DNA of 64,000 nucleotides from Sphingobacteriales bacterium (GTDB taxonomy: Bacteria > Bacteroidota > Bacteroidia > Chitinophagales > Chitinophagaceae). Position numbers and translations under genes: made by a program. A model generated the notes under the pieces. The model was not told the origin of the DNA, ran no database searches, and saw only the letters and a program-made list of their open reading frames with translations. Every line of letters begins with the position of its first letter. The first letter of the stretch is position 1. The stretch spans positions 1 to 64,000 of the forward strand of contig OMJB01000075.1 in the NCBI GenBank assembly GCA_900299255.1. Reading direction: 5' to 3'. Below are positions 1 through 64,000 of this stretch, in pieces.

Positions 1-232
1 GGCCCATTTTTCTGTTTTCACCTATCAGTTCTTCCAGAGGGTAGTTCCAGCGCTTGCCGTTATACCAGGGGTGGTATTTAAGTATTTCCAGCACTTTATT
101 TAACGTTGCCGGACTGTTCTTTTTAAGATACAGATAAGTAACGGCGGAACTGGTGTAGTGCCCGCCACCGCTCCATGCAAAACCCAGCATGGGCAGAAAC
201 AATATTGCGATAAGGATTCTGAGCGATCTCAT
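1..232 (-). CDS. S1/P1 nuclease-like secreted protein, 5' part only
   Basis: The gene runs off the left edge, so only the first 77 codons are visible. They encode a signal peptide (MRSLRILIAILFLPMLGFA) followed by a mature N-terminus AWSGGGHYTSSAV. In zinc-dependent S1/P1 nucleases and phospholipase C relatives, a Trp near the mature N-terminus and a GH pair just after it bind the tri-zinc site; this fragment fits that pattern. That is inference from a short piece. A fuller member of the same broad fold lies at 48016-49038. A TAAATTTG box lies 17 nt upstream of the ATG. Confidence 0.6.
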   Translation of the reverse strand, partial: MRSLRILIAILFLPMLGFAWSGGGHYTSSAVTYLYLKKNSPATLNKVLEILKYHPWYNGKRWNYPLEELIGENRKMG

Positions 233-248
233 TGGTATTGGTTTTAAG

Positions 249-256
249 CAAATTTA
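249..256 (-). promoter_or_regulatory. -7 box (TAAATTTG) for the nuclease-like gene
   Basis: Reading the minus strand, TAAATTTG is an exact match to the Bacteroidetes -7 consensus TAnnTTTG and ends 16 nt before the ATG at 232. No clear TTTG at -33 is present, so the promoter call rests on one element. Confidence 0.4.
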
Positions 257-280
257 AAGGAAGTTGGGGGAATAATTGAT

Positions 281-364
281 AGTCGTAAGTCGTGAGTCGT
301 AAGTCGTAGTTGTGGGTTGGTTGAGGTGGGTTGTAGGTTGTAGGTTGTAGGTTGTGAGTTGTTG
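281..364. repeat. Short heptamer tandem repeats (AGTCGTR then GGTTGTR)
   Basis: Two adjoining heptamer tracts. The first is four units of AGTCGTA/AGTCGTG (281-308). The second is four units of GGTTGTA/GGTTGTG (from about 331), joined by degenerate GT-rich sequence. The AGTCGTA unit recurs at 63666-63700, at the other end of the window. No coding role is visible. Confidence 0.8.
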
Positions 365-915
365 ATGTTAATGATCACCTAACTGGTCGAAGCATCCCGC
401 TTCAAAAAATATCATACAAACTTTTTCCAGTAACAGGCCCGCTCCGTCCAATCATAAGTCCTATGCGCCCCGTCATAGATTTTAAATTTTGTCATTTCCA
501 GCCAATGACCGATATTTACATAAGGCTGACACACATTTCATGAACACGAAATTTCCGGTTCCGGTTTTTTCATCAAAACCGCAATTTGTGTATAATTAAT
601 TGATTGTCAGTTTATTAGTTTGCTTTCGGTTTTTCCGATGCCGGAAGAAACCGGAAGTAATCCCGCAAATTGCTTCCGGTTCAAGAGAACAATTGAATTA
701 AATATGTGATTTTATAAATCAATCGGCAATCAACAAAATAAATTTAATAAAATTATCATACGGCAATCCGGCGATGGGGAGAAAGTGGGGAGTTTTTGGG
801 GAATTCTTATCCACATTCTGCTTACAATTACCTAATTATCAATGTTTTGATAAAAAACGACACGATTGATTCTCCACATGGGGAATTTTGAAAAACAGCT
901 AAAGTGGCGCAGTTA
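365..915. other. Long non-coding stretch with inverted repeats
   Basis: No supported gene. It lies between the stop of the mutase gene and the promoter of the nuclease-like gene. Two hairpins are visible: 562-581 (CGGTTTT/AAAACCG, 6-nt loop) and 649-681 (12-bp stem AACCGGAAGTAA pairing with TTGCTTCCGGTT, one G-T pair, 9-nt loop). The CCGG-rich words TTCCGG and CCGGAAG recur at 553-680. The part at 700-900 is AT-rich and otherwise featureless. Confidence 0.5.
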
Positions 916-2469
916 CTACCCCTTATACTCTCCCCATACACCACGCAGGGTGTCTGCTATCTCGCCGAGGGTACATAAGTTCTCTACTGCCTCAATCACG
1001 TAAGGCATGAGGTTTTCGGTGGTTAGTGCTTTTTCTTTGATGGTGGCGAGGCTGGCATTGGCGGCTTCGTTGTTGCGTTTGGCGCGGAGATTTGCCAGTT
1101 TTTCGCTCTGCAGTGTCCTTATAGAATCATCAATTTTGAGCAAGGATGGCGCTGCCAATTCTGATGAAGTAAATTTGTTTACCCCTACAATGATCTTCGA
1201 TTTGTCTTCTATGGCTTTGTTGTATGCATAAGCCGAGCGGGCAATCTCATCCTGCATGTAGCGGTGTTCTATAGCTTTTACAGAACCGCCCATTGCATCA
1301 ATTTTTTCGATGATCTTCCAGGCTGCGGCTTCAACTTCATTGGTCAGCTGCTCTACATAGTAAGAGCCTGCCAGCGGGTCGACAGTATCGGTGGCGCCGC
1401 TCTCATAAGCCAGTATCTGCTGTGTGCGCAGCGCTATAGATGCAGCTTCTTCGGTAGGGAGCGATAGTGCCTCGTCATAGCCATTGGTATGCAAAGACTG
1501 GGTGCCGCCCAGAACCGCTGAAAGCCCCTGTAGTGCCACACGTACAATGTTGTTTTTGGGCTGCTGTGCGGTAAGGGTGCTGCCTCCGGTCTGTGTATGA
1601 AAACGGAGCATTTGTGCGCGCGGGTCGGTAGCGCCTAAAGCACTGGTAATATTGGCCCACATGCGCCTTGCCGCCCTGAATTTTGCTACTTCCTCAAAGA
1701 TATTGTTGTGTGCATTGAAGAAGAATGAAAGGCGCTGCGCGAATACATTGATATCAAGCCCCTTGCTGATGGCTGCCTGCAGGTATGCTTTGCCATTGGC
1801 CAGTGTAAAAGCAAGTTCCTGAACGGCATTGGAGCCGGCCTCGCGTATGTGGTAGCCTGAGATAGAAATAGTATTCCACTTGGGTACTTCCTTGCTGCAG
1901 TATTCAAAGATATCGGTGATCAGCCGCATGGACGGGGCGGGAGGGTAGATGTAGGTACCACGCGCCGCATATTCTTTGAGTATATCGTTCTGGATGGTGC
2001 CGGAGATTTTCTTCAGGTCGGCACCTTGTTTTTTGGCAAGAGCAATATATAGTGCCAGCAAAATAAATGCAGTTGCATTGATGGTCATAGAGGTAGATAC
2101 ATCGCTGAGCTTAATGTCTTTGAACAGCAGCTCCATATCCTCCAGTGAGTCAATAGCCACACCTACTTTGCCTACTTCACCCTCTGACATAGGGTGGTCT
2201 GAATCATAGCCAATCTGGGTAGGTAGGTCGAAAGCAACTGAAAGACCGCTCACTCCCTGACCAAGCAGAAAATGGTAACGCTTGTTAGACTCCTTAGCGG
2301 TACTGAAACCGGCATACTGGCGCATGGTCCAGAGCCTGTCGCGGTACATAGCTGCATGCACACCACGCGTAAACGGGAACTGCCCGGGCAGTTCATCCAT
2401 TTTTACCGGATGGCAATACAGTTCTTTGATTTCTATTCCTGAATCGGTCTTAATTGTTGTTTTTTCCAT
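916..2469 (-). CDS. Methylmalonyl-CoA mutase, catalytic (large) subunit without B12 domain
   Basis: Predicted to interconvert (R)-methylmalonyl-CoA and succinyl-CoA by adenosylcobalamin radical chemistry in the cytoplasm. At 517 aa it holds only the TIM-barrel catalytic domain; the C-terminal cobalamin domain with DxHxxG is absent, so a separate small subunit must exist elsewhere. Specificity residues are visible: Tyr52 (in WTMRQYAGF) and Arg170 (in [10 protein letters not shown]) match Tyr89 and Arg207 of the Propionibacterium enzyme, and His207 (SISGYH) matches His244, all with a constant offset of 37. Isobutyryl-CoA mutases carry Phe and Gln at the first two sites. The membrane-protein gene at 2521-3075 lies 51 bp upstream on the same strand and may be cotranscribed. 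Confidence 0.93.
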
Positions 2470-2520
2470 TATTGGCAGTAAGCAGTAAACAGATGGGTAC
2501 CTAAGCAGCGGTTAAAAAAA

Positions 2521-3075
2521 CTAACCCTGTATAGAGCCGAACGACATAACTATCTTCACCTCTTCATTGATTATCTGAAGGGCTACCGCGGTAGGTAATT
2601 CCTGATCGGTTCTGAGCAATATCTCCAGAATGCGTGTATGCAGGTCTTTGGCAGGAGCTTCGGGGTTTAATGTCTGAGCTACCTGTATAACCATATTTAT
2701 TTCCTGCTCCTTTACACTTTTTACTGTTTCCCACACATTTTTAGATACATAAATCTGCTGTGCAAGATTGTGCTCAAACTCTGCTCTGACATTGAAGATA
2801 TACGCCTGTTGCAGGTCTCTCACTGTCATTGATGGGTCGTATATCCTGGGTATCAGCTGGCCGGGGATGATGCGCTCAATAAACAGCACCATGCGCTCAT
2901 ATGCCTGCAGCCTGAGGCGGAGGGTAATATCCTGCGACTCGCGAAAGATAGCCATGTGCTTCCTCTGCGTTTCAGTAATCAGGAATTTCTTTACAATACT
3001 GTAGCTGGCTATCAGTACTATCAGCGCCGGTACAGTGTATTTTACTATATCCAGCAACGTTCCGAGTATGTCCAT
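2521..3075 (-). CDS. Conserved hypothetical protein with N-terminal membrane anchor
   Basis: 184 aa. Residues about 13-30 (YTVPALIVLIASYSIVKKF) form one hydrophobic helix. The rest is soluble and mostly helical (ITLRLRLQAYERMVLFIERIIP; VWETVKSVKEQEINMVIQVA). It resembles a family of anchored helical proteins common in Bacteroidetes; no function can be read from it. It is upstream of the mutase gene with a 51-bp gap, suggesting shared transcription rather than shared function. A TAAATTTG box lies 7 nt before its ATG. Confidence 0.75.
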   Translation of the reverse strand: MDILGTLLDIVKYTVPALIVLIASYSIVKKFLITETQRKHMAIFRESQDITLRLRLQAYERMVLFIERIIPGQLIPRIYDPSMTVRDLQQAYIFNVRAEFEHNLAQQIYVSKNVWETVKSVKEQEINMVIQVAQTLNPEAPAKDLHTRILEILLRTDQELPTAVALQIINEEVKIVMSFGSIQG

Positions 3076-3082
3076 ATTGGTA

Positions 3083-3090
3083 CAAATTTA
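3083..3090 (-). promoter_or_regulatory. -7 box abutting the start of the 184-aa membrane protein
   Basis: TAAATTTG on the minus strand, an exact TAnnTTTG match, with only 7 nt to the ATG at 3075. If used, the transcript would be leaderless or nearly so. No TTTG is evident at -33. The rest of 3091-3468 is non-coding between divergent genes. Confidence 0.4.
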
Positions 3091-3468
3091 AGGAAAGATG
3101 GTGTACTTTATTTATTAACGGAACTCATCAGGTTTTTATGCTGTTTCAGGGTTTCAGGGCATTATTTTTTAGACGTGATTTAGGCGATTTGACGACTGAT
3201 TTTTTCAGTTTATAGGGAAATGATCTTTCGCTACGGGATTTCACAGATTTTATTCCCCATTAAAGTGTAATAGGGTGGGCCTGTGGGGAAAAAAATCTAC
3301 ATTTTATATGCTGGTTGATTGCAATGACATATAAAGCATTATGTATTAAGTAATTTATACTTCATAATGAATTGTTAATACGGCGCTTAGTTATGTGTTT
3401 ATAAATTTTTGAAGAAAACTGAAGTTTGGCTTTATGCTTGCTTTACACAGTGGTATAAACGGACTACT

Positions 3469-4881
3469 ATGGTAAGCCAGATACAAACGCAACGGCAGCA
3501 GTTGAAGATACTCCCGCAGCAAATACAGATGCTGAACCTGTTTTTTCTGAGTAAATTGGAACTGGAGCAGCGTATTAAAAATGAACTCGAAGAGAATCCA
3601 TTTCTGGAATGTACTGAGGAAAAAAATAATGATGAAGAAAGCGGAGCCAGAGAAGATTCGAAAGACTATGAAACCTGGGAAGAGTTTAACTCGGACGACA
3701 GGCCGGATTATAAAGCAGAATACATGAATTACTTCGACTCGGCAGAAGCTCCTAATGCTCCGATAGTTAATGTTTCCACTTTTAAAGAAGAAGCCAAGCA
3801 GCAGCTTCGTATGCTGGATCTGAACGAAGAAGAGATGGAAACAGCGGCATACATCATAGACATTCTCAGTCCGCAGGGATTAATGGACAGGCCGCTGGAC
3901 GAGGTGGCCGATGATATGTCATTTCATTTTTCTACAATTATTGAGGAAGACAGAATAAAGCGAGGGCTTGAAATTGTGCAGACATTGGAGCCGGTAGGCA
4001 TAGGTGCCTGTAGTATAAAAGAGTGCCTGCTACTGCAGCTGCGCACACTGAATGTGAAACGGCCCGATGTGAAATGCGCCATCAGGCTGATGGAACACCA
4101 CTATGAAGACCTGATGCACCGCCAGTTTGAAAAAATACACTACGTTTTGAAAATTGATGATGAGGAACTGAGGATGGTACTGAACCTAATAGGCAGCCTT
4201 AAATTCTACCCGGTTGTGGAAACCAACCAGCACGATCCGAAGAATACGATCATACCTGATTTTATTGTTGGGGTGTATGGTGAGGATGTGCTGGTAAATC
4301 TGTTTTCGAGCAGAAGGGATGCTGTATTTGTTAATCAGTCGCTGTATGACCAGCTGGCGTGCCAGGTGACCAGCAAGGAAAAGGCGGCAACGCAGTATAT
4401 AAGAAGCAAGCTCAGCGGTGCGCAGTGGTTTGTAAACGCTGTAAAGCAACGTGAAGAAACGATGATGAAAGTGATGAAGTGCATTGCCGGTATTCAGAAG
4501 GAGTATTTCATCACCGGTGACATCAGGTTGTTGAAACCTATGGTGCTGCGGCACATAGCAGATATAACAGGCCTGGACATTGCTACCATATCGCGCGTTA
4601 CCGGTAATAAATATGCTGAAACCCCGTTTGGCCTCATTCACCTGAAGAAGCTATTTAGTGAAGGGATAGCAGATAAGAAAGGAGAAGTGATCAGTAACAA
4701 AGTGATACAGTTGGTGATAGGAGAGGTAATAGGAGGTGAAGATAAAAAGCATCCTTATACCGATCAGCAGCTTGTGAATTTCCTTGCAGGCAAGGGTTAC
4801 AACATTGCCCGGCGTACGGTAGCCAAATACAGGGAGCAGATGCATATACCCATAGCGCAAATAAGAGCAGTATGGGCTTAG
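3469..4881 (+). CDS. rpoN: RNA polymerase sigma-54 factor RpoN
   Basis: Directs RNA polymerase to -24/-12 promoters and needs AAA+ activators. Visible parts: Gln/Leu-rich region I at the N-terminus (LKILPQQIQMLNLFFLSKLE), an acidic region II, the core-binding domain, a HTH around LDIATISRVTGNKYAETPFG, and the diagnostic RpoN box ARRTVAKYRE near the C-terminus. Length 470 aa is normal. The ATG at 3469 is chosen because it begins MVSQIQTQRQQ, typical of the family; the frame is open further upstream to a TTG at 3409 but that stretch is not family-like. The next gene encodes a sigma54 activator, 117 bp downstream. Confidence 0.95.
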   Translation: MVSQIQTQRQQLKILPQQIQMLNLFFLSKLELEQRIKNELEENPFLECTEEKNNDEESGAREDSKDYETWEEFNSDDRPDYKAEYMNYFDSAEAPNAPIVNVSTFKEEAKQQLRMLDLNEEEMETAAYIIDILSPQGLMDRPLDEVADDMSFHFSTIIEEDRIKRGLEIVQTLEPVGIGACSIKECLLLQLRTLNVKRPDVKCAIRLMEHHYEDLMHRQFEKIHYVLKIDDEELRMVLNLIGSLKFYPVVETNQHDPKNTIIPDFIVGVYGEDVLVNLFSSRRDAVFVNQSLYDQLACQVTSKEKAATQYIRSKLSGAQWFVNAVKQREETMMKVMKCIAGIQKEYFITGDIRLLKPMVLRHIADITGLDIATISRVTGNKYAETPFGLIHLKKLFSEGIADKKGEVISNKVIQLVIGEVIGGEDKKHPYTDQQLVNFLAGKGYNIARRTVAKYREQMHIPIAQIRAVWA

Positions 4882-4998
4882 TGAAGGCAATTGGTTTTGA
4901 TTGACTAAATGCAGCAGCTGTTATAGTTGGAGTTATGCGCTGTTATTGCCAGATTTCTTCCCGCCGGAATTATTATATTTACACACATAATACAATCT

Positions 4999-6444
4999 AT
5001 GCACAAAATTCTTGTAGTTGACGACGATAACGATATGTGCCTTCTGCTGAACCGTTTCCTGACCAGGAATGGTTACGACGTATCAAGTGCGAACAGCGGT
5101 GCCGGAGCAATAGAGCTGATGAAGAAAAGTAAGCCCGACCTGGTGCTATGCGACTTCAGGCTGGATGATATGACGGGCGTGCAATTACTGGCAAAGATTA
5201 AGGAGTATAATCCGGCGGCGGCGGTAATTATTATTACCGGCTACAGTGATGTAAAAGATGCAGTGGAAGTGATGAAGATGGGTGCTTATGATTACGTTAC
5301 TAAGCCACTGTTTCCTGAAGAAATACTGATTACTATTAAAAAGGCCCTTGCCAACGAATCTTCTGAACGGCAGGTAGCGGTAAAGCCTGTGGCAGGCAAA
5401 GCGGCGAGTGCGGGTGTAAAAGCCAGAACAGCGTATAATGATAAGTATATAGCTGGGGAAAGCAGAGAGTTTGCAGAGATCATCAAACAGATAAAACTGG
5501 TTGCACCTACAAATTACAGCGTAATTATTTACGGTGAGAGTGGCAGCGGGAAAGAGGCTATTGCGCAGCAGATACACCAGAACAGCAAAAGGAAAGACAA
5601 GAATTTTGTAGCTATTGATTGTGGTGCGCTATCTACGGAGCTGGCCGGTAGTGAATTGTTTGGGCATGAGAAGGGTGCGTTTACGGGTGCGTTAAATCAG
5701 AAGATCGGCAGCCTAGAACTGGCCAATGAGGGGACAATTTTTCTGGATGAGGTGGGTAACCTTTCTTATGAGGTACAGATATCGCTGTTAAGAGTAGTGC
5801 AGGAGCGCAAGATAAGGCGGGTTGGCGGACTCAAGGATATAGAGCTGGATGTGCGCATCATTGTTGCCAGCAACGAAAACCTGTGGGAAGCATCCAGGTC
5901 GGGAAAATTCAGGGAAGACCTTTATCACCGGTTCAACGAATTTAGTATAATGGTTCCGTCGCTGAGGCAGCGGAAAAGCGATATAATGATATTTGCGCGT
6001 CATTTTCTGAATCTGACTAATGCTGAGCTGGGCAAAGATGTGAAAGGATTCACTCCTGAAGTAGAGGACATACTTAAGAATTACATCTGGTACGGCAATC
6101 TGCGTGAGCTGAAAAATGTGATCAAGCGGTCGACGCTGCTCACGGACGGTGATCTGATCGAGGCAAGGTCGTTGCCTTTTGAGATCAATAATTTTTTCAA
6201 GCTACAGTTTGATGCACCGCCTGCGGAAAAGAATGAGCCAGAAGCCGTGTCGGCATCGCATGTTAAAGATGTGCCGTATGAAGACAGATTGAAAACTGCC
6301 AACCTGGATGCTGAATACGAAGTGATACTGGATGCATTGAAGCAGTCTGATTTCAATAAAAGTAAGGCGGCAAAACTGCTGAATGTAGACCGTAAGACGC
6401 TCTACAACAAAATGAGGCAGTTCAAAGAATTTAATATAGACTAG
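4999..6444 (+). CDS. NtrC-family sigma54-dependent response regulator
   Basis: 481 aa with three domains in order. The receiver (1-120) has acidic pocket D8-D10 and phospho-acceptor Asp52. The AAA+ sigma54 activator domain (about 150-385) has Walker A GESGSGKE, the RpoN-contacting loop GAFTGA and Walker B IFLDEVG. The C-terminal Fis-type HTH contains NKSKAAKLLNVDRKTLYNKM. It should hydrolyse ATP to open RpoN promoters when phosphorylated. The frame extends upstream to a TTG at 4927, but MHKILVVDDD at 4999 is the natural start. It follows rpoN, and two histidine kinases follow within 10-15 nt, suggesting one operon and a dedicated phosphorelay. Confidence 0.95.
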   Translation: MHKILVVDDDNDMCLLLNRFLTRNGYDVSSANSGAGAIELMKKSKPDLVLCDFRLDDMTGVQLLAKIKEYNPAAAVIIITGYSDVKDAVEVMKMGAYDYVTKPLFPEEILITIKKALANESSERQVAVKPVAGKAASAGVKARTAYNDKYIAGESREFAEIIKQIKLVAPTNYSVIIYGESGSGKEAIAQQIHQNSKRKDKNFVAIDCGALSTELAGSELFGHEKGAFTGALNQKIGSLELANEGTIFLDEVGNLSYEVQISLLRVVQERKIRRVGGLKDIELDVRIIVASNENLWEASRSGKFREDLYHRFNEFSIMVPSLRQRKSDIMIFARHFLNLTNAELGKDVKGFTPEVEDILKNYIWYGNLRELKNVIKRSTLLTDGDLIEARSLPFEINNFFKLQFDAPPAEKNEPEAVSASHVKDVPYEDRLKTANLDAEYEVILDALKQSDFNKSKAAKLLNVDRKTLYNKMRQFKEFNID

Positions 6445-6454
6445 CAACATCGCA

Positions 6455-7594
6455 ATGGGGGAATCAGATTATTTGCCCGGCAAAACTCCGTCAGCTGATA
6501 CTTCAGATACCGAAGTGTCATTTATGTTCAGTGCGTTTTACGATCAGCCGGGGATGTCCGCAATCGTCAGGGCTTCAGATTTGAATGTGCGGTTTGTGAA
6601 TCGGAATTTTGAAACTGCCTTTGGGTATCTAAATAATAATGTTCAGGTTTCAGGGTTGGTAATAACGGATTTGCTGGAGCGTGAACAGAGGCATGCTTTG
6701 ATGCAGCGCTTGCAATTGGGTGCAGAAAATTCAGACTGCGGAACGTTTTCTTTCAAAGGTGCTAATGGAACCGCTGTAAGGTATGCATTGTATGCCGCGC
6801 CTATACACCACAACTCAAAGGCTGATTACCTACACCTATTGCTGATGTCAGAAGTGAAAGGTGAACTTTTGCCAAATAAAGAAGTAGAAGAGTTTGCCTA
6901 TATAGCAAGCCATGACCTGCAGGAACCCCTGAGGAAGATTACGGCATTCAGTGAGAAGCTCATCATCAAGTACAAAGATGTAATTGCCGGAGACGGTGCT
7001 CTATACCTTTCGAGAATGGAAGCCGCTGCCAACAATATGCGGCAACTGATAGATGGATTATTGGAATTTTCGAGAGTGGGGAGGGGTGGACAGCATTTTG
7101 AGCCGGTGGCACTTGATAATATACTCAGCCAGGTTGTAATGGACCTTGAAGCCGGCATTGAGGAGGCTGGCATTGAAATTGTGAGCAGGCCACTGCCCGA
7201 AATCAGGGCGGCCGCATCGCTGATCAAACAACTATTTACTAACATTGTCGGTAATGCAATAAAGTTTCGAAATAAGGAGGGGGCTGCAAAGCTGGAAGTT
7301 TTTGCTGAAACGCCTGATGCCAGTGAATTGTTGAAGCATGGGCTGGATGCCGGGCTGGAGTATACGAAGATAGTATTCAGAGACAACGGTATAGGTTTTG
7401 AAGATGAATATGCTACTCGAATATTTCAGGTATTCCAAAGGCTGCACGGTAAATCTGAATATCCGGGGTCTGGGATAGGCCTTGCTATCTGTAAGAAAAT
7501 TATGGATTATCACAAAGGTGTGATCTTTGCAACAGGCCGGATAGGGGAAGGTTCCAGTTTTACAGTGCTTATCCCGGTGAATAGAATTAAGTGA
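6455..7594 (+). CDS. PAS sensor histidine kinase (cytoplasmic)
   Basis: 379 aa, no membrane segment. An N-terminal PAS-like region (about 25-135; AIVRASDLNVRFVNRNFETAFGY) is followed by a HisKA H-box EFAYIASHDLQEPLRKI with phospho-acceptor His153, then an HATPase_c domain with N-box (NIVGNAIKF), G1 (DNGIGF) and G2 (GSGIGLAICKK). The H-box is the phytochrome/PAS-type seen in soluble kinases. It starts 10 nt after the NtrC-like regulator, so it is a likely phosphodonor for Asp52 of that protein. The signal is unknown. Confidence 0.9.
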   Translation: MGESDYLPGKTPSADTSDTEVSFMFSAFYDQPGMSAIVRASDLNVRFVNRNFETAFGYLNNNVQVSGLVITDLLEREQRHALMQRLQLGAENSDCGTFSFKGANGTAVRYALYAAPIHHNSKADYLHLLLMSEVKGELLPNKEVEEFAYIASHDLQEPLRKITAFSEKLIIKYKDVIAGDGALYLSRMEAAANNMRQLIDGLLEFSRVGRGGQHFEPVALDNILSQVVMDLEAGIEEAGIEIVSRPLPEIRAAASLIKQLFTNIVGNAIKFRNKEGAAKLEVFAETPDASELLKHGLDAGLEYTKIVFRDNGIGFEDEYATRIFQVFQRLHGKSEYPGSGIGLAICKKIMDYHKGVIFATGRIGEGSSFTVLIPVNRIK

Positions 7595-7608
7595 TCCAAA
7601 TTAATTGA

Positions 7609-9066
7609 ATGAACATACCTTATAACAACTCGAGGATACTGATCATTGATGATGATGAGGATGATTTTATCATTACGAGTGATTATATCCGTGCCATACA
7701 GGGTAATAAGTTTGTAATTGACTGGTGCAATACTTACAGTGCAGCTGTTAAGCACCTTCAAAACAGTGATTACGACCTGTACTTTGTGGACTACCGCCTG
7801 GGTGCCAAATCGGGAGTGGACTTTTTGAAAGAGGCCATCAGCCTGCAATTTGAAGAGCCGATAATATTGTTAACAGGGCAGGGGAATTATGATGTCGACA
7901 TTCAGGCAATGAAGCTGGGGGCTGTTGATTATCTGGTGAAAACCGATCTGACCACTGAAAAGCTGGAGCGCAGCATCAGGTATGCATTAGACCATGCAGT
8001 TACACTAAAGGCACTAAGAACCAATGAGCGGAAATACCGGAGCATTTTCGAGAATTCGAAGGATGTGGTGTTTATGGCTGATTTTACGCTCGATTTCAAA
8101 GATGTAAATGCGGCAGTGTTTCAGTTGCTGGGATATACCAGAGACGAAGTTGTGCGTATGAACCTGTGTGAATTTATCGGTAAGGAACAACACAAACAGA
8201 TACTGCAATATGCATTGCTGCACGATAAAGGGCTTAATGACTGGGAGGTAGCACTGACTGCCCGAAACGGAGAACAGAAGCAATGTGTTCTCACCATAAC
8301 TATTGAAGAGAACTGTAAGGGCGAAAGCTATCTGCAGGGTATTATTCATGATATTACCAATCTGAAAAAAGAGGAGGCGGAAAAGCTACAGGCTGAGAAA
8401 CTGGCGGCTGCAGGCAGGCTGGTGCGGACTCTGGCACATGAAGTAAGAAATCCGTTGAATAATATTACACTATCGGTAGAGCAAATTAGCCAGCTGATAT
8501 CTGACGAGCAGCAAGTATTTTATCTCGATATTATACAGCGAAACGGACGAAGAATCAACAGCCTGATTACTGAACTGCTTAATACTTCAGGGCCAGCAGA
8601 ACACAATTTCAGTAAAGTAGCACTGCAACAGATTGTAGACGATGTGGTTGATGCTTCCATAGACCGGCAAACGCTGAAGCATATTAAGCTACAACTGGAT
8701 TACCCCGAGGTGCCCCTTGAAATAATGGCAGACCGGGAGAAGCTGAAACTGGCATTGCTGAATATTGTGATCAACGCAATTGAATCAATGGCAGAGCATA
8801 AAGGGCAGCTGGTGATGCAACTGGTACAAGCCGGGCAGAAGGCGGTACTTACTATCAGCGACAATGGCTGCGGTATTAGTGAGGAAAATGTGCCCAGGCT
8901 GTTTGAACCGTATTTTACGCAGAAAAGAAATGGTGTAGGGCTCGGTTTAACGTTTACGCTGAATATTCTGCAATCGCATCAGGCTAAAATTGATGTAAGT
9001 TCTGTTTTGGGCCAGGGTACGACATTTGTTATTTCATTTCCAATAGAGACTGGCGGTAGTCAATAA
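7609..9066 (+). CDS. Receiver-PAS-histidine kinase hybrid (NtrB-like transmitter)
   Basis: 485 aa. N-terminal receiver (about 8-128) with acidic pocket IDDDEDD, phospho-acceptor Asp61 (FVDYRLG) and conserved Lys in LVKTD. A PAS domain (about 145-255; SIFENSKDVVFMADF, LLGYTRDEV) follows, then HisKA with His277 in RTLAHEVRNPLNN and HATPase_c with DNGCGI and GVGLGLT. The ATG at 7609 lies 14 nt after the previous kinase. A receiver ahead of the transmitter lets this kinase be tuned by another kinase, so the cluster reads as a branched relay. It converges on the receiver gene at 9083 with a 16-bp gap. Confidence 0.9.
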   Translation: MNIPYNNSRILIIDDDEDDFIITSDYIRAIQGNKFVIDWCNTYSAAVKHLQNSDYDLYFVDYRLGAKSGVDFLKEAISLQFEEPIILLTGQGNYDVDIQAMKLGAVDYLVKTDLTTEKLERSIRYALDHAVTLKALRTNERKYRSIFENSKDVVFMADFTLDFKDVNAAVFQLLGYTRDEVVRMNLCEFIGKEQHKQILQYALLHDKGLNDWEVALTARNGEQKQCVLTITIEENCKGESYLQGIIHDITNLKKEEAEKLQAEKLAAAGRLVRTLAHEVRNPLNNITLSVEQISQLISDEQQVFYLDIIQRNGRRINSLITELLNTSGPAEHNFSKVALQQIVDDVVDASIDRQTLKHIKLQLDYPEVPLEIMADREKLKLALLNIVINAIESMAEHKGQLVMQLVQAGQKAVLTISDNGCGISEENVPRLFEPYFTQKRNGVGLGLTFTLNILQSHQAKIDVSSVLGQGTTFVISFPIETGGSQ

Positions 9067-9082
9067 GGACTAATTGAACCAG

Positions 9083-9430
9083 CTATAGAAAGTAATTGTC
9101 CAGTACCGTAAAGCTGATTGGTTTCTCAAGTATTTGAGCAGTTACGCCCTCTGGTAATATCTGAACAGAGGAGCTATCTGCACTGATGAGAAAAATGGCA
9201 GTATTAGGTGAGCTTGTGGCTATGTCGCCTGCAGAGCCCCATCCGGTTCCATCGGGCAGGTTATTGTCGAGTATTACAATGCCAGGTTTTAATTCATTGA
9301 ATAGTGCTTTGCCATCAGCCAGTGTATGTGCCAAACTGACGCTGTAGTGCTTCCTGACAAAATATTCTTTCAGCAGCAGACAGAGGTCCAACTCATCTTC
9401 AATAATCAGAATGTTATTATCAGCGGCCAA
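9083..9430 (-). CDS. Single-domain response regulator
   Basis: 115 aa, a stand-alone receiver. Acidic residues E11/D12, phospho-acceptor Asp55 (IVILDNNLPDGTG) and Lys103 (EKP) are in place; Ser83 fills the Thr/Ser switch position (LISADSS). No output domain, so it probably acts as a phosphate shuttle or sink, or by protein contact. The only start in frame near the receiver is a TTG at 9430. It is convergent with the hybrid kinase gene and may be a partner of it. Confidence 0.85.
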   Translation of the reverse strand: MAADNNILIIEDELDLCLLLKEYFVRKHYSVSLAHTLADGKALFNELKPGIVILDNNLPDGTGWGSAGDIATSSPNTAIFLISADSSSVQILPEGVTAQILEKPISFTVLDNYFL

Positions 9431-9544
9431 TGTTTACTGATTTAGATGGTTTGATACAGTTAAGGTACAACAATAAGTGGGAGGTGTCATAGCTGATTCT
9501 GTTTATGCTGTTATGATACAAAAATGATGCCCATAATAAGCAGA

Positions 9545-9958
9545 TTATTTTTCGGTGATCCAATAGCTTCTCAGTGCTGCAATAGCCGTAACCAAGTTAT
9601 CGAAACTATGGGGTTTTGTGATGTATGAACTGGCGCCAAGTTCGTAACACCTTTTCATTTCGTGCTCGTTGTTGGTAGTGCTCAGAATGATAACAGGGAT
9701 GCCGGTTAAAGCCTGATTTTGTTTTATTTCCTTTAATACTTCCCTGCCATCTTTTTTAGGCATGTTTAAGTCAAGCAGAATAAAATGGGGGAGTACCGTT
9801 TGTTCGTTTGTAAGCAGTTTGTTAAGGTATTCCAGCAGTTCTACTCCGTTTTCAACAAAATGCAAAGTATCGTCGAAATTGTTTTCTTCAAATGCCGACT
9901 GCAGCAGAAACCGGTCGTCGGCATCATCTTCAGCTATCAGAATAAAAATTTCGCTCAT
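9545..9958 (-). CDS. Rcp1-like single-domain response regulator
   Basis: 137 aa stand-alone receiver. E10/D11/D12 acidic pocket, phospho-acceptor Asp63 (FILLDLNMPKKDG), the Thr/Ser switch in ILSTTNNE and Lys in YITKPHSF. The long loop before Asp63 and the PKKDG motif are typical of Rcp1/cyanobacterial-phytochrome partner receivers, which usually accept phosphate from EFAYIASHDLQEPL-type kinases such as the one at 6455-7594. It is transcribed away from that cluster; TATCTTTA, one base off the -7 consensus, lies just upstream. Confidence 0.88.
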   Translation of the reverse strand: MSEIFILIAEDDADDRFLLQSAFEENNFDDTLHFVENGVELLEYLNKLLTNEQTVLPHFILLDLNMPKKDGREVLKEIKQNQALTGIPVIILSTTNNEHEMKRCYELGASSYITKPHSFDNLVTAIAALRSYWITEK

Positions 9959-10031
9959 CGGTATAATAAAGATAAAATAATTGTGCTGGCTTTACAGGGT
10001 TAGTTTTTTGTTGGAACCATATGCACTGAAT

Positions 10032-10088
10032 TGCAAAAAATAAATGTCAGTTTACTGTGTTGCAATATGCAGTAACAGTAAACTGACA
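10032..10088 (-). terminator. Rho-independent terminator of the propeller operon
   Basis: A perfect 14-bp inverted repeat (10045-10058 with 10075-10088, 16-nt loop; arms start TGTCAGTTTACTG) lies just past the stop of the 10095-13172 gene. On the minus strand it is followed by a T-rich run (CATTTATTTTTT). Confidence 0.75.
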
Positions 10089-10094
10089 ATGCGG

Positions 10095-13000
10095 TTAGTT
10101 GCCACTACGCGGAGTGGGCGATTTCGATTTTGCTTTATCGTCTTTTATTGCTGCTGCTGTTTTAGTATTGTATTCAGCATACAATTTTTCATAAGTCTGC
10201 TGCCCCTTTTTAAGGTCTTCCATCAACACTGCCACGCGTTCTGTCTGCAGATTGGAGGGCTTACATTCCTGGCCACAAACTGATCCGTATACTTCGGTTA
10301 TATACTCTCTCAGTTTTTTCTCATCAGCAAATATTGATTTGTGTTTGGTAGCCAGCAGTGTGCTTCGGAGTTCCTCCAGTTTTGTGTTGTACTCTTTCAG
10401 CAGTTTTTTATTCTGAGGCCTTGTCAGGGAGTCCATATTGTCCTTTATTGTTTTCTGCTCCGCATTGATCTTGTTCACCAGTGCATAAAGCTCTTCGTGC
10501 ATATGGTACAGCCTCATTGCTACATCGTATTGTTCTTTTCTATCCTCGACAGTAAACAGTTTGTTGCTGTTGTCGTGTACAAGGCTCAGAAGTTTTGAAT
10601 ATTCTTTGTCGCCAACCTTCAGTTTTAAAGTATAGTTGCCGGGCAACACCATTGGTGCAATAAACCCGCCGTAGTCCATTTTAGTACTTCCGGTTGCTGT
10701 TTTGGGCGGTGTCCACCTGAGGTTCCAATACACTTTATTTACGCCTTTGCGTTTAGTGCCGGGTACGGACTGAACCAGTTTGCCTTCGGCATCATATATC
10801 TCCAGTTTTACGTCTTTGGTTGCGCGTTCTTTCAGGTAGTATTCTATTGGCGCAATATTATCGGGGTTGCCTCCGTACCAGCCTCCGCTAACCGGTGAGC
10901 CACCACCGCCATATTTGCCCGTGGTTATTTCCATTGGTTTGCTGTCAAACAGCACAACATCCTGGTCAACCACATCTTTTGTGAGCATTCTGATGGGCGT
11001 TATATCATTAACTACCATGATGCCGCGGCCGTGGGTTGCAATTACCAGGTCATTCGTTTTTGGCTGAATCTGGATATCGCGCACCATTGCGTAATCGGGG
11101 ATGTGGTTTTTCATGCGAAACCATCTGGCTCCACCGTCGTTGGAAGCAAACATGCCGCGCTCTGTACCCAGGAACAAAAGGCCCTTGTTAACAAGGTCCT
11201 CTTTTATTTTATGAGCAAAGCCAGTGAATTCATCGCTTTTTATTCTGGTCCAGGTTTTGCCCAGGTCAGTTGATTTGGCAACATAAGTATTCATGTCGCC
11301 GTACATGTGGTTGTCAAAAGTTACGTAGACTGTATTTTTGTCAAACCGTGAAGGTTCAATACTGCTTACCCATGTTTGTGCTGGGATGCCGGCTGCCTCG
11401 TAGTTTTTTGATACGTTGATCCATGATTTGCCGCCGTCTGTAACTACCTGTAGGTTACCATCATCGGTGCCTACCCATATCAGGTTTTCGTCGAGTGGCG
11501 ATTCTGCAATGGTAAATATGGTGCAATGATTTTCTGCAGAAGTATTGTCTTCGCTCAGGCCTCCTGACTCTTCCTGTTGTTGTTTCTTTTTATCATTGGT
11601 TGTCAGGTCGGGAGATATTCTCTGCCAGATACGGCCCTGATTCTTTGACTTAAACAGGTACTGTGCGGCTGTGTAGAGGTTTCGCCCGTTGGCCTGGCCA
11701 GTAACTATAGGTGTGTTCCAGTTCCAGCGCAGCTTCTCCTCGTCTTTACCTGCCTGAGGTGTAATGTCTACTGATTTGAAAGTACGCAGGTCAATGCGGC
11801 CCATGTTTCCACCCTGTGATTCGGCATAAGCAATGTTGCTGTCAGTTGGGTCGGGCTGCACCCAGAAGCCATCTCCGCCATACATATCCTGCCAGCTCGA
11901 GTTGTTTACACCACCCGGTGCAGCAGATGGTGCCATCCAGCTGCCGTTGTCCTGTAGCCCGCCGTACATGCGGTAAGGAGTGCTGTTGTCGCATGCCACA
12001 TGGTAAAACTGGCCTACAGGCAAGTTATATACAAACATCCAGGTAGCTCCTCTATCCAGACTATAATAGATACCGCCATCAGTAGCTAAGTACATTTGAT
12101 TTGTATAATTTGGATTGATCCAGAGTGCATGATGATCGCTATGCACCCAGCCACCATCATAAGATGCATCAGTGAACGAGTAGCCGCCGTCATCAGAATA
12201 AGAGAAGCCGAAGCCTGGGCGGTAAACTCTTTTAGGGTCTTTGGGGTCAATAACCAGGCAGCTAAAATAGAATGGGCGTGATACCACATTCATGGTGGCA
12301 CTTTGCGATTTCCATGTTTCGCCGGCATCTGATGAAATGTACAAGCCGGTTTCTTTTGCTTCCACAATCGCAATCATGTTTTGTGGTGCGCTTGGTGCAA
12401 GCGTCAGGGCAATACGCCCGAATGGTTTTACCGGCAGGCCGTTTTTCAGTTCTCTCCAGTTCTTGCCTCCATCTGTGCTTTTCCACATACCGCTTCCCAT
12501 GCCACCAGAGCTGAATGAATAAGGTTTGCGCCTGAATTCCCAGGTGGTTGCGTAAATTATATCGGGGTTATTGGGGTCCACTGCGATATCCGCACAGCCG
12601 GTTTTTTCGTTGATGTAAAGAATCTTATTCCATGTAGTACCGCCATCGGTTGATTTATACAGCCCCCTGTGTTTGCTGTCGCTCCATAATGGGCCCGGTG
12701 CGGCTACGTAAATAGTGTTTGCGTTTTTTGGGTCAATGATGATCTTGGCAATATGCTCAGTGCTGTCCAGGCCAACCTTTACCCAGTTGTCTCCGGCATC
12801 TGTACTTTTATACAAACCATCTCCAATGGAAACTGTATTGCGCATATTGCTTTCGCCAGTGCCTACAAAAACAGTTGATGGATTTGCCTGATCAACTGCA
12901 ATAGCGCCAATACTCATGCAGTATTTGTCGAAAATGGGCTTGAAAGATGCACCAGCATTGGTGCTCTTCCATACACCGCCACCAGCAGTGCCTATATACA

Positions 13001-13172
13001 GGGTCTTATTGTCTGATACTACACCCACAATAGCAGTGGTCCTGCCACTCATAGTACCCGGTCCCAGCCACCTTGCTTCAAGGGCGCCGAATGTGTATGA
13101 GTTCACTTTTGTTTGCGCCTGCATGCTACCGACAAACATAGTAGAAAACAGGAGTAAGAAAAATTGTTTCAT
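10095..13172 (-). CDS. Large secreted BNR/VPS10 (sortilin-type) beta-propeller protein
   Basis: 1025 aa. The signal peptide MKQFFLLLFSTMFVGSMQAQ sets the start at 13172; the frame is open for 19 more codons upstream, but that part reads into the intergenic region and lacks signal character. The body holds many Asp-box/BNR repeats (GVWKSTNAGASF, GLYKSTDAGDNW, GMWKSTDGGKNW, GIYYSLDRGATW) that build two propellers as in sortilin and sialidase relatives. A beta-sandwich-like stretch (about 770-900) and a helical C-terminus follow. Such proteins are common in Bacteroidetes and their substrate is unknown; no sialidase FRIP or catalytic motif was recognised. It is the last gene of a four-gene operon, 28 bp after a LolA-like gene. 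Confidence 0.85.
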   Translation of the reverse strand: MKQFFLLLFSTMFVGSMQAQTKVNSYTFGALEARWLGPGTMSGRTTAIVGVVSDNKTLYIGTAGGGVWKSTNAGASFKPIFDKYCMSIGAIAVDQANPSTVFVGTGESNMRNTVSIGDGLYKSTDAGDNWVKVGLDSTEHIAKIIIDPKNANTIYVAAPGPLWSDSKHRGLYKSTDGGTTWNKILYINEKTGCADIAVDPNNPDIIYATTWEFRRKPYSFSSGGMGSGMWKSTDGGKNWRELKNGLPVKPFGRIALTLAPSAPQNMIAIVEAKETGLYISSDAGETWKSQSATMNVVSRPFYFSCLVIDPKDPKRVYRPGFGFSYSDDGGYSFTDASYDGGWVHSDHHALWINPNYTNQMYLATDGGIYYSLDRGATWMFVYNLPVGQFYHVACDNSTPYRMYGGLQDNGSWMAPSAAPGGVNNSSWQDMYGGDGFWVQPDPTDSNIAYAESQGGNMGRIDLRTFKSVDITPQAGKDEEKLRWNWNTPIVTGQANGRNLYTAAQYLFKSKNQGRIWQRISPDLTTNDKKKQQQEESGGLSEDNTSAENHCTIFTIAESPLDENLIWVGTDDGNLQVVTDGGKSWINVSKNYEAAGIPAQTWVSSIEPSRFDKNTVYVTFDNHMYGDMNTYVAKSTDLGKTWTRIKSDEFTGFAHKIKEDLVNKGLLFLGTERGMFASNDGGARWFRMKNHIPDYAMVRDIQIQPKTNDLVIATHGRGIMVVNDITPIRMLTKDVVDQDVVLFDSKPMEITTGKYGGGGSPVSGGWYGGNPDNIAPIEYYLKERATKDVKLEIYDAEGKLVQSVPGTKRKGVNKVYWNLRWTPPKTATGSTKMDYGGFIAPMVLPGNYTLKLKVGDKEYSKLLSLVHDNSNKLFTVEDRKEQYDVAMRLYHMHEELYALVNKINAEQKTIKDNMDSLTRPQNKKLLKEYNTKLEELRSTLLATKHKSIFADEKKLREYITEVYGSVCGQECKPSNLQTERVAVLMEDLKKGQQTYEKLYAEYNTKTAAAIKDDKAKSKSPTPRSGN

Positions 13173-13200
13173 AATGCTGATCTTGAAATAGAAATTAAAA

Positions 13201-13914
13201 TTAATTCTGGATTTTGAACGTGTTCTCATCTATTGTACCATTGATAACAACGCTTTTCACATTGACGCTTCCTCCTCCGTTATCACTTGACATAGGTATG
13301 GTAATGCCCTCCGGCAATTTTTCGTAGCTGCCGTATGTAGTAGCCTGCGTTTGTTCTCGGCCGTTGGCCTTTGTTTTGGCAACGATGCGAACTAGGGAAT
13401 AATCAGCCGCATCTATAAAATAAGTTTCCTCCCTGCCTGTAGGGTATAAGACCTTCAGTTTAAAGCATTCAGTGCCTTCCACATCGTCTTTACCCAGGTA
13501 AGTGATTTTTTTGCCTTTTTCTTTATAACCTATCAACGGGCCTTGTATATCGAGAACACTCTGTGCCTGTTTTACACTTTCTTCAGTCATTACATCAGGT
13601 TTCTGCTGCCCGCGGGATGGGTTGTAAAACCAGCCTTCTTTATCGGTAATGATGCTGTAGGAAGTCATTCCGCTAACGGTAGTCTCATATTTGTAGCCTT
13701 TGCCCTGCAATACTGTAATTATTACGGGAAGTTCATTACCTCTTGAGTTGCGGGTGCATACCTTTTTGATAGATTGAATTTTCTTCCAGTTTGCTTCACC
13801 ACCTATAGCTGCAACATGTTTTTGTATTATCTCGTCGGCAGTTTGCGAAAAAACAATATTAACAGAGGCAACAATTATAGCTCCGAACAAACAAGCAATT
13901 CTCACAGTGCTCAT
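13201..13914 (-). CDS. LolA-like outer-membrane lipoprotein-sorting family protein (copy 3)
   Basis: 237 aa with an N-terminal signal peptide ending near SQ. The mature part opens with TADEIIQKHVAAIGGEANWKKI, the hallmark of a Bacteroidetes LolA/LolB-like family usually annotated as outer membrane lipoprotein-sorting protein. Conserved later motifs are LGKDDVEGTECFKLKV, a YFIDAADY strand and KLPEGI. The fold is a half-open beta barrel able to hold a lipid or acyl chain in the periplasm; true lipoprotein carriage is not proven. Third of three tandem paralogues, 9 bp after copy 2, and the most divergent (insert NSRGNELPV where the others have SGGVEVPI or HAAGVEFPV). Confidence 0.8.
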   Translation of the reverse strand: MSTVRIACLFGAIIVASVNIVFSQTADEIIQKHVAAIGGEANWKKIQSIKKVCTRNSRGNELPVIITVLQGKGYKYETTVSGMTSYSIITDKEGWFYNPSRGQQKPDVMTEESVKQAQSVLDIQGPLIGYKEKGKKITYLGKDDVEGTECFKLKVLYPTGREETYFIDAADYSLVRIVAKTKANGREQTQATTYGSYEKLPEGITIPMSSDNGGGSVNVKSVVINGTIDENTFKIQN

Positions 13915-13923
13915 ACTGATAAT

Positions 13924-14661
13924 TTATTTCTTTATTTCTGGCTCTTTCGATTCCGGCAGTTTGAAATAATTCTCATCAATACCTTTGTTGATCTCAACCG
14001 TTTTAATGGTCAGCGGATTGCCGCCGTTTTCCATTGTCATTGGATATACGATGCCTTCAGGTAGTTTCTGGAAATTACCAAAGGCTGATGAAGCTTCCAT
14101 TTCTTTACCATTAGCTTTTGATTTGGTAATTGATTTGATGTGGTAGTATGTTTTTGTGTCTATGAAAATTGTTTCTTCTTTACCGCTCGGAAAAACAACT
14201 TTCAGTTTGTAACACTCTGTTCCTTCCACATCATCTTTGCCCAGATAAGTTACTTTGTGCCCTTTTGTTTTATAGTCAAACAACGGCCCCTGAATGTCCA
14301 TAGCATCCTGCGCTTCTTTAATTGCTTCTTCTGGTATTGCTTCGGGTTTTGTTTGCCCGGCAAACGGGCTGTAATTCCATCCTGCCTTATCGGTCATAAA
14401 GGTGTAGCCGGTCATGCCATTAAAAGTGAACTCAACTTTGAAACCTTTGCCCTGCAGCATTGCCAGAGTGATAGGAACCTCCACGCCGCCTGAGTTACTT
14501 GTTGCTGTCAGCTTTACTGAGTTTATTTTTTTCCAGTTGTCGACTCCGCCCACAGCATCGTAGTGCTTCTGAATGATCTCATCTACAGTTTGCGCTTTCA
14601 GGGTGAGCGAACCCGTAATGGTTAAGGCAGCCGTGCATATTGACAAAAATATCTTCTTCAT
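13924..14661 (-). CDS. LolA-like outer-membrane lipoprotein-sorting family protein (copy 2)
   Basis: 245 aa, signal peptide to about residue 23 (LTLKAQ), then TVDEIIQKHYDAVGGVDNWKKI. It shares LGKDDVEGTECYKLKV, EETIFIDTKTYYHIKSI, KANGKEM and KLPEGIVYPM with its two neighbours, showing tandem duplication. It ends in a Lys/Glu tail (SKEPEIKK) absent from the others. 21 bp after copy 1, 9 bp before copy 3; same operon. Confidence 0.8.
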   Translation of the reverse strand: MKKIFLSICTAALTITGSLTLKAQTVDEIIQKHYDAVGGVDNWKKINSVKLTATSNSGGVEVPITLAMLQGKGFKVEFTFNGMTGYTFMTDKAGWNYSPFAGQTKPEAIPEEAIKEAQDAMDIQGPLFDYKTKGHKVTYLGKDDVEGTECYKLKVVFPSGKEETIFIDTKTYYHIKSITKSKANGKEMEASSAFGNFQKLPEGIVYPMTMENGGNPLTIKTVEINKGIDENYFKLPESKEPEIKK

Positions 14662-14682
14662 GTTTGTTTTGATTAATGGTTG

Positions 14683-15408
14683 TTATTTTTTTGGTTCGGT
14701 TGGTTTGAATGTATTATCGTCAATTGGTTTGTTTACCTCAACGGATTTCAGTGTAATTGGCCCGCCGTCGCTGTCAATAGACATAGGGAAAGTTATTCCT
14801 TCAGGCAGTTTCTGGTAGTTGCTGAAATTGGAAACGGATTCCATTTCTTTGCCGTTTGCCTTGGTTTTCTCCGTAACACGGATGCAGTAGTAGTTTGATG
14901 CATCAATGTACATGGTTTCCTCTTTACCATTTTTGTGTACCACTTTCAGTTTGTGGCATTCTGTGCCTTCTACCTGGTCTTTACCCAGCGATGATACCGT
15001 GTTGCCCTTTGCTGCATAGTCTATCAGCGGGTCCATAGAAACATCGAGCTGATCCTGTTCTTCTTTTACCATTTCTGGGGTGGCTGGTTCGGGTTTTGTT
15101 TGCCCCTGTATCGGGAAATACATCCATCCTTCGGTTGGGGTAAGGATCATGTAGTTGGCCATACCGTTGATTGAGAACTCCATGCGGTAGCCCTTTCCAT
15201 TTAAGGTTGTGATGGTGACCGGAAACTCAACACCGGCAGCATGCATACTGCCACTGAGTTTCATGGACGTAATCTTTTTCCATGCATCCAGGCCTCCAAC
15301 GGCATCTACGTGTTTTTTTACAATTTCTTCGGCGGTCTGAGCTTTGGCAGGAGCAAAAGAGGCCAGCATCATGCCCGCGATAAGGGCGGGAAACATGGTT
15401 TTCTTCAT
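14683..15408 (-). CDS. LolA-like outer-membrane lipoprotein-sorting family protein (copy 1)
   Basis: 241 aa, first gene of the operon. Signal peptide to about residue 23 (FAPAKAQ), then TAEEIVKKHVDAVGGLDAWKKI. Motifs LGKDQVEGTECHKLKV, MYIDASNYYCIRV, KANGKEMESVS and KLPEGITFPM match the paralogues. TATCTTTC, one base off the -7 consensus, lies upstream of the ATG. Role: probable periplasmic lipid- or lipoprotein-binding protein, acting with the propeller protein encoded last in the operon; this link is inferred from position only. Confidence 0.8.
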   Translation of the reverse strand: MKKTMFPALIAGMMLASFAPAKAQTAEEIVKKHVDAVGGLDAWKKITSMKLSGSMHAAGVEFPVTITTLNGKGYRMEFSINGMANYMILTPTEGWMYFPIQGQTKPEPATPEMVKEEQDQLDVSMDPLIDYAAKGNTVSSLGKDQVEGTECHKLKVVHKNGKEETMYIDASNYYCIRVTEKTKANGKEMESVSNFSNYQKLPEGITFPMSIDSDGGPITLKSVEVNKPIDDNTFKPTEPKK

Positions 15409-15541
15409 ATTGAACAGTTTGGTAAGTTATTTAAAGTGGAAAGATATAAAATAATAGCTTAAAATATGGGGTAGGCAAAGGGGGATTATTGGAATTAACA
15501 AATGAGAAGTCAAGTTGTTTTTATTTTGTTGCAAACTTTTG

Positions 15542-15557
15542 TGGCATAGATTTTGCA
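15542..15557 (+). promoter_or_regulatory. Sigma54-type -24/-12 promoter of the lipoprotein gene
   Basis: TGGCATAGATTTTGCA matches the -24/-12 pattern TGGCAYR-N4-TTGCW, with GG and GC at the required spacing. It ends 20 nt before the ATG at 15578, so the expected start site leaves a leader of about 10 nt. A weaker housekeeping reading (TTTG at 15525-15528 and TAGATTTTG at 15547-15555, one base too long) overlaps it. Confidence 0.55.
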
Positions 15558-15577
15558 TTTCTATTTCTTTAGCAATA

Positions 15578-16042
15578 ATGAAAAATATCTTAATTACACT
15601 TATTGTCGGTTTCCCTCTCTTTTTTTGGGGTTGTAAAAAGCAGAATTCTGATTCAAATACTTCGCCAACGAGGTTCACATCCAAAATGGGTGGTGTTAGA
15701 ATATGGCACTATTTGTTTCATGGTGCTACCAATGGCTGGGGTTTTGGTACGTCCACGCCTTTCAGCAACACTTTTACTGATACGTTTGCGCTCTCTATCC
15801 TCAATGAAACTACTATCGAATTACCATCTAATGCAAAACTGGGAACAGAAAACACATTGTTCTACTATTTTATGTATGACACCGTAGCTAACTCAATATA
15901 CTATTATGCTAACGGTGTAACCTCAAGTACATTCGCTGAACTTACTGCCATAATCTACTACCCTAAAGGCGACAGTATAACAATTTCAGGAACATACTAT
16001 GGCTTACATGGTTGGGCTGAACAAACATTTCGGACTCCCTGA
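15578..16042 (+). CDS. Small secreted lipoprotein, unknown function
   Basis: 154 aa. MKNILITLIVGFPLFFWGC is a lipoprotein signal with Cys19 as the lipid site, which fixes the start at 15578. The mature part is beta-rich and polar (MGGVRIWHYLFHG, FALSILNETTIELPSNAKLG, YYYANGVTSSTFAELTAIIYYPKGD), reminiscent of small beta-sheet lipoproteins with tandem strands found in Chitinophagales. No enzyme motif. A single gene between opposite-strand operons, preceded by a sigma54-like promoter. Confidence 0.7.
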   Translation: MKNILITLIVGFPLFFWGCKKQNSDSNTSPTRFTSKMGGVRIWHYLFHGATNGWGFGTSTPFSNTFTDTFALSILNETTIELPSNAKLGTENTLFYYFMYDTVANSIYYYANGVTSSTFAELTAIIYYPKGDSITISGTYYGLHGWAEQTFRTP

Positions 16043-16064
16043 AACTTTTCAATAATTATTTTTT

Positions 16065-17480
16065 CTACCTCAATTCCAGCAAAGCCACATTCTCTATATG
16101 GTGGGTATGTGGGAACATATCAACAGGCTGTAGCCTCATGATTTTGTAAGTGCTGTTTAACAGTGCCAGGTCGCGGGCCTGGGTGGCTGGGTTGCAGCTT
16201 ACATAAACAACACGAGGTGCCCTGATCTTCAGCAGTTGGTTGATTAGTTTTTCGGTCATGCCGGCACGGGGCGGGTCAGTGATGATTACATCGGGGCGGC
16301 CATGCTCGGCAAAAAAATCATCAGTACAAACTTTTTCGGTATCGCCGGCAAAGAATATGCAGTTATCCAGCCCGTTGAGAGCTGCATTCACGCGTGCATC
16401 TTTAATGGCATCTTCCACCACTTCAATGCCTATCACTTTCTTAGCGCCTGCGGAGCAGAATATACCAATGCTACCTGTGCCGCAATACAGGTCATACAAA
16501 ACCTCAGAGCCCGTAAGGCCTGCAAATTCGCGGGTAACTCTATAAAGTGCTTCGGCCTGGTAAGTATTTGTCTGGAAGAAGGATTTAGGTGAAATTTTGA
16601 ACCGGAAGTTTTCCAGTTTCTCTTCGATATAATCCCGGCCATGATAACAAATTACCTCCTGATCATAGATGGTGTCGTTTACCTTGGGGTTGATGGTGTA
16701 GTTGAGAGAAGTGATGCCGGGTACCTGATCGAGTATATGATCTAGCAAAGCTGTTCGGGCCGCTTCCTGCTCATGCTGCATAATGAGGTTTACCAGTACC
16801 TCGCCGGTGCTGGCTACACGGATAATCACATTGCGCAGCCAGCCCGTTTGCGCCTTGGTATCGTAGTAGGGGAGGTTGTGTTTTTCTGTGTATGCCCGCA
16901 ATACGGTGAGCAGCTGATTGGTAGGCTCTTGCTGCAGGTAGCAGCCTTCAATCTCAACGACTTTATCGAACAGGCCAGGAGCATGAAAACCAAGCGCGGG
17001 CACAGGAGCTATTTTCTCCGTCCGGTCGGCAATCTGTTCAAAGGTCAGGTATCTGTGAGTAGAAAAAGTGAACTCCAGTTTATTGCGGTAATACTGCTGG
17101 TGAGGGCTGCCTATTATAGGCTCCATTTCAGGCAGTTCCAGATGCCCTATGCGGGTGAGCTGATCGAGCACCTGCTGTTGCTTGTACTGAATCTGCTGCG
17201 GGTAGGGGAGCATCTGCCATTTACAGCCGCCGCAAACGCCAAAGTGCTGGCAGAAGGGTTCGACACGCAGGGGTGAGGGAGTAACCAGTTTCAGCAGTTT
17301 GCCCTGCGCCCATGATTTTTTGTCTTTGATGATGACGGCATCAATTACGTCACCGGGAATCACATTGTCTACGAATAGTACCTTACCCTCTGCGAGCCGC
17401 ACAATACTCTTTCCTTCGGCCGCATAAGATTCCATTGTAATATTTGTAATGGGCTGCCACTTTTTCTTTTTTCTGGACAA
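16065..17480 (-). CDS. rlmD: 23S rRNA (uracil-C5)-methyltransferase, RlmD/TrmA family
   Basis: SAM-dependent RNA m5U methyltransferase with a TRAM domain (MESYAAEGKSIVRLAEGKVLFVDNVIPGD), an Fe-S cysteine set (CQHFGVCGGCKW plus the Cys in EIEGCYL), a SAM site (LYDLYCGTGSIGIF), a DPPRAG motif and nucleophile Cys in YVSCNP. RlmD (U1939) is the closest named member; RlmC/TrmA-type relatives cannot be excluded. The frame is open to an ATG at 17579, but that extra part coincides with the duplicated promoter region of the divergent gene (17519-17598) and is not family-like. The TTG at 17480 (reading SRKKKKWQPITNITMES) is preferred; the ATG at 17436 is the other option. Confidence 0.85.
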   Translation of the reverse strand: MSRKKKKWQPITNITMESYAAEGKSIVRLAEGKVLFVDNVIPGDVIDAVIIKDKKSWAQGKLLKLVTPSPLRVEPFCQHFGVCGGCKWQMLPYPQQIQYKQQQVLDQLTRIGHLELPEMEPIIGSPHQQYYRNKLEFTFSTHRYLTFEQIADRTEKIAPVPALGFHAPGLFDKVVEIEGCYLQQEPTNQLLTVLRAYTEKHNLPYYDTKAQTGWLRNVIIRVASTGEVLVNLIMQHEQEAARTALLDHILDQVPGITSLNYTINPKVNDTIYDQEVICYHGRDYIEEKLENFRFKISPKSFFQTNTYQAEALYRVTREFAGLTGSEVLYDLYCGTGSIGIFCSAGAKKVIGIEVVEDAIKDARVNAALNGLDNCIFFAGDTEKVCTDDFFAEHGRPDVIITDPPRAGMTEKLINQLLKIRAPRVVYVSCNPATQARDLALLNSTYKIMRLQPVDMFPHTHHIENVALLELR

Positions 17481-17518
17481 AATTTTGTTATAGTTTTTAT
17501 AATAAGTAGCAAAATTAG

Positions 17519-17598
17519 GCTTAAAGGGATGGTATACACCAGTTTTATGAATTATTTTTGGTTTTCTAAACCAACTCAATATTTATTGCGGCTGTCTT
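17519..17598 (+). repeat. Duplicated promoter region, copy A (-7 box 17553-17560)
   Basis: This 80-bp stretch aligns nearly gap-free with 19255-19335 upstream of the paralogous gene: shared GCTTAAA, ATACACC, TTTTAT, TTATTTTTG, ACCAAC and GTCTT in the same order and spacing. It contains an exact -7 box TATTTTTG (17553-17560), placing the start site about 65 nt before the ATG at 17632. Confidence 0.7.
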
Positions 17599-17631
17599 TT
17601 AGCCGAACTATTCAAAAAATCTAAATTGCAT

Positions 17632-19104
17632 ATGAGAAAAATCGCACTAATTACCATGTTGCTCCTTATCGGCATGGTTGAGTTGTCAGCAGCACGTCAG
17701 GCCTACAAGGTCCAGTTAAAGATGACGGATGTAAAAGATTCACTGGTGTACCTGGTACATTATTATGGTAAAGGGCGCCCTACCATTTTCATCACCGATT
17801 CGGCCAAACTTGACCATAACGGCAATGTGACCTTTACCAGCACCGATTCAACTTTCTGCGGTGGCATTTATATTATACTTATAGGCGATAAAGAGCGTAC
17901 CAATTTTGAATTTCTGCTGAACCGTGGTGATGACATAGGCATCACGGCAACAAAAAGCAAACTGCCTGATGGTGTGAAATTCAGGAACTCACCCGAAAAT
18001 GAGCGTTTTCAGGGATATGTAGATTACCTGAAAGGATTCAGTGCTGAACAGGACAAACTGAAAGAAGAAATAAAAAAAGCAAAGACAGCGTCTGATACAG
18101 ACGTGATCCGCAAGAAGTCGGTAGCCTCATCAAAGAAGCTTACAGAGTACAGGCGTGAATATGCAAAATCTCATCCGGGCACATTGCTGTCGGCTGTGTT
18201 TAACGCAATGGAAACACCCGAAATACCAGAAGGCGTGCACTACCTGGAGGACGGTAAAACAAAAGACTCGACGTATGCATACCGCTACTATAAAGCACAC
18301 TACTGGGATGGATTTGATTTTCGCGACGACAGGCTGATCTACACGCCCCTGTACGACTCGAGGATTGAAGAATTTATGACCAAACTGGTAGTGCCATGGC
18401 CAGACAGCATGGAAAAAGAATGCGATATTCTGCTGAAGAAAACCAAGGGCACCAGGGATATGTTCCACTATACGCTGTGGTGGCTAACGCACAATGTAGA
18501 GAACAGCAAGGTGATGGGTATGGACGAGGTGTTTGTGTACCTGGTGGAGAACTACTACATGAAAGGAGATGCGTTCTGGCTGACAAATGACGAACTGACC
18601 AAGTACCTGGACCGTGCGCAGAAAATAGCGCCAAACGTGATTGGCAATATTGCGCCTGAAATAAAGTTGCCTAATATTGTTACCAAGAAGGAGGAGAGCC
18701 TGCTGAACACAAAAGCAAAGTACACAGTAGTTGTGTTTTACTCGCCTACCTGCGGCCACTGCCAGCATGAAATGCCGAGCCTCGATTCGCTGTATGAAAA
18801 TGTGCTGAAAGCAAAAGGCGTGAAAATGTTTACGGTAGCAACTGAGGGCGAAGAAAAAGCGATCACTGATTTCATTACCAAGTATAAGATAGATAGCTGG
18901 ATCAATACATCAGACCCGGGGCATACGAGTGATTACCACAACAAGTATGATGTGTATAGCACACCAACTATTTACCTGCTGGATGAGAAGAAAATCATCA
19001 GAGGCAAAAGGCTTGACCATGCTAATATTGCCAGTGTGATTGAAATGCTGGAAAAGAAAGCAAAGAACAAAGAGAAAAATGCTAGTGCAAGGACAGGACA
19101 ATAA
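17632..19104 (+). CDS. Periplasmic TlpA-like thioredoxin-fold protein with DUF4369/DUF5106-type N-terminus (copy A)
   Basis: 490 aa. Signal peptide MRKIALITMLLLIGMVELSAA; the ATG at 17632 is preferred over a TTG two codons earlier. Residues about 25-130 resemble the DUF4369 beta domain, 190-340 the helical DUF5106-like region (NVENSKVMGMDEVFVYLVEN), and 345-470 a thioredoxin fold with active site CGHC in YSPTCGHCQHEMPSLDSL and cis-Pro loop STPTIYLL. Probably a thiol-disulfide reductase in the periplasm, anchored or soluble. The paralogue follows at 19360, and a PPIase after it, so the group looks like an envelope protein-folding unit. Confidence 0.88.
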   Translation: MRKIALITMLLLIGMVELSAARQAYKVQLKMTDVKDSLVYLVHYYGKGRPTIFITDSAKLDHNGNVTFTSTDSTFCGGIYIILIGDKERTNFEFLLNRGDDIGITATKSKLPDGVKFRNSPENERFQGYVDYLKGFSAEQDKLKEEIKKAKTASDTDVIRKKSVASSKKLTEYRREYAKSHPGTLLSAVFNAMETPEIPEGVHYLEDGKTKDSTYAYRYYKAHYWDGFDFRDDRLIYTPLYDSRIEEFMTKLVVPWPDSMEKECDILLKKTKGTRDMFHYTLWWLTHNVENSKVMGMDEVFVYLVENYYMKGDAFWLTNDELTKYLDRAQKIAPNVIGNIAPEIKLPNIVTKKEESLLNTKAKYTVVVFYSPTCGHCQHEMPSLDSLYENVLKAKGVKMFTVATEGEEKAITDFITKYKIDSWINTSDPGHTSDYHNKYDVYSTPTIYLLDEKKIIRGKRLDHANIASVIEMLEKKAKNKEKNASARTGQ

Positions 19105-19121
19105 GAGATTTTAAATAATGT

Positions 19122-19153
19122 AAAAAGGGCATCATAATTGGTTCCCCTTTTTT
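19122..19153 (+). terminator. Rho-independent terminator after TlpA-like copy A
   Basis: AAAAAGGG (19122-19129) pairs with CCCTTTTT (19145-19152) across a 15-nt loop, ending in T6. It isolates copy A from copy B, which has its own promoter. Confidence 0.65.
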
Positions 19154-19254
19154 ATTGGTTCTAAAGAGCATGTGTTTCATTTTTTACTGCTAATAGTAAG
19201 CTGACATTTTATTTCATTTTCAATATGTAAAAAATGTGTTATAAAGTGTTGTTT

Positions 19255-19335
19255 GCTTAAATCAATTGGGATACACCGATTTTATGGTTTATTTTTGATT
19301 TTTAATACCAACATAAAGCGTTTTTATTCCGTCTT
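19255..19335 (+). repeat. Duplicated promoter region, copy B (-7 box 19290-19297)
   Basis: Homologous to 17519-17598. Contains the exact -7 box TATTTTTG (19290-19297) and a TTG 21 nt upstream (in AATTGGG). The conservation of the block upstream of both genes suggests the duplication carried the promoter and that both copies are expressed alike. Confidence 0.7.
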
Positions 19336-19359
19336 AAAGGGGGAATCAACAAAAAAATT

Positions 19360-20814
19360 ATGAACCGAATCTTATTAGTGGCCATTCTGGTATTATCTGG
19401 TATGGTGAATACTTCATTTGCGCGTGGCGGCTACAAAATCCATCTTAAGATACCGGGAGTCAAAGATTCGGTAGTGTACCTGGTTCATTATTATGGAAAA
19501 CCTTTACCTTCTATTTACAAAAGAGACTCGGCTAGATTTGACAAAAACGGAAATGCTGAATTTAAAAGTGCGGACAGCAGTTTTAATGGCGGTATATATA
19601 TGATCCTGCTGGGCGACAGAAAGACCTATTTTGAGTTTCTGCTGAATGCCGGCGACGATATGACCGTGAGTGCTGATCTTAGCAAACTGCCAGAAGGTGT
19701 GAAATTTAAGAATTCGCCCGAAAATGAAAGGTTTCAGCAGTATGTTGATTTTCTGGGTACTTACGGCAAGAAACAGCAGGACCTGCAGAAGGAGCTCAAA
19801 GAAGCAAAGACGCATGCAGACTCGATGGAGGTAAGGAAGAAAGGCGTTACAGCATCCAAAGAGTTAACTAATTACCGTAAGGCTTATGCCAAAGAACATC
19901 CGAACACATTGCTGGCATCTATATTTAATGCTTTATCTACACCTCAGGTACCGGATGGTGATCATTTTCTGCCAGACGGTGTAACCCGCGATTCTACGTT
20001 TGCATACAATTATTACAAATCGCACTTCTGGGATGGCTTTGATTTTCAGGATGACCGCCTGATACATGCCCCCATTTATGATGCCAAGCTGGATGAGTAT
20101 TTCAATAAGCTGGTGCTGCCATGGCCCGACAGTGTGGAGAAAGAGGCCGATGTGCTGTTGAAAAAGAGCCATGGTACTAAAGATATCTTTAAGTACACGC
20201 TCTGGTGGCTTACCAGAAATGTAGAGAACAGCAAGGTGATGGGCATGGACGAGGTGTTTGTGTACCTGGTGGAGAACTACTACATGAAGGGCGATGCGTT
20301 CTGGCTAACCAACGATGAACTGACCAAGTACATGGACAGGGCACAGAAAATTGCACCTAACGTTATTGGTAACATAGCACCCGAGGTCAAGGTGCCTAAT
20401 GTGGTGAGCAAAGGCCTGGAGAGCCTGTATGGCCTGAAGGCAAAGTATACACTACTGGTGTTTTACTCGCCCAGCTGTGGCCATTGCCAGCACGAGCTGC
20501 CCTCGCTGGACTCACTGTACAGGAAGGAACTAAAATCTAAAGGGGTAAAAGTGTTTACTGTGGCAACAGAAGGTGAAGACAAGTCAATCATTGATTTTAT
20601 TACAAAAAACAAACTGGAGGAGTGGACCAATACATGGGATCATGACCATATAGGCGACTGGAGGGGAAAGTATGATGTGTATAGCACGCCAACTATTTAC
20701 CTGCTGGATGAGAAAAAGATTATAAGGGGCAAGCGTATTGACCACACCAACCTGGGTGGCCTGATAGATATGCTTGAAGCCAAAGCAAAAAAAATGAACA
20801 AAACGAAATCCTAA
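19360..20814 (+). CDS. Periplasmic TlpA-like thioredoxin-fold protein (copy B)
   Basis: 484 aa paralogue of the preceding gene with the same plan: signal peptide (MNRILLVAILVLSGMVNTSFA), DUF4369-like domain, DUF5106-like helical region and thioredoxin domain with YSPSCGHCQHELPSLDSL. A block around residues 290-340 is almost identical to copy A (NVENSKVMGMDEVFVYLVEN and beyond), while the flanks differ freely. The PPIase gene starts 7 nt after its stop, so these two are cotranscribed. Confidence 0.88.
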   Translation: MNRILLVAILVLSGMVNTSFARGGYKIHLKIPGVKDSVVYLVHYYGKPLPSIYKRDSARFDKNGNAEFKSADSSFNGGIYMILLGDRKTYFEFLLNAGDDMTVSADLSKLPEGVKFKNSPENERFQQYVDFLGTYGKKQQDLQKELKEAKTHADSMEVRKKGVTASKELTNYRKAYAKEHPNTLLASIFNALSTPQVPDGDHFLPDGVTRDSTFAYNYYKSHFWDGFDFQDDRLIHAPIYDAKLDEYFNKLVLPWPDSVEKEADVLLKKSHGTKDIFKYTLWWLTRNVENSKVMGMDEVFVYLVENYYMKGDAFWLTNDELTKYMDRAQKIAPNVIGNIAPEVKVPNVVSKGLESLYGLKAKYTLLVFYSPSCGHCQHELPSLDSLYRKELKSKGVKVFTVATEGEDKSIIDFITKNKLEEWTNTWDHDHIGDWRGKYDVYSTPTIYLLDEKKIIRGKRIDHTNLGGLIDMLEAKAKKMNKTKS

Positions 20815-20821
20815 AAATAGA

Positions 20822-22786
20822 ATGACAATGCGAAAACTTTTATTTACCGGTATTATTACCTGCCTGAGCCTGGGCGTGTCTTATGCACAGGTTTTGTTTA
20901 CTTATGGGCCTCACTCTGTAACCAAGGAAGAATTTTTAAGGGTATACAAGAAGAACAGTATCAACAAAAAGCCAGACATGTCTGACACCGCGCTGAGGAG
21001 TTACCTGGACCTGTATGCACTCTTCAGAATGAAGGTAGCGGAAGCAGATAAGCAGAAGCTGGACACTGTGGAGTCTATTGGCAAGGAGCTGGATAATTAC
21101 CGCAAACAGCTGGCTAAAAATTACCTGACTGATGAGGCAGCCATCAACAAGCTGATACGTGAAGCTTACGACAGGATGAAGGAAGATGTGAAGGTCGCAC
21201 ACATATTGGTAAGCTGTGCGCCGGGAACAGACACTATGGCAGCGTGGAAGAAAATAGATAGTATATACCGTGTGATAGACAGTAAGAAAAGTGATTTTGA
21301 GTCAATGGCGAAAGAATGCTCAGATGACAAGGGGTCGAAAGACCGCGGCGGAGAACTTGGTTATTTTACCTCGCTGCAGTACATATATGCGTTTGAAAAT
21401 GCTGCGTATTCAACACCCGTTGGCAAAATATCCAAGCCGTTTAAAACACAGTTTGGTTACCACATAGTGAAAGTGCTGGACAGGCACCCTGACCGCGGAA
21501 CGGTAAAGGTGGCGCAGATAATGATACAGACATCAAAGGCTAAGGGCGAAGAGGGTGTAATAGCTGTCCGCAAGCGTGCAGACAGCGTAGTGGCTATGTT
21601 GAAGAACGGAGCCTCTTTCTCTGAGCTGGTAATGAAATATTCTGATGACCAGTATTCTGTAAAAGACAGTGGTGTGCTGAAGCCATTTGGTGCCGGCCGC
21701 ATGGTGATGGAGTTTGAAAATGCTGCATTTGCGCTGAAAAAGCCGGGTGATATATCTGAGCCGGTAAAGACTGAATATGGTTTTCACATCATAAAGCTGA
21801 TATCTAAAACACCGCTGCAGCCTTTTGATACAGTGATGCCACAGATCAAGCATAAAGTAGAAAACGACTCGCGTGCGCAGTATGCCAAGGAGTATTTCTT
21901 TAACAAGATTAAGGAGAAGAACGGCTTTAAAGAGTACCCTGCTGCTTACAAGGCACTGGCCGACAAGATTATCAGCACAGTACCTGATACCGGCAAGAAT
22001 GCTAAAACCATCAGTGCTGATGACTATAAAGGCATGAACAGCCCCATATTTGTGCTGGCGGGCAAGAACTATACACAAAGCGATTTTGCAACGTTTGTAG
22101 AAAAACTGACACATGGAAAACTGAACGGGCCTAAAGCAACTGTGATAGGCGATGCCTACAAGCTGTATGTAAATAACGTAGTAAATGATTTTGAAGAGCA
22201 CAAGCTGGTAGACGAACACCCTGACTTTAAGCACCTGATGCAGGAATACCGCGATGGTATTATGCTGTTTGAACTGATGGACCGCAATGTATGGAGCAAG
22301 GCTGCACACGATTCGGTAGGGCTGGCTTCCTTTTACGAGGCACATAAAGCCAAGTATATGTGGGATGCAGGCTTTGCCGGTGGTGTGTATAAATTCAAAA
22401 CCAAGGGTTTGTTTGATACCGGCCTGGCTATGCTGAAGGGCAATGCAACAGATGAGGCAATTGTGAAAGAAATAAACAATGGCAACCATCCTGATGGTGT
22501 AACGGTGCAGAGGGGCCATTATGAGTTCTCTCATTTTAAAGATGCAACACTTGCCGAGCTGCAGAAAGATAAAATGAAGGTGATTGCCAACCCGAACGGA
22601 ACCTACACTGTGGTAGTGGCAAAAGAGGTGTTCGCCGGACAAAGCCAAAAATCGCTGGATGAGGCGAGGGGCTATGTAGTAGCTGAATACCAGGACTATC
22701 TGGAAAAACAATGGAATGAAAAGATGCGCAAAGATTACCCGCTGAAAGTTAATGAGGCGGTGCTGAAAAGCGCTGCGAAGAAATAA
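20822..22786 (+). CDS. Periplasmic peptidyl-prolyl isomerase, SurA/PpiC type with two rotamase domains
   Basis: 654 aa. Signal peptide MTMRKLLFTGIITCLSLGVSYAQ. An N-terminal helical chaperone part (25-115) precedes two parvulin domains: about 122-218 (VKVAHILVSCAP to FGYHIVKVLDR) and 226-330 (VKVAQIMIQTSK to YGFHIIKLISK). A long C-terminal region (to 654) resembles the remainder of Bacteroidetes SurA-like proteins. Role: folding of outer-membrane or secreted proteins. It is coupled to TlpA-like copy B and ends at a strong terminator. Confidence 0.88.
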   Translation: MTMRKLLFTGIITCLSLGVSYAQVLFTYGPHSVTKEEFLRVYKKNSINKKPDMSDTALRSYLDLYALFRMKVAEADKQKLDTVESIGKELDNYRKQLAKNYLTDEAAINKLIREAYDRMKEDVKVAHILVSCAPGTDTMAAWKKIDSIYRVIDSKKSDFESMAKECSDDKGSKDRGGELGYFTSLQYIYAFENAAYSTPVGKISKPFKTQFGYHIVKVLDRHPDRGTVKVAQIMIQTSKAKGEEGVIAVRKRADSVVAMLKNGASFSELVMKYSDDQYSVKDSGVLKPFGAGRMVMEFENAAFALKKPGDISEPVKTEYGFHIIKLISKTPLQPFDTVMPQIKHKVENDSRAQYAKEYFFNKIKEKNGFKEYPAAYKALADKIISTVPDTGKNAKTISADDYKGMNSPIFVLAGKNYTQSDFATFVEKLTHGKLNGPKATVIGDAYKLYVNNVVNDFEEHKLVDEHPDFKHLMQEYRDGIMLFELMDRNVWSKAAHDSVGLASFYEAHKAKYMWDAGFAGGVYKFKTKGLFDTGLAMLKGNATDEAIVKEINNGNHPDGVTVQRGHYEFSHFKDATLAELQKDKMKVIANPNGTYTVVVAKEVFAGQSQKSLDEARGYVVAEYQDYLEKQWNEKMRKDYPLKVNEAVLKSAAKK

Positions 22787-22805
22787 GAACCATTAAATAC
22801 TGAAT

Positions 22806-22835
22806 AGCCTCCGGAACCCCCGGGGGCTATTTTTG
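22806..22835 (+). terminator. Rho-independent terminator after the PPIase gene
   Basis: Nine-bp GC-rich stem (AGCCTCCGG with CCGGGGGCT, one T-G pair, 5-nt loop) followed by ATTTTTG. Confidence 0.85.
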
Positions 22836-22920
22836 TTACAAATGGTTGCCTGAGTGTATTTTGATGCCTTATTATTACTTACTTTTATCAAAATCAGTTT
22901 ACCAGGCAAAAGAGTTTCAG

Positions 22921-24324
22921 ATGAAAATAGCGTTTCATGGCGCAGCCAGAACAGTTACTGGGTCAAAGCACCTGCTGCACATCAACCCGGATATAAAAAT
23001 CCTTCTGGATTGTGGCATGTTTCAGGGGATGGGCAAGGAGACCCTGGAACTGAACAGTAGCTGGGGATTTGCTCCGGCTGAGTTGCACTATGTGATCCTT
23101 TCGCATGCGCATATTGACCACATAGGGCTGCTGCCCAAGCTGGTAAAAGATGGCTACAGCGGCCCCATATTCTGCACGCCGCAAACCATGGAGCTGGCAA
23201 AGATTTTGCTGCTTGATTCGGCACGGATACAGGAATCGGATGTACAGCATATCAATAAAATGCGGCAAAAGCAAGGCAGGGCAGTGGTGCAGGCTTTGTA
23301 TACCGAGGAGGATGCAAGAGATGTGTTTCCGTTGTTTATGACGCTGCCTTACAACCAGCCAATGAAATTATGCCAGGAAGTGGAGCTGATGTATACCGAC
23401 TGTGGCCACATTATAGGCAGTGCAGCAGTAAACTTAAAGATCAAGGAAGAAGGAACAACAACACGGCTCACATTCAGCGGTGATGTGGGCAGGTACAACG
23501 ACCTGATACTAAGGCCCCCGGAGCCGTTTCCGCAGGCAGATAGTATTATACTTGAATCAACCTACGGCAACCGGCTGCATGATGTGGTAACCCCATCTGC
23601 CGACAGGCTGCTGGAGTATGTAGAACATACCTGCCTGAGCAAAAAGGGCAAGCTCATCATTCCGGCATTCAGTGTAGGGCGTACTCAGGAGATACTGTAC
23701 CTGCTGAACAGGCTGGAAACAGAACACAGGCTGCCAAAACTGAATTATTATGTAGACAGCCCGCTGTCTATATTAGTGACCCAGTTTGCCAAGCACCATC
23801 CCGAATCGTTTAATAAAGATGTGCAGGCGTTGCTTCAGCAAGACGAAGATGTATTTGCATTTGAGGGGCTTCATTACCTGAAAACAGCAGAAGAGTCTAT
23901 GAAGCTGAATTCATCGAAAGACCCGTGTGTGATCATATCGGCATCGGGTATGGCGGAAGCGGGCAGGGTGAAGCACCATATAGCACATAACATAGGCCAT
24001 TCGAGAAATACTATACTGATGGTGGGCTATTGTGAGCCGCACTCACTGGGGGGTAAGCTCAGGGCGGGCGATAAGCAGGTGACCATATACGGCGAGCAGC
24101 ATACAGTTCATGCCGAGGTAGGCGTAATAGAAACAATGAGTGCCCACGGCGACTACCACGACCTGATGCAGTGGCTGAGTTGTCAGGATGCCAGCCTGGT
24201 CAGCAAGTTAATACTGGTTCATGGCTCCTACGAGTCGCAGCAGGAATTCAGGGATAAACTGATGAAAAAGGGGTTTAAAGATGTGGAGATACCTGCCATG
24301 CATCAGGTAATAGGGTTGGGGTAG
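22921..24324 (+). CDS. Metallo-beta-lactamase/beta-CASP ribonuclease (CPSF/YsgA-like)
   Basis: 467 aa. Zinc motif HAHIDH (residues 62-67) in LSHAHIDHIGLLPKL, further metal ligands in DCGHIIGSA and FSGDVG, and a beta-CASP domain (IPAFSVGRTQEILYLL, DSPLSILVT, ISASGMAEAGRVKHH). Such exonuclease/RNA-processing proteins resemble the archaeal aCPSF and bacterial metallo-hydrolase families; substrate is probably RNA. The ATG at 22921 begins MKIAFHGAARTVTGS, the family's typical start; earlier in-frame codons are not used. Stands alone after the terminator at 22806. Confidence 0.9.
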   Translation: MKIAFHGAARTVTGSKHLLHINPDIKILLDCGMFQGMGKETLELNSSWGFAPAELHYVILSHAHIDHIGLLPKLVKDGYSGPIFCTPQTMELAKILLLDSARIQESDVQHINKMRQKQGRAVVQALYTEEDARDVFPLFMTLPYNQPMKLCQEVELMYTDCGHIIGSAAVNLKIKEEGTTTRLTFSGDVGRYNDLILRPPEPFPQADSIILESTYGNRLHDVVTPSADRLLEYVEHTCLSKKGKLIIPAFSVGRTQEILYLLNRLETEHRLPKLNYYVDSPLSILVTQFAKHHPESFNKDVQALLQQDEDVFAFEGLHYLKTAEESMKLNSSKDPCVIISASGMAEAGRVKHHIAHNIGHSRNTILMVGYCEPHSLGGKLRAGDKQVTIYGEQHTVHAEVGVIETMSAHGDYHDLMQWLSCQDASLVSKLILVHGSYESQQEFRDKLMKKGFKDVEIPAMHQVIGLG

Positions 24325-24537
24325 CTAATTCGCTCTGCCTACTGTGATTCTGGCACAGAGATTGCAGTTTCATTATTGCAGGATCAATGTTAAGAGAATT
24401 TTCGGAGATGGCAAGGAATTATGAGATCTGCAAGTGGGGCAAATGCTGGGGCGGATTCAAACTGTTTTTATAATCATATAATCTATTTATGGGTGGTTTT
24501 AATCAGATTTGTGGGTAAATAAATCTATGGCATATTT
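24325..24537. other. Non-coding spacer before the C10 protease promoter
   Basis: No open frame of note and no clear terminator after the beta-CASP gene. Only weak short hairpins. Just at its end lies TGGCATATTTTTTGTT (24528-24543), a near sigma54 element discussed in the findings. Confidence 0.5.
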
Positions 24538-24568
24538 TTTGTTGTATCAAGCTTAAGGGTTATGTTTG
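24538..24568 (+). promoter_or_regulatory. Housekeeping promoter of the C10 protease operon
   Basis: TTTG at 24538-24541 and TATGTTTG at 24561-24568 with a 19-nt spacer: both elements are exact for the Bacteroidetes consensus. The leader would be about 67 nt. Confidence 0.65.
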
Positions 24569-24641
24569 CATAATGCAGTTTTCTGTATTGATTTGTTACA
24601 ACTTTTACTAAAACCGAAAAATAAAATTTAAAATCAAGATC

Positions 24642-26873
24642 ATGAGGAAGTTAATGACGATTCGTGTCGCACTGGTAGTTTCACTTTTTACCGGAGCGGC
24701 ATCTTATGCCAAGCCTGTTGATGAGAATACGGCAAAAACGGTGGGCAGTAACTTTCTAATTTCTATGGGGGTACCGGGGGTTAGAAATGCTAATGACTTA
24801 AGCAAGGTGTATGTTGCCACTGATAATATCCAGGGGCAGGCAATCAATGATTACTATGTATTCAATATTGTTAACGGTAATGGTTACGTAATGGTTTCCG
24901 GTGACGACCTGTATACGCCCATTCTGTCTTATTCAAACGAGGGTTTGTTTGATGTAAACAATGTAGCCCCGGCAGCACAGGACTGGATAGACGGATACCA
25001 GAAGCAGATTTCTTATGTTGTAGCTAATAACGCACCTTTTCAGGAAGGCGTTGCCGAAAGCTGGGCACAGTATATGAAGCCGGTTACACGTGCCGGTGCA
25101 AAAACAACCGTAGTAACTCCGCTTATAACCACAAAATGGAATCAGGATGCACCGTACAACTGGAAAGACCCGGGTTCCGGGGCTACCAAAGCGTATACCG
25201 GATGCGTAGCTACTGCTATGGCGCAGATCATGAAATTCTGGAACTGGCCAACGGTTGGTACAGGTTCGCACTCTTATACAGCAGCAAACTATGCACCTGC
25301 TGTGCAATCTGCTGACTTTGGCAATACAGTATATGGCTGGAGTGGAATGCCCAATACCATCACCAGCAACAACATCAATATTGCCACATTGATGTACCAT
25401 GCAGGTGTGGGTGTTAATATGGATTTTGGCTACAGTGCAGCCGGCAGCGGAGCCTATTCAACATTTGACTGGTCGCCGATCACTAACTGTGCAGAATATG
25501 CTTTGAAAGCCTACTTCCATTACAAGCCTACATTGAAAGGCCTTTCGAGGGATGCTACACCAGCAGGGCTTCCTGCCATTGCTTATGCAACCTGGATCAA
25601 TTACCTGAAAACGGAATTGGATGCCGGCCGCCCAATGTATTATTCAGGCCGTGGTGCCTCTGGCGGGCACGCCTGGGTTTGCGACGGATATGACGCTACC
25701 AGCAACATGCACTTTAACTTTGGATGGGGAGGTGCCTCAGACGGATACTACTCTGTTAACAATGTAAACCCTGCAGCCCTGGGCGCTGGCGGTGGTGGTG
25801 GTAATTTTAACTCCAACCAGAATATTATTATCGGGATTATGCCTGATACTTATCCAACGTCTTCAGACAACATTAAACTGCTGGCGCACCTTGACTGCAC
25901 AACAAGTTCTCCTATGCAGTATGCAGCCGGTTTTTCAATTGTTACCAAGATACTTAACGGAACTACAGCCGCCTATAACGGTGATTTCTGTGCACAGGTA
26001 TTCAATTCATCAAACGTCCAGATCGGAACAGTTAGTACAGTTACCGGCCAGCACATCAATTCTGGTGACAGCAGCGCTGTCCTTACCTTTTCAAGCGGTG
26101 GCATGACAGGCATGGTGCCTGGCCAGAATGGTATGCCCGGCGTTTATAGTTATAGGATATTTTACCGTCCTACCGGATCTAGTACATGGGTGCCAGTAGG
26201 GGATAATGGCAATTTCATTAATTACAATCAGATGGAAGTATTGTATTCGCAGAACATCTTTTTGTATGACTCCCTGCATTTGTCAAGCCACGTTATTTCG
26301 CGCGGCGGTTCTCTGTCAATACCCAACACTAAAATAGGGAATTTAAGCACAGGTAATTTCAGTGGTTCCGTACAGGCTATATTGGTCAACTGTTTTACAG
26401 GGGTGCCTTATACTATTCAGGTGCTTACCGGACAGTTTATTGCATCATCAGGCATCGGTACCTTTAATTTTTCAACCCCTGCAGTTACAGCACCTGGTGG
26501 CACTTATGTTTTAGCTATCCAGCATTTGCCTGGCGGTACGGGAGCTGTTACAACAGGTGCTGACAGGTTTCAGAACCCCGTGCCATTCTACATTCTGGCT
26601 GGGGCCGATGTAATGCCTTTGTCTGATGTAGCTGAAAGGATAAATGTATATCCGAATCCGGCCAGTGACCAGCTGAACATTGACCTGATGGGTGCTGACA
26701 TTAGTTCGGTTTCTGTTACTGATATCAGTGGCCGTATGTTGATAAATCAAAACGTAAGTTCGGGCGAGGCACTGGTTACTGTACCTGTTGCAGAACTGGC
26801 GGCAGGAATGTATTTCGTGCAGCTGCATTCAGGAGCAGAGTCGGTTACTAAGAAAATCGTTATATCCAGATGA
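24642..26873 (+). CDS. Secreted C10 (streptopain-like) cysteine protease with T9SS sorting domain
   Basis: 743 aa. Signal peptide (to about 23), a Spi-type propeptide (24-150; NGNGYVMVSGDD), and a papain-like C10 catalytic domain with Cys188 in YTGCVATAMAQIMKFWNWP and His343 in GGHAWVCDGYD, then NFGWGG. Beta-rich linker domains follow (400-660). The last about 75 residues are a type IX secretion type-A sorting domain (VYPNPASDQLNID, TDISGRML, GMYFVQLHSG). Likely exported across the outer membrane and kept inactive by its propeptide until cleaved. Its stop overlaps the next start (ATGA). Confidence 0.92.
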   Translation: MRKLMTIRVALVVSLFTGAASYAKPVDENTAKTVGSNFLISMGVPGVRNANDLSKVYVATDNIQGQAINDYYVFNIVNGNGYVMVSGDDLYTPILSYSNEGLFDVNNVAPAAQDWIDGYQKQISYVVANNAPFQEGVAESWAQYMKPVTRAGAKTTVVTPLITTKWNQDAPYNWKDPGSGATKAYTGCVATAMAQIMKFWNWPTVGTGSHSYTAANYAPAVQSADFGNTVYGWSGMPNTITSNNINIATLMYHAGVGVNMDFGYSAAGSGAYSTFDWSPITNCAEYALKAYFHYKPTLKGLSRDATPAGLPAIAYATWINYLKTELDAGRPMYYSGRGASGGHAWVCDGYDATSNMHFNFGWGGASDGYYSVNNVNPAALGAGGGGGNFNSNQNIIIGIMPDTYPTSSDNIKLLAHLDCTTSSPMQYAAGFSIVTKILNGTTAAYNGDFCAQVFNSSNVQIGTVSTVTGQHINSGDSSAVLTFSSGGMTGMVPGQNGMPGVYSYRIFYRPTGSSTWVPVGDNGNFINYNQMEVLYSQNIFLYDSLHLSSHVISRGGSLSIPNTKIGNLSTGNFSGSVQAILVNCFTGVPYTIQVLTGQFIASSGIGTFNFSTPAVTAPGGTYVLAIQHLPGGTGAVTTGADRFQNPVPFYILAGADVMPLSDVAERINVYPNPASDQLNIDLMGADISSVSVTDISGRMLINQNVSSGEALVTVPVAELAAGMYFVQLHSGAESVTKKIVISR

Positions 26874-27358
26874 GGAAAATGGCGGTAACCTTGTGTGCGG
26901 GCCTTTTGGTGATTGCCGTTACAGTTTCGGCACAGCAGCAAGGAGTTGAAGCATTGCCACATGTAATTGTTTATAAGGCAAAACCGGCATACAGGAATCT
27001 GGTTCCTGTAGTGCTGTCAAAAGACAGAAGCGCAGTTGAGTCTTATCCTGGCCCTTCTGACATTAATACGGGAAGCACACCATCAGGTTTGCTTCCCGTG
27101 TCTTTACACAAGGGCTATTACCTGGATAAGAAAGGGATAAGTACCAATACTGCTTTTATTAAGCTCACCTATAACGAGTATGCCCAGTTGAAAACACCAC
27201 CATCGGCAGATGAACTGTACAAGATGATAGTTGACAAAAATCCTATCAGGGAGTTATGTGACTGTGGGCTTAGCAATGAAAAAAACAGTTCCACCCGGCG
27301 ATTGAATGAGTGGATAGATAAGGGGTTGCTGCGCAGGAAGTGCAAAGTGATCAGATAA
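26870..27358 (+). CDS. Small secreted protein coupled to the C10 protease, unknown function
   Basis: 162 aa with signal peptide MRKMAVTLCAGLLVIAVTVSAQ. The mature part has no catalytic motif; a conserved-looking segment is GYYLDKKGISTNTAFIKLTYNEYAQL, followed by a short Cys pair (LCDCG) and a basic tail (RRLNEWIDKGLLRRKCKVIR). The start shares ATGA with the protease stop, a sign of translational coupling. In streptococci an inhibitor gene (spi) sits beside speB; a similar inhibitor or chaperone role here is a guess from position. Confidence 0.75.
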   Translation: MRKMAVTLCAGLLVIAVTVSAQQQGVEALPHVIVYKAKPAYRNLVPVVLSKDRSAVESYPGPSDINTGSTPSGLLPVSLHKGYYLDKKGISTNTAFIKLTYNEYAQLKTPPSADELYKMIVDKNPIRELCDCGLSNEKNSSTRRLNEWIDKGLLRRKCKVIR

Positions 27359-27409
27359 CAGCCCAAAGCCTTTTATAACAGCCACTTCAGGCACGTTTCA
27401 AAAATCAGT

Positions 27410-27433
27410 GAAGCGCCGGATAACCGGTGCTTC
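27410..27433. terminator. Bidirectional terminator hairpin between convergent genes
   Basis: Ten-bp stem (GAAGCGCCGG with CCGGTGCTTC, one G-T pair) and an ATAA tetraloop, between the secreted-protein gene (plus) and the 27460-27966 gene (minus). T-rich sequence is weak on both sides. Confidence 0.65.
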
Positions 27434-27459
27434 GTTATTATAGATGACTTAACGGGTGC

Positions 27460-27966
27460 CTAGAAGGCCACTTTGCCTTTCAGCCAGCTTTCGCCTGCCG
27501 GCACAAGCCAGTTGTTCAGCAGTTCTTTCTTATTGAGAACTACGTTATTGAACACAGGCGTATTCTGGTCAATGAACCCCCTCCCGATTGCGTATTGTAC
27601 CTGTCCGAAAGGCAGCATCTCAGCCTTGTTTTTTACAAGAAAAGTAAGCATCATCCGGTCGAAGAAGTTTACGTCGTACTGCCTCTCCAGGCTCTTGATA
27701 ACTCTGACGGAACTGTCTGTACTGCAGCCACCAACCATAACTTCTGTTTCATCGGCCATAACGACAATGAATTGCCTGAACAGCAAATCAGCCCAGCCTT
27801 TAACCGGCTGTCCATGAGACTGCCACTGGCTGTAGAACTGCAGCAATTGTTCTTTTATTTCGACCGCTTCTTTGTCAATAAAGGCACGGCTGCTTTGATA
27901 TACCCATACTCTGGCATTGTCAGAGAATTCTGCAGGGATTGTTTTCTGTAATACTTCCGTTTGCAT
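27460..27966 (-). CDS. Conserved Bacteroidetes protein of unknown function
   Basis: 168 aa, no signal peptide or membrane segment. Starts MQTEVLQKTIPAEFSDNARVWVYQSSRAF, and contains VKGWADLLFRQFIVVMADE, SGCSTDSSVRVIKSLE-like GGCSTDSSVRVIKSLE and NNWLVPAGESWL, motifs of a strongly conserved Bacteroidetes family sometimes labelled ABC transporter ATPase although no Walker motif is visible. The frame is open for 21 codons upstream of this ATG, but a -7 box sits there. The GCSTD.S motif with invariant Cys may be functional. Confidence 0.8.
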   Translation of the reverse strand: MQTEVLQKTIPAEFSDNARVWVYQSSRAFIDKEAVEIKEQLLQFYSQWQSHGQPVKGWADLLFRQFIVVMADETEVMVGGCSTDSSVRVIKSLERQYDVNFFDRMMLTFLVKNKAEMLPFGQVQYAIGRGFIDQNTPVFNNVVLNKKELLNNWLVPAGESWLKGKVAF

Positions 27967-27969
27967 ATG

Positions 27970-27977
27970 CAAAGATA
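27970..27977 (-). promoter_or_regulatory. -7 box abutting the start of the 168-aa protein
   Basis: TATCTTTG on the minus strand, an exact TAnnTTTG match, only 3 nt upstream of the ATG at 27966. It implies a very short leader or none. It also argues against the longer reading of the frame. Confidence 0.4.
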
Positions 27978-28085
27978 CACGAAATGCAAGTTCACAGGAA
28001 ATTTCGACTAAGGCAACACCATACATCAATAGTGCCTGCTACCGGTTTTTTAGGTATATTAGACCCGAAAACCAAATGAAATTAT

Positions 28086-28883
28086 ATGCCTCTCTACAGT
28101 AAACAAATTCAAATACTCATTGTCGACGATGAGAAAAAGGCCTGTGCAAACCTAAGAAATATTTTATTGGAATTTGTTGATCCCGGCCTGCAAATAGTGG
28201 GGGAAGCAAATAGCACGATGGAAGCTGAGCAACTTATTGCAATACATAAGCCAGACGCAATTTTTCTGGATATTGAAATGCCCAACGAAAACGCCTTTCA
28301 TTTTTTGGAGCGAATTGCGCCTTTTGATTTTGAAGTGATATTTGTAACTGCTTATGAAGAATATGCGATCAGGGCTTTTCGACTAAATGCAATTGACTAC
28401 ATACTTAAACCCATTAGTATTAAGGATCTCAGCACTGCTGTGCAGAAATTGAAAGACAGAATACGGCACAAAAGGATAATAGACAACAAAAACACATCAT
28501 ATACTGAACTGGCAGACCAGGTGCAGAATAAGTCAAAGTATCAGAAGATTATCTTAAAGGACCTGAACGCAGTTGAATCAGTTGATTTCAGAGACATTTA
28601 TTTTATAGAGGCACAGGGCAGTTACTCAAGATTTATTTTTTGCAAAAACGGCAAGAACAGGGAAATGACAATGAGCAATCCTTTGTCTCAATATGAAGAG
28701 ATGATGCCCGGAGATTCATTTTACAGGGTTCATCGTTCCTACCTGATCAATTGTCAGCAGATAAAGAAAGTTGTAAGTGACGGTAATAGCTTAGTGGTTA
28801 TGAAAGATGGAACAGAAATACCTGTTAGCAGAAGACGATATATGGGGCTTATTGATTTTTTAGATTGCCATAATTATTTATGA
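28086..28883 (+). CDS. LytTR-family response regulator
   Basis: 265 aa. Receiver (1-125) with D14/D15 pocket, Asp62 (AIFLDIEMPN), Thr in FVTAYEE and Lys in ILKPIS; LytTR DNA-binding domain (about 155-260; IILKDLNAVESVDFRDIYFIEA, FYRVHRSYLINCQQIKKV, IPVSRRRY). LytTR proteins bind paired direct repeats with a GTT core. The stop overlaps the kinase start by 4 nt, so the two are a cognate pair. Confidence 0.95.
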   Translation: MPLYSKQIQILIVDDEKKACANLRNILLEFVDPGLQIVGEANSTMEAEQLIAIHKPDAIFLDIEMPNENAFHFLERIAPFDFEVIFVTAYEEYAIRAFRLNAIDYILKPISIKDLSTAVQKLKDRIRHKRIIDNKNTSYTELADQVQNKSKYQKIILKDLNAVESVDFRDIYFIEAQGSYSRFIFCKNGKNREMTMSNPLSQYEEMMPGDSFYRVHRSYLINCQQIKKVVSDGNSLVVMKDGTEIPVSRRRYMGLIDFLDCHNYL

Positions 28884-31822
28884 GATCCGGATGGCGTATC
28901 ATACTAACCCTGACTGTACTGTTTTTTGCATGTGGGTTTGCATGCGCGCAGGATTACCCGATGATGCACTATACGATGGAGGAAGGGTTGCCCAGCAATA
29001 CGGTGTACTCTGTGTACCGCGACAGCAAAGGTTTTCTGTGGTTTGCTACCGATAAAGGCGTGGCGAGGTACAACGGGATAAAATTCGAGTTGTTTACCAC
29101 CTTTGATGGTTTGCCGGATAATGAAGTATTTCTTTTTCAGGAGGATTATGAAGGAAGGTTATGGTTTGGTACCTATAACGGAGACCTAGGTTTTTATCAG
29201 GATGGAGTTTTTCACAATAAAACAACTGATACATTTCTGAATCTGAAAACGAGAGTTTCGCATATTTTTGGTATGTACCTGAACACTGACGGCAGTGTAA
29301 ACATCAGATTCGTACACAGTTCCTTTTTCTTAAATATCAAGCACGATAAATGTACAATATATGACACTCAGCCAATTGTTGGGAAGGAAAATCTGCACAC
29401 TTTCTTTTTAGGAATTAAAATAGCACCTGATCAATTTAAACTGATTGGGATTGGAAGGAATCTGATTTTTGATACCGCATACAGAATAATCAGCGAAAGC
29501 AAAAATCAGTTGGCGGCTCCTTTAACCAGTTTCAGGTCACAGAATTTACATTATTTAGTAGACAGCAGCTTTGTGTACGCTGATAATTTATCAAGGCTAA
29601 GGCGGCTACCGCCTGGTTTTTATGAGAGAAATACAATACACTCTTACTACACAGATGGCATAAACTATTTTTATTCCACTGCTGCCGGCCTTTATATCAA
29701 TGATACCATAAGAATATTGCAGGATTGTAATGTCACTTCCATGACGCAGGATGTGAGTGGAAATTACTGGCTTAGTACACTGAATAACGGTGTGTATTGC
29801 TTGAAAAAGGAATTTTTAAACACAAGGGTTTATAAGAACGTATATGACGGTACTGTGAAATACTGCTATGAAGACAGGGCGAGCCGATTTTTTGTGCTAC
29901 AGAATAATAGCCTTTACAGTTTCAAGAACGGGAGTGCAAGGTTGCTCTTCGACTATCCGAAATTCTGGAAAAAGGAATACAAATATCCGGGTGATGCCGG
30001 TTATTCTATTTTGAAAACAGGTGGCGTTTACGATTATTTCAGCATTTACAACGATAACTACCTGCATCTTCATGATATTGAAGGCAGCAATAAAACGATT
30101 GTCAGTTATAATGGGTTATTTAAGTATATTCTGATGCCAAAGACACTCATAGCTGCGAAAAAGGAACTGTTTATTAAATCTATTGTAGACGTGGTCGTTG
30201 AGGATAATCCTTTACGCAATGATGAAAATATCAGAAGGCGTTATTATTCCCCGGACTCAACTGACAGATCAAGGATTTTTGGTATCACACTTGATGAGAA
30301 TGAACACCTCCTTTTTTCAACAATCAGGAGCGTGTATATGATAAAAGACGGCAAGTGTTCTGTGCAGAAGCAATTTGGCAATCTGGCATTTAAGACTATG
30401 GCGGTTTTTGGCAGCTACCTGCTGGGCATTACACACAATAATAACTTTGTTATCTGCAACAACTTTTCCGACCGGATTGCTATTGATTCAGTTAAGCCTC
30501 AGAACTGTGTCTGGTTTAGGTTTTTTAGGCTTGATTCATGCCATATTCTTATCAGCACCAACAACCTTTACCGGATACTAACACTGTATCCATCTGATAA
30601 TGTACCGAAGTATAGTATATCAACAATTGAAAATCCATTTATTCCCCTGGATGCAGAAGGGATTTCCTCTGATGGAATCAATTGCCATTTCTATAAAAAC
30701 CACTCAATAACTTCGATTGATATTGCAAAATTGCTGATAAGGCCTGAGCCTCCCGAACTTCATTTTACTTTCCTGAAAACAGTAAGTAATAATCAGTACC
30801 GGATAACCAGGGAAGTAGAATTGAGTTACGAAGCGTCGCGCCATATTTTTGTTTCGTTTGCAACGCGTTCATTCAGCGGAAGGGCTGTTGTTTATGAATA
30901 TTCAATAGTTAAAGGCAAAGATGAAACAGCCAAATGGCGTGAGCTGAAATTAGAGGGGTTCAGTATCGAAAATGCCCGTTTTGGTAACTACATAGTTAAA
31001 GTACGTGCAAGAACAATTTCAAGCCAATGGTCGGAGCCCATTTCTTTCCGGCTTCATATTCAGCGCCCTTATTGGGCCACATGGTGGTTTATATTGGCCT
31101 GTGTGCTGCTGGCAGGAGGGCTCACTTACTTTGCAATCAGGCTTCGAATCAGATATGTATTGGGTGCTAATAGAAAAAAGCATGAAGCTGAAATGAAGTT
31201 TGTGAAATCAGAATACAAAGCGTTAAATGCGCTCATGAATCCGCATTTTATTTTTAACACGCTTAACAATGTTCAAAGCCTTTTTAACGCTAATGATAAA
31301 CTGGCTGCTAATGAATATCTGCACATATTTTCAGACCTCATCAGGCAAAATATGTACAATGTCTCCAAAGAACTGATACCCCTGAACAGGGAACTGAATC
31401 TGGTTCGAAACTATCTGCTGCTGGAGAAACTCCGGTTTGAAGAAAAGCTCGATTTTAAGGTAAATACAGACGAGCATATTGATCTGTCTGAGTTTATGAT
31501 ACCGCCATTGCTGATACAGCCCCTTGTTGAGAATTCCATAAAACACGGCCTTTTGCCCAAGAAAGGCGGGACAGTTATCGTAAATGTTTTTGAGAAGGAA
31601 GGGAATCTTGTAGTAGAGGTTAAAGATAACGGCATTGGGCTTAAGAAAAAGGATGAAAATGCTGCGGTTTTTCATGAGTCTTTTGGAATAGATAACATCA
31701 GAAAACGCATTGAACAACTTAGCCTGATGCAAGGAAAGAAAATCAGTTTTGGTATAACTGATATTAACGATAGTGATGGAAATCACCTATGGACCATAGC
31801 AACCATAACAATGCCGTTGTAG
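28880..31822 (+). CDS. LytS-type sensor histidine kinase with two-component propeller and Y_Y_Y domain
   Basis: 980 aa. Signal peptide, then a periplasmic two-component-propeller (MEEGLPSNTVYSVYRDSKGFLWFATDKGVARYNG; GLPDNEVFLFQEDYEGRLWFGTYNGDLGF), a Y_Y_Y-like beta domain (about 640-725), one transmembrane helix (WWFILACVLLAGGLTYFAI) and a His_kinase/HATPase module with His789 in LMNPHFIFNTLNNVQ and DNGIGL. Only a few propeller repeats are well formed. Signal probably binds outside the cytoplasm; phosphate passes to the overlapping LytTR regulator. Confidence 0.93.
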   Translation: MRSGWRIILTLTVLFFACGFACAQDYPMMHYTMEEGLPSNTVYSVYRDSKGFLWFATDKGVARYNGIKFELFTTFDGLPDNEVFLFQEDYEGRLWFGTYNGDLGFYQDGVFHNKTTDTFLNLKTRVSHIFGMYLNTDGSVNIRFVHSSFFLNIKHDKCTIYDTQPIVGKENLHTFFLGIKIAPDQFKLIGIGRNLIFDTAYRIISESKNQLAAPLTSFRSQNLHYLVDSSFVYADNLSRLRRLPPGFYERNTIHSYYTDGINYFYSTAAGLYINDTIRILQDCNVTSMTQDVSGNYWLSTLNNGVYCLKKEFLNTRVYKNVYDGTVKYCYEDRASRFFVLQNNSLYSFKNGSARLLFDYPKFWKKEYKYPGDAGYSILKTGGVYDYFSIYNDNYLHLHDIEGSNKTIVSYNGLFKYILMPKTLIAAKKELFIKSIVDVVVEDNPLRNDENIRRRYYSPDSTDRSRIFGITLDENEHLLFSTIRSVYMIKDGKCSVQKQFGNLAFKTMAVFGSYLLGITHNNNFVICNNFSDRIAIDSVKPQNCVWFRFFRLDSCHILISTNNLYRILTLYPSDNVPKYSISTIENPFIPLDAEGISSDGINCHFYKNHSITSIDIAKLLIRPEPPELHFTFLKTVSNNQYRITREVELSYEASRHIFVSFATRSFSGRAVVYEYSIVKGKDETAKWRELKLEGFSIENARFGNYIVKVRARTISSQWSEPISFRLHIQRPYWATWWFILACVLLAGGLTYFAIRLRIRYVLGANRKKHEAEMKFVKSEYKALNALMNPHFIFNTLNNVQSLFNANDKLAANEYLHIFSDLIRQNMYNVSKELIPLNRELNLVRNYLLLEKLRFEEKLDFKVNTDEHIDLSEFMIPPLLIQPLVENSIKHGLLPKKGGTVIVNVFEKEGNLVVEVKDNGIGLKKKDENAAVFHESFGIDNIRKRIEQLSLMQGKKISFGITDINDSDGNHLWTIATITMPL

Positions 31823-31933
31823 CACAAAAAAAATCAAGGCATTAGCCCCGACCTTTGTTGGTTAATATTGTTTAGCATCAAGGTATGTGGGCAGCATCAA
31901 ATTGATTGAAATAATTAATCTTGTGGCTGACAA

Positions 31934-31953
31934 ATTATTGACTCATTATTGAC
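31934..31953 (+). repeat. Operator-like direct repeat of ATTATTGAC at 11-bp spacing
   Basis: ATTATTGAC at 31934-31942 and again at 31945-31953, one helical turn apart, with a partial third copy (GTTGAC) directly after. It lies 110 bp past the kinase stop in non-coding DNA. A dimeric regulator site is possible. Confidence 0.4.
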
Positions 31954-32039
31954 GTTGACAGCGCTATATTGAGAAATCTTACTTTTTTTAAAGTGCGGCA
32001 TATGGCATTGTCTATTATTAACTTTAGGTAATATTTGTT

Positions 32040-32073
32040 GCCGTTCAGCAACTTTTTTGACCGTTCAGCAACT
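32040..32073 (+). promoter_or_regulatory. Candidate LytTR binding site (two 13-bp direct repeats)
   Basis: CCGTTCAGCAACT occurs at 32041-32053 and again at 32061-32073, 20 bp apart. The core with its preceding base (ACCGTTCAG, 32060-32068) fits the LytTR consensus [TA][AC][CA]GTTN[AG][TG] at all nine positions; the first copy (GCCGTTCAG) misses one. LytTR sites are normally two such repeats 12-13 bp apart; here the gap is 11 bp. The cognate regulator is encoded 3-4 kb upstream. The second repeat sits directly before TAATTTCG (32073-32080), one base off a -7 box. Confidence 0.55.
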
Positions 32074-32086
32074 AATTTCGGTGGTG

Positions 32087-32229
32087 AGAGTGAGCGCAAG
32101 TAACTTGCGGGCATTGTGAGGGTATAATAGCATCTTACCCTGCTTGGCCCCTTTTAGACCTCACTGCAGTTAAACAGATATATTTAACACCCTGTTTGCC
32201 CGGACAATTAATGTCGGGGCTTTTTTTTT
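32087..32229 (+). ncRNA. Candidate structured small RNA ending in a terminator
   Basis: Non-coding DNA downstream of the repeats holds a row of perfect stems: 32095-32109 (CGCAAG/CTTGCG, 3-nt loop); 32116-32121 with 32159-32164 (GTGAGG/CCTCAC), extended by GCA (32111-32113) with TGC (32165-32167); 32119-32124 with 32136-32141 (AGGGTA/TACCCT), which competes with the previous stem; 32169-32188 (GTTAAA/TTTAAC). It ends at the terminator 32198-32229. No open frame fits. The family is unknown; the start is inferred from the -7-like box. Confidence 0.45.
32198..32229 (+). terminator. Rho-independent terminator of the intergenic transcript
   Basis: GCCCGGACA (32198-32206) pairs with TGTCGGGGC (32212-32220) with one mismatch and an ATTAA loop, followed by nine Ts. 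It is 376 nt past the kinase stop, too far to be simply that gene's end, and 137 nt before hutI. Confidence 0.85.
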
Positions 32230-32316
32230 GCTCCTGATTCATCAAAATTCCGGGTTTTGCGAGTTGCAGATTATTTAGTGGCAGCAGGTAACAGAAATTT
32301 CAACAATGATATCTAT

Positions 32317-32324
32317 TACCTTTG
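32317..32324 (+). promoter_or_regulatory. -7 box of hutI
   Basis: TACCTTTG is an exact TAnnTTTG match, 42 nt before the ATG at 32367. No TTTG is seen at the -33 position. Confidence 0.4.
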
Positions 32325-32366
32325 ATTGGCTGAATTAATTCTTCATTTTTAATTTTTCGTTTTTAA

Positions 32367-33593
32367 ATGCGATTGCTCATCAATAACATTTCAACACTTT
32401 GTAATACAGAAAACGCGGACAGCGCCATAGAACGACGCTCAGGTGCCGATATGGTGCATTTGCCCTGCATTCAAAATGCGTGGTTACTTGCCGAAAACGG
32501 GATTATTCACAGTATGGGAGTCATGAATGCAAAGCCGGAAATGCATGCAGATGAAACAATCGATGCAACAGGCAGGATGGTGCTTCCAGCATGGGTGGAT
32601 AGTCACACGCATCTGGTTTTTGCGGCACCCAGAGATGGCGAATTTGTTGACCGTATAAAAGGGCTGAGCTACGAAGAGATAGCCCGAAATGGCGGCGGAA
32701 TTTTGAATTCGGCCAAACACCTGAATGCAATGGATGAACAGTTCTTGTTTGATCAGTCGTTGGAGCGGTTATACAAAGTTATGGCAACCGGTACCGGAGC
32801 TATTGAAATTAAGAGCGGGTATGGGTTGTGCCTTGAGGGGGAACTGAAGATGCTGCGTGTGATCAGGAAATTAAAAGAAAATGTAACTATTCCGGTCAGA
32901 GCTTCGTTTCTTGCAGCGCATGCATACCCAATGGAGTACAGGCAAAACAAGGCAGGTTACATAGACCTGATTATAAATGAAATGCTGCCTGCTGTTGCTG
33001 GTGAGGGCCTTGCTGATTATATTGATGTTTTTTGTGAAGAGGGTTTTTTTAGCGTTGCTGATACGGAGCGGATTCTGGAAGCAGGTGCCCGATACGGCCT
33101 TAAGCCTAAGATACATGCCAACCAGCTGCATTACTCCGGCGGCGTTCAGGCTGGAGTGAAGCACGGCGCAATAAGTGTAGATCATCTGGAGTGCGTGGGT
33201 GATGAAGAAATAGCAGCACTGAAAGGAAGTAATACAATGCCCGTATTGCTGCCGGGTGCAGCTTTCTTTCTGGGCATGCACTACCAGCCTGCAAGAAAGA
33301 TAATTGATGCCGGCCTGCCAGTGTGCCTGGCTACCGATTATAACCCGGGGTCCTGTCCATCGGGCAATGTGCCTCTGTTGCTATCCATTGCCTGTACGCA
33401 GTTGAAAATGACCCCTGAAGAGGCAATAAATGCGGTAACAATAAATGGGGCGGCTGCACTGGAACTGTCTGACCAACTTGGCACAATCAGGGTGAGAAAG
33501 AAAGCAAACCTGATAATAACCAAACAGATACCCTCACTTGCGTATTTGCCATATGACTACGGCAATAACAACATTGAGCGGCTCATTTGCTGA
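32367..33593 (+). CDS. hutI: Imidazolonepropionase
   Basis: 408 aa. Hydrolyses 4-imidazolone-5-propionate to formiminoglutamate in histidine degradation. Amidohydrolase metal ligands His80 and His82 in WVDSHTHLVFAAPRDGEF, later His in KIHANQLHYSGG, SVDHLE and ATDYNPGS(C)P are all present. Length is normal. No hutH, hutU or hutG/F lies beside it: the neighbours are a LytTR system and a sugar isomerase, so the rest of the pathway must lie elsewhere. Confidence 0.93.
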   Translation: MRLLINNISTLCNTENADSAIERRSGADMVHLPCIQNAWLLAENGIIHSMGVMNAKPEMHADETIDATGRMVLPAWVDSHTHLVFAAPRDGEFVDRIKGLSYEEIARNGGGILNSAKHLNAMDEQFLFDQSLERLYKVMATGTGAIEIKSGYGLCLEGELKMLRVIRKLKENVTIPVRASFLAAHAYPMEYRQNKAGYIDLIINEMLPAVAGEGLADYIDVFCEEGFFSVADTERILEAGARYGLKPKIHANQLHYSGGVQAGVKHGAISVDHLECVGDEEIAALKGSNTMPVLLPGAAFFLGMHYQPARKIIDAGLPVCLATDYNPGSCPSGNVPLLLSIACTQLKMTPEEAINAVTINGAAALELSDQLGTIRVRKKANLIITKQIPSLAYLPYDYGNNNIERLIC

Positions 33594-33658
33594 TCAATAG
33601 CCGACAAAGTTAGTTTAGCAGAAACTATAATAATTGCGTGGCAACTTTATGCCGTTAC

Positions 33659-34651
33659 TCACGCTATTGCTTCTTTGCTCAGGGATTTTTTGAGAAAGTC
33701 AATCACCTTAACTTCTGTAGCATCAAGTGCGCGCATGTCGGCCAATAATACCGATACCCAGTCTGTAAGGTGGATCAAATGAAATGCCTGTTCCCAGTAT
33801 GTTTTGCCTTCAGCCTCAATCTCAATAATAGTTGAAGTGTATTTTTTTATCACTTTCTTATTGATCTCCATTCTGAGCTGTGAGCGGCTGTAATCGTCTT
33901 TGCTGCGAAGAATGATAACCGCTTTGTCATCAGCGTTATCGCGCCAGCCTACCAGTTCGTTATGGTTCATTTCGGGTATTACATGGTGCCATGCCAGCAT
34001 TTTGCTATTTTCATTGATCTGCTGCCGAAACCTGACTGCAACACCTTCAAAAACAGGTGTGGAGTATATAATGGGTAGTTTGCCGAATATTTTTTTGGCA
34101 ATTACGGCTGCTTTTTTCTGCGTGCTTTCCTCATTGGCCTTCATTGCTTTAATTGCACCTTTTATCTCACGCTCAAACTGGTTGCCAATCAGTCCGTAAT
34201 GAGCCAGTACGTACAGAATCTGCACCAGCGAATAACCCAGGCAGGAGCGTGGTGGCATGCCAGCAGGAACAAGAATGCAATCAAATTTTTTGCTGTTGGC
34301 AATTGCAGCAACTTCACCGCCTGATGTGATGCAAATAACAGTGGCGCGCTTACGGATAGCCTGGCGCATAGCCATAAGTGTCTCTTCGGTGTTGCCAGAA
34401 TAAGAACAAACAATAACCAATGATTTTCTGCCTACAAATGCTGGCAGAAAATAATCTTTGTTTACAATAAATGGTATCTTGAGTTTATCGAAAACATAAT
34501 TCTGAACTATAGATCCTCCTATACCGCTGCCACCCAGCCCGGTTACAACTACATTGCTGAATTCTTTGGGTGCTGCTAAAAAACGGTGATTTTTTCCTAT
34601 TATTATTGCTTCGTGCAACTGTATTGGAAAATCCAGTACTAATTTTTTCAT
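33659..34651 (-). CDS. Bifunctional phosphoglucose/phosphomannose isomerase, SIS-domain type
   Basis: 330 aa. Two SIS subdomains: VVVTGLGGSGIGGSIV (about 34-50) and VIVCSYSGNTEETLMAM (about 78-95), with PPRSCLGYSL and MNHNELVGW characteristic of the Pgi/Pmi family of archaea and Bacteroidetes. Predicted to interconvert glucose-6-P or mannose-6-P with fructose-6-P in the cytoplasm. The upstream gene yraN is divergent, with only 18 bp between the start codons. Confidence 0.88.
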   Translation of the reverse strand: MKKLVLDFPIQLHEAIIIGKNHRFLAAPKEFSNVVVTGLGGSGIGGSIVQNYVFDKLKIPFIVNKDYFLPAFVGRKSLVIVCSYSGNTEETLMAMRQAIRKRATVICITSGGEVAAIANSKKFDCILVPAGMPPRSCLGYSLVQILYVLAHYGLIGNQFEREIKGAIKAMKANEESTQKKAAVIAKKIFGKLPIIYSTPVFEGVAVRFRQQINENSKMLAWHHVIPEMNHNELVGWRDNADDKAVIILRSKDDYSRSQLRMEINKKVIKKYTSTIIEIEAEGKTYWEQAFHLIHLTDWVSVLLADMRALDATEVKVIDFLKKSLSKEAIA

Positions 34652-34669
34652 TGCGTTAGCTGTCGTTTA

Positions 34670-35026
34670 ATGTCCAAACATAGTAAAATTGGTATAAAGG
34701 GCGAACAAATAGGGGCAGAGTTTTTGCTAAATAAAGGTTATAATATACTTCATAAGAACTGGCGCAGCGGCAGGAAGGAGGTAGATATTATAGCGTTTAA
34801 AGATGATATATTGGTTATAGTTGAGGTAAAGACACGCTCTAAATCAGTACTCAGCTACCCTGAGGAAGCAGTAACCCGAAAGAAACAGGAGTTTCTACGA
34901 ATTGCAGCGGCAGATTTCGTTGCTCAGTTTCCGGAATATGTACATGTGAGATTTGATATTATCAGTATTCTTCTGGACAGAGAGGGGGTAAATGAAATTG
35001 TGCATTTTGAGGAGGCTTTTTACTGA
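34670..35026 (+). CDS. YraN family protein (UPF0102, endonuclease-like fold)
   Basis: 118 aa. IGIKGEQIGAEFLLNKGYNIL, NWRSGRKEVDIIAFKDDILVIVEVKTR and RFDIISI give the E-x-D-x-E-V-K pattern of the restriction-endonuclease-like YraN family. The cellular role of the family is unknown. Divergent from the isomerase gene. Confidence 0.9.
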   Translation: MSKHSKIGIKGEQIGAEFLLNKGYNILHKNWRSGRKEVDIIAFKDDILVIVEVKTRSKSVLSYPEEAVTRKKQEFLRIAAADFVAQFPEYVHVRFDIISILLDREGVNEIVHFEEAFY

Positions 35027-35117
35027 CATTGCATTTTTAAATGCCCTTTTATGCGGGAATAGGGTTAGTATTTTTAATCTTACATTTACTGTTTCACTTA
35101 ATTAATTACCCATACTA

Positions 35118-37742
35118 ATGATCCGGGCTTTGTTTTTTTTGCTGCTGTTTGTGTGTTCTTCGGCATTTGCCCATGCTACTGTAAAAGATACGGCACGCAA
35201 AGATTCAGTATCGTATGTAACACTTGATACGATGGAGATTACGGCTCCTGCCGGTAGCACTCCCTATCAGCCGTCTGCGCCAAGGGTATGGGAGATAAAA
35301 AATATCCGCATTGCCCTCACATTCGATTTGCTGCAGAAGACAGCCGGTGTAAGGGAATGGATTATAATGCAACCCTACTATTTTCAGGTAGATACTGTTG
35401 AGCTGGATGCCAAGGGGGTGAAACTGGATAGTGTGATGCTGGTTGGTACAAAGGGAAAGTTGCAACTGAATTATGTGTATGAAAATGATAAGCTGAAAAT
35501 ATTCTTCAATCAGTTATATAAGCCGGGTGAAAATGCAGAAATATACCTTAAGTATACTGCTATGCCATATGCAAACCAATCGGGTGGAAGTGGTGCAATA
35601 AGAGACGACCGCGGACTGTATTTTATCAATACAGATCATGCAGTACCTCATAAGCCTGCTCAGATATGGACACAGGGTGAAACAGAGTCCAACTCACACT
35701 GGATGATTACGATTGATAAACCCAACTCCCGGTTTACTACCCAGATAGAACTTACAGTGCCAGACAGTTTTGTAACACTGAGCAATGGTGCTCTGGTTAA
35801 GAAGTCGCCGGTGGTAAAAGGTTTGCGTACCGATTTTTGGAAGATGGATATGCCGATTCAGGCATATGCAGTAATGTTTGCAATCGGAAAATTCAGGACA
35901 GATGTTAATCACTGGAGGAACAAGGAAGTGAGTTATTATGTGGAGCCTGAGTTTGAGCATTATGCATACCTGATGTTTAACCACACACGGGAAATGATGG
36001 AGTTTTTTTCGCAGCGCACCGGAGTGCCTTATCCCTGGAATAAGTACAGCCAGATTGTGGTGCGCGACTATGTTTCCGGTGCTATGGAAAATACCTCTGC
36101 CACTTTATTCGGCGAGTTTATGAATCAGAACCCACGTGAAGTGGCAGACAGAAACTCTGAGGATGTTGTTGCCCATGAACTCTTCCATCAATGGTTTGGT
36201 GATTATGTAACCTGCGAGTCATGGAGCAATATTACAGTTAACGAGTCTTTTGCCAATTATGGAGAGCAACTGTGGCGAAGATTCAGGTACGGCAATGAAT
36301 CGGCTGATGAACTGGCTTTTAACGACCTGATGGGATACCTCAGGTATTCCAATATTAACGATCCGCAGCTTGTGCGGTTTAACTATGACAGCCGGGAGGA
36401 TGTGTTTGATCCGATTTCCTATAATAAGGGTGGTGCTGTGCTCCGTTATCTGAACAGCCTCACAGGGGATTCTGCTTTCAACAAGGCAATGAATATTTAC
36501 CTGACTAAAAATGCACTCCATTCAGCCGAAGCGCACAACTGGCGTATGGCAGTTGAAGAGGCAACCGGGCAGGACTGGAACTGGTTTTTTAATGAATGGT
36601 ATTATCATGCCGGGCACCCGGTGTTAAAATGCAGTTATACTAACAATGATTCTTTGCAGGTAACGACCGTAACAGTAACGCAGGCACAATCTGACAGCGG
36701 CTTTGTGTACAGGCTCCCATTGAAGGCAGCCGTATTTTATGGTACGCAGAAAACAGTAGTTAACTGGGATATCAGTAAGAAAAGCCAGTCGTTTAAAGTG
36801 CCGTACAAAAACGGAGTGAAACCGGTTGTTGTACCTGATTACACCCATGTGCTGCCTGGAGAACTAAAGGATGGTAAAACGCTGGAGGATTTTAAAGCTC
36901 AGTTTGTTAACACGGATGACTATGTGAGCAAGCGGTTTGCAGTAAATGCTGCGGGCCGCCATTTGGCAGAACCAGTTGCTCAGGCAATAATGGACCTTGC
37001 ATTTGCCGATAATTTGCACTCCATCAGGCGTTACGCACTTTCCCAGGTCAGAAATACAAGTAACGAAAGCTACAGGACAAGGTGGGCAGACTACATTATT
37101 TCTATGGCGAAGTATGACAGCGACAAACTTGTACGGACTGAGGCTTTTGAAATTCTGGGAGAATGGAAAATAAACGGTGCCAGAGGCTTAATGATACAAG
37201 GCGTGCACTACAGCTCCTATTCAATAGCCGGAGCAGCCCTTGAGGCACTATACAAAATTGACAGCCAGGCGGGATATCAGCTCGCTAAGGAAATGGTATC
37301 AACTGACCCTAAGGCAAATTTGTTAAATGCAGTCTGGTCAGTGATAGGCAAGCGGGCAGCTGATGAAGATGCGCAGCTCTTCGCTAAATATGTGCCCTAT
37401 ATTTTTGGAAACAAGCGGTATTACCTCGCATCGGCAATGCACAATTACCTGAAGAAAGTGAATGGTGATGAGCCGTTCCGAGTTTGCTGCAACGTGCTTG
37501 TTGATTTGATTAATACTGAGGAATTGAGAACCTACCGGGCGGCATTTAACAGTATCTTGTTCAGCCTGGCAGATGGCCTGAATTCAAATCTTAAATCTGA
37601 ACAACAGGATGTCAGTGCCTCTGCAAAGGGCCGGCTTGCAATTATAAAGCCCCTGCTGCAGAAAGTTATTGCCGCCGAAACTGATGCAGATATACTTAAG
37701 GACAGCAATAAGAAAATGAAGGCACTATTTGAAAAGCAATAA
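35118..37742 (+). CDS. Secreted M1-family zinc aminopeptidase
   Basis: 874 aa with signal peptide (MIRALFFLLLFVCSSAFA). Zinc site HELFH at residues 353-357 with Glu376 19 residues further (NESFANYGE); substrate motif GAMEN in SGAMENTSATLFGEF. N-terminal beta saddle and C-terminal HEAT-like helices complete the family plan. Removes N-terminal residues from peptides, probably in the periplasm or at the surface; no T9SS domain is visible. The lipase gene follows at 75 bp. Confidence 0.93.
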   Translation: MIRALFFLLLFVCSSAFAHATVKDTARKDSVSYVTLDTMEITAPAGSTPYQPSAPRVWEIKNIRIALTFDLLQKTAGVREWIIMQPYYFQVDTVELDAKGVKLDSVMLVGTKGKLQLNYVYENDKLKIFFNQLYKPGENAEIYLKYTAMPYANQSGGSGAIRDDRGLYFINTDHAVPHKPAQIWTQGETESNSHWMITIDKPNSRFTTQIELTVPDSFVTLSNGALVKKSPVVKGLRTDFWKMDMPIQAYAVMFAIGKFRTDVNHWRNKEVSYYVEPEFEHYAYLMFNHTREMMEFFSQRTGVPYPWNKYSQIVVRDYVSGAMENTSATLFGEFMNQNPREVADRNSEDVVAHELFHQWFGDYVTCESWSNITVNESFANYGEQLWRRFRYGNESADELAFNDLMGYLRYSNINDPQLVRFNYDSREDVFDPISYNKGGAVLRYLNSLTGDSAFNKAMNIYLTKNALHSAEAHNWRMAVEEATGQDWNWFFNEWYYHAGHPVLKCSYTNNDSLQVTTVTVTQAQSDSGFVYRLPLKAAVFYGTQKTVVNWDISKKSQSFKVPYKNGVKPVVVPDYTHVLPGELKDGKTLEDFKAQFVNTDDYVSKRFAVNAAGRHLAEPVAQAIMDLAFADNLHSIRRYALSQVRNTSNESYRTRWADYIISMAKYDSDKLVRTEAFEILGEWKINGARGLMIQGVHYSSYSIAGAALEALYKIDSQAGYQLAKEMVSTDPKANLLNAVWSVIGKRAADEDAQLFAKYVPYIFGNKRYYLASAMHNYLKKVNGDEPFRVCCNVLVDLINTEELRTYRAAFNSILFSLADGLNSNLKSEQQDVSASAKGRLAIIKPLLQKVIAAETDADILKDSNKKMKALFEKQ

Positions 37743-37816
37743 TGCTCAATAATTATTGCAGTTGTGCGAAGGCGGGTTTCCAGCGTATATATTCCTGAAA
37801 AGCGATAATTTTGAAT

Positions 37817-38917
37817 ATGGTATTTAAATCCCGTGTATTTTATTCCGGACTGCTTATGCTGCTGTTTACCGCTGTGTTATCCTTTGGCCAGACGTTAAAG
37901 CCGGGATTTGACGCAGATGAATACATTGGTGTGCTGCACCGTTGCTCACAGCAGGTGGACAAAAAATACAAGCTCGATCTGTCTAAGGCCATGGGTTTTG
38001 ATAAAGTGTATGTTTCGCCTGAAATGGGGCTTAAGAATAAGTGGGAGCTTTGGGTGAATAAAGACAAGACGGTTATAGCGATCAATCTGCGTGGCACTAC
38101 ATCTGATGTGTCCAGCCTGCTGGAGAATTTTTATTCGGCTATGATCCCTGCTGAAGGGAAACTGAACATTGAGGCAGGAAAACCTTTCAGCTATAAGTTT
38201 GCCGGAACACCTAAGGCCTCCGTTCATGTGGGATGGGCTATAGGCATTAGTTGCCTGATACCGGATATCACTGAAAAGATAAAGCTTTGGTATGGAAAAG
38301 GCATCAGGCAGATTCTTATAGAGGGGCACAGCCAGGGTGGCGCATTGGCCTTTCTGCTAACTTCGCATATTCGCTACCAGATGCTGGATGGCAAACTGCC
38401 TAATGACCTTGTTATTAAAACATACTGCAGCGCCGGACCCAAGCCTGGCAATTTGTCCTATGCCTATGATTATGATTTTCTTACCCGGGGCGGGTGGGGA
38501 TTTAATGTGGTGAACACCGCAGACTGGGTGCCTGAAATGCCCGGTACCATACAAACGCTCAAGGACATTAACGACGATCCTTTTGGGTTTACAAAAAGAA
38601 GTATGCGTAAGCAGAATTTTATAGTACGGTATTACATAACCCATATTTACAATCAGCTTAACAGATCAACGAGAAAAGCACAGCGGAAATATGAGAAATA
38701 CCTGGGCCGTAAAATGTATACCCAAATAACAAAGTACCTGGTGGATCTTGATCAGCCTGAATATACGCACAGTGTGAACTTTGCGCCTGCCGGAACAACT
38801 ATTGTTTTGCAGCCAGATTCAGGCTACCACAGGATATTCCCGGATACGTGTTCCAATATTTTCAGGCACCATCTTTTTGAGCCTTATTATTATCTTGTAA
38901 ATAAGAATTACAAATGA
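37817..38917 (+). CDS. Secreted class 3-type lipase/esterase
   Basis: 366 aa. Signal peptide MVFKSRVFYSGLLMLLFTAVLSFGQ; the frame begins two codons earlier at a TTG but the ATG at 37817 is preferred. Nucleophile Ser172 in LIEGHSQGGALAFLL, preceded by IAINLRGTTSD (oxyanion region) and followed by NTADWVPEMP. This is the lipase_3 plan (GxSxG, large loop lid). Substrate unknown. A TAATTTTG -7 match lies only 3 nt before the ATG. Confidence 0.85.
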   Translation: MVFKSRVFYSGLLMLLFTAVLSFGQTLKPGFDADEYIGVLHRCSQQVDKKYKLDLSKAMGFDKVYVSPEMGLKNKWELWVNKDKTVIAINLRGTTSDVSSLLENFYSAMIPAEGKLNIEAGKPFSYKFAGTPKASVHVGWAIGISCLIPDITEKIKLWYGKGIRQILIEGHSQGGALAFLLTSHIRYQMLDGKLPNDLVIKTYCSAGPKPGNLSYAYDYDFLTRGGWGFNVVNTADWVPEMPGTIQTLKDINDDPFGFTKRSMRKQNFIVRYYITHIYNQLNRSTRKAQRKYEKYLGRKMYTQITKYLVDLDQPEYTHSVNFAPAGTTIVLQPDSGYHRIFPDTCSNIFRHHLFEPYYYLVNKNYK

Positions 38918-39005
38918 GTTACCTGATTTGCCGGGAAACAATTGGAATGCTGTTTGTTTTTATCACAACACCTGTATCTTTAACCTCTGACTGAAAGCAT
39001 CGGAA

Positions 39006-39818
39006 TTGGATTCATTTTTTACAAATAAAGTGGTAGTGGTTACCGGAGGCTCATCCGGGATAGGAAAGGCTCTGGTTGATGAAGCACTGATATCAGGAGC
39101 CAGGGTTGCTGTTTGCGCCCGAAACCTGGACAAGCTGAAAGGTATGTTTACACCATCAGATAATCTGCTGTGCCTGCAGGCTGATGTAAGCAAAGAAGAT
39201 GACTGCCGGCATTTTATTGAAGCGGTAACGGCTGCATGGGGTGGGCTGGATGTACTCATCAACAATGCAGGCATTAGTATGCGTGCACTGTTTGCTGATG
39301 TAAACCTCTCTGTGCTGAGGGAACTGATGGATATTAATTTCTGGGGTGCTGTTTACTGTACCAAATATGCATTGCCTTCCGTTAGAAGCAGGAAGGGCGT
39401 TATTGCTGGTATATCATCTATTGCAGGCTACCGTGGCTTGCCTGCACGCACCGGGTATTCTGCATCCAAGTTTGCATTGCAGGGTTTTCTGGAGGCATTG
39501 CGGACAGAACTGTTGCATACCGGTGTACACGTTATGTGGGTTTCACCGGGTTTTACTTCTTCCAATATACGTAATGTGGCACGCAGCAGTGATGGCTCTG
39601 CACAGGCTGAAACACCACTGGATGAAAGCAAACTGATGAGTGCGGAAGAGTGTGCGCAGCGGATACTCATTGGCATTGAGAACCGTAAGCGTACTATAGT
39701 TATGACACGCCAGGGTAAACTGGCTGTCTGGGTCAATAAGTTTTTCCCGTCTTTGGCAGATAAACTTGTTTACAAGCACTTTTTGAATGAACCTGATTCG
39801 CCTTTGAGGGAATCGTAA
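39006..39818 (+). CDS. Short-chain dehydrogenase/reductase
   Basis: 270 aa. Cofactor motif TGGSSGIGKAL (residues 12-22), NNAG (VLINNAGISM), Ser in GISSIAG, catalytic YSASK (Tyr-x-x-x-Lys). Classical SDR acting on an alcohol or ketone with NAD(P); substrate unknown. Starts with TTG at 39006, as an in-frame stop lies just upstream and no ATG precedes the Rossmann motif. Confidence 0.9.
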   Translation: MDSFFTNKVVVVTGGSSGIGKALVDEALISGARVAVCARNLDKLKGMFTPSDNLLCLQADVSKEDDCRHFIEAVTAAWGGLDVLINNAGISMRALFADVNLSVLRELMDINFWGAVYCTKYALPSVRSRKGVIAGISSIAGYRGLPARTGYSASKFALQGFLEALRTELLHTGVHVMWVSPGFTSSNIRNVARSSDGSAQAETPLDESKLMSAEECAQRILIGIENRKRTIVMTRQGKLAVWVNKFFPSLADKLVYKHFLNEPDSPLRES

Positions 39819-39919
39819 TTTGGGATCGAGGCTTGTTGGAGAGATTCTATTGATATCGCCCAAAAATACAAGGGTAGCGGGTAATCCATTCCGCTTACTT
39901 TCTCTAAATTATTTCCCTC

Positions 39920-40591
39920 TTACTTATTAGCGAAAGTGGTGATGAAGAAGTGTACTATGCTGGTAATAACCGGTAGGCCAACGATAAATATGCTCTTGGC
40001 TATGTCCACTATGTCTGCTGGTTTGCCAACGCGTTTGTCGTCGGGGTCTATTTTCTTAATTCTCTGCTCCATTGTCATCAGCCTTAATTTTGCAGGAACA
40101 AAAAAGAAAAGCAGCAGCAATGAGCATAGCGTAGCTACCAGCAGCACATTAGAGTAGCCAAACGGAGTGTACCCTATATCTTCCTGCACCTTCTTTATGA
40201 ACTCAAGATTACTCACCGATGAATACAGTGAGCCCGTAGTGAGTACAATCATACACAACACCAGAGATGAGATGATAAGCAGGTTGTTAAACAACAGGTT
40301 CATATCGTTAAGCAGGTCAATCTCATCATCTGTAATCTTATCGTCGGTTTTGTCGGGGTTTCTGGTGCCTGAAATCAGCAGGAAGCCAGTAAAACAAAAG
40401 GTGCCTGTAAGTCCGGCCAACACGCTGCCCGCAATGAGTGCACCAGAGAGATGCACATAAAAAAGGCCATTTCTGAGATAGTTGGGGTTGAAAAAAGTAA
40501 AAAATGCAGCGTAGACAAGCACAAATATGGTAAGGGCTGACAACAGCGGATAAATAACAATCAGCCATTTGTTCTTTTTCCTTTTGTACAC
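39920..40591 (-). CDS. Multi-pass membrane protein, possibly the C-terminal half of the gene upstream
   Basis: 223 aa with four predicted membrane helices (about 10-30, 45-72, 105-130, 155-175). No family recognised. The annotated start is a GTG at 40591, weak and without other support. Upstream codons stay open in the same frame up to the TGA (40616-40618) that ends the preceding gene: the bridge reads NFKIRYPDV then YKRKKNKW, a typical cytosolic linker between helices. Thus 39920-41368 may be one gene interrupted by a nonsense codon (see findings). Confidence 0.6.
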   Translation of the reverse strand: MYKRKKNKWLIVIYPLLSALTIFVLVYAAFFTFFNPNYLRNGLFYVHLSGALIAGSVLAGLTGTFCFTGFLLISGTRNPDKTDDKITDDEIDLLNDMNLLFNNLLIISSLVLCMIVLTTGSLYSSVSNLEFIKKVQEDIGYTPFGYSNVLLVATLCSLLLLFFFVPAKLRLMTMEQRIKKIDPDDKRVGKPADIVDIAKSIFIVGLPVITSIVHFFITTFANK

Positions 40592-40615
40592 ATCGGGGTA
40601 CCGGATCTTGAAATT

Positions 40616-41368
40616 TCAGATTACTATTATGGCAGACAGGGTGAGCGAAGGGAACAGCCCGAATTGTACAACGAGCAATAATGCCCATAACAGAAACGGA
40701 GGATTGGCCGTAAAGAAGTCATTGTTTGAGGTGAAATAACATACCCTGTGATGCACTTCGGACTGCAGATGGTAGGGGGTGATGGGCTTATAATATCTTA
40801 GCGAATAGCTGATATAATAATCCCAGAGAACCGGCAGTGATTTTTTATCGTCTATACTGCCGGAGTCTGTAACCATGAGGCAGGACTCGTCGTATGCATC
40901 TTTGTTGATAAACAACTGATTGCTGACCATCAGCTGGTTGAGTTCTGAATCGGGCAGGTTGGCCGTCAGCCATTTGCGGTACCGAAGCTCATCCCGCAGC
41001 GTGTCTGATTTTTTCGGGTTCAGTTCAAAGGAGTAGCTGTTCCGCGAATTGCCTGAAAGGTAATCAGATATTATTGAATCAATTATTATTGCAGGCTCAT
41101 ATTCTATTTCATAAAACAGCTTTCTGGCTTGAACTGCAACAGTAACGTCGGTTATAACTTTTTTTACTGTATCCTGTTTGATCTTGGGAGTTGAGCTGTC
41201 AGTTGATTTTGGAGCGGCCGGCGCTTTTTTGGTTGTAACCTTTTTAAACAACAATTTGGCACCGTCTGAAAAGTCAAAAATGAAAAAGCTGCCTAAAAAC
41301 AAGCCGGCCAGTGCTGTTGAAGTTGTTGTTAGCCATTGGTTTGTCTCACAGAGATAATTGGATAGCAT
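40616..41368 (-). CDS. Membrane protein with central soluble domain, ends at an in-frame TGA
   Basis: 250 aa. A first helix near the N-terminus (TALAGLFLGSFFIFDF), a charged soluble region and a final helix (PPFLLWALLLVVQFGLFPSLTLSAIIVI) that runs into the TGA stop. No enzymatic motif. The ATG at 41368 is chosen over one 20 codons upstream; the earlier part is not signal-like. The next ORF continues in frame after the TGA with a 26-bp gap between the ORFs as called. Confidence 0.6.
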   Translation of the reverse strand: MLSNYLCETNQWLTTTSTALAGLFLGSFFIFDFSDGAKLLFKKVTTKKAPAAPKSTDSSTPKIKQDTVKKVITDVTVAVQARKLFYEIEYEPAIIIDSIISDYLSGNSRNSYSFELNPKKSDTLRDELRYRKWLTANLPDSELNQLMVSNQLFINKDAYDESCLMVTDSGSIDDKKSLPVLWDYYISYSLRYYKPITPYHLQSEVHHRVCYFTSNNDFFTANPPFLLWALLLVVQFGLFPSLTLSAIIVI

Positions 41369-41490
41369 CAAATGTAATAAAATAATTTTGTTTAAGTGAT
41401 TGTCTTTAAATGTGCTTTTCAGTGTCAATTCCCCTTCATTTTAACCTTTCTTACACTGAAAAATCAATTATATTGCATACCTGATTTACT

Positions 41491-44400
41491 ATGAACAACT
41501 ACGATTGGCTGATAGAGAGGCTGGATGCATTTATTAGAAAATACTATGCAAATAAGGTAATACGGGGCAGCCTTGTGTTTCTGAGTTGTATGCTTTTTTA
41601 CATTCTCACTGTAAGCGTAGGCGAATACTATCTGTACCTGCCTGTATGGGCTCGTATCACTATTGTTTCGGCTTTTTTAGCGCTGGGCATCACTGCACTA
41701 GTGGCATGGGTAATGATACCGCTTACCAAGATGGCCAGGCTGGGCACAGTAATTTCGCATGAGCGGGCTGCTGAGATCATTGGGCAGCATTTTCCGGAGG
41801 TGAGCGACCGCCTGCTGAATATACTGCAGCTGAAAAGGCAAAACGATCAAATCTCCAGCCGCGAACTGGCTGAAGCGAGCATCAACCAGAAAATCAGCCA
41901 GATATCAGTGGTGCCTATAGGCAAGGCTATTGACCTTTCAAAGAACAGGAAGTACCTGCCGTTTTTGCTGCCATTGCTGCTCGTGCTGGTGTTTATACTT
42001 GTGGCGGCACCCAATGTTTTCAAAGAGGGTTCTTCGAGGTTGTTGCAACCTACCAAACCGTTTGAAAAGCCAGCCCCATTTCAGTGGGTAATTAAGAACC
42101 CAACGCTGGTAGCTATGCGTAATGCTGATTTTACCGTAACTGTTGAAATGAAGGGTAGCGCACTGCCTGCTGAAGTATCAGTAGAAATGGGGAGTGAGCT
42201 CCTGCCCATGCAGCCATTGGAAAACCACTGTTTTCAGTATACATTCCGGAACATCACTGATGCCATACACTTCCGGTTTTTTGCAGCAGGCTTCTACTCA
42301 GGCGATAACACAATAAGGGTGGTGCAGCGGCCTGTACTGAAAGAATTTAAAGTGCAGGTTAATTACCCTTCCTATACAGGTAGGAAAAACGAAGTGCGCA
42401 CCAGCCTGAGCGATATGACGCTGCCTGCAGGCACAACAGTCAACTGGACTTTTGTGACGGAGCACACAGACGGGGCAACAATACATTTTGGAAACGGAAC
42501 TCCTAACCCGCTGAACAAATCCGGTGCGGCTTTTGGTTATCAGTACAGGTTTTTGAATGATACTTCGTATACGGTTACTTTGGAGAACAGGAATGCGGGT
42601 ATAGCTGACAGCTATCACTACAATGTGCAGGTAATACCTGATCAGTACCCGGTACTGCAGGTGCAGCAATTTAGGGATACAGTGTCGGGCAAGCAGGTGC
42701 TTGTTACTGGCACAGCAGGAGATGATTATGGAATCACCAGGGTCACATTCAACTATGAAGTGAGCGACAGGAACAAGGCAATACTTACCAAAAGCATTCC
42801 AGTAAAAATCAGCGGTGGCGTACTTTCTGCATTGCAGCAATACTTTGATATCAAGAGCCTTAACCTGCTGCCGGGTCAAAAGGTTTCCTATTTTATTGAG
42901 GCATGGGACAATGACGGCGTGCACGGGAGCAAGGCATCCAGGAGTGAAGTAATGTCTTACTTCATGTACAACGAAAAACAGCTGGATTCTGCCATCAACG
43001 AAAATTCAAAACAGATCAATTCGGGTATCAGCAACAGCGCTCAAAAGACGCAGCAGTTACAGAACGATTATAAGAGTATGCAGTCGAAGATGCTGCAGAA
43101 CCATAGCATGGACTGGGAGCAGAAAGAATCGCTGGAAGAAATGATGCGCAGGCAGATGGACCTGAAAAATAATCTGGAGAATATAAAACAGCGTTTTGAA
43201 GAGCAGGTACAACAGAGCGAGCAGAAAAAATACAGTGAGAATCTGCAGGAGAAACAAAAGGAAATGGAAAAGCAGCTGGATAACCTGCTGAACAAGGAAC
43301 TGGAAGAGCAAATGAAGAAACTGCAGGATTTGATGCAGAAACTGAACAAGGAAGAAGCAATGGAGTCTATGCAGCAACTGGAACAGGAAAACAAACTGTT
43401 TAAGATGGACATGGAGCGTATGCAGGAGCTGATGAAGAAGATGGAAATGCAGATGCGTATGGAAGACATGGCCAATAAAATGGATGACCTGGCCAGGAAG
43501 GAAAGGGCACTACAGAAAGAAACAGAAAAATCAGAACAGAACGACAAAAAGAACAGCGGCTCGAAAAACGGAGACAAGAAGGACGATCAGAAAGGACAGG
43601 ACAAAACAGGGGATAAGAAAAACGGTGACAGCAAGGATGATAAAAAGGCGGGCGATAAAAATGGAGATCAGAAAAGTGGAGACAAAAAAGACGAAAAGGC
43701 CGGTGATAAAAAAGATGGCAAAGAGAATGCACCAAAGGATAGTAAGGAACTCAGCAAAGAACAGCAGGAACTGAAGAAGGAGCTGGATAAGGCGATGAAG
43801 GATGATATGAAGGAGGCCCAGAAACTTGCCAAAGAAACCAAGCAGGATGGCAAACTGGATAATGAACAGCAGCAGGCCAAGGATGCAGAAAAGGAAATGC
43901 AGAACAGTGAAGAGGAACTGAGCCAGGATAAAAAAGACAAAGCGGGCAAAAGCCAGGATAAAGCAGCGCAGAACCTGGAACAAATGGCCAAATCGCTGCG
44001 TAAGAAAGCTGGAGGCATGGATATGGAACAGATTGAAATTGATATCAAGTCTACCAGGCAGTTGCTAACCAATCTGATGAGGCTCTCTTTTGAGCAGGAA
44101 GACCTGATGGAAAGTGTGCGTAAAACATCTAACACAAGCAAGGCCTACATCACCAATCAGGAGATACAGAACCGGCTGCACAATAATTCTTTCATGATCA
44201 GGGATAGTTTGTTTGCCCTGAGCAAACGCATCAATAAGCTGCCTGCAATAGTAAACCGTGAGACAACCGGGCTGGAATATAATATGAAGAAGGCTGTGGA
44301 TGCTCTGGAAAACAGGAATCAGCCCGCGGCAGTTACGTTTCAGCAATACGTGATGACACACACCAACAACCTGGCGTTGATGCTTAATGAAATTCTGGCC

Positions 44401-45096
44401 AACCTGATGCAGATGGAAAGCCAGTCGAAACAGGAAGGTGGGGAAGGCAGCTGCTCTAAGCCTGGAAAGAAGCCGGGGGGAATGACAGGGAAGAAAGGCA
44501 AGGGTGCTGGCCAGCAGTTGGCTGATATCATCACCAGCCAGAAGAAACTGGGCGAGTCTATGGAGCAGATGCAGAAGCCCGGCGGCAGCAAAAGCGGCAA
44601 GGGTGCCGATGGGCAGGGGAAAACAGGCAATACACAGGGCAAGGAGGGTGAGAGCAGTGAGAGCGGCAACTCTGAACAGATAGCCAGGCTGGCCGAACAG
44701 CAGGCAGCACTGCGAAGAAAAATACAGGAACTTACCAGCCTGCTCAACAGCCAGGGATTGGGCAACAGCAAAGAACTAAGAGAGATAGAGCAGAAGATGG
44801 ACAAGACTGAAACCGACCTGGTGAACAAGCGCCTTACCAATGAGCTGCTGCTGCGCCAGAAGGAAATAGAAACCAGAATGCTGGAGGTGGAAAAGTCTTT
44901 AAGGGAACAGGAACAGGATGATAAGCGAAGCTCTAAAAGTGCTGAAGAGGTCAGCAGGCCGGTACCACCTGCTTTGCAGAAATATATAACAGACCAGAAG
45001 CAGTTACTTGAACTGTATAAAACAGTGCCTCCCCAGTTAAAACCATACTACAGGGAGATGGTGGAAAATTATTTCCACATTATAGGCAATAAGTAG
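41491..45096 (+). CDS. DUF4175 family: membrane-anchored giant coiled-coil protein
   Basis: 1201 aa. Three hydrophobic helices near the N-terminus (about 26-46, 50-75, 155-175), then Ig-like beta segments (200-500), and a long Gln/Glu/Lys-rich coiled coil (500-1190). A low-complexity Lys/Asp/Gly/Asn stretch (about 680-757) and a second Gly/Lys/Ser-rich stretch (990-1050) interrupt it. The pattern is that of DUF4175 proteins, widespread in Bacteroidetes and of unknown function, perhaps envelope or gliding/secretion related. Divergent from the membrane-protein pair. Confidence 0.8.
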   Translation: MNNYDWLIERLDAFIRKYYANKVIRGSLVFLSCMLFYILTVSVGEYYLYLPVWARITIVSAFLALGITALVAWVMIPLTKMARLGTVISHERAAEIIGQHFPEVSDRLLNILQLKRQNDQISSRELAEASINQKISQISVVPIGKAIDLSKNRKYLPFLLPLLLVLVFILVAAPNVFKEGSSRLLQPTKPFEKPAPFQWVIKNPTLVAMRNADFTVTVEMKGSALPAEVSVEMGSELLPMQPLENHCFQYTFRNITDAIHFRFFAAGFYSGDNTIRVVQRPVLKEFKVQVNYPSYTGRKNEVRTSLSDMTLPAGTTVNWTFVTEHTDGATIHFGNGTPNPLNKSGAAFGYQYRFLNDTSYTVTLENRNAGIADSYHYNVQVIPDQYPVLQVQQFRDTVSGKQVLVTGTAGDDYGITRVTFNYEVSDRNKAILTKSIPVKISGGVLSALQQYFDIKSLNLLPGQKVSYFIEAWDNDGVHGSKASRSEVMSYFMYNEKQLDSAINENSKQINSGISNSAQKTQQLQNDYKSMQSKMLQNHSMDWEQKESLEEMMRRQMDLKNNLENIKQRFEEQVQQSEQKKYSENLQEKQKEMEKQLDNLLNKELEEQMKKLQDLMQKLNKEEAMESMQQLEQENKLFKMDMERMQELMKKMEMQMRMEDMANKMDDLARKERALQKETEKSEQNDKKNSGSKNGDKKDDQKGQDKTGDKKNGDSKDDKKAGDKNGDQKSGDKKDEKAGDKKDGKENAPKDSKELSKEQQELKKELDKAMKDDMKEAQKLAKETKQDGKLDNEQQQAKDAEKEMQNSEEELSQDKKDKAGKSQDKAAQNLEQMAKSLRKKAGGMDMEQIEIDIKSTRQLLTNLMRLSFEQEDLMESVRKTSNTSKAYITNQEIQNRLHNNSFMIRDSLFALSKRINKLPAIVNRETTGLEYNMKKAVDALENRNQPAAVTFQQYVMTHTNNLALMLNEILANLMQMESQSKQEGGEGSCSKPGKKPGGMTGKKGKGAGQQLADIITSQKKLGESMEQMQKPGGSKSGKGADGQGKTGNTQGKEGESSESGNSEQIARLAEQQAALRRKIQELTSLLNSQGLGNSKELREIEQKMDKTETDLVNKRLTNELLLRQKEIETRMLEVEKSLREQEQDDKRSSKSAEEVSRPVPPALQKYITDQKQLLELYKTVPPQLKPYYREMVENYFHIIGNK

Positions 45097-45184
45097 GTGC
45101 GTGGGCAAAAACAAAGGCTGGCTTCAGTTTCAAATACAGCTACAGGCCTACTTTCCCAAAGTCATATCAGTAATTAACCAAACT

Positions 45185-45200
45185 TGGCACGGTTTTTGAT
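45185..45200 (+). promoter_or_regulatory. Sigma54-like -24/-12 element
   Basis: TGGCACGGTTTTTGAT agrees with TGGCACR-N4-TTGCW at all positions except the C of the -12 GC (here A). It lies about 90 nt before the ATG at 45293. A housekeeping promoter candidate overlaps further down (45224-45253). Confidence 0.4.
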
Positions 45201-45223
45201 ATAAATAATTTTATAAATAAGTT

Positions 45224-45253
45224 TTTGATTTCTTAACGAAACCATTAACTTTA
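45224..45253 (+). promoter_or_regulatory. Housekeeping promoter of the 168-aa membrane protein
   Basis: TTTG (45224-45227) and TAACTTTA (45246-45253; one base off TAnnTTTG) with an 18-nt spacer, leaving a leader of about 35 nt. Confidence 0.5.
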
Positions 45254-45292
45254 TGTTGGTAAAATTATTGTTCACCAATTAAAACGTTGCTT

Positions 45293-45799
45293 ATGTTTTT
45301 TACTCGTACACGCACGTATCACTTTCAGATGGGAAAGGAGGACCTGAAAAATTCTCTTATCGGCAACCATGTGAAGATTCATGACCTTGATTTTGAGATC
45401 ATGGATTCGGAAAAAGAAATAAGTATAATTCCGCATGCCGAGCAGGTTACGGAGATCAAGACACTGCCCATCACCAGTGTGGAGATGAACAATGAATCGG
45501 GAGGCAGGACAAAAGTTGTGGTTACATCAAAGATGCGCCTGTTGGATTCAGGAGGGCCTATGCTGATCGTTATCTTCTGTATTTTCATGCTGCTTGCTTC
45601 CATTGTTTTTTACATTGTAGGAGAGCCAATTGTAGCATATACAGTTTTTGGCATAAGTGCTTCTATTTTCACTATTTTCTGGATACGCCTTGAGATGGGG
45701 TATTTCGACTATGTGAGAAAGATTCAGACTTTCATTAAAACAAAGGCAGGCGAAAAAAATCCTGCGGCTAAGAACATCATGCCGTTGGTGCATGCCTGA
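45293..45799 (+). CDS. Small membrane protein of unknown function
   Basis: 168 aa. A soluble N-terminal half is followed by two adjacent membrane helices (about 90-112 and 115-137, IVIFCIFMLLASIVFYIVG and VAYTVFGISASIFTIFWI). No family was recognised. The frame opens two codons earlier at a TTG; the ATG at 45293 is preferred. It is alone between the DUF4175 gene and a convergent thioredoxin-like gene, with two kinds of promoter signals upstream. Confidence 0.65.
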   Translation: MFFTRTRTYHFQMGKEDLKNSLIGNHVKIHDLDFEIMDSEKEISIIPHAEQVTEIKTLPITSVEMNNESGGRTKVVVTSKMRLLDSGGPMLIVIFCIFMLLASIVFYIVGEPIVAYTVFGISASIFTIFWIRLEMGYFDYVRKIQTFIKTKAGEKNPAAKNIMPLVHA

Positions 45800-45846
45800 T
45801 AGATTCTACAGACAGAATCTGACTAAATTATCCAAATTATACCTGA

Positions 45847-45868
45847 GCAGCCCCTCCAAAAGGGCTGC
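45847..45868. terminator. Hairpin between convergent genes
   Basis: GCAGCCC (45847-45853) pairs with GGGCTGC (45862-45868), 8-nt loop. Lies between the plus-strand membrane-protein gene and the minus-strand thioredoxin-like gene. Only weak T tracts follow. Confidence 0.45.
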
Positions 45869-45947
45869 AGTGAAATTGTCTCCCTGAAAAATCAGCTTTT
45901 TGTATTCACGTTTAGGGTTCCCTCTGTTTTTTATACACCTTCCCCCT

Positions 45948-46595
45948 TTATTCAATATATTTCTTGAGCGTGTCTATGGCTACTTCGCCGGTGAATATCC
46001 GCAGTAGTTTCCGGTCGTGATCATATATGTTGATCTGCGGCAGTGCCTGATATAAAAACATGTTGTTGAGGTAACCCGAACTGTCAATGCCTATTCTGAA
46101 TTCGGGGAAATCAGTGATGTGCATCATGTTTACAAAGTCGGGCAGGTAAGGCTTCATAACCGGAGTAGCCAGAAACAGAAACTTTGAATTTTTAAAGAAC
46201 CCAATATTTCTTTCTATCAGCGCTGTCTCATCTTCGCAATGTGAGCAGGTAGGGTTAAAGAGCATGACAAAGAGGTTGGCTCCGTTGTCTACATCTTTAT
46301 TGGTAAGCACTCCAGAGAATTCACCAGTGGGTGCCTCAGAATCGTTGTGCCGGCGCCTTCTTTTTTTTGAGCTGCTTTTTTCCTCATTGGCCGGTGTGGC
46401 TGCACTATTTTTATTTTTCGACGTATCCTTGTACAACATCATGCGCAGCGGAGCCATCGGCGCACCTATTTCCTTATAATCTATTTGAGGTTCGTCCTTC
46501 TTTTCTGTAGATTTGGCGGTAGTGTTGTTTTTGTTTTGTGCTGAGGCAGCAGTGGCAATGCACAACAATATGAATAATGAAACTTTGCGAAACAT
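45948..46595 (-). CDS. Secreted thioredoxin-like protein with CSHC motif
   Basis: 215 aa. Signal peptide MFRKVSLFILLCIATAASAQ, a charged Lys/Glu/Ser linker with an Arg/Lys run (KKRRRRHN, 70-90), then a thioredoxin fold with NPTCSHCEDE and a cis-Pro-like loop (ALPQINIYD). The central His between cysteines resembles TlpA/ResA reductases. Probably a periplasmic thiol reductase. Divergent from rarA with 43 bp between starts. Confidence 0.8.
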   Translation of the reverse strand: MFRKVSLFILLCIATAASAQNKNNTTAKSTEKKDEPQIDYKEIGAPMAPLRMMLYKDTSKNKNSAATPANEEKSSSKKRRRRHNDSEAPTGEFSGVLTNKDVDNGANLFVMLFNPTCSHCEDETALIERNIGFFKNSKFLFLATPVMKPYLPDFVNMMHITDFPEFRIGIDSSGYLNNMFLYQALPQINIYDHDRKLLRIFTGEVAIDTLKKYIE

Positions 46596-46638
46596 GTAGC
46601 TAATTTAGGCAATTACATTAGAAATAAATCACAAAATT

Positions 46639-47907
46639 ATGGCAGCGTCGAATGCTCCACTTGCCGAACGGGTTAGGCCGGCGGCATTGGAAGATTTTAT
46701 AGGGCAGGAGCATCTGGTGGCTCCCGGCAAAGTGCTGGAGTCAATAGTGCGTGGTGGCAAGGCGCATTCCATCATTTTCTGGGGGCCGCCGGGTGTGGGC
46801 AAAACAACACTTGCGCAGATCATAGCACAGTCATTGAACATGCCATTTTTTACACTCAGTGCCATTGACAGTGGCGTGAAGGATGTAAGGGCTGTTATAG
46901 AAATGGCCCGCAAGGCAGGGCACGCTTTGCTTTTTATAGATGAGATACACCGGTTTAACAAAGCTCAGCAGGACAGCCTACTGGGGGCTGTGGAGAAAGG
47001 GATCATTACGCTGATTGGTGCTACTACCGAGAATCCATCGTTTGAAGTTATCGGTGCATTGCTGAGCAGGTGCCAGGTATACGTACTCAAACCGCTGAAC
47101 GAAGAGCATCTTATGGCACTGGTAAAACAGGCCATGGTAAAAGATGAGTGGCTGGCAGCCCAGCTCATCAATATTACAGAGTGGGAGGCACTGATGCAGC
47201 TTAGTGGTGGTGATGCCCGCAGGCTGCTGAACCTGCTGGAACTGGTAGCTTCATCGCTGCCGGACAAGGACAAGGCCATTACCAACGAGATAGTGCAGGA
47301 TATAGTGCAGAAGAAAATGGCGCTGTATGACAAAACAGGGGAGCAGCACTATGATATAATATCGGCATTTATAAAGTCGCTCAGGGGCAGCGACCCCAAT
47401 GCCGCAGTGTATTATCTTGCCCGTATGATAGAGGGTGGTGAAGATCCGAAGTTTATTGCCCGCAGAATGGTGATACTGGCAAGCGAGGATATTGGCAATG
47501 CAAATCCGAATGCATTGTTGCTGGCAACGAGTTGTTTTCAGGTGGTAGAGATGATAGGCTATCCCGAGTGCAGGATCATACTATCACAAACAGCCACATA
47601 CCTGGCTTCCTCGCCCAAAAGCAATGCTGCATACATGGCCATAAACAATGCGCAGGCACTGGTGGCCAGAACCGGCGACCTGCCGGTGCCGCTTCACATA
47701 CGCAATGCGCCTACCGGGCTGATGAAAAAGCTGGACTATGGCAAAGGCTACCAGTATGCCCACGATTTTGAGGGCAACTTTGCCGAGCAGGAGTTTATGC
47801 CCGATGCGGTGGCCGGTACTAAACTTTACGACCCTGCGGATAATGCATCAGAGGCCAAGCAGCGGGAGTACCTGCGCAAGTGCTGGAAAGAAAAGTATGG
47901 GTACTGA
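46639..47907 (+). CDS. rarA: Replication-associated recombination protein A (AAA+ ATPase)
   Basis: 422 aa. Walker A GPPGVGKTT, Walker B FIDEIHRFNKAQQD, and the RarA/MgsA C-terminal tetramerisation region (RGSDPNAAVYYLARMIEGGEDPKFIARRM). Acts at stalled replication forks in the cytoplasm. Opens ADD-free with APLAERVRPAALEDFIGQEHLV, the family's clamp-loader-like start. Length normal. Confidence 0.95.
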   Translation: MAASNAPLAERVRPAALEDFIGQEHLVAPGKVLESIVRGGKAHSIIFWGPPGVGKTTLAQIIAQSLNMPFFTLSAIDSGVKDVRAVIEMARKAGHALLFIDEIHRFNKAQQDSLLGAVEKGIITLIGATTENPSFEVIGALLSRCQVYVLKPLNEEHLMALVKQAMVKDEWLAAQLINITEWEALMQLSGGDARRLLNLLELVASSLPDKDKAITNEIVQDIVQKKMALYDKTGEQHYDIISAFIKSLRGSDPNAAVYYLARMIEGGEDPKFIARRMVILASEDIGNANPNALLLATSCFQVVEMIGYPECRIILSQTATYLASSPKSNAAYMAINNAQALVARTGDLPVPLHIRNAPTGLMKKLDYGKGYQYAHDFEGNFAEQEFMPDAVAGTKLYDPADNASEAKQREYLRKCWKEKYGY

Positions 47908-47933
47908 AAGGGTGTGAGCATGTAGTTGCAAAA

Positions 47934-48012
47934 TCTGGCTTGTACACCACGTCCTAATCTGGCCGCTGGTCATTGCGAATCGCTGCATAGGCTGAGCGTG
48001 GATAAAGCCAGA
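47934..48012. repeat. Two-part inverted repeat between convergent genes
   Basis: TCTGGCTT (47934-47941) pairs with AAGCCAGA (48005-48012), and inside it CCACG (47947-47951) pairs with CGTGG (47997-48001). The 45-nt interior contains a further small stem (GCG-AAT-CGC). It occupies almost the whole 108-bp gap between rarA and the minus-strand nuclease gene and could end transcripts from both sides. Confidence 0.5.
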
Positions 48013-48015
48013 CTC

Positions 48016-49038
48016 TTAGTGCCCCTTCATTACCGGATAGTCTCTTTCTGATGCACAGCCTTTTACCTTACCTTTTTTCCAGGCTTTTAAGTCTTCTTTG
48101 TAAAAGGGTTTGTTACGTGCATCCAGGTAGTCAGGGTCCATGCTGCTGAGGTCAGGCTTGCCGGCGTTTACCCACGCAGTGTACCAGAAATCGGCAGTGT
48201 ACATCAGCGCAGATCTCATCTGGCGTTCTACCATGCCCTGCAGCAGTTCGTGGTATATATGTGCATACTCATAAGAATGGATCTGCTGCCCAAAGTCATT
48301 TTTCTTTGGTTTGCCGTCGGTGCCTAATTCATATTGTTTGTCTAAGGGGTTCTGGTCTTTGAGTTTTTTTTCAATGGTCAGCATTTTCTCCGAGAGCAGA
48401 AAACTGGTATCGAGTATGTCCCACACAGCTTTTTCTATGTCTTTGATATAGTGCGCCTCGCCGCAGTATAGGTTGTAGTCTTTGCCAAATAATTCGGGCA
48501 ACTGGCATTCCCAAAACGAGTGTATGCCATTCTGTCCGGTAGATTGCCCATCGTGGTTTACTGTAGTATGCAGGGGCATGTGGGCATCGCCAATGTAGTG
48601 GCCCAGGTCGCCGGCAAGAAAGAGAATCTGGGTTTTATGTTTGTTCTTCATGGCATCGGTGAGTTTGGCCATCATATCTTGTATGTACCATGGCAGTATA
48701 CCATACCGATCGGCAGAATCTTTACCGTATTTGGTAATCACTTCTGACAGTTTTTTGGGCATCATTTCGCGGCCCTCGTAATTGTATTTTTCGAGGTTCA
48801 CATAATGCCTGCAAAACTCAGCCTTATCGTTAATGGTGTATTTGCGGATATCAGGTATTGTAGATTCCTGTGTCAGGAAATCAGAATGGTTATAAAAAAA
48901 CATGCCCATCTCTGCAGGCAATGCCAGCACCGCGCCTTTGTTTATGTGGTTGTGCCCCCATATACCCCAGCCATAAGCTGCAGAAACAGAAAATAGAACA
49001 GTAAGCAGTAACAGCGAGCTGAATAGCCTGTACTTCAT
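48016..49038 (-). CDS. Secreted zinc-dependent phospholipase C/S1-P1 nuclease family protein
   Basis: 340 aa. Signal peptide cleaving before WGIWGHNHINKGAV: the mature Trp and the following His residues bind zinc in this family. Later ligands in GDLGHYIGDAHMPLHTT. Fold and metal residues point to an S1/P1 nuclease or phospholipase C; which substrate cannot be told. Related fragment at 1-232. Convergent with rarA. Confidence 0.85.
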   Translation of the reverse strand: MKYRLFSSLLLLTVLFSVSAAYGWGIWGHNHINKGAVLALPAEMGMFFYNHSDFLTQESTIPDIRKYTINDKAEFCRHYVNLEKYNYEGREMMPKKLSEVITKYGKDSADRYGILPWYIQDMMAKLTDAMKNKHKTQILFLAGDLGHYIGDAHMPLHTTVNHDGQSTGQNGIHSFWECQLPELFGKDYNLYCGEAHYIKDIEKAVWDILDTSFLLSEKMLTIEKKLKDQNPLDKQYELGTDGKPKKNDFGQQIHSYEYAHIYHELLQGMVERQMRSALMYTADFWYTAWVNAGKPDLSSMDPDYLDARNKPFYKEDLKAWKKGKVKGCASERDYPVMKGH

Positions 49039-49127
49039 AAAAAATTATTTCGGTAAACTTAAAAAATAATGTTGAAATGGGCAGGTGCCTTCTATTGCCT
49101 GAGGAAACTTAACTCAGAGGTAATCAG

Positions 49128-49658
49128 TTATTGATACTCGTCGGCCACTGCTTCTTCAGCAATTTCTTCTTCGATAGTCTTGAATGTAAACTTACGCTGG
49201 GATATATAGCTGAGTATGGCAGTAATGATACAGATAAAGAAGTACGATACTGTTGCATTGACCATGGGCAGATACAAAGCAGCACCTTTGATTAATAAAT
49301 ACGTAAGCAAGATAAATGTAACCGTAGTAAGTACGTACCTGAAGAACTGTATATGGCCATGCAGGTTTGACTCAGGAAAAACTATATGCCTTGACATGAT
49401 AAAGCCGGCAGGAAAGCTGATGGCAAAAGCGATTACCCATGCAGCTACTTCTACAGCTATAACTATGTTGCCCATCACATGAACGTCCTGCTTCTGCAAT
49501 AAAATGTTGTATGCAAACCAATAGATGAAAATATTCAGTACGGTATTGGAGCCACCGCAGGCAAGGTAACGAAACGTTTGGATACCAATTATCCGGCGAA
49601 AGGGCCGGTGAAAAAAATCAATGATACCTACAATTGTATGTCTGAGAAAACTAAGCAA
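49128..49658 (-). CDS. GtrA-family membrane protein
   Basis: 176 aa with four membrane helices, containing FRYLACGGSNTVLNIFIYWFAY and SYISQRKFTF, typical of GtrA proteins that help flip undecaprenyl-phosphate-linked sugars. The start codon appears to be TTG at 49658; no ATG precedes the first conserved segment. The acidic C-terminal tail (EEEIAEEAVADEYQ) is unremarkable. Stands alone. Confidence 0.8.
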   Translation of the reverse strand: MLSFLRHTIVGIIDFFHRPFRRIIGIQTFRYLACGGSNTVLNIFIYWFAYNILLQKQDVHVMGNIVIAVEVAAWVIAFAISFPAGFIMSRHIVFPESNLHGHIQFFRYVLTTVTFILLTYLLIKGAALYLPMVNATVSYFFICIITAILSYISQRKFTFKTIEEEIAEEAVADEYQ

Positions 49659-49771
49659 AAAGTAAAATTAGCTGTAAAAATAACGAAATTTCAACGAATA
49701 TATTTCGGGTGAAGGCGATACATTGTTAAAAATAGTGAATCAATGATCACTTCGCGTAACGTTGAGTGTAA

Positions 49772-50338
49772 CTATCTGCTAACGGGCATATGCCTCATAA
49801 TTCCGAACCCAAGATTATGGTTTCTGAGAGCATTGCTAATGTCTTTGAGTTCAAATAACATATCATCAGGTACTTTATTAGTGTAACGGGTAATAGCTTT
49901 TTCGGCATCACTAATGATCTCTTTTTGCAAATACTCATATACCTTTTTGTTTTTGTGATATCCTTTTTCCTCATGGTTCGCTGATGCGTAATAGCTTACC
50001 GCGGTCTTCGCCCTGGACATCAACCTGTCAATTTCAGTTCGGCACTGGATAATATCATAAGTTTCGTAACGCCGAGAATTCTGCGAAGATGAATTACCCC
50101 AAACTGAGTTTGAGTTACCGGTGCGGCTATAGGCCGTGGGTTTGTTATCCGGAGCTTTAGCATATCGCTCTTTATAATAAGCAATAGTGCCGCCCTCAGC
50201 AGGGCCAGTGATAGATTTTACGCTTTCGCCAAAATTGAATTCGCCAGAGGCGATCTTATTTACAATTTCGCCATTATCCTGTCGTGCAGGTGCATACCGT
50301 ACATTTCTGGCAATTATTCGGTGGTCAGACAGGCGCAC
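49772..50338 (-). CDS. ORF in frame with the PDZ/MORN gene across a TGA; possible C-terminal part
   Basis: 188 aa from a GTG at 50338. The reading frame is the same as that of the upstream gene (50417-51277) and remains open after its TGA through 26 codons reading DYDNDVCHLILYKNGVPIADQNAACI, then into this ORF. The bridge looks coding. Content: Asn/Ser-rich middle and a helical C-terminus (DDMLFELKDISNALRNHNLG). No family recognised. Either a separate gene with a poor start or the tail of a disrupted or read-through protein. Confidence 0.5.
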   Translation of the reverse strand: MRLSDHRIIARNVRYAPARQDNGEIVNKIASGEFNFGESVKSITGPAEGGTIAYYKERYAKAPDNKPTAYSRTGNSNSVWGNSSSQNSRRYETYDIIQCRTEIDRLMSRAKTAVSYYASANHEEKGYHKNKKVYEYLQKEIISDAEKAITRYTNKVPDDMLFELKDISNALRNHNLGFGIMRHMPVSR

Positions 50339-50416
50339 AATGCAAGCTGCATTTTGATCGGCAATTGGTACCCCATTTTTGTATAGAATCAGGTGGCATA
50401 CATCGTTATCATAGTC

Positions 50417-51277
50417 TCATTCACGGCAAAGGCTATCTCTTTCAAATATGTACTTGGCGTGAGATAACGGTTTGCCTGTCAGTGGTTCGCCTTCGCATAT
50501 TGTTGCCCATCCGGTACATTTACTGTTGCCGGCAGAGTCTACAGACAGCATATCTGCACAATTTAGGTATGCTTTCTTTCCCCTGTAAGTAATAGCCTTG
50601 TAACCACCTATAAACCTCCTTCTTTCGTCAGTAGTATAACTTCCGTGTGATAGCTCCTGCCCTGAATAATCGAAAACAGAGCCGAATTCAAGGAAACCAT
50701 CTTTAAATTCACCCTCCTCGGCAACGAATGTTTTATCATTATACTTCTCATATTTTTTTCCTGTTCCATTCGGAAAGAAATGAACAGTATTGCCGGTATA
50801 CCAAAGGCTGCCGTCTGCTTTGTAAATGCTGCATTCTCCCGCAGGTTCACCATTCAAGAAGGTTCCTTCGAACTCCAATGACGCCCAGCCGGGTAGCTTG
50901 GCCCTGCCTTTACCGTTATCGCAATTACCAGAAAGGCATTTGATTCCAAAGGCAACAAAAGGTGCTTTTTTGAGCGAAATATTCTTTTTAGTACCTCCAC
51001 GTTCAAATATTATCGTGGCTTCATCGCGCTTGGCTAGTAAGGCTACTACCGCCGTATTATCTAACCCGTCTACGTTGGTTTTGTTTACATTTGTCAGTTT
51101 ATCGCCTACTTTCAGTCCGGCTTTTTCGGCTGGGCTGCCTGCAATCACTTCAGATATTTTTTTATCGTTACCTGAGCCAAGCCGTACGCCATATCCGAGC
51201 TTTGACTGGCCATAGCACAAGCCAGGCAATAAGAAAGTGCAGCTTATGATTACAAAAAGAAGCTTTATGTTTTTCAT
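50417..51277 (-). CDS. Secreted PDZ-domain protein with MORN-like repeats
   Basis: 286 aa. Signal peptide (MKNIKLLFVIISCTFLLPGLCYGQ), PDZ domain (about 28-100; VIAGSPAEKAGLKVGDKLTNVNK), then repeated motifs of the type GWASLEFEGTFLNGEPAGEC / GEFKDGFLEFGSVFDYSG / WATICEGEPLTGK that look like degenerate MORN repeats. May act as a membrane-associated scaffold. The gene ends in CGT GAA TGA, after which the frame stays open for the next ORF. Confidence 0.75.
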   Translation of the reverse strand: MKNIKLLFVIISCTFLLPGLCYGQSKLGYGVRLGSGNDKKISEVIAGSPAEKAGLKVGDKLTNVNKTNVDGLDNTAVVALLAKRDEATIIFERGGTKKNISLKKAPFVAFGIKCLSGNCDNGKGRAKLPGWASLEFEGTFLNGEPAGECSIYKADGSLWYTGNTVHFFPNGTGKKYEKYNDKTFVAEEGEFKDGFLEFGSVFDYSGQELSHGSYTTDERRRFIGGYKAITYRGKKAYLNCADMLSVDSAGNSKCTGWATICEGEPLTGKPLSHAKYIFERDSLCRE

Positions 51278-51326
51278 ATTGTTAGTTGAGCAAGGGTAAT
51301 CGAAACTGTGGCCGGCAATCCGTTAC

Positions 51327-52331
51327 CTAGAGTTTTATTTTTTGTAAACGCAAGAACAGTGCTTTTTCATCTGTTCCGCATTGTTTCAGCATATCGCTCA
51401 GTTCATCGAAAGACACCAGTTCTGATTTTCGGTCTTTCATAATGCGGGCCGCGCGGTAAGCAAAATTTCTCCAGTTATCACCGATTTTAGTCAGCTCTTC
51501 TGAGAACTTAAGTAGTTCTTCATTTTTTAAAAGCTGGCCTGCCTCCTGCAAAAATGCTGCATACAGGTAGCGGAACCCTGCTCCTCCGGTACCAATTTCT
51601 TCCTGCATTCTGATTACGTTGCCCAGGTACAGCGACGCTCTTCTGGGCTCCAGTTTTTTTGGGTAGTTCTTTATTTGTTTGGCCAGCAGGAAGATACCTT
51701 TATTCCCAAACCAGGGTATGGGAGGCGCCATCATAAAGTAGCACATTTGCTTTATGCCTTTTTCTATGGCTTTGCGCATGTCCATTTCTTTGGGCGTTTC
51801 TGTAACATAGTACATAAAGCCTTTAGGTTCAGGTGTGCCTTTTGCAAACCTTGCTTTCACCAGGTCTTCAAGTGCAATTTTAGTTACTATCTCCATCACG
51901 GGGTCACTGATTAGGTAGTCCCTTCCTTTTTTACCGTATGCTACAAAGTTGTGTGCGTTAAAATGGAACCTGAATGCTTCAGGCAAGTAGGGCAGATAAA
52001 ATACGCTGCCCAGCATACCAACAGGCTTCCCCTGGGCCAACACATCGTCCAGTGCTTTCATCGCTTTGGCCGGGTCACGGAAGCGTTCGGAGTGGATCTT
52101 GATGTTGAGCCTTGAAGCTACTCTTTTTACAATAGCTCCCGGCCATATGCGGTAGGTGGTACCCGGAGCCCCGTTTATTTTGAGAAAAGGCAGATGCCCG
52201 AAAAACAGGCCAGCCCCTATACCGAAAGCCATAGGCTCACTGAGCTCAATCCCCGCGTGCCTCAGCAGGTTAGAAGAGACGCCGCTCTCACAGTGCGCAT
52301 GCTGAAAATGTTTATACTCCTTATTGCTCAT
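51327..52331 (-). CDS. BtrH N-terminal domain / DUF4872 protein (possible acyltransferase)
   Basis: 334 aa. Residues 10-140 match the BtrH N-terminal fold, a papain-like domain that in butirosin biosynthesis transfers an acyl group from a carrier protein: Cys14 in HCESGVSSNLLRHAGI, AHNFVAYG and DYLISDPV. The C-terminal half fits DUF4872. The start codon directly follows the stop of the 138-aa gene (TAA then ATG), so translation is coupled. No antibiotic genes are nearby; the substrate is unknown. Confidence 0.8.
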   Translation of the reverse strand: MSNKEYKHFQHAHCESGVSSNLLRHAGIELSEPMAFGIGAGLFFGHLPFLKINGAPGTTYRIWPGAIVKRVASRLNIKIHSERFRDPAKAMKALDDVLAQGKPVGMLGSVFYLPYLPEAFRFHFNAHNFVAYGKKGRDYLISDPVMEIVTKIALEDLVKARFAKGTPEPKGFMYYVTETPKEMDMRKAIEKGIKQMCYFMMAPPIPWFGNKGIFLLAKQIKNYPKKLEPRRASLYLGNVIRMQEEIGTGGAGFRYLYAAFLQEAGQLLKNEELLKFSEELTKIGDNWRNFAYRAARIMKDRKSELVSFDELSDMLKQCGTDEKALFLRLQKIKL

Positions 52332-52748
52332 TTAAGATCTGTTTTCTTTTCCGAAGTTCATTAATTCATCAACTGTTATATTGAATATGCGGGCGTATTT
52401 TTCGAGCATACCGGTAGAGAGGCTGTTGAAAACCGATGGCTTAAAATGCCTTTTAACCTGCCATTTCCATTTGCCGGCATAGCTGGCCAGCAGGGTAGTG
52501 TCCATCAGGCTTTTATGCATGAAATAGGCTATTGGGCTCAGCTCGCCAGCCGTTACCTGCGCCTTTACCTTGTTCAGGTTTTCGTCAATATCCTCCCATG
52601 TTTGCTCCAGCACTATGTTCTCTGGTTCCCAGCCCTCGTAGTTCACGCCGGTATACTGGCCGTCTTTTCCTACGGCATACATCAGCTTTTTTATGTCTGA
52701 AGCGTGGGTGGTGTCCCGCTTGTCCTGAGGAACGTCTTTTATGTCCAT
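52332..52748 (-). CDS. Small conserved protein coupled to the BtrH-like gene
   Basis: 138 aa, soluble, no signal peptide. Parts: a conserved-looking middle (ELSPIAYFMHKSLMDTTLLASYAGKWKWQVKRHFKPSVFNSL) and a C-terminal helical pair ending LEKYARIFNITVDELMNFGKENRS, which has the look of the end of an XRE-type HTH but without the rest of the domain. Directly abuts the BtrH-like gene (stop and start codons adjacent), suggesting a partner or carrier-like role. Function unknown. Confidence 0.7.
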   Translation of the reverse strand: MDIKDVPQDKRDTTHASDIKKLMYAVGKDGQYTGVNYEGWEPENIVLEQTWEDIDENLNKVKAQVTAGELSPIAYFMHKSLMDTTLLASYAGKWKWQVKRHFKPSVFNSLSTGMLEKYARIFNITVDELMNFGKENRS

Positions 52749-52759
52749 TGGTCACGCAT

Positions 52760-53779
52760 TTATCTGGCAAGATAAAGAATTACAGGGAAATGGTCGCTGT
52801 ATCCGTTAATCCAGTAAGTGCCTGCAAAAGACCGGTGCGGCTCTCCATCGTGGCCTTTATAGTGGTCAATGATAAAACCGGGTTTGTAAATTGCTGCGCT
52901 GCTGTAATGCAGTTTATGATTCCGGTTGTGGAGCAACGCGCCTGATATAATTATCTGATCAAACAGGTTCCAGCTGTGTTTGTAGGTTTCGGTGCCTGCG
53001 CCGGATTTGTACATATCAGCCCACGGATTGTACAATTCATTCTTTTTCACCGAGGTGGCTTCCGTTTTTGCTTCCAGAATCTGTGTGATACTTCTATCAA
53101 CCGGATTGTCGTTAAAGTCGCCCATCAATATAATCTTTGCATCTGGGTTCTTTAGTACTATCTGCTGCACAGCCTTTTTTTCAACCTCGGCTGCCCGTTC
53201 ACGTTTGGTGGCACTTTCATCGGCGTCGCCTCTGCGAGAGGGCCAGTGGCAAACAAATATATGTACTGAGTCTCCTGACAGTACACCATATACATGCAGT
53301 ATATCCCGTGTATTTGAGTTGGGATTTACGGCAGCCAGGCCCACATGCAGCGCCTCAGTTTTAATTACATTGAAATGCAGTGGATTGTACATCAGGGCTA
53401 CATTTATACCCCTGGGGTCTGATCCATCGGCCCATTCGTATTTATACCCGCGCCACGCCAGTTCAGGCTGGTGGGCCAGGTCATTCAGTACGTTACTGTT
53501 TTCCACTTCCGCAAGCCCTATTACAGCCGGGCCATCGCCGCCTTCCATACTGTTAATAACTGTGGCTATATTATGCAGTTTCTGCAGGTATGTTTTCTTT
53601 GTGTACCGGTATTTGCCATGCGGTGTAAATTCTTCATCTTTTTTCAGTGGGTTATCTATTGTGTCGAAGAAATTTTCGCAATTATAAAACGCAACTGCAA
53701 CATCATTCTTATCCTGAGCGGCTGATCTGAAGTAGGCAAATGATATTGCAAAAAGAAAAAATATTTTTTTCGCCGACAT
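52760..53779 (-). CDS. Secreted endonuclease/exonuclease/phosphatase (EEP) family protein
   Basis: 339 aa. Signal peptide (MSAKKIFFLFAISFAYFRSAAQ), then CENFFDTIDNP, GLAEVEN, ALMYNPLHF, CHWPSRRGD, LMGDFNDNP and YSDHFPVI: metal and catalytic residues of the EEP fold, in order. Could be a nuclease or a phosphodiesterase. Twelve bp before the 138-aa gene, so possibly first gene of a three-gene operon. Confidence 0.85.
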   Translation of the reverse strand: MSAKKIFFLFAISFAYFRSAAQDKNDVAVAFYNCENFFDTIDNPLKKDEEFTPHGKYRYTKKTYLQKLHNIATVINSMEGGDGPAVIGLAEVENSNVLNDLAHQPELAWRGYKYEWADGSDPRGINVALMYNPLHFNVIKTEALHVGLAAVNPNSNTRDILHVYGVLSGDSVHIFVCHWPSRRGDADESATKRERAAEVEKKAVQQIVLKNPDAKIILMGDFNDNPVDRSITQILEAKTEATSVKKNELYNPWADMYKSGAGTETYKHSWNLFDQIIISGALLHNRNHKLHYSSAAIYKPGFIIDHYKGHDGEPHRSFAGTYWINGYSDHFPVILYLAR

Positions 53780-53885
53780 AAATTTTAAGAATATCGCAAT
53801 ATACGGGCCTCCGGAATTTTATCTTAATTTACGCAAAAATACAAATAGCTATGTCACAAAACACGCGCTTATCGCCGAACTGCAG

Positions 53886-54344
53886 ATGGAATCTGCCAAT
53901 ACCTGCAAAATGCTCGAGAGGGTACCTACAGACAAGAACGATTGGAAACCACACCCTAAATCTATGACGCTGGGCCGCCTGGCATCACATGTGGCAGAGA
54001 TAGCCGGATGGGTATCTTATACACTGGACTCAGATGTACTGGACTTTGCAAAATTTGACTATAAGCCTGTAACAAATGCGTCTACTGAAGAGCTGCTGGC
54101 CATCATGGACAAAAATGTAGCTATGGCTATGGCATCTCTTGAGAAATCTACTGACGAAGATTATGATAAAATGTGGACCATGCGTAATGGCGACCATGTG
54201 CATTTTACATTGCCAAAGAAAGTTGTACTGAGGTCGTTTGCTTACAGCCACTTGGTGCATCACCGTGGCCAGCTGAGCCTGTACCTCCGCCTGTTGGATG
54301 TTCCGGTTCCGGGTATGTACGGGCCAACCGCAGATGAAAAGTAA
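53886..54344 (+). CDS. DinB-family protein, N-terminus broken by a -1 frameshift
   Basis: The in-frame ORF (152 aa) starts at MESANTCKMLERVPTDKNDWKPHPKSM and carries the four-helix DinB/YfiT features with metal-type His residues in LASHVAEI, and SHLVHHRGQL. The expected first helix is present but out of frame: ATG at 53851 reads M-S-Q-N-T-R up to 53868, and the codons for I-A-E-L-Q-M-E resume at 53871 in the frame of the ORF. One base is missing between 53868 and 53871. Either a real lesion tolerated through the ATG at 53886, or an assembly error. DinB proteins are thiol-dependent metal-binding enzymes of mixed function. Confidence 0.75.
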   Translation: MESANTCKMLERVPTDKNDWKPHPKSMTLGRLASHVAEIAGWVSYTLDSDVLDFAKFDYKPVTNASTEELLAIMDKNVAMAMASLEKSTDEDYDKMWTMRNGDHVHFTLPKKVVLRSFAYSHLVHHRGQLSLYLRLLDVPVPGMYGPTADEK

Positions 54345-54395
54345 TTGTTATAGTGTAACAGATGCTAAGCGCATAACTCAGGCCCGGTATAAATG

Positions 54396-54444
54396 AAAAT
54401 GTGATCAGATTTGCAGTTTATGAACAAATCTGATCACATTTTTT
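54396..54444. terminator. Bidirectional terminator: 18-bp perfect stem
   Basis: Stem 54396-54413 pairs perfectly with 54425-54442 across an 11-nt loop; the arms contain TGATCA, and A-runs and T-runs (T6 at 54439-54444) flank both sides. It serves both the DinB gene (plus) and the esterase gene (minus). Confidence 0.85.
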
Positions 54445-54454
54445 ATGTGCTGTG

Positions 54455-55669
54455 TTATTCGATCACAACTTTCCTCATTACCTGAGTATTGTTCCCATTA
54501 CTGAACCGGATACGCACAAAGTAAATGCCCTTGCTAACACCCTGTGTGCTGATCTCCACGTTATTTTTGTTCAGGCCGTTCATTTCTAACACAGTCCTGC
54601 CTGTTTCGTCGTACATCAAAATGCTGCTAACAGTTTGGCCGGCAGCGATATTGAAGACACCTGACGCCGGATTGGGGAAGACCTTAACTTCAGGATTCAA
54701 ATTGACTTCATTAACTGAAGCTGAACTGCCTGAGCAAACCAGCGTGTATAAAAACAGTGTAACAATAGAATCTACAGAGTTCATTTTTGCAATATTTGCA
54801 GACCATGGCACATGGGTATCGCCGGGGAACACTTTGCTCATGTGGTAAATGCCATTTGCTGCATAGGCGGGTTCAAGCGTTCCTAATCCGCAAAGAGTGA
54901 CCGAACAGAAGCCATAAAGAGGGAAGCCGCACGAATAGGGAACCACAGGATCGGCATCGCCCTGACAATTTACAGAAGGTTTGTTGCCGGGGCCGATGAA
55001 TGATGCACTATTCAGTGCTCCTGCCAGGTTTATGATTCCTTTGGTACGTGTAGTATATCCTGCATTCCCACTGTTGCCCTCAAAACCTCCGTTAGCAGCC
55101 ATGGCAGTTTGGATGTGTGATGGGCATTCCTGAATGCTGTCCAGATAACCAACGTGCATGTACAACACTGCCCCTGCAGAGTTGCCGCCGACAAAAATAT
55201 TGTTGGTGTCAATTTTATAGGTGTTTGCAGTTGCCCTGTCTTTCATAAAGTACCGGATGGCCGCTTTACCATCGCTGATGGCCATAATTACCTCATTGAT
55301 GGCCGGTGTGGAGTCTGCGCCTACCATACTCGAATAAACAGTTGTGCGGTAGTCTATTGAAACGGTTACATAGCCTCTCTTTGCCAGGCGGGTGCATAGC
55401 GTATCCACAGTGGGGTCGTTTGTGCGATCCCCATTGCCGGTTATGAAGCTGCCGCCGTGCGCCAGAATAATCAGCGGACGGGCAGTCATAGTGTCGCCGG
55501 TAGGCTGGTATATATCCATCATCTGATGGTACACGGGCGAATACTCGACGGTGGTCATGGTTATGTTTGGAAATACATCGCTGACAAAGCGCCCGGCCGG
55601 ACACTGAGCCCATGAAGACGTGGAAAGCATCAGTAATGCAGATAACAATTGCAAGTAACGTTTTTTCAT
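54455..55669 (-). CDS. Secreted alpha/beta-hydrolase (esterase type) with T9SS sorting domain
   Basis: 404 aa. Signal peptide MKKRYLQLLSALLMLSTSSWAQ fixes the start. Hydrolase core with oxyanion motif LAHGGSFITGNG, nucleophile elbow GGNSAGAVLYM and catalytic-type Asp and His (CQGDADPVVPYS; PGDTHVPWS). Carboxylesterase-like, of the BD-FAE/GGGX class. The last about 70 residues are a type A type IX secretion domain (VFPNPASGVFNIAAG, YDETGRTVLEM, GIYFVRIRFSNGN). Likely exported to the cell surface or medium. Confidence 0.88.
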   Translation of the reverse strand: MKKRYLQLLSALLMLSTSSWAQCPAGRFVSDVFPNITMTTVEYSPVYHQMMDIYQPTGDTMTARPLIILAHGGSFITGNGDRTNDPTVDTLCTRLAKRGYVTVSIDYRTTVYSSMVGADSTPAINEVIMAISDGKAAIRYFMKDRATANTYKIDTNNIFVGGNSAGAVLYMHVGYLDSIQECPSHIQTAMAANGGFEGNSGNAGYTTRTKGIINLAGALNSASFIGPGNKPSVNCQGDADPVVPYSCGFPLYGFCSVTLCGLGTLEPAYAANGIYHMSKVFPGDTHVPWSANIAKMNSVDSIVTLFLYTLVCSGSSASVNEVNLNPEVKVFPNPASGVFNIAAGQTVSSILMYDETGRTVLEMNGLNKNNVEISTQGVSKGIYFVRIRFSNGNNTQVMRKVVIE

Positions 55670-55692
55670 ACGCAGATTTTGTTTTTTTGAAA

Positions 55693-55709
55693 ACCTATAC
55701 AATATAGGT
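55693..55709. promoter_or_regulatory. Palindrome upstream of the esterase gene
   Basis: ACCTATA and TATAGGT form a perfect 7-bp dyad with a 3-nt centre, 24 nt upstream of the ATG at 55669, where a repressor could overlap the promoter. No matching regulator is encoded adjacent. Confidence 0.35.
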
Positions 55710-55920
55710 ATTTCTTTATTTCAGTGATAAGTTTTTATAAAAAAATTGAGGTCGGTCAGCGACGTAACAGCGCCTGCATTCTGTGCAGTAACAGGACTAA
55801 AAATGATAGTCAAAAGATGTTACCAGGCAATTGAAAATCAGGACAGATTGTTTTAATAATAAAAAAATCATTTACTTTGCAATTGGTATATGACTTTCAG
55901 AACAATTAAACGACTTACAG

Positions 55921-58092
55921 ATGAGCACTTATTCAACAGAAAAACTGCACAAGGCTTTACAGCACTTTTTTGGTTACGACCAGTTCAGGCTTAACCAACT
56001 TCCCATTATTGAATCAGTATTAGCAGGCAGAGACACACTGGCCATAATGCCTACGGGCGCCGGTAAATCGATTTGTTTCCAGTTGCCGGCAATGCTGTTG
56101 CCTGGTATAACAATTGTGGTGTCGCCACTGATTGCATTGATGAAAGATCAGGTTGATGCGCTGACTGCCAATGGTATTTATGCGGCATTCCTCAACTCCT
56201 CTCAATCGCCGGCTGAGCAGCAACAGGTAATACAGCATGCGGAGCAGGGTAATATAAAACTACTTTATATAGCGCCCGAACGCATTCCCGCCAACAGCGA
56301 CGGTTTCTTTACTTTTCTCGAAAAACTCAATCCTTCTATTTTTGCAATAGATGAGGCCCACTGTATCTCGCAGTGGGGGCACGACTTTAGGCCGGAGTAC
56401 CTAAAGCTCGCATCTTTAAAGAAGCGGTTCCCAAAGGTGCCGGTAGTGGCGCTCACTGCCAGTGCCGACAAGGTGACTCAAAATGATATACTGCAGCGGT
56501 TGGAGTTGGCAGAACCGCGTGTGTTTATCTCCAGCTTCAACAGGCCAAATATTCATTACTACATACAACCCAAGAAAAACGTTTTCGGGCAGATACTTGA
56601 GTATATTAAGAAGCACAGGGAAGACAGCGGTATTATCTATGCGCTGTCAAGAGCTTCAACAGAGGATATTGCAGGGCGGCTGCACGAAGCAGTTATCAAA
56701 GCGGCATACTACCATGCTGGTATGGATGCAGCAGAGCGTAGCAGGGTGCAGGATGCTTTCCTAAGGGATGAATACCGGGTAATAGTTGCTACCATAGCAT
56801 TCGGAATGGGTATCGATAAATCGAATGTTCGCTTTGTCATTCATCACGATGTTTCTAAAAATATAGAAGGGTACTATCAGGAGACAGGGCGTGCCGGTCG
56901 CGACGGGCTGAAGAGCGATGCAATACTATTTTATTCGCCCGGAGATATTATTAAGCTGAAGAAATTTGCGATGATTGACAATAATCCGCAGCAGTCAGCA
57001 ATATCAATGAAAAAGCTGGAACTGATGCAGGAATACTGTGAAGGCGACGGTTGCCGCAGGCAGTTTCTGATGGAGTATTTTGGTGAACCGTTTCCGGCCT
57101 ATTGCGGCAGTTGTGATTATTGCCTGAGCTCGCTGGAGGAAAAAGACGCAACACTTGATGCACAGAAACTGCTATCAGCTGTTTCCCGGACAGGCGAGCG
57201 CTATGGTGCTGGGTATATAATAGATTTTCTGCGGGGTTCTGCCAGTGAGAAAATCAATCCCGCGCATAAGGAACTGAAGACTTATGGAATAGGCAAAGAG
57301 CTGAAGAAGGAAGAGTGGCAGTGGATGGTGCAACAACTGCTGCGTAATAAATTTCTTTCCATAACAAATGACCAGTATGCTACACTTAAACTCAATGAAA
57401 AGAGCTGGCAGATACTGAAGGGCGAATCTCAGATAAAGCTGGTGATGAAAAAAGAGAAGGCTCAGATTGGGGAGCATGATGAGCCGGAATTTGAGCAGGG
57501 CCTGCTGCGTGAGCTAAAGAACCTGAGGGCTGATATTGCAGACAGGGAGCATGTGCCGGCCTATGCCATTGTGGCGGATAACACGCTGATAGAACTGGCA
57601 ACCTACCTGCCACAAAAATTTGATGAGCTGAAGCATATCACCGGATTTGGCGATTATAAGATCGGTAAGTATGGTGCCGGTTTTCTGGAAGTGATCAGGC
57701 GGCATGCCAATGAACAGAATCTCGAATCTAAGATGCACTTTAAAAAGCCAAAGAAAGAAAGGAAAGAGAGTAGGGAGAAGCCTGCGGCAAACAGCACCCA
57801 GAGAACAACTTTTACCATGTTCAGTGAAGGGATGGATGTGGAGGAAATAGCTCGTCAGCGAAATCTCTCCCCCGGAACGATTGAAGGGCATCTGGCGGCA
57901 TTTGTCAGTACAGGTGAACTGGATGTCTATCGCCTGGTATCAAAAGATAAGCTGGCAGAAATACTGAAGGTGGTCAAAACGACTGGGCAGGGTTTTGCTG
58001 CTAAGCCAATAAAAGATATACTGGGAGATGACTACTCGTATGGTGAGATAAAAGCCGCGCTGGAATACAACCGGAGAACCGGTAATCAATAA
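55921..58092 (+). CDS. recQ: ATP-dependent DNA helicase RecQ
   Basis: 723 aa. Helicase motifs I ([12 protein letters not shown]), II (DEAH in [12 protein letters not shown]), III-VI ([18 protein letters not shown]); zinc motif with the four Cys near 380-400 ([15 protein letters not shown]); RQC winged helix; HRDC domain (about 520-590); and a C-terminal HTH tail ([29 protein letters not shown]). Unwinds 3'-tailed DNA in recombination repair. Longer than E. coli RecQ because of that tail, as in other Bacteroidetes. Confidence 0.95.
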
Positions 58093-58111
58093 CATTAGAG
58101 TTTGGCAATTT

Positions 58112-58149
58112 CCTGCTGATAGAGGCAATGTAATGTCTCTATCAGCAGG
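58112..58149. terminator. Perfect stem between convergent genes (recQ end)
   Basis: CCTGCTGATAGAG (58112-58124) pairs with CTCTATCAGCAGG (58137-58149), extended inward by three pairs with a G-T, giving a 6-nt loop. No strong T-run, so the role as terminator is likely but not proven. Confidence 0.55.
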
Positions 58150-58164
58150 GTAAGAGCAGAAGAA

Positions 58165-59334
58165 TTACAACGAAGCAATTGTTCTTTGATTCTGCAGCAA
58201 TATCAGTTGTAGCTGAAACAGGTCGGTCAGCGCTTCAATGGTTTTGTACTGAATTTTGCGGCTGCTGAGGTCAATTATGTTATTGTTGGTCGGAATAAGT
58301 ATATGTTCGGGATGGCCCGCACAGGAGGCGTTGTGTTCATTAACAGCACTAATTAGTTCGGCCAGTTTTGCCTGACCAATGCCATCGCTGAAGAAGTCTT
58401 CGGCGGAATGCAGCCCAATCTGTGCGTTGTTGCTTTCGAAATCTTCATTTACAGACTCGCTTCCGGTTTCCCATTTTACTATGAGCTTTTTAAGATCACT
58501 GCATAAGTTATATACTTTCTGGTTCAGTGCGGTATATGGGGTGTTTACAGAGTCATTCTTTATAGAATTACCCAGTATTAACTGTTCGGTTTTAAGTATG
58601 GCTTCATTGCGCAGGAACCCTCTGGTAACACGAGAATCAATAAGCCTGGCTGAGGAGGGCGTAAGAGTGAGGGTGAAGTACAAGCCGCAGCCAATAATGA
58701 TGAAGACAGAGGTGACAATTGTGTTGACCCTGGTTTCACGGTTTTTGAAACCAGTAATAAAGTAGTAGGGGAGGTAAACCATCATCAATATGGCTACACT
58801 GGTTACACCCATCACATTAGCACCCGGCCAGTGCTGCACTTTGAATAGCACACTCAGCGTAAGTACTGAGGCAAACAATGAACCTATAGCCCAAAGCACT
58901 TTTTCACTGGTTTTCTGTTTTTCTCTGGCTTTAAGCATAAACACCAGAGGAATAAACAATAAGCTGGCTATGCCTATTGCCAGTGTAATGGTAACACCGG
59001 AACCGGGCAAGTGCAGGTATTTGCCAGTGATGCCAAGTATGTACAATGCAACTGTCAGTGCCCCGGTAATCAGGATTGTCCGTTTCATAACTGTTTGTTT
59101 TTTAAAGGTTAAAATAAAATTCAGTTCCTCTTCAATTTCGTGCATGCCATTTGGTGATATAGCCCGGAAAGCGGCAGCATACGCTGCTTCAAATCCGGAG
59201 CCCTTACCTATCTCCTCCTCTACATAACAACAGTAGTGGTCCAGCAGGTCGTTTTGCAGGCCCGAGTCAGTAACGCCATCTTGTATAATGCGCTCCTGAA
59301 TAATATTTACCTGTTCGTCAGATAGCTGTACCAA
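58165..59334 (-). CDS. HAAS/DUF1700-like membrane protein paired with PadR
   Basis: 389 aa. The first about 75 residues (EQVNIIQERIIQDG, LQNDLLDHYCCYVEEEI) look like the HAAS/permease-prefix domain that often accompanies PadR regulators. About five membrane helices follow (residues 85-230, such as ILITGALTVALYILGIT, TIVTSVFIIIGCGLY), then a soluble C-terminal part. Overlaps the padR stop by 17 nt. Function unknown; probably the target of PadR control. Confidence 0.7.
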   Translation of the reverse strand: MVQLSDEQVNIIQERIIQDGVTDSGLQNDLLDHYCCYVEEEIGKGSGFEAAYAAAFRAISPNGMHEIEEELNFILTFKKQTVMKRTILITGALTVALYILGITGKYLHLPGSGVTITLAIGIASLLFIPLVFMLKAREKQKTSEKVLWAIGSLFASVLTLSVLFKVQHWPGANVMGVTSVAILMMVYLPYYFITGFKNRETRVNTIVTSVFIIIGCGLYFTLTLTPSSARLIDSRVTRGFLRNEAILKTEQLILGNSIKNDSVNTPYTALNQKVYNLCSDLKKLIVKWETGSESVNEDFESNNAQIGLHSAEDFFSDGIGQAKLAELISAVNEHNASCAGHPEHILIPTNNNIIDLSSRKIQYKTIEALTDLFQLQLILLQNQRTIASL

Positions 59335-59671
59335 AAGTTGATTGTGGTTTTGCAGTGATCAGATTGTGTATCGTGTCCAGAAAAGCAAGCAATTCGTCTA
59401 CTGATACTTTGGCTGCCTTTTTTCCGGGCTTGGTAAGTGTATAGTATTTCCGTACCCGCTTGCCGATAAATACTTCTTCCACGGTTACCAGCCCATCGGC
59501 TTCCAGTTTGTGCAGTGCAGGGTATAGCGACCCTTCTTTTACCAGTATCTGTTCATTCGACATTTCCTTAACCATTTGCGTGATCTCGTAGCCATACATG
59601 CGGCCTTTGTCTTCCAGTAAACGAAGGATGATAGTTCCCAGTGTACCTTTTAATAACTCTGTTTGATTCAT
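59318..59671 (-). CDS. PadR-family transcriptional regulator
   Basis: 117 aa winged-helix protein: LLKGTLGTIILRLLEDKGRMYGYEITQMVKE, LVKEGSLYPALHKLEADGLVTVEE, and a tail RKYYTLTKPGKKAAK. The start ATG at 59671 is preferred over one 5 codons earlier. It probably represses its own operon through the dyad at 59676-59706. Coupled to the membrane protein below. Confidence 0.9.
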   Translation of the reverse strand: MNQTELLKGTLGTIILRLLEDKGRMYGYEITQMVKEMSNEQILVKEGSLYPALHKLEADGLVTVEEVFIGKRVRKYYTLTKPGKKAAKVSVDELLAFLDTIHNLITAKPQSTFGTAI

Positions 59672-59675
59672 AATA

Positions 59676-59706
59676 TTGTGTTGCATTGTTTAACAATATA
59701 TCACAA
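59676..59706. promoter_or_regulatory. Dyad operator at the padR start site
   Basis: Symmetric about 59691: an inner ATTGTT (59685-59690) and AACAAT (59692-59697), and an outer TTGTG (59676-59680) and CACAA (59702-59706), each pair separated by four bases. All 11 marked half-site positions match. It lies between the -7 box and the ATG, the expected site for PadR autorepression. Confidence 0.6.
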
Positions 59707-59734
59707 AGCTATGTAAATTTTTCAAACTAGCAAA
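59704..59734 (-). promoter_or_regulatory. Promoter of the padR operon
   Basis: On the minus strand TTTG (59734-59731), a 19-nt spacer and TAGCTTTG (59711-59704): both elements exact. The start site would fall at about 59697, inside the dyad operator. Confidence 0.7.
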
Positions 59735-59837
59735 TTATTTTTTTGACCAGTGCTTTTGGCTGAACCGCGAAGCTGATTTGTAGTTAGGATTTCATTAATG
59801 CAGGGTTATGGTTATCTTTATCTGAAATACACTCTGT

Positions 59838-60440
59838 ATGTTGAAGAATATTTTTGCCTTAATTGTTTCGATAGCTTTTAGTGCCTGTGTGAGCTGCAAT
59901 AACAGCGGCACAGGAGCAAAAGGTGCAGGACAGGCATTTGACTCTTTTCGGGTACACTTTCGAACACAGCCACTGCCTATCGTTATCAAAGGCTGTAATA
60001 TAGAGCCAGCGAAGTTTGATGAGTTGCGTATCGCCGATTATCATCAGTTTGTATCATACAGCGACAACGAATATGCATATTGCAGCTTTAAGGCAAATGG
60101 GGACTATATCGGAATCATCACGCTGGGGCCTGCAGATTGTTTCTTCCCGATACTGAAAACTTTTGACAAGAACGGCAACAAGATTGATGAGCGCGATATA
60201 CACATAGGTGGGTGTGGCGCTGATTGTGGATTTAGCTGCGAAGAATTTATGACACTGCGCGAAGATTATACGCTATATACCTCAGACACTATTTCCTATT
60301 ACAAATGCGACACAGCAGGCAATGAAATACCGGGCACAAAGGAGCATTATGTGGTGTACAAAAAGGGCCGGCTGCTGCCGACAGGCAAAATTGAATTGAC
60401 AGATGAATCCAAGCTGCCACTAAATGATGGGCACAATTAG
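59838..60440 (+). CDS. Small secreted lipoprotein of unknown function
   Basis: 200 aa. MLKNIFALIVSIAFSACVSC ends in a lipobox-like stretch (Cys17 or Cys20). The mature part has a Cys-rich motif (IGGCGADCGFSCEEFMTLRE) and beta-type segments. No known family. Ends overlap the convergent hydrolase gene by 4 nt. Confidence 0.65.
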   Translation: MLKNIFALIVSIAFSACVSCNNSGTGAKGAGQAFDSFRVHFRTQPLPIVIKGCNIEPAKFDELRIADYHQFVSYSDNEYAYCSFKANGDYIGIITLGPADCFFPILKTFDKNGNKIDERDIHIGGCGADCGFSCEEFMTLREDYTLYTSDTISYYKCDTAGNEIPGTKEHYVVYKKGRLLPTGKIELTDESKLPLNDGHN

Positions 60441-61717
60441 TGTTTTCTGCGGGCAGGTGGCGGAGGCGTTGTGATAAAGTGCACAATTCCGCTTACCAGG
60501 CCGGGGCATAGTGCCAGGCCGGGATTGGAGTAGGTAGCCAGATCGCCCGCACGGTCTTCGGGGGCGTTTTTCAGTACATGATTCATGCCATTAATAAGGA
60601 GCAGCTGCGCCCTGTCGTTGGCACTATTTAGTTTCTTTGCCTGGTCTGTACCCACTTGAATATCATTGGTTCCCTGCACTACCAGTATTGGCTCATGTAT
60701 TTTTGCCAGTTCTTCTGTCGGTGTGAAGTTGAGCCATGTTTGCATATATGGCTGCATGCCACTGCTGAACAAGTCATTCAGTCCGTCTGGTATGCTGGTT
60801 ACCGAATATCCCTTTTTCAGGCTGTCCATTATTACTCTTGCTTTTTGCGCGATACTCTTCGACTGAACACTGAGCTGTTTTTCTATAATCACATCAATTG
60901 GGTCAGCGGCACCGGCAATGGATATGAGGCCAGATACCAGCTCTTTATTGGCGGCTAGAATGGCAAAAAGCGAACCCTCACTGTGCCCCAGCACATATAC
61001 CTGCGAGAATCTTTTATCGCTGTTGAGCTGTTTAATAAAAGCTGCGGCATCGCTGATATAGTCGTTAAACAGTTGCTTAGTGTCTACGCTCATAGCCATG
61101 GCACTGCCACCCAGGCCTCGCTTATCGTAGCGTACGGAGGCGATACCAGCTTTTTTCAATGAGTCGGCGAGCATACGGTAGCTGTTGTTTTTGCCAGCCA
61201 CAGAGCTGTTGCCATCCCTGTCTGTAGGCCCGGATCCTGCAATGATCAGTACAACAGGTACCTGCCCCTCAACGTCGGGCAGGCTGAGTGTGCCATGTAT
61301 TTCGCCGGTCTTGGTGCTCAGCACATATTCATCTAAGCTGGGTGCTTTGGGTTCGGGCTGGTAGGCTATGAATCTGAATGTTTCGAGCTTTTGCCCTGCA
61401 GTTACAGACAAAACAAGTGTGAGTACTGATTTATCGAAGGTGACTTTGTACAATGCAGCCTTGTCTTTTTCTTTAGTGAGTTCAAAGGATTTCATTTCGC
61501 CCAGGCTATTGAAGATCTGTTTGAATGTCTGATCGGTTTTTTCACGGGTCATTTTCAATTTGCCTTCATCAGATAGCATTTCGTAAATACTATCGTTCTG
61601 ATGGTGATTGTAGTACGTCTGAAACTTTTTAACCACTGGCTCGTAATCAGAACCTGATTGTGAGTAGCTGTTTTTGGTTATGAACGCTGCGATAAAAACA
61701 AGAAGTATTTTTTTCAT
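60437..61717 (-). CDS. Secreted alpha/beta-hydrolase with N-terminal DUF3887-type domain
   Basis: 426 aa. Signal peptide MKKILLVFIAAFITKNSYSQ, a DUF3887-like domain (about 25-125; YEPVVKKFQTYYNHHQNDSIYEML, MTREKTDQTFKQIF), then the hydrolase: GSGPTDRDGNS, nucleophile in VLGHSEGSLFAIL, and a catalytic His in NGMNHVLKNAPEDR. Probable serine hydrolase acting on esters or amides; the substrate is unknown. The final run of Pro (TTPPPPARRKH) is unusual. Confidence 0.8.
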   Translation of the reverse strand: MKKILLVFIAAFITKNSYSQSGSDYEPVVKKFQTYYNHHQNDSIYEMLSDEGKLKMTREKTDQTFKQIFNSLGEMKSFELTKEKDKAALYKVTFDKSVLTLVLSVTAGQKLETFRFIAYQPEPKAPSLDEYVLSTKTGEIHGTLSLPDVEGQVPVVLIIAGSGPTDRDGNSSVAGKNNSYRMLADSLKKAGIASVRYDKRGLGGSAMAMSVDTKQLFNDYISDAAAFIKQLNSDKRFSQVYVLGHSEGSLFAILAANKELVSGLISIAGAADPIDVIIEKQLSVQSKSIAQKARVIMDSLKKGYSVTSIPDGLNDLFSSGMQPYMQTWLNFTPTEELAKIHEPILVVQGTNDIQVGTDQAKKLNSANDRAQLLLINGMNHVLKNAPEDRAGDLATYSNPGLALCPGLVSGIVHFITTPPPPARRKH

Positions 61718-61732
61718 AGTACCTGATTTACT

Positions 61733-62293
61733 TTACAAAAAATAGTGAATAGCAAGAGAAGAAATTGTTTCTGCAAGAATAAGTGTGATAATAAAAGTAC
61801 CGGTGGCCTTACTGCCCTTCAGGTTGCATGAAACGGTAAAGGCATTGTACATTAATGCTACCATCCAGATAACGAAAACGACGCTCAGCAGGCCTACAGC
61901 GATAAATCCGGGTGTCAGTAATTTCATGATTTCGGCAACAGTTTGTGGTTGTGTATCCGGAACATGCAGCAAAAAGCCAAGAGCAGCCGGAAAGATCGTT
62001 ACCCAGCGGGCAAGTGCCATGGTGCCTGCAACATCTATGAGCCTGATAATGGAGCCAGAGAACAGCAGCCCTGCGATGTAAAACAAACCGGCAGTTGTAC
62101 CCCATACTATCAATTGCTCGAGCAGGTGTACTGAAAGAGTGGAGATTTTACCGGTATGGATATCAATAGCTCCATCGAAGTGGGTATGGCTGTATAACCC
62201 AATGAGGGCAGTAATAGCCATAGCCGCCAAGCCAATCAATAAAGCACGGGAGCCTGCTACATAGATAAATGGATTGAACAGCCAATTTTTCAT
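61733..62293 (-). CDS. Yip1-like multi-pass membrane protein
   Basis: 186 aa with five hydrophobic segments, beginning WLFNPFIYVAGSRALLIGLAAMAITALIG, the arrangement of the Yip1-like domain family. Overlaps the DUF2089 stop by 4 nt and is translationally coupled to it. Function unknown; likely regulated by, or acting with, the DUF2089 protein. Confidence 0.7.
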   Translation of the reverse strand: MKNWLFNPFIYVAGSRALLIGLAAMAITALIGLYSHTHFDGAIDIHTGKISTLSVHLLEQLIVWGTTAGLFYIAGLLFSGSIIRLIDVAGTMALARWVTIFPAALGFLLHVPDTQPQTVAEIMKLLTPGFIAVGLLSVVFVIWMVALMYNAFTVSCNLKGSKATGTFIITLILAETISSLAIHYFL

Positions 62294-62580
62294 TTTGCCG
62301 ATTTTAAATTGTTTGCACCTTTTTCAATCTTACTTATTATATCATCGAGGAGATTGCGAACGGTAGGGTAGCTTAGGCCCAGTTTCTGTGCCATTATTTT
62401 AAGGCTGCCGCTGCTTTTTACAAATTCAACAATGAAATCCTGCTCCTCATTGGTGAGGCTGGCCAGTAGCGGGAGCGAAAACAGCCCACTCACTTCAGTG
62501 CTGCAATTGCCGCATACAAGGCTTTTTACACTGAGTGTAGCAGAGCAACTGGGGCAAATATGAGGTAGGTTCTTTTGCAT
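62290..62580 (-). CDS. DUF2089 family zinc-ribbon/HTH protein
   Basis: 96 aa. Zinc ribbon with CPSC and CGNC (CPSCSATLSVKSLVCGNC), then a HTH-like segment (LKIMAQKLGLSYPTVRNLLDDII). DUF2089 proteins are thought to regulate transcription. It heads a two-gene unit with a membrane protein, like the PadR unit 2.6 kb away, but of a different family. An exact -7 box TACCTTTG lies at 62597-62590, 9 nt before the ATG. Confidence 0.8.
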   Translation of the reverse strand: MQKNLPHICPSCSATLSVKSLVCGNCSTEVSGLFSLPLLASLTNEEQDFIVEFVKSSGSLKIMAQKLGLSYPTVRNLLDDIISKIEKGANNLKSAK

Positions 62581-62589
62581 TTTGTTTCA

Positions 62590-62597
62590 CAAAGGTA
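62590..62597 (-). promoter_or_regulatory. -7 box of the DUF2089 operon
   Basis: TACCTTTG on the minus strand, an exact TAnnTTTG match, 9 nt from the ATG. The DNA beyond, to 62852, is AT-rich with no gene; it has poly-T/poly-A tracts, and a GCCTGG/CCAGGC hairpin near 62816-62850 that forms part of the rplY terminator region. Confidence 0.45.
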
Positions 62598-62852
62598 AAT
62601 GTATTTTTAATAAAATTTAGTTATTGTTAAATAAAGTTAAAATATTTTTCAAAAATTCATAGTTGACTGAGTGAATAGTGATAGAGAGGAATATGGGCCT
62701 GAACATGAATTTTGTTACACTGATGGGCTTTTTTTACTTTTTATAACAAGAATTGCTCATAAAATTTCATTTAACAATATATTAAATGTGTTTTTTTGGG
62801 CTGAAAAAGTACTCGCCTGGCCCGCGTGATGGGTTGGGCATTCCCAGGCCCT

Positions 62853-62885
62853 AAAAAAGCAGAAACCCCGCCGGTCGGCAGGGTT
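62853..62885 (-). terminator. Terminator after rplY
   Basis: On the minus strand AACCCTGCC pairs with GGCGGGGTT (62885-62864; one T-G pair, GACC loop), followed by CTGC and TTTTTT (62858-62853). Confidence 0.8.
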
Positions 62886-62912
62886 CTGACAAATAATTTG
62901 GTAGCTGTTATC

Positions 62913-63536
62913 TTATTTCTTTGCTGCTGCTGCCGGAGCTGCTCCCTTGGCTGGTGCTGCCGCTGCTGCTGCTGCGGTAACTTCCTGGCGGAGTGCACGG
63001 GTAGTAACCACAGATGCAATTGGAATACGTGGAGAGTTTAGAATTTCGATGTTATCTGCCTTCACATCTTCAACACGGATATTGCCATGCAACTGCAGGT
63101 TTGTTATGTCTACAGTGATGTGCTCCATCAGGAATTTAGGATAAGTGCGCACGTTCAGAGATTTGATCTTCAGCTCCAGGCGGCCACCGTCTTTAACACC
63201 CTGCGACTGCCCAACAAATTTAATCGGGAGGGTTGCGTTTACTTTTTTATCTTCAACCAGTTCCAGAAAGTCCAGGTGGTTGAGATCATCTGTAACAACG
63301 TCAAACTGAATGTCTTTCAGAATACTGCGGTATGTTTTTCCACCAACAGTAATTTCAGCCAACTGGAATTCAGGTGTGTACACCAGCGTTTTAAAAGCAG
63401 GAGTTGGCGCGCTGAAATGAATTGTTTCTTTACCGCCGTAAATAACACCCGGTACTTCTCCTTCAGAACGAAGCTGGCGTGTAGCTTTTTTGCCAAGATC
63501 GCTTCTTAATTTGCCTTCAATTTTTACACTTTTCAT
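62913..63536 (-). CDS. rplY: 50S ribosomal protein L25 (Ctc/general stress type)
   Basis: 207 aa: N-terminal 5S rRNA-binding L25 domain (MKSVKIEGKLRSDLGKKATRQLRSEGEVPGVIYGG) followed by the TL5 C-terminal domain (LRVTYPKFL-like NVRTYPKFLMEHITVD). The tail is Ala/Pro-rich low complexity (AAAAAAPAKGAAPAAAAKK), typical of Bacteroidetes L25. Lies just downstream of prs, the usual order in this phylum; the expected pth does not follow. Confidence 0.95.
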   Translation of the reverse strand: MKSVKIEGKLRSDLGKKATRQLRSEGEVPGVIYGGKETIHFSAPTPAFKTLVYTPEFQLAEITVGGKTYRSILKDIQFDVVTDDLNHLDFLELVEDKKVNATLPIKFVGQSQGVKDGGRLELKIKSLNVRTYPKFLMEHITVDITNLQLHGNIRVEDVKADNIEILNSPRIPIASVVTTRALRQEVTAAAAAAAPAKGAAPAAAAKK

Positions 63537-63809
63537 TTTTTTAGTGTTTTTTTCTTCCGGTCACGTGCGCTATTCCGCCTAACATACGTGCCGAAATCCG
63601 TTTTAATAATAAAGGTCTTCCCTTTGTGGGGGCGGATTTTTTTGTATAAACAGTCGTTTTATTTTAGTCGTAAGTCGTAAGTCGAAAGTCATGAGTCGTG
63701 AGATCTGTGATTTGCGATTTTACTAAGAGTTTCTTATATTTTATTAGCCTGTCTTTTGTAATTAAGTCAACATTGGTAACCACTCAGGCTCATTAAAATG
63801 AGTCGTTGG
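63537..63809. other. Intergenic spacer between prs and rplY
   Basis: Non-coding. Contains the heptamer repeat (63666-63700) and an inverted repeat at the prs end: GTAACCA (63776-63782) with TGGTTAC (63807-63813), enclosing CTCATT/AATGAG. That hairpin overlaps the prs stop and lacks a T-run. No clear rplY promoter was found. Confidence 0.5.
63666..63700. repeat. Heptamer tandem repeat (AGTCGTA-type)
   Basis: Five units of seven bases: AGTCGTA, AGTCGTA, AGTCGAA, AGTCATG, AGTCGTG. Same unit as at 281-308. Confidence 0.8.
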
Positions 63810-64000
63810 TTACTTTCTCTGACTATGAATAAACAAAGAACTAATTGACTTATTCTCGAAAGTATTACGGATAGCTACTGCAAACAGATCGCCGGTTGAT
63901 AATACTTTAATTTTATCGCATTGATTTTTCAGCGGTATGGTATCACAAACTACCAGTTCCTCCAGTTCAGAATTAGCGATATTCTCATAAGCCTTGCCAC
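63810..64000 (-). CDS. prs: Ribose-phosphate pyrophosphokinase, 3' end only
   Basis: The last 62 codons up to TAA at 63810. They read SELEELVVCDTIPLKNQCDKI then VLSTGDLFAVAIRNTFENKSISSLF, the C-terminal signature of PRPP synthetase, followed by a short extension IHSQRK. The gene continues past the right edge. PRPP is made from ribose-5-P and ATP for nucleotide and amino-acid synthesis. Upstream of rplY as usual in Bacteroidetes. Confidence 0.9.
   Translation of the reverse strand, partial: GKAYENIANSELEELVVCDTIPLKNQCDKIKVLSTGDLFAVAIRNTFENKSISSLFIHSQRK

Follow-up and report, generated by a model that had tools for sequence, protein, structure and literature searches.

A candidate LytTR-activated small RNA gene adjoining its two-component system in the Chitinophagaceae

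Downstream of a LytTR/LytS two-component system in the Sphingobacteriales DNA analysed here (64,000 nucleotides, hereafter the window) lies a short unit which, judged from its sequence, probably specifies a LytTR-activated, trans-acting and independently terminated small RNA; we put the probability of this reading at about three in four. The response regulator gene (28086-28883, plus strand) encodes Response_reg and LytTR domains (PF00072, E 2.4e-20; PF04397, E 4.1e-21) and its product is the presumed activator. The LytS-type sensor kinase gene follows (28880-31822, plus strand); its 980-residue product carries Reg_prop propeller repeats and His_kinase and HATPase_c domains. The Pfam domains of the two ORFs bear out the LytTR/LytS pair named in the initial annotation. 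Bacteroidota possess many LytTR-type sensor systems with propeller kinases, the outputs of which are mostly uncharacterised. The host assembly comprises 3.47 Mb in 146 contigs. Among nine named relatives of the kinase, four are labelled Flavipsychrobacter, which belongs to the Chitinophagaceae, and two Taibaiella.

In the scheme that we infer, the sensor kinase would phosphorylate its own LytTR response regulator, and the phosphorylated regulator would bind a tandem site directly upstream of a -33 element and recruit RNA polymerase to a TAnnTTGY-type promoter, activation being proposed by analogy. The product would be a largely unstructured, intrinsically terminated non-coding RNA of about 117 nt. 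It would act in trans, its exposed C-rich motif, GGCCCCUUUUAGACC, either pairing with mRNAs or binding an RNA-binding protein. A regulon that in other members of the group covers small peptides and type IX secretion cargo would thereby gain a post-transcriptional branch. Regulator binding to the site, RNA synthesis and action in trans are the presumptive steps of this scheme; the site, the fixed promoter geometry, their recurrence, the terminator, the separate promoter of the next gene and the partly conserved motif are legible in the DNA. The initial annotation had proposed a LytTR-controlled structured small RNA next to its own two-component system. Judged by sequence, the LytTR control, the terminator of its own and the occurrence of relatives held up, whereas the promoter, the start and the structure had to be revised.

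The tandem site and its promoter geometry

The site (32040-32081, plus strand), delimited by a repeat search and an 85-site consensus, starts about 218 nt 3' of the kinase gene. It consists of the half-sites GCCGTTCAGCAAC (32040-32052) and ACCGTTCAGCAAC (32060-32072), set at a 20-bp pitch, and of an abutting -33 element, TAATTTCGG, which reads TTTCGG at 32076-32081 in the window. The half-sites overlap a perfect 13-bp direct repeat, CCGTTCAGCAACT (32041-32053 and 32061-32073, pitch 20 bp), whose 12-bp core stands in tandem at a single place in the window and never in 100 shuffles; the 13-bp repeat with LytTR cores at 20-bp pitch, as originally described, is thereby upheld. When set against the LytTR half-site consensus that we adopted for comparison, [TA][AC][CA]GTTN[AG][TG], the second repeat (ACCGTTCAG) matches fully and the first (GCCGTTCAG) at all but the first position. 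The half-sites are in direct orientation, about two helical turns apart and directly 5' of the upstream element of a promoter, an arrangement characteristic of LytTR tandem sites. The repeat gap of 11 bp had been flagged as departing from the usual 12-13 bp; the value is correct, and it is no oddity, since 11 bp is the rule among the sites collected here. Among LytTR regulatory systems, 11 bp is a known minority spacing (PMC6193735). A 5-bp hairpin followed by T6, suggested earlier as a weak terminator for the kinase gene, is probably a coincidence of this copy, because the 85-site consensus includes the T run but neither the left arm nor the right arm's GC.

In its own genome the tandem site was found once only, at the window locus (up to 3 mismatches). 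A degenerate pattern, again with up to 3 mismatches, produced 44 matches in 14 of the 35 genomes of the genus and none in the reversed control. Family-wide, the site was detected in 8 of 244 genomes, belonging to 4 of 101 genera. All 11 genomes of a second genus contained it (70 matches; reversed control, 0) when the pattern was adapted to that genus's own matches from the family-wide search. The 85- and 84-site sets used below hold sites distinct by sequence, with genera pooled and short-flank sites dropped; their tolerances differ slightly (3 substitutions for the former, up to 4 for the latter). Kinase matches, counted throughout at E <= 1e-100 only, numbered 22 in 16 of the 35 genus genomes, the window's own included. 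Ten of these 22, the window's own among them, are followed within 220 nt by a tandem site (up to 4 substitutions). At the same tolerance and distance no site was found behind the remaining 12, two of which reach the contig end and one of which has a degenerate site by eye. Site and kinase occur together in 11 of the 35 genomes, the site alone in 3, the kinase alone in 5 and neither in 16 (Fisher p 0.002, kinship not corrected). On the evidence of these sequence comparisons, the direct repeat is a genuine site type of a regulon.

The promoter is defined by its distance from the site. In 69 of the 85 distinct sites, TAnnTT begins 18-20 nt after the final GG (48 at 20 nt, 19 at 19 nt and 2 at 18 nt), whereas 500 shuffles averaged 4.84 such sites and never exceeded 11; the full forms TAnnTTGY and TAnnTTTG stand at this offset in 32 and 8 of the 85 sites, respectively. 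The fixed offset identifies the -33 element with the TTTTGG-like end of the site and puts the -7 box 19-20 nt further on. In the window this box is TAACTTGC, of the TAnnTTGY type (32101-32108, plus strand). The stretch at 32073-32080 previously read as a -7 box is thus the -33 element, and the predicted start moves, with the -7 box, from about 32087 to about 32113. Mapped starts in Flavobacterium psychrophilum carry TAnnTTGY at positions -12 to -5 (motif SM5), and the motif is attributed there to an alternative sigma factor (PMC9723704).

The predicted RNA and its conserved motif

With the start placed from the -7 position, the predicted small RNA spans 117 nt (32113-32229, plus strand). By sequence and folding it ends in an intrinsic terminator (32198-32229, plus strand) made of a stem at 32198-32220 and a T9 run at 32221-32229, as the initial annotation had proposed. 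The predicted lengths are 115-117 nt in five members from five genomes; a sixth member is shorter.

Apart from the terminator, the evidence for folding dissolved on closer analysis. The segment 32080-32229 has a fold z-score of -2.6, but it includes promoter DNA that folds on paper outside the predicted transcript, namely the hairpin CGCAAGTAACTTGCG, which contains the -7 box itself. The predicted transcript has a z-score of -1.35, rising to +0.33 when the terminator is removed. When the RNAs of four relatives were folded singly, one (L108) scored -2.6 and the three others between -0.65 and -1.07. RNAalifold found no common pairs in eight sequences and hence no conserved fold. Thus, of the four stems described earlier, two of them mutually exclusive, only the terminator is secure, and the structured character of the RNA is not retained; conservation of the stems and repeats in relatives had been offered as a refutation test, and it is the repeats that recur, not the stems. 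A stem enclosing the motif described below was also considered (GTGAGG/CCTCAC in the window, GTAAGCA/TGCTTAC in L077, ATAAGC/GCTTAT in L070). The number of shuffles scoring as well, out of 300, was 1 for L077, 27 for the window, 43 for L070 and 76-267 for the other five RNAs; since L077 alone among the eight clearly beats its shuffles, the enclosing stem is left unproven.

Searches for relatives of the RNA indicated a rapidly changing sequence. Within the 64 kb, none of 4227 Rfam families matched at its curated gathering score; ten weak matches all fell below gathering, the best by E-value being Hrs1 on the minus strand (28.5 vs 56.4). A plain DNA search with 206 bases returned matches at E <= 0.01 in 5 of 60 genomes, own genome included, and among these matches the one in G013 alone lies on the module. 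A sequence-only RNA profile gave its six training members 45-71 bits (E 2e-19 to 3e-11), with the next match at E 0.009, and detected no new member above 18 bits in 35 genomes; follow-up of its matches covered 34 sources, L070 being absent. A promoter-bearing unit in G033 (L049/L097) reached only 13.3 bits. As the profile recovers only its own training members, the RNA appears to drift fast, and outside the promoter, the motif and the terminator its sequence is poorly conserved.

The comparisons indicate that the conserved part is a linear motif rather than the stems, a motif that the initial annotation had not named: TGGCCCCTTTTAGACCT (32145-32161, plus strand), identified by sequence comparison and identical in three species (the window, G031 and G028). 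The RNAs of these three share 17-19 identical nt, where shuffles reach 12-13; exact sharing beats every shuffle in only 4 of 15 RNA pairs. Shorter forms of the motif, GCCC(C)TTnTA, were found behind 12 of the 84 sites, spread over two genera, as compared to an average of 0.275 and never more than 2 in 200 shuffles; this enrichment is partly circular and overstated since the pattern was chosen after viewing the sequences. One of the 12 (L057, the same place as L082) precedes a 63-codon ORF and no evident non-coding unit. The number of Cs in the motif, three or four, differs between species as if by a change of one base in length, although MAFFT placed no gap there. A 23-nt version of the pattern proved too rigid, with matches in 2 of 35 genomes only. 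A weaker shared patch, A-rich and then ACCC, was seen by eye in the alignments just 5' of the terminator (32186-32192, plus strand). The shared promoter and the partly shared motif point to a new, putative small-RNA family.

Candidate partners, targets and neighbouring genes

An exposed C-rich motif usually serves in seed pairing. Near-complements of the motif were matched 27 times in six genomes (three of the matches being the RNAs themselves) as compared to 91 times for the reversed control, and the complement was rarer than the control in each of the six. No common gene emerged by eye from the 12 contexts inspected among the other 24 matches. Pairing of the RNAs with leaders from the same genome gave no clear case among eight, the number of shuffles as good, out of 200, being 11 for one leader and 59-186 for the other seven. 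A crude test with duplexfold over 73 ORF starts gave a ranking that did not discriminate.

That the antisense target searches found none lends some weight to a reading in which the RNA binds an RRM-type protein, as decoy or partner, instead of pairing directly with a target. We regard this as a possibility with odds clearly short of even; being one version of the best explanation, it has odds that overlap with those given above. An RRM RNA-binding protein gene occurs once in each of 31 of the 35 genomes (78-100% identity), and five genomes have a second, distant copy; the RRM_1 domain was confirmed in three of the proteins. Gene and LytTR-site transcript are convergent in G013 (where the gene lies just beyond the RNA), G002 and G018 and, in the second genus, in G222 and G300; in G031 and G032 the gene lies directly 3' of the kinase gene, also convergent. 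It thus neighbours a site transcript or a kinase in seven genomes, five from the genus and two from the second one (L108:4514-4885, L081:4174-4524, L257:1501-2097, L164:4187-4750, L179:2257-2661, L112:743-1258 and L121:2214-2558). Three sites were seen within 1 kb of an RRM gene against about 0.02 expected, by a hand estimate that assumes 44 sites and genomes near 4.6 Mb and does not correct for shared ancestry. The motif is present in the RRM-adjacent units of G013, G222 and G300; those of G002 and G018, however, are without it, the RRM gene of the window's genome is on a different contig (C116), and neighbourhood is not binding. Strings resembling the motif in G001 and G004, close to the RRM gene, were set aside, as they lie in similar stretches that look coding by eye. 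The RRM protein RbpB of Bacteroides binds members of the FopS sRNA family at single-stranded parts and antagonises FopS repression (PMC11697453), so that mechanisms based on pairing and on an RRM protein are not mutually exclusive.

Protein-coding genes lie behind many of the group's sites, so that in other genomes the RNA would be one output among several. Of ten secreted proteins encoded behind genus sites, picked from 14 listed, nine carry the Por_Secre_tail domain (type IX). Type IX sorting-tail proteins stand behind LytTR-type sites at L071, L072, L073, L078, L079, L080, L092, L095 and L096, and two such proteins carry NHL repeats. LytTR-type promoters also precede peptides of 36-37 residues at L086, L101, L106, L087 and L102 (sites 19, 35, 41, 20 and 37, respectively). 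These fall into two or more sequence types, with ends like QPLNSCDTFLDF, or MILINIYHKLISKAE...YLYLLK, and are possibly signal peptides or small membrane proteins. In the second genus the same promoter type is found before peptides of about 29-34 residues; those at L159, L176, L183, L185, L198 and L199 have 31-34 residues and are hydrophobic (MKHLTIAISVFLLLSYF...) or end in LIRCQF, LIRWQF or INRCQF. The kinase-adjacent transcripts of L074 and L078 contain short ORFs with the common string YVSIRAPG, followed by the gene of a larger secreted-looking protein. A more elaborate model, which we consider speculative and rather doubtful, would have sensor kinase, small RNA and RRM protein form a module that sets the expression of type IX secretion cargo post-transcriptionally via GGCCCYUUNUA. 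The new RNA family would then work with, or titrate, an RRM protein often encoded next to it in relatives, and in this genome the RNA would be the sole output detectable by its site.

The gene that follows the RNA (32367-33593, plus strand; Pfam Amidohydro_1/Amidohydro_3) presumably encodes an imidazolonepropionase-like amidohydrolase and is referred to here as hutI-like. It is a recurrent neighbour: besides the unit in the window, 5 of 16 further site loci tested have such a gene downstream (L070, L077, L093, L094 and L103), and the stretch could accordingly serve the hutI-like gene as a regulated leader or attenuator and not be a trans-acting RNA. Such a role is improbable. The T9 terminator intervenes, as does a separate TAnnTTTG -7 box, TACCTTTG, found by pattern search before the gene (32317-32324, plus strand). 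Besides TAACTTGC, this box is the only match to TAnnTTGY or TAnnTTTG between 31823 and 32372, and its presence suggests that the RNA is a unit of its own. Moreover, the stretches examined at the other 11 of the 16 loci contained no hutI match; these loci include the RNA-like units L108, L100, L084 and L114, and the sequences of L114 and L179 reach only about 1.3-1.5 kb downstream. In the crude duplexfold test the hutI start came 70th of 73 ORF starts, a weak predicted pairing. In L077 (4849-5259) and L094 (3393-3797), two successive LytTR-site RNA units lie 5' of hutI, the second being of the conserved type; this looks like a local duplication. Two RNA units in succession occur in G028 and G032.

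The poor conservation outside promoter, motif and terminator might suggest that the stretch is simply the 3' end of the kinase mRNA with a promoter remnant and makes no functional RNA. We give this little credence: the site keeps its promoter geometry, and three species with diverged flanks share all 17 nt of the motif. Least probable of all is that the transcript is the mRNA of a small protein, with a short ORF behind the promoter: the conserved-looking peptides of about 29-37 residues behind sites of both genera speak for it, but the only closed ORF of at least 8 codons in the window RNA has 9 codons and starts from TTG, no closed ORF of this size is common to six RNAs, and the motif varies by an apparent single base, three Cs vs four.

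Relation to known systems

A LytTR regulator driving a regulatory RNA is a known principle, embodied in AgrA-RNAIII and VirR-VR-RNA. VirR belongs to the LytTR family. RNAIII is much longer, about 500 nt, and CiaR of Streptococcus pneumoniae is not known to be a LytTR regulator. VirR-VR-RNA of Clostridium perfringens differs from the proposed system in phylum, promoter type and RNA; in the present case the RNA gene adjoins the kinase gene and its promoter has the only site found in the genome. AgrA-RNAIII of Staphylococcus aureus resembles the system in combining a LytTR regulator, a regulatory RNA and two direct repeats upstream of the promoter, and the P3 promoter has a -35/-10 spacing of 20 nt; as a difference, RNAIII also encodes delta-haemolysin (PMC4227749). 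The Ccn sRNAs controlled by CiaR, from another phylum, are likewise an sRNA output of a two-component system (PMC11478796). The FopS/RbpB system of Bacteroides thetaiotaomicron offers a Bacteroidota sRNA family with a conserved sequence element and the involvement of an RRM protein; compared by description, it differs in having 14 paralogues behind canonical sigma promoters, in contrast to the one or two units per locus seen here behind a LytTR site (PMC11697453). Phylum, promoter, RNA family and gene company appear new; among the titles and abstract openings of the papers listed, which included few subscription journals, we found no description of a LytTR-site sRNA or of a kinase-sRNA-RRM module.

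The site, the promoter geometry and part of the regulon can be read directly from genomes, and the site consensus allows target prediction for this regulator class in Chitinophagaceae. The two-component system would be coupled to a small-RNA family in a phylum where the link between RRM proteins and sRNAs is a recent finding (PMC11697453).
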